Of a DNA stretch of 8,090 nucleotides, positions 1-8,090 are shown one piece after another (position 1 is the stretch's first letter; each line of letters begins with the position of its first letter). Below the pieces are notes generated by a model, which searched no databases, was not told the DNA's origin, and saw only the letters and a program-made list of their open reading frames with translations. The stretch comes from an archaeon (GTDB taxonomy: Archaea > Thermoproteota > Bathyarchaeia > TCS64), in the NCBI GenBank assembly GCA_020444005.1, contig JAHLLU010000081.1:1-8090 (forward strand), in the 5' to 3' direction. Made by a program: the position numbers and the translations under genes.

Positions 1-118
1 GATCACTGAAAGCGTTCTCAGTGAACACAAACCAAGGGTTCCTAGATATGGCTAAAAGTATCACAAGCCAGCCACTAACCATAGAAGCCCAACCCATGTA
101 TCCTAATTTACCGTGCAT
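1..118 (-). CDS. DUF998-family membrane protein, N-terminal fragment
   Basis: Partial gene running off the left edge; 39 residues are visible, too few for a long open frame to be obvious. The peptide starts MHGKLGYMGWASMVSGW, continues into a hydrophobic segment (about residues 9-25), and then has the element ISRNPWFVFTENAFSD. A first transmembrane helix followed by a conserved NPWF...(A/L)SD stretch is what I know from the N terminus of DUF998 integral membrane proteins, whose function is unknown. The ATG at 118 is chosen because an in-frame TAA lies two codons upstream (TAA TTG ATG), leaving only the neighbouring TTG as an alternative. An AGGT about 8 bases upstream is a weak ribosome-binding site. 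The gene lies downstream of the kinase on the same strand but is separated from it by hairpins, so it is probably a separate transcript. The family call rests on a short stretch. Confidence 0.7.
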   Translation of the reverse strand, partial: MHGKLGYMGWASMVSGWLVILLAISRNPWFVFTENAFSD

Positions 119-229
119 CAATTAACCTGAGGTAAGCCACGATAAAACTGTCACCAAACAAACTCATCAAAGGCTGCTTTAACCTCTAAATAAACTCTGA
201 ATACAAGTATACTTGCAGACCAACTCTGT

Positions 230-291
230 AAAAAGAACCCACGAAACCTGGGGAACCAGCAGTTCTGATTGGGACAACACTCAATCAGAAC
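230..291 (-). terminator. Paired hairpins and T run after the PfkB gene
   Basis: Read on the minus strand, a perfect 10-bp stem (282-291 with 262-271, loop of 10) is followed by a small CTGG/CCAG stem (256-259 with 248-251, loop of 4) and then T5 at 234-230. It begins 33 bases past the kinase stop codon and lies before the next gene, so termination or 3'-end protection of the kinase mRNA is the simplest reading. The T run is about 14 bases past the second stem, so it is not a textbook intrinsic terminator. The rest of 119-323 shows no supported gene. Confidence 0.45.
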
Positions 292-323
292 CAACTACTC
301 TCCCAGTGCATGTTTTCTTTAGC

Positions 324-1253
324 CTAGAAATCATTAATACCATGACTCTGTAGAAACTCCAAGACCTCACCTAGAGTTGGAGAACTTCTACGACCACCCA
401 TACGTGTACATTTTAACGCTGAGACCGCTGTACTGAACAAGGCTATCCTCTCTGGGTTCCATCCATTAATGAGTCCATAGAGATATGCACCGTGGAAAAC
501 ATCACCCGCACCTGTTGTATCCTTAACCTCTATCTCAAACGAGGGCGTCTCGAAGTTCTTCTTCAGGGTAACCGTTACACTGCCTCTCTCACCCAATGTT
601 TCAACGAAGATTCTTGGCCCCATATCCAGTACCCTTTCACCAGCCTCAAACACATCACCTACACCAGCTAGCTTCTCACCGAAACCATCACCACAGACAA
701 GCACATCAACAAAGGGAATCAGCCTGCGTGTAGACTCCTTAATTGACTCAGCTGTCTTGGAGCCGTCAAGCATAACCTGTTTCCCGGCTTCACGCATCCA
801 CTTAGCCGTCTCCAATGCAGCCTCAGGGTGCGAGCCATCAAGCAACAGGTAGTCTGCGCTTGTGATGTAATCATAGTCAAGCTCGTCTAGGGTAATGGGT
901 TCAGCGTCCAGTCTATCACTGTGGTTGAAAACACGTTCTCCTGTGCCACTTTGAACAGTTACGAGAATCACCTGTTCATCAGGACCCATTCTTCTGATGA
1001 CGCGGCTGGTGTCTACGCCCCATTCCCGTAGACTCTCTAGTTTAAGGTCTCCAGCGTAATCGCTCCCAGCGGTACCGATGTATCCTGTTGTGGCTCCTAG
1101 TTTTGATGCTGCAACTAGTCCTGTTCCTACCTGTCCGCCGCCATCAATGCTGTACTCATCGTAAACTACTCCTTTCTCCCATGTTGGGTATTCTGGGAGT
1201 CTGAAGATGATGTCCAGTGTACATCTTCCTATGCCAACTATCTGGGGATTCAA
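324..1253 (-). CDS. PfkB/ribokinase-family carbohydrate or nucleoside kinase
   Basis: Soluble kinase of 309 residues, the usual family length, that would transfer phosphate from ATP to a hydroxyl of a sugar, nucleoside or related substrate. The N-terminal GGGQVGT (38-44) fits the glycine-rich substrate-binding region. An LGxxGS-type element (TLGERGS, 219-225) and DTTGAGD (245-251) form the ATP/anion-hole signature, with D251 the expected catalytic base. These show the fold and activity class but not the substrate. The start is TTG at 1253; no in-frame ATG lies upstream, and the first residues MNPQIVGIGR lead straight into the first family beta strand. A possible TATA element (AATAAAAG, 1287-1280) lies about 30 bases upstream and would give a nearly leaderless mRNA; TATTTATAG at 1372-1364 is a second candidate. 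A 24-codon frame overlaps the start as TTGA. Its neighbours do not suggest a pathway. Confidence 0.9.
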   Translation of the reverse strand: MNPQIVGIGRCTLDIIFRLPEYPTWEKGVVYDEYSIDGGGQVGTGLVAASKLGATTGYIGTAGSDYAGDLKLESLREWGVDTSRVIRRMGPDEQVILVTVQSGTGERVFNHSDRLDAEPITLDELDYDYITSADYLLLDGSHPEAALETAKWMREAGKQVMLDGSKTAESIKESTRRLIPFVDVLVCGDGFGEKLAGVGDVFEAGERVLDMGPRIFVETLGERGSVTVTLKKNFETPSFEIEVKDTTGAGDVFHGAYLYGLINGWNPERIALFSTAVSALKCTRMGGRRSSPTLGEVLEFLQSHGINDF

Positions 1254-1324
1254 CTCGCCAATACTGTGCTCATTTCTCTTTTATTGATTTGCTGAAACAC
1301 CTCGCAGAACCATTCCTTTTTCAT
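1250..1324 (-). CDS. Possible 24-residue upstream ORF overlapping the kinase start
   Basis: ATG at 1324 opens a 24-codon frame (MKKEWFCEVF...STVLAS) whose TGA stop overlaps the kinase TTG start in the string TTGA. This geometry is typical of translational coupling and could help a weak TTG start. There is no clear ribosome-binding site and no recognised homology, and a frame this short arises by chance often. If the kinase mRNA starts from the TATA-like element at 1287-1280, this frame is not on it. Confidence 0.2.
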   Translation of the reverse strand: MKKEWFCEVFQQINKREMSTVLAS

Positions 1325-1364
1325 TTTATTGTCCCCCGACAAGAGTTCAAAGATATTATGAATC

Positions 1365-1372
1365 TATAAATA
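1365..1372 (+). promoter_or_regulatory. TATA box of module 1 (shared in inverted sense with the kinase side)
   Basis: TATAAATA begins 31 bases before the GCAGAA that opens the conserved leader. In module 2 an identical TATAAATA begins 30 bases before the same GCAGAA. This constant distance fits archaeal TATA-to-start spacing and places transcription start at or near G1396. The opposite strand reads TATTTATAG here, so the element could also serve the kinase gene. Confidence 0.7.
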
Positions 1373-1395
1373 CTTCAACCAGCTTCATTTTTCTC

Positions 1396-1457
1396 GCAGA
1401 ATCTAGGTTCTGCTGATGAGGTTGGCGCAATCCGGATCGGGCTCCACCCATCATTTT
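1396..1457 (+). ncRNA. Leader or small RNA 1 with two antisense segments against the tRNA at 1525-1612
   Basis: Begins with a hairpin (GCAGAA 1396-1401 with TTCTGC 1408-1413), followed by TGATGAG (1414-1420) and later CCATCA then TTTT (1454-1457). Between these lie two antisense segments. AGGTTGGCGC (1419-1428) is perfectly complementary to 1550-1559, which is tRNA positions 24-33. CCGGATCGGGCTCCA (1432-1446) is perfectly complementary to 1567-1581, which is positions 41-43 plus most of the variable arm. The anticodon at 34-36 is not covered. The order of the two segments matches the order of their targets, so simultaneous pairing in cis would cross like a pseudoknot. The second copy keeps the frame of the element and changes only the antisense parts, to match its own tRNA. 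The element may be a separate RNA of about 62 nt ending at the T run, or the 5' leader of a longer pre-tRNA. No known RNA family fits it. Confidence 0.72.
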
Positions 1458-1460
1458 CAC

Positions 1461-1524
1461 TCAACTAAGTATATTATTGGTAACAAACTCTCTTTGTATC
1501 CTTAGTTGAATGAAATTAAAAGGC
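1461..1524 (+). promoter_or_regulatory. Conserved spacer with possible internal tRNA promoter, module 1
   Basis: This stretch is closely similar in module 2, including the identical string GGTAACAAACTCTCTTT. It contains a TATA-like GTATATTATT (1469-1478), which could start a separate pre-tRNA transcript near 1497-1500. In this copy TCAACTAAG (1461-1469) and CTTAGTTGA (1501-1509) are perfectly complementary, forming a 9-bp stem; the second copy keeps only about 4 of those pairs, so the stem is less certain than the sequence conservation. Confidence 0.45.
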
Positions 1525-1612
1525 GCACAGGTAGCTTAACTCGGCTATAGCGCCAACCTGAAAAGTTGGAGCCCGATCCGGGTCGTGGGTTCAAATCCCA
1601 CCCTGTGCGCCA
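1525..1612 (+). tRNA. Type II tRNA, anticodon GAA, G73, encoded CCA
   Basis: Cloverleaf: acceptor GCACAGG 1525-1531 with CCTGTGC 1602-1608; T8 A9; D arm 1534-1551 with A14, G18, G19 and A21 present; anticodon stem CCAAC/GTTGG around loop CTGAAAA (1558-1564), anticodon 1560-1562 = GAA; 15-nt variable arm 1570-1584 that folds as CCCG-ATC-CGGG; T arm GTGGG-TTCAAAT-CCCAC 1585-1601; G73 at 1609; CCA 1610-1612. GAA decodes Phe codons, but tRNA-Phe has a short variable loop and A73. The long variable arm suits tRNA-Ser or tRNA-Leu, and G73 suits Ser. Position 15 is A opposite C48, an unusual Levitt pair. The leader bases GGC (1522-1524) are complementary to G73-C74-C75, lengthening the helix to 10 bp in the precursor. 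Amino acid identity is therefore uncertain, and automated tools would probably call it Phe. Confidence 0.85.
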
Positions 1613-1613
1613 C

Positions 1614-1621
1614 TTTTTTTT
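1614..1621 (+). terminator. T8 run after tRNA 1, probably also the TATA region of the hydrolase
   Basis: Eight T residues directly follow the tRNA CCA and would end its transcript. The same stretch, ending TTTTTAC, lies about 28 bases before the hydrolase ATG. That is the position of a TATA box for a leaderless mRNA, and the same arrangement recurs before 3424 and 7195. Confidence 0.55.
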
Positions 1622-1645
1622 ACCCTCATAACCCGTTGATAGTTT

Positions 1646-3091
1646 ATGGACAAACAGTCTACATGGAAATGGATCGATGAAAACCGTGAGGAGTTCATCA
1701 AAGTAAGCGATAAGATATGGGAATACGCTGAGCTGGGACTCGTCGAGACCAAATCATCAAAAATCATAGCCGAGACCCTAGAACGACACGGATTCAAGGT
1801 ACAACTAGGCGTCGCGGGAATGCCAACAGGCATCCTAGCCGAGTACGGTGAAGGCAAACCAGTCATCGGCTTGATGGGTGAATATGATGCGCTTCCCGGG
1901 CTCAGTAATGTAGCTGAGCCAAGAAAAGAACCGATAATCGAAGGAGCACCCGGACATGGATGCGGACACAATATACACGGAACCACAGCGCTAGCAGCCG
2001 CGATAGCAATACGCTACACGATGGAGAAAGAAGGACTTAAGGGCACCATCAAGTTCTACGGGACACCAGCCGAGGAAAACTACGGTGGCAAAGTCTACAT
2101 GGTGACTGCTGGGCTCTTTGACGATGTTGATGCATGTCTCAGTCATCACCCCAGTGAGCTTAACGTGGCTGGAATGAGTAGCAGCACAGCTACAAATGAC
2201 TACAAGTTTGAGTTCTTCGGTAAGACGGCTCACGCTGCCGGTAGCCCTGAGCAGGGAAGAAGCGCCTTGGATGCTGTCGAGTTGATGAATATTGGTGTCA
2301 ACTATCTTCGTGAACACGTGATTCAGGAAGCGCGTATCCACTATGTTATCGAAGAGGGCGGTGGACAACCCAACGTTGTGCCTGATTATGCTCGATCATG
2401 GTATTACATCAGGGCACCTGAGCGTTCACAGCTTAAACCAATCACAGAGCGGATACTGAAGATCGCTGAAGGAGCAGCTATGATGACCGAGACGAGACTC
2501 AACGCTATCCATATGGGTGGACTCTATAACCTGATACCAAACAAGGTGCTTTCTGATGCTATTACGGTTAATATGCGTGAGATAGGTCCACCGAGTTATA
2601 CGGAGGAGGAGCTTGAGTTTGCTAAGGCGATTGATGCCACTGTTTCTCGTGAGGAGAAGATGGGTATGCTTCGTGCTAGTAAGCATCCTGAGTGGGAGCG
2701 GTTTGTTGATGTAATCATGGATACTGAAGTGCATGATCCATGGGATGATGGTATTACTAGTGCGGGAAGCACTGATGTTGCCGATGTAAGCTGGAAGACA
2801 CCAACCCTAGAGTTCCAGACCGCAACCAATGTGCTTGGTACCCCGGGTCACGACTGGCGCTGGGTAGCATGCGGAAGCATGAGCATCGGACACAAGAGCC
2901 TAATATTCGCCGCAAAAACCATGGCGGGAACCGCCCTAGACCTACTTACTTCTCCTGAGATGATCAAAGAAGCCAAGGCTGAGTTGAAGAAGCGTCTCGG
3001 AGACCAGAAGTATGTTCCTGTAAAGCCTGATGACGAGCCTCCGCTGGAGATCGCGAGGGAAAAAGCAGAGCAGTTGAAAGGCAAACAATAA
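1646..3091 (+). CDS. AbgB-like M20-family amidohydrolase, copy 1
   Basis: Cytoplasmic metal-dependent hydrolase of 481 residues with no signal peptide, matching AbgB (p-aminobenzoyl-glutamate hydrolase subunit B) in length and motifs. Visible elements are GEYDALPGL (78-86), GHGCGHNIHG (103-112) with metal ligands C106 and H108, TPAEENYGGK (140-149) with the catalytic/ligand Glu pair 143-144, SHHP (166-169), KTAHAAGSP (193-201) in the lid domain, GSTDVADVSW (374-383) and SIGHKS (413-418) with a C-terminal His ligand. The family hydrolyses amide bonds of N-acyl or N-aroyl amino acids and dipeptides; the substrate here is unknown. ATG 1646 has no ribosome-binding site, suggesting a leaderless mRNA. 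It begins 33 bases after tRNA 1 and is colinear with the copy at 3424. AbgA is not present in the window. Confidence 0.92.
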   Translation: MDKQSTWKWIDENREEFIKVSDKIWEYAELGLVETKSSKIIAETLERHGFKVQLGVAGMPTGILAEYGEGKPVIGLMGEYDALPGLSNVAEPRKEPIIEGAPGHGCGHNIHGTTALAAAIAIRYTMEKEGLKGTIKFYGTPAEENYGGKVYMVTAGLFDDVDACLSHHPSELNVAGMSSSTATNDYKFEFFGKTAHAAGSPEQGRSALDAVELMNIGVNYLREHVIQEARIHYVIEEGGGQPNVVPDYARSWYYIRAPERSQLKPITERILKIAEGAAMMTETRLNAIHMGGLYNLIPNKVLSDAITVNMREIGPPSYTEEELEFAKAIDATVSREEKMGMLRASKHPEWERFVDVIMDTEVHDPWDDGITSAGSTDVADVSWKTPTLEFQTATNVLGTPGHDWRWVACGSMSIGHKSLIFAAKTMAGTALDLLTSPEMIKEAKAELKKRLGDQKYVPVKPDDEPPLEIAREKAEQLKGKQ

Positions 3092-3095
3092 CCTC

Positions 3096-3132
3096 TTTTT
3101 ATTATTCTGTCCTCAGACCAGTGATTTTTTTT
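3096..3132 (+). terminator. T-rich terminator after hydrolase 1
   Basis: T5 at 3096-3100 begins 4 bases after the stop codon and T8 lies at 3125-3132, with no strong hairpin. Closely spaced T runs are typical of archaeal terminators. The second run ends 10 bases before the TATA box of module 2. Confidence 0.5.
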
Positions 3133-3142
3133 CTATTTAATA

Positions 3143-3150
3143 TATAAATA
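3143..3150 (+). promoter_or_regulatory. TATA box of module 2
   Basis: TATAAATA within an AT-rich tract, starting 30 bases before the conserved GCAGAA at 3173. It is identical in sequence and near-identical in position to the module 1 box, supporting transcription start at about G3173 and showing that the leader element is transcribed. Confidence 0.72.
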
Positions 3151-3172
3151 ACACAGTTGTATTCGTTTATTT

Positions 3173-3237
3173 GCAGAACTTGTTCTGTTGATGAGGCTGG
3201 CGCATGTCTAACCGGGGAGGGACCAACTCATCATTTT
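3173..3237 (+). ncRNA. Leader or small RNA 2 with two antisense segments against the tRNA at 3305-3391
   Basis: Same architecture as the element at 1396-1457. A hairpin CAGAA/TTCTG (3174-3178 with 3183-3187) is followed by TGATGAG (3189-3195) and CTCATCA (3227-3233), which are perfectly complementary to each other, and then TTTT (3234-3237). AGGCTGGCGC (3194-3203) is complementary to 3329-3338 (tRNA positions 24-33). CCGGGGAGGGACCA (3212-3225) is complementary to 3346-3359 (positions 41-43 plus most of the variable arm). The linker between the segments is 8 bases here against 3 in copy 1. The enclosing stem followed by T4 could end a discrete RNA of about 65 nt. The changes from copy 1 mirror changes in the cognate tRNA, which argues for real base pairing rather than leftover duplication. 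Confidence 0.75.
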
Positions 3238-3240
3238 CAC

Positions 3241-3304
3241 TCAACCATGTATAATCTTGGTAACAAACTCTCTTTCTATCCCCTATTGAATGAAAGTAAA
3301 AGGC
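3241..3304 (+). promoter_or_regulatory. Conserved spacer with possible internal tRNA promoter, module 2
   Basis: Counterpart of 1461-1524, sharing GGTAACAAACTCTCTTT and the TAAAAGGC that leads into the tRNA. GTATAATCTT (3249-3258) is a TATA-like element that could start a pre-tRNA transcript near 3276-3280. Only about 4 bp (TCAA/TTGA) of the stem seen in copy 1 remain. Confidence 0.45.
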
Positions 3305-3391
3305 GCACGAGTCGCCAAGTCAGGTAAGGCGCCAGCCTTAGGGACTGGTCCCTCCCCGGGGGCGTGGGTTCAAATCCCACCTCGTGCGCCA
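3305..3391 (+). tRNA. Type II tRNA, anticodon TAG, G73, encoded CCA
   Basis: Cloverleaf: acceptor GCACGAG 3305-3311 with CTCGTGC 3381-3387; T8; D stem GCC/GGC with A14, G15, G18, G19 and A21 present; anticodon stem CCAGC/ACTGG with a C31-A39 mismatch; loop CTTAGGG, anticodon 3339-3341 = TAG; 15-nt variable arm 3349-3363; T arm identical to tRNA 1 (3364-3380); G73 at 3388; CCA 3389-3391. TAG (UAG) reads Leu CUA/CUG codons and a long variable arm suits Leu, so tRNA-Leu is the default call. G73 is the exception: archaeal tRNA-Leu normally has A73, while G73 is typical of tRNA-Ser. As in tRNA 1, leader GGC (3302-3304) can pair with G73-C74-C75. This is not an amber suppressor, which would need anticodon CTA. 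Confidence 0.87.
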
Positions 3392-3394
3392 CTC

Positions 3395-3400
3395 TTTTTA
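3395..3400 (+). promoter_or_regulatory. T run after tRNA 2, probable TATA element of hydrolase 2
   Basis: TTTTTA starts 29 bases before ATG 3424, the spacing expected for the TATA box of a leaderless archaeal mRNA, and follows the tRNA CCA by three bases. It may both end the tRNA transcript and start the hydrolase transcript, as proposed at 1614-1621. Confidence 0.5.
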
Positions 3401-3423
3401 CGCTCTTCAGCCATTTCTCTGGT

Positions 3424-4875
3424 ATGCTAAAGGATAAGGCATGGAAATGGATTGATGAACACAAGGATGAGTTCGTCGAGGTAGCCGACAAGGTATGGCA
3501 ATACGCTGAGCTCGGGTTGGTCGAGTCAAAATCAAGTAAACTAATCGCAGAGAAACTCAAGGAACATGGGTTTGATGTTAAACACGGTATCGCTGGGATG
3601 CCCACAGCAATAGTAGCCGAGTGGGGCGAGGGAAAACCAGTCATAGGGTTCCAAGGAGAGTACGATGCGCTTCCTGGTCTCAGTAACAAGATCAAACCCG
3701 AGCAAGATCCACTTGTGAAGGATGCGCCGGGTCATGGCTGTGGACATAATATTCACGGAGCCACTGCTTTGGCGGCTGTTATTACCATGAGGTATCTTCT
3801 GGAAGAGGAGGGTATGTCTGGTACTATACGGTTCTTTGGTACTCCGGCGGAGGAGAACTATGCTGGTAAGGTGTGGATGGCGCGTGATGGGTACTATGAT
3901 GGTCTTGATGCGTGTTTGAGTCATCACCCGAGCAGTATGAACACTTGTAACTTGAAGAGTAGCACCGCTGTGAATGGAGTAAAGTTCGTGTACAGGGGTA
4001 AGACGGCGCATGCAGCGGGTAACCCTGAGATGGGTCGTAGTGCTCTTGATGCTATTGAGTTGATGAATATTGGTGTCAACTATCTTCGTGAGCACGTGAT
4101 CCAAGAGGCTCGTATTCACTATGTGATAGAGGAGGGTGGTGGACAGCCAAACGTGGTACCCGATTACGCTCGTTCATGGTATTACATCAGGGCACCTGAG
4201 CGTACTCAGCTTGATCCAATCTATGAGCGGATACTGAAGATCGCGGAGGGTGCAGCTTTGATGACTGAGACAGAGCTTGAGGTTCAGTTTATCGACGCAT
4301 TATACAACATAATTCCCAACAAGACCATCAGCGAGCTAGTGGTCAAGAACATGCGGGAGATCGGAACCCCCGAGTATACAGAGGAAGAGCTTGAGTATGC
4401 TAAGAAAATCGCAAGTAACTTCAGTAAGGATGCTAAGGTGGATTCTCTACGGAGAAATAAGATACCAGACGCTGAGAAGTATCGGGACATTGACCTTGTA
4501 ACTGATATTCTTGATCCCCTGGGTGATGGTGAAACCAGTGCCGGTAGCAGCGACGTTGGCGATATATCCTGGATCACGCCTACAGTTGAGTTTGGCACTA
4601 CTTGTTTTGTGCTTGGTGCTCCGGGTCACAGCTGGGCTGTCGTAGCTACCAGTGGTATGAGCATTGGACACAAGAGTCTGGTGTTTGCCGCTAAGACCAT
4701 GGCGGGTTCAGCTATCGAGTTGTTCACTGATGAAGAACTCAGAGCTAAGGCGAAGGAAGAGCATCTTGAGAGACTAGGAGGTAGAACATACAAGACTCCT
4801 ATACCTGAGGGTGTTGAGGTTCCTTTGGCTGTAGCTGAGGAGACTTGGGAGAAGACTCCTAAACAGTCTCCCTAA
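3424..4875 (+). CDS. AbgB-like M20-family amidohydrolase, copy 2
   Basis: Paralogue of the gene at 1646, 483 residues, colinear without gaps through residue 400. It keeps GEYDALPGL (78-86), GHGCGHNIHG (103-112; C106, H108), TPAEENYAGK (140-149; E143, E144), SHHP (166-169), KTAHAAGNP (193-201), GSSDVGDISW (374-383) and SIGHKS (413-418), so it should be an active metal-dependent amide hydrolase of the AbgB type. Differences gather at residues 86-100, 155-190, 284-300 and 335-365, which may mean a different substrate. The frame stays open upstream to GTG 3364, but that codon is the tRNA T stem; ATG 3424 aligns with the start of copy 1 and is preferred. No ribosome-binding site is visible. It follows tRNA 2 by 32 bases. 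Residues 212-260 are identical in both copies. Confidence 0.92.
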   Translation: MLKDKAWKWIDEHKDEFVEVADKVWQYAELGLVESKSSKLIAEKLKEHGFDVKHGIAGMPTAIVAEWGEGKPVIGFQGEYDALPGLSNKIKPEQDPLVKDAPGHGCGHNIHGATALAAVITMRYLLEEEGMSGTIRFFGTPAEENYAGKVWMARDGYYDGLDACLSHHPSSMNTCNLKSSTAVNGVKFVYRGKTAHAAGNPEMGRSALDAIELMNIGVNYLREHVIQEARIHYVIEEGGGQPNVVPDYARSWYYIRAPERTQLDPIYERILKIAEGAALMTETELEVQFIDALYNIIPNKTISELVVKNMREIGTPEYTEEELEYAKKIASNFSKDAKVDSLRRNKIPDAEKYRDIDLVTDILDPLGDGETSAGSSDVGDISWITPTVEFGTTCFVLGAPGHSWAVVATSGMSIGHKSLVFAAKTMAGSAIELFTDEELRAKAKEEHLERLGGRTYKTPIPEGVEVPLAVAEETWEKTPKQSP

Positions 4876-4897
4876 TCTCTCATTTCTTTTACAAGGA

Positions 4898-4909
4898 GGG
4901 GGGGGGGGG
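4898..4909 (+). repeat. Homopolymer tract of 12 G
   Basis: Twelve consecutive G residues 22 bases after the hydrolase 2 stop codon, preceded by AAGGA. It is the only such tract in the window, and lengths of such runs are unreliable in most assemblies. Confidence 0.85.
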
Positions 4910-4912
4910 TAG

Positions 4913-4963
4913 CGTGGCTAAGCCACGGTTCAGCTTATTTCAAGTAAAGAAGCCCCAGAACCG
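4913..4963. terminator. Overlapping hairpins in the convergent intergenic region
   Basis: CGTGGC (4913-4918) pairs with GCCACG (4922-4927) around TAA. CGGTTC (4926-4931) pairs with GAACCG (4958-4963), with an inner GCTT/AAGC (4933-4936 with 4950-4953). The two share two bases, so they compete slightly. Sitting between convergent genes, they probably help end or protect transcripts. No good T run follows on the plus strand. Confidence 0.35.
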
Positions 4964-5016
4964 CCTAGATTTGGTTTTGATTAATGTAAAAAAGTGTATG
5001 AGTGACGGGTGTTATT

Positions 5017-5060
5017 GACAAAAAATTGTCTGGTTTATTGAAAAAGGGTTGTTAAAAAAT
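5017..5060 (-). terminator. T-run terminator after the Cys8 gene
   Basis: On the minus strand, beginning about 15 bases past the stop codon, come T6 (5058-5053), then T5, then T6 within a short GACAA/TTGTC inverted repeat (5017-5021 with 5026-5030). Several U-rich stretches in a row match archaeal termination signals. Confidence 0.5.
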
Positions 5061-5073
5061 GGTTTTTTGGGAG

Positions 5074-5259
5074 TTATTCGTCGTCGGTGTCGTCGTCTTC
5101 GTCCCAATCGTCGTCGTCCCAGTCATCGTCCTCGTCGTCGAGGCAGTAGATGCAGAGCTTTTGATCGGGTTCTCCGCAGTCTGAGCAGAATTTTTCTCCG
5201 CACATCTTGCATTTGGTAACTATCTCGGCTACTTCTCCACATATTGCACATGTTGGCAT
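5074..5259 (-). CDS. Small Cys8 zinc-finger protein with acidic tail
   Basis: Protein of 61 residues, family not recognised. Four CxxC pairs (C4/C7, C17/C20, C25/C28, C36/C39) span the first 39 residues; eight evenly paired cysteines usually bind two zinc ions, as in cross-brace FYVE/RING-like or tandem ribbon folds. Residues 41-61 are almost entirely Asp and Glu with Trp at 47 and 52, giving a strongly negative disordered tail. Such a tail suggests protein binding, mimicry of nucleic acid, or metal binding, but nothing here decides between them. ATG 5259 follows a GGAG about 12 bases upstream. A TATA-like TTATTTTATACC (5320-5309) would start transcription near 5290, within the palindrome at 5286-5298. 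It is on the same strand as the MscS gene but 251 bases from it, so probably separately transcribed. Confidence 0.8.
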   Translation of the reverse strand: MPTCAICGEVAEIVTKCKMCGEKFCSDCGEPDQKLCIYCLDDEDDDWDDDDWDEDDDTDDE

Positions 5260-5285
5260 ATTATTTTCTCTCCGTTTCGCCGTTT

Positions 5286-5298
5286 AGGCACAATGCCT
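5286..5298 (-). promoter_or_regulatory. Palindrome at the likely start site of the Cys8 gene
   Basis: AGGCA-CAA-TGCCT is a perfect 5-bp inverted repeat about 20-25 bases downstream of the minus-strand TATA element at 5320-5309. Its position over the expected transcription start makes it a candidate repressor-binding site. A short palindrome can occur by chance. Confidence 0.3.
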
Positions 5299-5300
5299 TG

Positions 5301-5408
5301 ATATGTGGTATAAAATAACGGATTCTTCAAGGGGTTTAACGCAAAAACGGTGCTAAAAAAAGGTTGAATTGATTGTTTTATGTAATTTGTTTATATGTGG
5401 CATAAAAT
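5301..5408 (-). repeat. Two copies of ATATGTGGYATAAAAT, TATA-containing direct repeat
   Basis: ATATGTGG(T/C)ATAAAAT occurs at 5301-5316 and 5393-5408, differing at one base, 92 bases apart. On the minus strand each reads ATTTTATRCCACATAT, a TATA-like core followed by CCACATAT. They may be two promoters for the Cys8 gene or two sites for one regulator. The rest of 5260-5510 is AT-rich and holds no supported gene; TTTTTTC near 5470-5464 probably ends the MscS transcript. Confidence 0.5.
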
Positions 5409-5510
5409 TCTACAATATATATACAATTTCAAATCCATTACAAAAAGCCGTTATATTGGGGAGAAAAAATAACAGAAACAGGAAATTCTTTGTTTAAATA
5501 AGAAATCCTT

Positions 5511-6335
5511 CTATTTCATGGATTTAACTAGATTGGGCGTACTCATATCGATGCCATTTGCATCAAACTCGTTAACCACTGCCTCGCGAACCTTAGCGTC
5601 TATACTTTGGACCCGTTGTGTGTCTCCAATATAATAGAACAATGTGTACTCCATCGCGTAATTCGGAAAATCAGTAATCCAAACATACGGCGCAGGCTCA
5701 GGCATAATTTCCTCTATATCCTTTATCGCTGAAAGCAGTATCCCCCTGATACGTTCTGGTTTCTCAGAGTAATCAGCTGTTACTACTATTCTGCGTCTTA
5801 TCAACTCGTAGACGCTCTGGTTTGCGATCACGCTTTCCAATATCACCTGATTTGGCACCGAGATCACCACGTTATCTAGAGTTCTCATCCGTGTATAGAT
5901 TAGATCAATGTCCTCTACAACGACGTACTGGTCTTGGAAGAATAATCGGTCTCTCATCTTGAATGGGCGGCTAGCCATTATTATGAGTCCGGCTAGGGCG
6001 TTCCCAATGGTGTTCATGGAGGCAAAACCAATGATGGTACCGCCAGCTAGAACCCATAGCCCTAGGAAGAAATCAATCTGTATGCCCAGCGTGTTAAAGA
6101 CGAGAACAGTTACGATAATGTATGATGTCCATTTGAGTATCTTCTTGAAGAGTGATGCTGTGCTTACATCTAGTACCTCTTTATCCTTGATTTTATCAAC
6201 TTCCTTTATCAGGAAATTGTATACTATGTAGATGATTACAAGCAAGACACCAGTGGTTATCAAACCTAGAACATTCTCATCGATCCAACCATAGACATTA
6301 ACTAAGAAACCCAGAATAGATACCTCTTCAGCCAT
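5511..6335 (-). CDS. MscS-family small-conductance mechanosensitive channel
   Basis: Integral membrane channel of 274 residues, close to E. coli MscS (286). Predicted transmembrane segments are at about 21-43, 68-88 and 92-121. The third is the Gly/Ala-rich pore helix (FASMNTIGNALAGLII, 104-119), followed by SRPFKMRDRL, the usual entry to the cytoplasmic beta domain. VEDIDLIYTRMRTLDN and the VPNQVI element (160-165) belong to that beta domain, and residues 180-270 form the C-terminal alpha/beta cage. The family opens under membrane tension to release solutes during osmotic downshock. ATG 6335 directly precedes a short acidic N terminus. TTGATAAATC about 25-35 bases upstream is a plausible TATA element for a nearly leaderless mRNA. 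The gene is divergent from the small pair at 6588. Confidence 0.93.
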   Translation of the reverse strand: MAEEVSILGFLVNVYGWIDENVLGLITTGVLLVIIYIVYNFLIKEVDKIKDKEVLDVSTASLFKKILKWTSYIIVTVLVFNTLGIQIDFFLGLWVLAGGTIIGFASMNTIGNALAGLIIMASRPFKMRDRLFFQDQYVVVEDIDLIYTRMRTLDNVVISVPNQVILESVIANQSVYELIRRRIVVTADYSEKPERIRGILLSAIKDIEEIMPEPAPYVWITDFPNYAMEYTLFYYIGDTQRVQSIDAKVREAVVNEFDANGIDMSTPNLVKSMK

Positions 6336-6406
6336 AACAATGAGAATATGTATACCCTAGATTTATCAACTAGGGTCAGAATCCGGTTCTCGATACCCAG
6401 AATCCG

Positions 6407-6583
6407 TTGATCACTTCCAGAAACCCGTTTATAATTGTCGTTGGATAAATCAGCGCAGTGTAAACCATATTCTAGTATAACTTTGTTCTTTACCCTGATC
6501 GCCTCAATGGAGATACTCAGGTCTGATCAACAGGTGATCACTTTTTTCCAGATCACCTAAGTAATGTGATCACCCCTATAGGG
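6407..6583. promoter_or_regulatory. Operator-like cluster of TGATCA palindromes in the divergent region
   Basis: TGATCA occurs at 6408-6413, 6524-6529, 6535-6540 and 6567-6572. The last two sit in the longer palindrome GTGATCAC (6534-6541 and 6566-6573), spaced 32 bases or about three helical turns, with a half site GATCACC (6551-6557) midway. A separate perfect palindrome CCCTATAGGG (6574-6583) ends 4 bases before the GTG start. This looks like cooperative regulator binding over the promoter of the gene at 6588. A TATA-like AGTATAAC (6473-6480) lies upstream of the cluster. Confidence 0.55.
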
Positions 6584-6587
6584 TATT

Positions 6588-6908
6588 GTGAAAGAAATGG
6601 ACGAATATAACCGAAGAAGACACAAAGACTTCGTAGAATCCCCAGAGGACATCGCCGAGATCCTGGACACAGTATCCGAGAAGGTACCCAAGATGATCAA
6701 AGGAATCATAGGCGCCTTCTTCAGCCCAGACGCGGCCAAAGACATGGCGAAAAGCGTCGCAGAGTTCAGGAACACCCTAATCGAGGGCGGTATCCCTGAG
6801 GACGAAGCCATGAGGATGACTCGTGAATACATGCAGACAGTAACAAACTGGAAAGGCATGGTTAACGAGTTCAAGGTCGGAGAGCACCACAACTACCGGG
6901 ATGAGTAG
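6588..6908 (+). CDS. Unknown small alpha-helical protein
   Basis: Protein of 106 residues, not recognised. It is highly charged and predicted mostly helical, with a hydrophobic stretch KMIKGIIGAFFS (35-46) flanked by charges, better suited to an amphipathic helix than a membrane span. Residues 60-73 fit FRxxLIExGIPxDEA, a motif repeated in the next gene. The start is GTG 6588; ATG 6597, three codons later, is equally possible. No strong ribosome-binding site is visible. The next gene begins 2 bases after its stop, so the two form an operon and their products may work together. The upstream region carries the palindrome cluster, so expression is probably regulated. Confidence 0.75.
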   Translation: MKEMDEYNRRRHKDFVESPEDIAEILDTVSEKVPKMIKGIIGAFFSPDAAKDMAKSVAEFRNTLIEGGIPEDEAMRMTREYMQTVTNWKGMVNEFKVGEHHNYRDE

Positions 6909-6910
6909 CC

Positions 6911-7135
6911 GTGAGCGCCTGGGCATCCCTACGCACATTACCCGCGGTACTTGGGTTGATGGTTAGGGCACCTGGATGGGCACTGGACTATAGCATGAGC
7001 TATAAACGCGCCAAACGGGAGTTTAGAAAGCAGCTCATCGAGCAGGGTATCCCTCACGATGAGGCTAGTGAACTCGCGGAGCTTTTCCCCTTCAAGATGA
7101 GTGACTTCATCGAGACGGTGCGCAGCGTAAACTAG
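6911..7135 (+). CDS. Unknown small protein sharing a motif with the preceding gene
   Basis: Protein of 74 residues, not recognised. Residues 1-28 are hydrophobic to amphipathic (SAWASLRTLPAVLGLMVRAP), which could attach it to the membrane. A basic helix (31-40) leads into FRKQLIEQGIPHDEA (38-52), matching the FRxxLIExGIPxDEA motif of its neighbour, and the C terminus is helical. The start is GTG 6911, two bases after the upstream stop; ATG 6901 is out of frame. The shared motif suggests an ancient duplication or a shared partner-binding helix-turn-helix-like element; no DNA-binding role is implied. Confidence 0.72.
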   Translation: MSAWASLRTLPAVLGLMVRAPGWALDYSMSYKRAKREFRKQLIEQGIPHDEASELAELFPFKMSDFIETVRSVN

Positions 7136-7147
7136 CCCGACCCTCTC

Positions 7148-7169
7148 TTATTTTTTCGATAAGTTTTTA
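7148..7169 (+). promoter_or_regulatory. T6 terminator and TATA-like element between the pair and the Cys4 gene
   Basis: T6 at 7151-7156 begins 15 bases after the stop at 7135 and probably ends the operon. TTTTTA (7164-7169) starts 31 bases before ATG 7195, matching the TTTTTA-to-ATG spacing of both hydrolase genes and suggesting a leaderless or nearly leaderless mRNA. Confidence 0.45.
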
Positions 7170-7194
7170 CAGTATCCTTTGCCATTTTTCACGT

Positions 7195-7386
7195 ATGCCT
7201 AAAGGACCAAGACCACCTTGCATTGGAATGTATGGCTTCGAGTATGAATGCGAGGAATGCGAATGGGCAGCCGAGTGCAAGGCGATGGATGAAGCCATAG
7301 AGTCAGCAGTAACTAGGAAAGGCACTCATGTCAGACTTACTGGTAAGTATAAGGAGAAAAAATACAAGCCCAAGACAAGCAGGTAG
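7195..7386 (+). CDS. Small Cys4 protein of unknown function
   Basis: Protein of 63 residues, family not recognised. Four cysteines sit at C9, C19, C22 and C28 (C-x9-C-x2-C-x5-C), in a segment rich in Glu and aromatic residues (MYGFEYECEECEWAAEC). The spacing could bind zinc or an iron-sulfur cluster. Residues 45-63 are strongly basic (TGKYKEKKYKPKTSR), which may bind nucleic acid. ATG 7195 is well supported by the TTTTTA element upstream. It lies on the same strand as the flanking genes but has its own putative promoter. Confidence 0.72.
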   Translation: MPKGPRPPCIGMYGFEYECEECEWAAECKAMDEAIESAVTRKGTHVRLTGKYKEKKYKPKTSR

Positions 7387-7429
7387 CAGTTTCAGTTACC
7401 TCTCAGCCACCGTCTTGTTCAGTAAACCA

Positions 7430-7468
7430 TTATATTAGCGCTAAATCCTATTGACAGTTTAGCGGAGG
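7430..7468 (+). promoter_or_regulatory. Promoter, palindrome and strong Shine-Dalgarno of the NurA-like gene
   Basis: A TATA-like TTATATTAG (7430-7438) is overlapped by the perfect 10-base palindrome TTAGCGCTAA (7435-7444), a candidate operator. Start of transcription would fall near 7458. GGAGG (7464-7468) lies 5 and 8 bases before the two possible TTG starts and is the clearest ribosome-binding site in the window. Confidence 0.5.
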
Positions 7469-7473
7469 CGCAC

Positions 7474-8090
7474 TTGTTGAAGTTCATCGGAGAGTTCGTA
7501 CAGGAGATAGACCAGAAGAAGCAAAGCTTTCAGCAGTTATTCGGGTTGGACGATAAACAATCAAAGATAGAAGAGACTCTAAAAGAAGAGCTTGAACACA
7601 ACTGGCACAAGCTACCTGAACCCGGTAACGTATTCACCGAGGAGTGCAGCATCGACAGTAGTAGCGCCTCAAGAACCCTGAGCAACGGAATCGACTTCTT
7701 CATCATCAGAGCCCTCATGCTAGGTACATGCAATTACAATAAACCCAAGCTCAGGTTCGAGATGGTGAAAGGAATCCGAGACTATAACGTGATCACAGGC
7801 TTTGAGCGGATTCTTAGAGACCTTATCGAGATAGAGATCGTTTTGGATAATATTGATGACTTGCCTGAGAACAGCATCGTTTTGATTGATGGGAACCTCT
7901 ATGGGCGGTTCACGCATCTATTGCAGGAGCTTCAACTAGGAGGCTGGTACCATCTACCCCTTGAACTTCTTGACGTCATGCAGAAACTCTTCACAGAGTG
8001 CGAGAAACGAAACATAATGCTCGTGGGCGTCTCCAAGTTCAGCAAGACCAGAGTATTAACTACTGCTTTGCTTAGACCAAGTTACCCGAA
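7474..8090 (+). CDS. nurA: NurA-family nuclease, N-terminal part
   Basis: Cut by the right edge; about 205 residues visible. NurA is the nuclease that works with the HerA hexameric translocase in archaeal end resection. Visible NurA-domain features, numbered from TTG 7477: a helical N terminus, SIDSSSASRTLSNG (58-71) with D60 as expected metal ligand, IVLIDGNLYGR (134-144) with D138, and IMLVGVSKFSKTR (180-192) with K187 matching the family's conserved Lys strand. The family usually has DGS/G in the first motif, where this protein has DSS. No ATG is available; TTG 7474 or 7477 is set by GGAGG upstream, which favours 7477. No herA, mre11 or rad50 lies in this window, so a partner would have to be beyond 8090 or elsewhere. 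Confidence 0.82.
   Translation, partial: MLKFIGEFVQEIDQKKQSFQQLFGLDDKQSKIEETLKEELEHNWHKLPEPGNVFTEECSIDSSSASRTLSNGIDFFIIRALMLGTCNYNKPKLRFEMVKGIRDYNVITGFERILRDLIEIEIVLDNIDDLPENSIVLIDGNLYGRFTHLLQELQLGGWYHLPLELLDVMQKLFTECEKRNIMLVGVSKFSKTRVLTTALLRPSYP

What the first reader, a model, noticed from the sequence alone, without database searches (positions are those of the whole stretch)
1396..1612. Leader RNA carries two antisense segments matching both flanks of its own tRNA's anticodon
Seen directly: 1419-1428 is the exact complement of 1550-1559 (10 nt), and 1432-1446 is the exact complement of 1567-1581 (15 nt). The pairing would cover tRNA positions 24-33 and 41 to the variable arm, leaving 34-40 free. 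The segments are in the same order as their targets, so cis pairing would be a pseudoknot and trans pairing a two-site duplex. Either would block the normal anticodon and variable arms while exposing the anticodon. Possible roles: an RNA antagonist or chaperone of the tRNA, a processing guide, or a switch between tRNA and non-tRNA folds. I know of no described archaeal RNA with this layout.
Basis: partly seen in the sequence, partly recalled or inferred. Interest (0 to 1): 0.93.

Follow-up and report, generated by a model that had tools for sequence, protein, structure and literature searches.

The report
tRNAs with self-antisense leaders
Two neighbouring tRNA genes in this likely archaeal DNA each have, in the predicted leader just upstream, two stretches exactly complementary to that same tRNA's anticodon and variable arms, and the two copies differ in step so that each still matches its own tRNA; the leader would likely clamp its own tRNA in an inactive fold, which would be an unusual way to control a tRNA.

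Summary
A second, diverged unit (3143-4875) has the same layout: TATA box, leader, long-armed tRNA, M20 amidohydrolase. Each leader exactly matches its own tRNA (10+15 and 10+14 bp, same register); exact matches to the other copy's tRNA stop at 7. Five double substitutions and one paired deletion separate the copies and no pair is broken, so pairing is very probably selected. Both tRNAs carry serine-type marks (G73, long variable arm) but Phe (GAA) or Leu (UAG) anticodons. Most likely mechanism (inferred): the leader hairpin clamps the anticodon and variable arms of a potentially miscoding tRNA and holds it inactive, perhaps also gating the downstream gene. A nested rival fold (leader on variable arm and 3' CCA end) is preferred by a pseudoknot-free program for both whole precursors, so the paired state is open. 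Box C/D, H/ACA, T-box and split or permuted tRNA do not fit. Missing: any homologue outside this window (no archaeal genome was reached; the one genome scan went on a short pattern and gave four bacterial hits without tRNAs) and any transcript data.

The parts
1365..1372 (+). TATA box (TATAAATA), copy 1
   Evidence: 31 nt before G1396; no TATA-like site elsewhere in 1300-1652 by the same simple pattern
1396..1521 (+). leader, copy 1 (predicted start G1396)
   Evidence: start inferred from TATA spacing and from the terminal hairpin
1396..1413 (+). 5' terminal hairpin H1 (7 pairs; 6 in copy 2)
1414..1453 (+). hairpin H2 (UGAUG/CAUCA base) that carries both antisense segments
1419..1428 (+). antisense segment A, complement of tRNA positions 24-33
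   Evidence: exact 10 nt
1432..1446 (+). antisense segment B, complement of tRNA 41-43 and the variable arm
   Evidence: exact 15 nt
1454..1521 (+). third leader element H3
   Evidence: 1453-1521 and 3233-3301 agree at 59 of 69 without gaps
1522..1524 (+). GGC at -3 to -1, can pair with G73-C74-C75
   Evidence: sequence
1525..1612 (+). type II tRNA, anticodon GAA, G73 (1609), encoded CCA
1550..1559 (+). target A' (tRNA 24-33)
1567..1581 (+). target B' (tRNA 41-43 and variable arm)
1606..1612 (+). tRNA 3' end, alternative 7-nt target of 1423-1429
1614..1621 (+). T8 tract, possible archaeal terminator
   Evidence: sequence
1646..3091 (+). M20-family amidohydrolase (TIGR01891), 33 nt after the tRNA
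3143..3150 (+). TATA box (TATAAATA), copy 2
   Evidence: 30 nt before G3173
3173..3301 (+). leader, copy 2 (predicted start G3173)
3189..3233 (+). hairpin H2, copy 2
3194..3203 (+). antisense segment A, copy 2
   Evidence: exact 10 nt with 3329-3338 (12 with one G-U)
3212..3225 (+). antisense segment B, copy 2
   Evidence: exact 14 nt with 3346-3359
3302..3304 (+). GGC at -3 to -1, copy 2
3305..3391 (+). type II tRNA, anticodon UAG, G73 (3388), encoded CCA
   Evidence: 51.3 bits
3329..3338 (+). target A', copy 2
3346..3359 (+). target B', copy 2
3395..3399 (+). T5 tract after the tRNA, copy 2
   Evidence: sequence
3424..4875 (+). second M20-family amidohydrolase, 32 nt after the tRNA, 64% identical to the first as protein

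Best explanation
Each of the two tRNA genes carries in its predicted leader two segments that exactly complement its own tRNA's anticodon and variable arms, and these likely pair with that tRNA and would hold it in an inactive fold until the leader is removed or displaced. Shown: the complementarity, its register, its better fit to the own tRNA, and the coordinated differences between the copies. Inferred: that the leader is transcribed with the tRNA from the TATA box upstream; that hairpin H2 opens to form the 10-bp and 14- or 15-bp duplexes while the tRNA is being made, before its acceptor stem closes; that this hides the variable arm (which seryl-tRNA synthetases recognise) and the anticodon arm. 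Both tRNAs have marks of serine acceptors (G73, long variable arm) with Phe or Leu anticodons, so once freed they would be predicted to put serine at Phe or Leu codons; the leader would act as their restraint. The GGC at -3 to -1, able to pair with G73-C74-C75, would slow leader removal. The M20 gene 32-33 nt downstream is probably on the same transcript, so the same fold may also gate it.
For: Own-pair exact runs 10+15 and 10+14 against a longest exact run of 7 for both cross pairs. Five double substitutions (one in A, four in B) and one deletion on both sides, no broken pair among 25 and 24 (read from the strands printed), although the two M20 genes agree at only 998 of 1412 aligned bases and are 64% identical as proteins. 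Same register on both tRNAs (24-33, and from 41). TATA-to-start spacing 31 and 30 nt. Estimated energy of the pseudoknot's parts -99.7 and -89.0 against -81.1 and -73.1 kcal/mol for leader plus cloverleaf, before any pseudoknot penalty. G73 at 1609 and 3388; A73 as archaeal Leu determinant, G73 as bar against archaeal LeuRS, Ser identity independent of anticodon: passages of PMC9976931. Leader pairing with 3' RCCA slows bacterial RNase P: passages of PMC9433436.
Against: Only two paralogues, which share ancestry; no locus outside the window was found. Only one compensatory change supports the A arm, and with G-U pairs segment A of leader 1 also reaches 12 on tRNA 2. The pseudoknot-free fold of both precursors prefers the nested alternative (-90.4 and -85.4), and the consensus fold of the two copies keeps leader hairpins and cloverleaf apart, with no leader-tRNA pair; its alignment puts segment B out of register, so it could hardly show one. 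H3 folds as a long hairpin only in copy 1. tRNA 2 alone does not fold as a full cloverleaf by energy (-50.1 against -47.1 constrained). No transcript, charging or processing data. Serine identity is read from rules of other organisms. Without the genome I cannot say whether these are extra tRNAs or the cell's only ones for their codons.
Confidence: 0.45

Rival explanations
1. Nested switch: the leader segment UGGCGCA (the same as the tRNA's own 5' strand AGGCGCA but for the first base) pairs with the tRNA 3' end UGCGCCA, and segment B pairs with the variable arm, so leader and 5' acceptor strand compete for the 3' end. This would block end processing and charging rather than the anticodon arm.
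For: Minimum-energy fold of both whole precursors without pseudoknots: 6.7 and 9.3 kcal/mol below leader and tRNA folded apart; no topological difficulty; the same in both copies.
Against: Only 7 (copy 1) and 8 (copy 2) Watson-Crick pairs at the 3' end, against 10 and 10 at the anticodon site; does not explain why A changed T to C together with tRNA position 30; the program cannot score the pseudoknot.
Confidence: 0.22
2. The tRNA is a structural element of the amidohydrolase mRNA: leader-tRNA refolding controls termination at the T tract or cleavage by RNase P or Z and so sets M20 expression, perhaps reporting on amino-acid supply.
For: In both copies the tRNA lies 32-33 nt before the M20 start with no TATA-like site between by a simple pattern; the TATA box found lies upstream of the leader.
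Against: The shared layout could be mere inheritance from a tandem duplication; archaeal U-tract termination is not known to need a hairpin (recalled); little leader-M20 pairing (no exact run of 7 or more in copy 1, one of 8 and one of 7 in copy 2, first about 150 nt after the tRNA).
Confidence: 0.13
3. Trans-acting chaperone or guide: RNase P frees the leader as a stable small RNA that opens the anticodon arm of mature tRNA, for folding or modification.
For: The leader has a 5' terminal hairpin and a conserved third element that suggest a stable RNA; pairing leaves 34-40 free in copy 1.
Against: No box C (RUGAUGA) in either leader and no CUGA downstream of the UGAUGA; segment order is wrong for H/ACA; no RNA family but tRNA reaches its gathering score in the window.
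Confidence: 0.1
4. No RNA function: an old inverted repeat kept complementary by template switching during replication, or chance.
For: Such copying can keep inverted repeats alike without selection (recalled); the arms lie only about 130 nt apart.
Against: The two segments are in permuted order relative to their targets, in the same register in both copies, inside a hairpin, with a conserved promoter; chance is made very unlikely by the shuffles.
Confidence: 0.05

Closest known systems
Allo-tRNAs (bacterial; PMC7609411, passages)
   Same: Serine-type tRNAs with long variable arm and mostly non-serine anticodons, some in odd polycistrons
   Different: 8/4 or 9/3 acceptor domain and bacterial; here 7/5, likely archaeal, with an antisense leader (the word leader does not occur in that review)
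nev-tRNAs of nematodes (PMC4300185, abstract and outline)
   Same: Variable-arm tRNAs with anticodons of other amino acids; no mistranslation was detected in the animal
   Different: Charged with leucine, nematode only; the abstract names no leader
Split tRNAs of archaea (PMC4033280, passages)
   Same: Complementary leader sequences anneal next to tRNA parts
   Different: There the leaders join tRNA halves for splicing; here the tRNA is whole and is itself the target
Antisense RNA control and riboswitch-like refolding (recalled)
   Same: Hairpin-to-hairpin pairing, mutually exclusive folds
   Different: The target is a tRNA on the same predicted transcript

Membership tests
Box C/D guide RNA | C box RUGAUGA | tested here: not met
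   UGAUGA at 1414 and 3189, preceded by C and U; no RUGAUGA in either leader
Box C/D guide RNA | D box CUGA downstream of C | tested here: not met
   the only CTGA is at 1413 and overlaps the UGAUGA; none in copy 2
H/ACA guide RNA | 5' guide pairs with the 3' part of the target (reverse order; recalled) | tested here: not met
   segments are in the same order as their targets
T-box riboswitch | match to a T-box family model | tested here: not met
   no T-box hit at E up to 1 in the window
Split or permuted tRNA | tRNA gene broken or reordered | tested here: not met
   RF00005 matches model positions 1-71 without truncation for both tRNAs
Allo-tRNA | long variable arm and G73 with non-serine anticodon | tested here: met
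   G1609, G3388; anticodons GAA, UAG
Allo-tRNA | 8/4 or 9/3 acceptor domain | tested here: not met
   7/5 in both
Allo-tRNA | charged with serine | not testable with these tools
   needs an aminoacylation assay
nev-tRNA | variable-arm tRNA with an anticodon of another class | tested here: inconclusive
   1 of 2: copy 1 has GAA (Phe); copy 2 has UAG, itself a Leu anticodon

The most novel reading that the evidence does not exclude
A self-restrained miscoding tRNA: a serine-charged tRNA with a Phe or Leu anticodon is made together with its own antisense clamp, so that the cell can switch on serine misreading, or the paired amidohydrolase gene, by releasing the clamp.
Probability: 0.25. Interest if true: 0.95.

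Novelty: categorically new. Interest (0 to 1): 0.85.

Why it matters
If right, a tRNA can be controlled by a built-in antisense leader, a layer of control between transcription and charging and a way to keep a code-breaking tRNA in a genome safely. It is directly testable with short transcripts in vitro, and the two leaders give a starting profile for a search of archaeal genomes.

Tried and rejected
Distant blastn: no match in phages with copy 1 and none in plasmids with copy 2; the other two combinations were not run. With hindsight the single genome scan should have used the M20 protein.

Rejected as families: box C/D, H/ACA, T-box, split or permuted tRNA (membership rows). Considered an intron in the variable arm of copy 1; not pursued, since copy 2 has a like arm and both have a 3-bp D stem.

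Not found in print: searches (top rows of listings with the starts of abstracts; one returned no paper) showed no title or abstract start about a tRNA with an antisense leader. The library holds only open-licence PMC papers.

Full report
What is in the sequence. The tRNA at 1525-1612 (anticodon GAA) is preceded by a leader with two segments that exactly complement it: 1419-1428 with 1550-1559, and 1432-1446 with 1567-1581. Positions 34-40 are left free. Chance is very unlikely: in 5000 dinucleotide shuffles of each leader, exact runs of 10 or more came up 24 times and none passed 11.

A second unit. The finding does not mention 3143-4875, which repeats the layout: TATA box, leader, long-armed tRNA (anticodon UAG, 3305-3391), short T tract, M20 amidohydrolase. 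The units have diverged: 998 of 1412 aligned bases of the two M20 genes agree, 64% as protein. The tRNAs with their GGC agree at 64 of 90 aligned positions, the third leader element at 59 of 69. In copy 2 the leader matches its own tRNA in the same register, 10 and 14 bases. Exact matches to the other copy's tRNA stop at 7 in both directions. With G-U pairs allowed, segment A of leader 1 does reach 12 on tRNA 2 (10 exact, 2 G-U), so the copy specificity rests mainly on segment B.

Coordinated change. Read from the paired strands printed: segment A has one double substitution (U-A to C-G at tRNA position 30); segment B has four double substitutions and one position deleted on both sides (the gap can be put at either of two neighbouring columns). 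No pair is broken in either copy. I counted this by eye on two sequences, so it counts events, not independent lineages.

Transcript. TATAAATA at 1365 and 3143 lies 31 and 30 nt before G1396 and G3173, the first bases of a terminal hairpin of 7 and 6 pairs. By the same simple pattern no TATA-like site lies between tRNA and M20. I infer one transcript from leader through tRNA, with possible read-through of the T tract into M20. The 5' end is a prediction.

Which state. Three states compete. Leader and cloverleaf apart: -81.1 and -73.1 kcal/mol. Nested fold, leader UGGCGCA on the tRNA 3' end plus segment B on the variable arm: -90.4 and -85.4 for the whole precursor. Pseudoknot, A and B on anticodon and variable arms with acceptor and T arm kept: parts sum to -99.7 and -89.0 before any pseudoknot penalty. 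These energies ignore tertiary contacts and modification, and the folding program cannot form pseudoknots. The consensus fold of the two copies shows leader hairpins and cloverleaf and no leader-tRNA pair; its alignment has segment B and its target out of register by the paired deletion, so it is a weak test. tRNA 1 alone folds as a cloverleaf; tRNA 2 alone does not quite. The change at position 30 and the longer match favour the pseudoknot; segment A may serve both states. In the pseudoknot the tRNA ends could still mature while anticodon and variable arms are held. As segment A is made before its target and the acceptor 3' strand comes last, capture during transcription is plausible (inference).

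What the tRNAs are. Both have G73, a long variable arm, a 7/5 acceptor domain and an encoded CCA. Review passages (PMC9976931) give A73 as the archaeal leucine determinant, G73 as a bar against an archaeal LeuRS (Haloferax), and serine identity as independent of the anticodon, resting on variable arm and G73 with a weaker G30-C40 pair (present in copy 2, absent in copy 1). So the likely amino acid is serine, against the Phe and Leu anticodons. This is inference from other organisms. It gives a reason for a restraint: a freed tRNA would misread. The GGC just before each tRNA can pair with G73-C74-C75; pairing of that kind slows bacterial RNase P (PMC9433436 passages).

Origin. Of the 120 M20 hits listed (of 7998 scored), 8 name an organism and all 8 say Candidatus Bathyarchaeota, the best at 95% identity. 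The window's genome is not held, so the number of other tRNAs for these codons is unknown.

Verdict. Observation confirmed and extended; selection for leader-tRNA pairing very probable (my estimate 0.85); the restraint mechanism is the best of several (0.45). I found no described system with this layout in the searches made. The main weakness is that all evidence comes from two paralogues in one window.

Noticed in passing
1646-3091 and 3424-4875: M20 residues 201-280 are much more alike between the copies (201 of 240 bases) than the rest, as after gene conversion.
   Followed up: partly
1477-1495 and 3257-3275: A 19-nt block TTGGTAACAAACTCTCTTT in the third leader element is identical in both copies though mostly unpaired in the folds; no complement of 8 or more of it in the window's + strand. 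Possible protein site.
   Followed up: partly
5074-5259, minus strand: Small protein with four CxxC pairs and a very acidic tail.
   Followed up: no
6588-7135: Two neighbouring short ORFs share a GIPxDEA motif; the first has no Pfam or NCBIfam hit, the second was not searched.
   Followed up: no
4898-4927: A run of 12 G next to a short inverted repeat (CGTGGCT A AGCCACG), possibly a terminator or an assembly weak point.
   Followed up: no
7474-8088: NurA-domain protein running off the end of the window.
   Followed up: no
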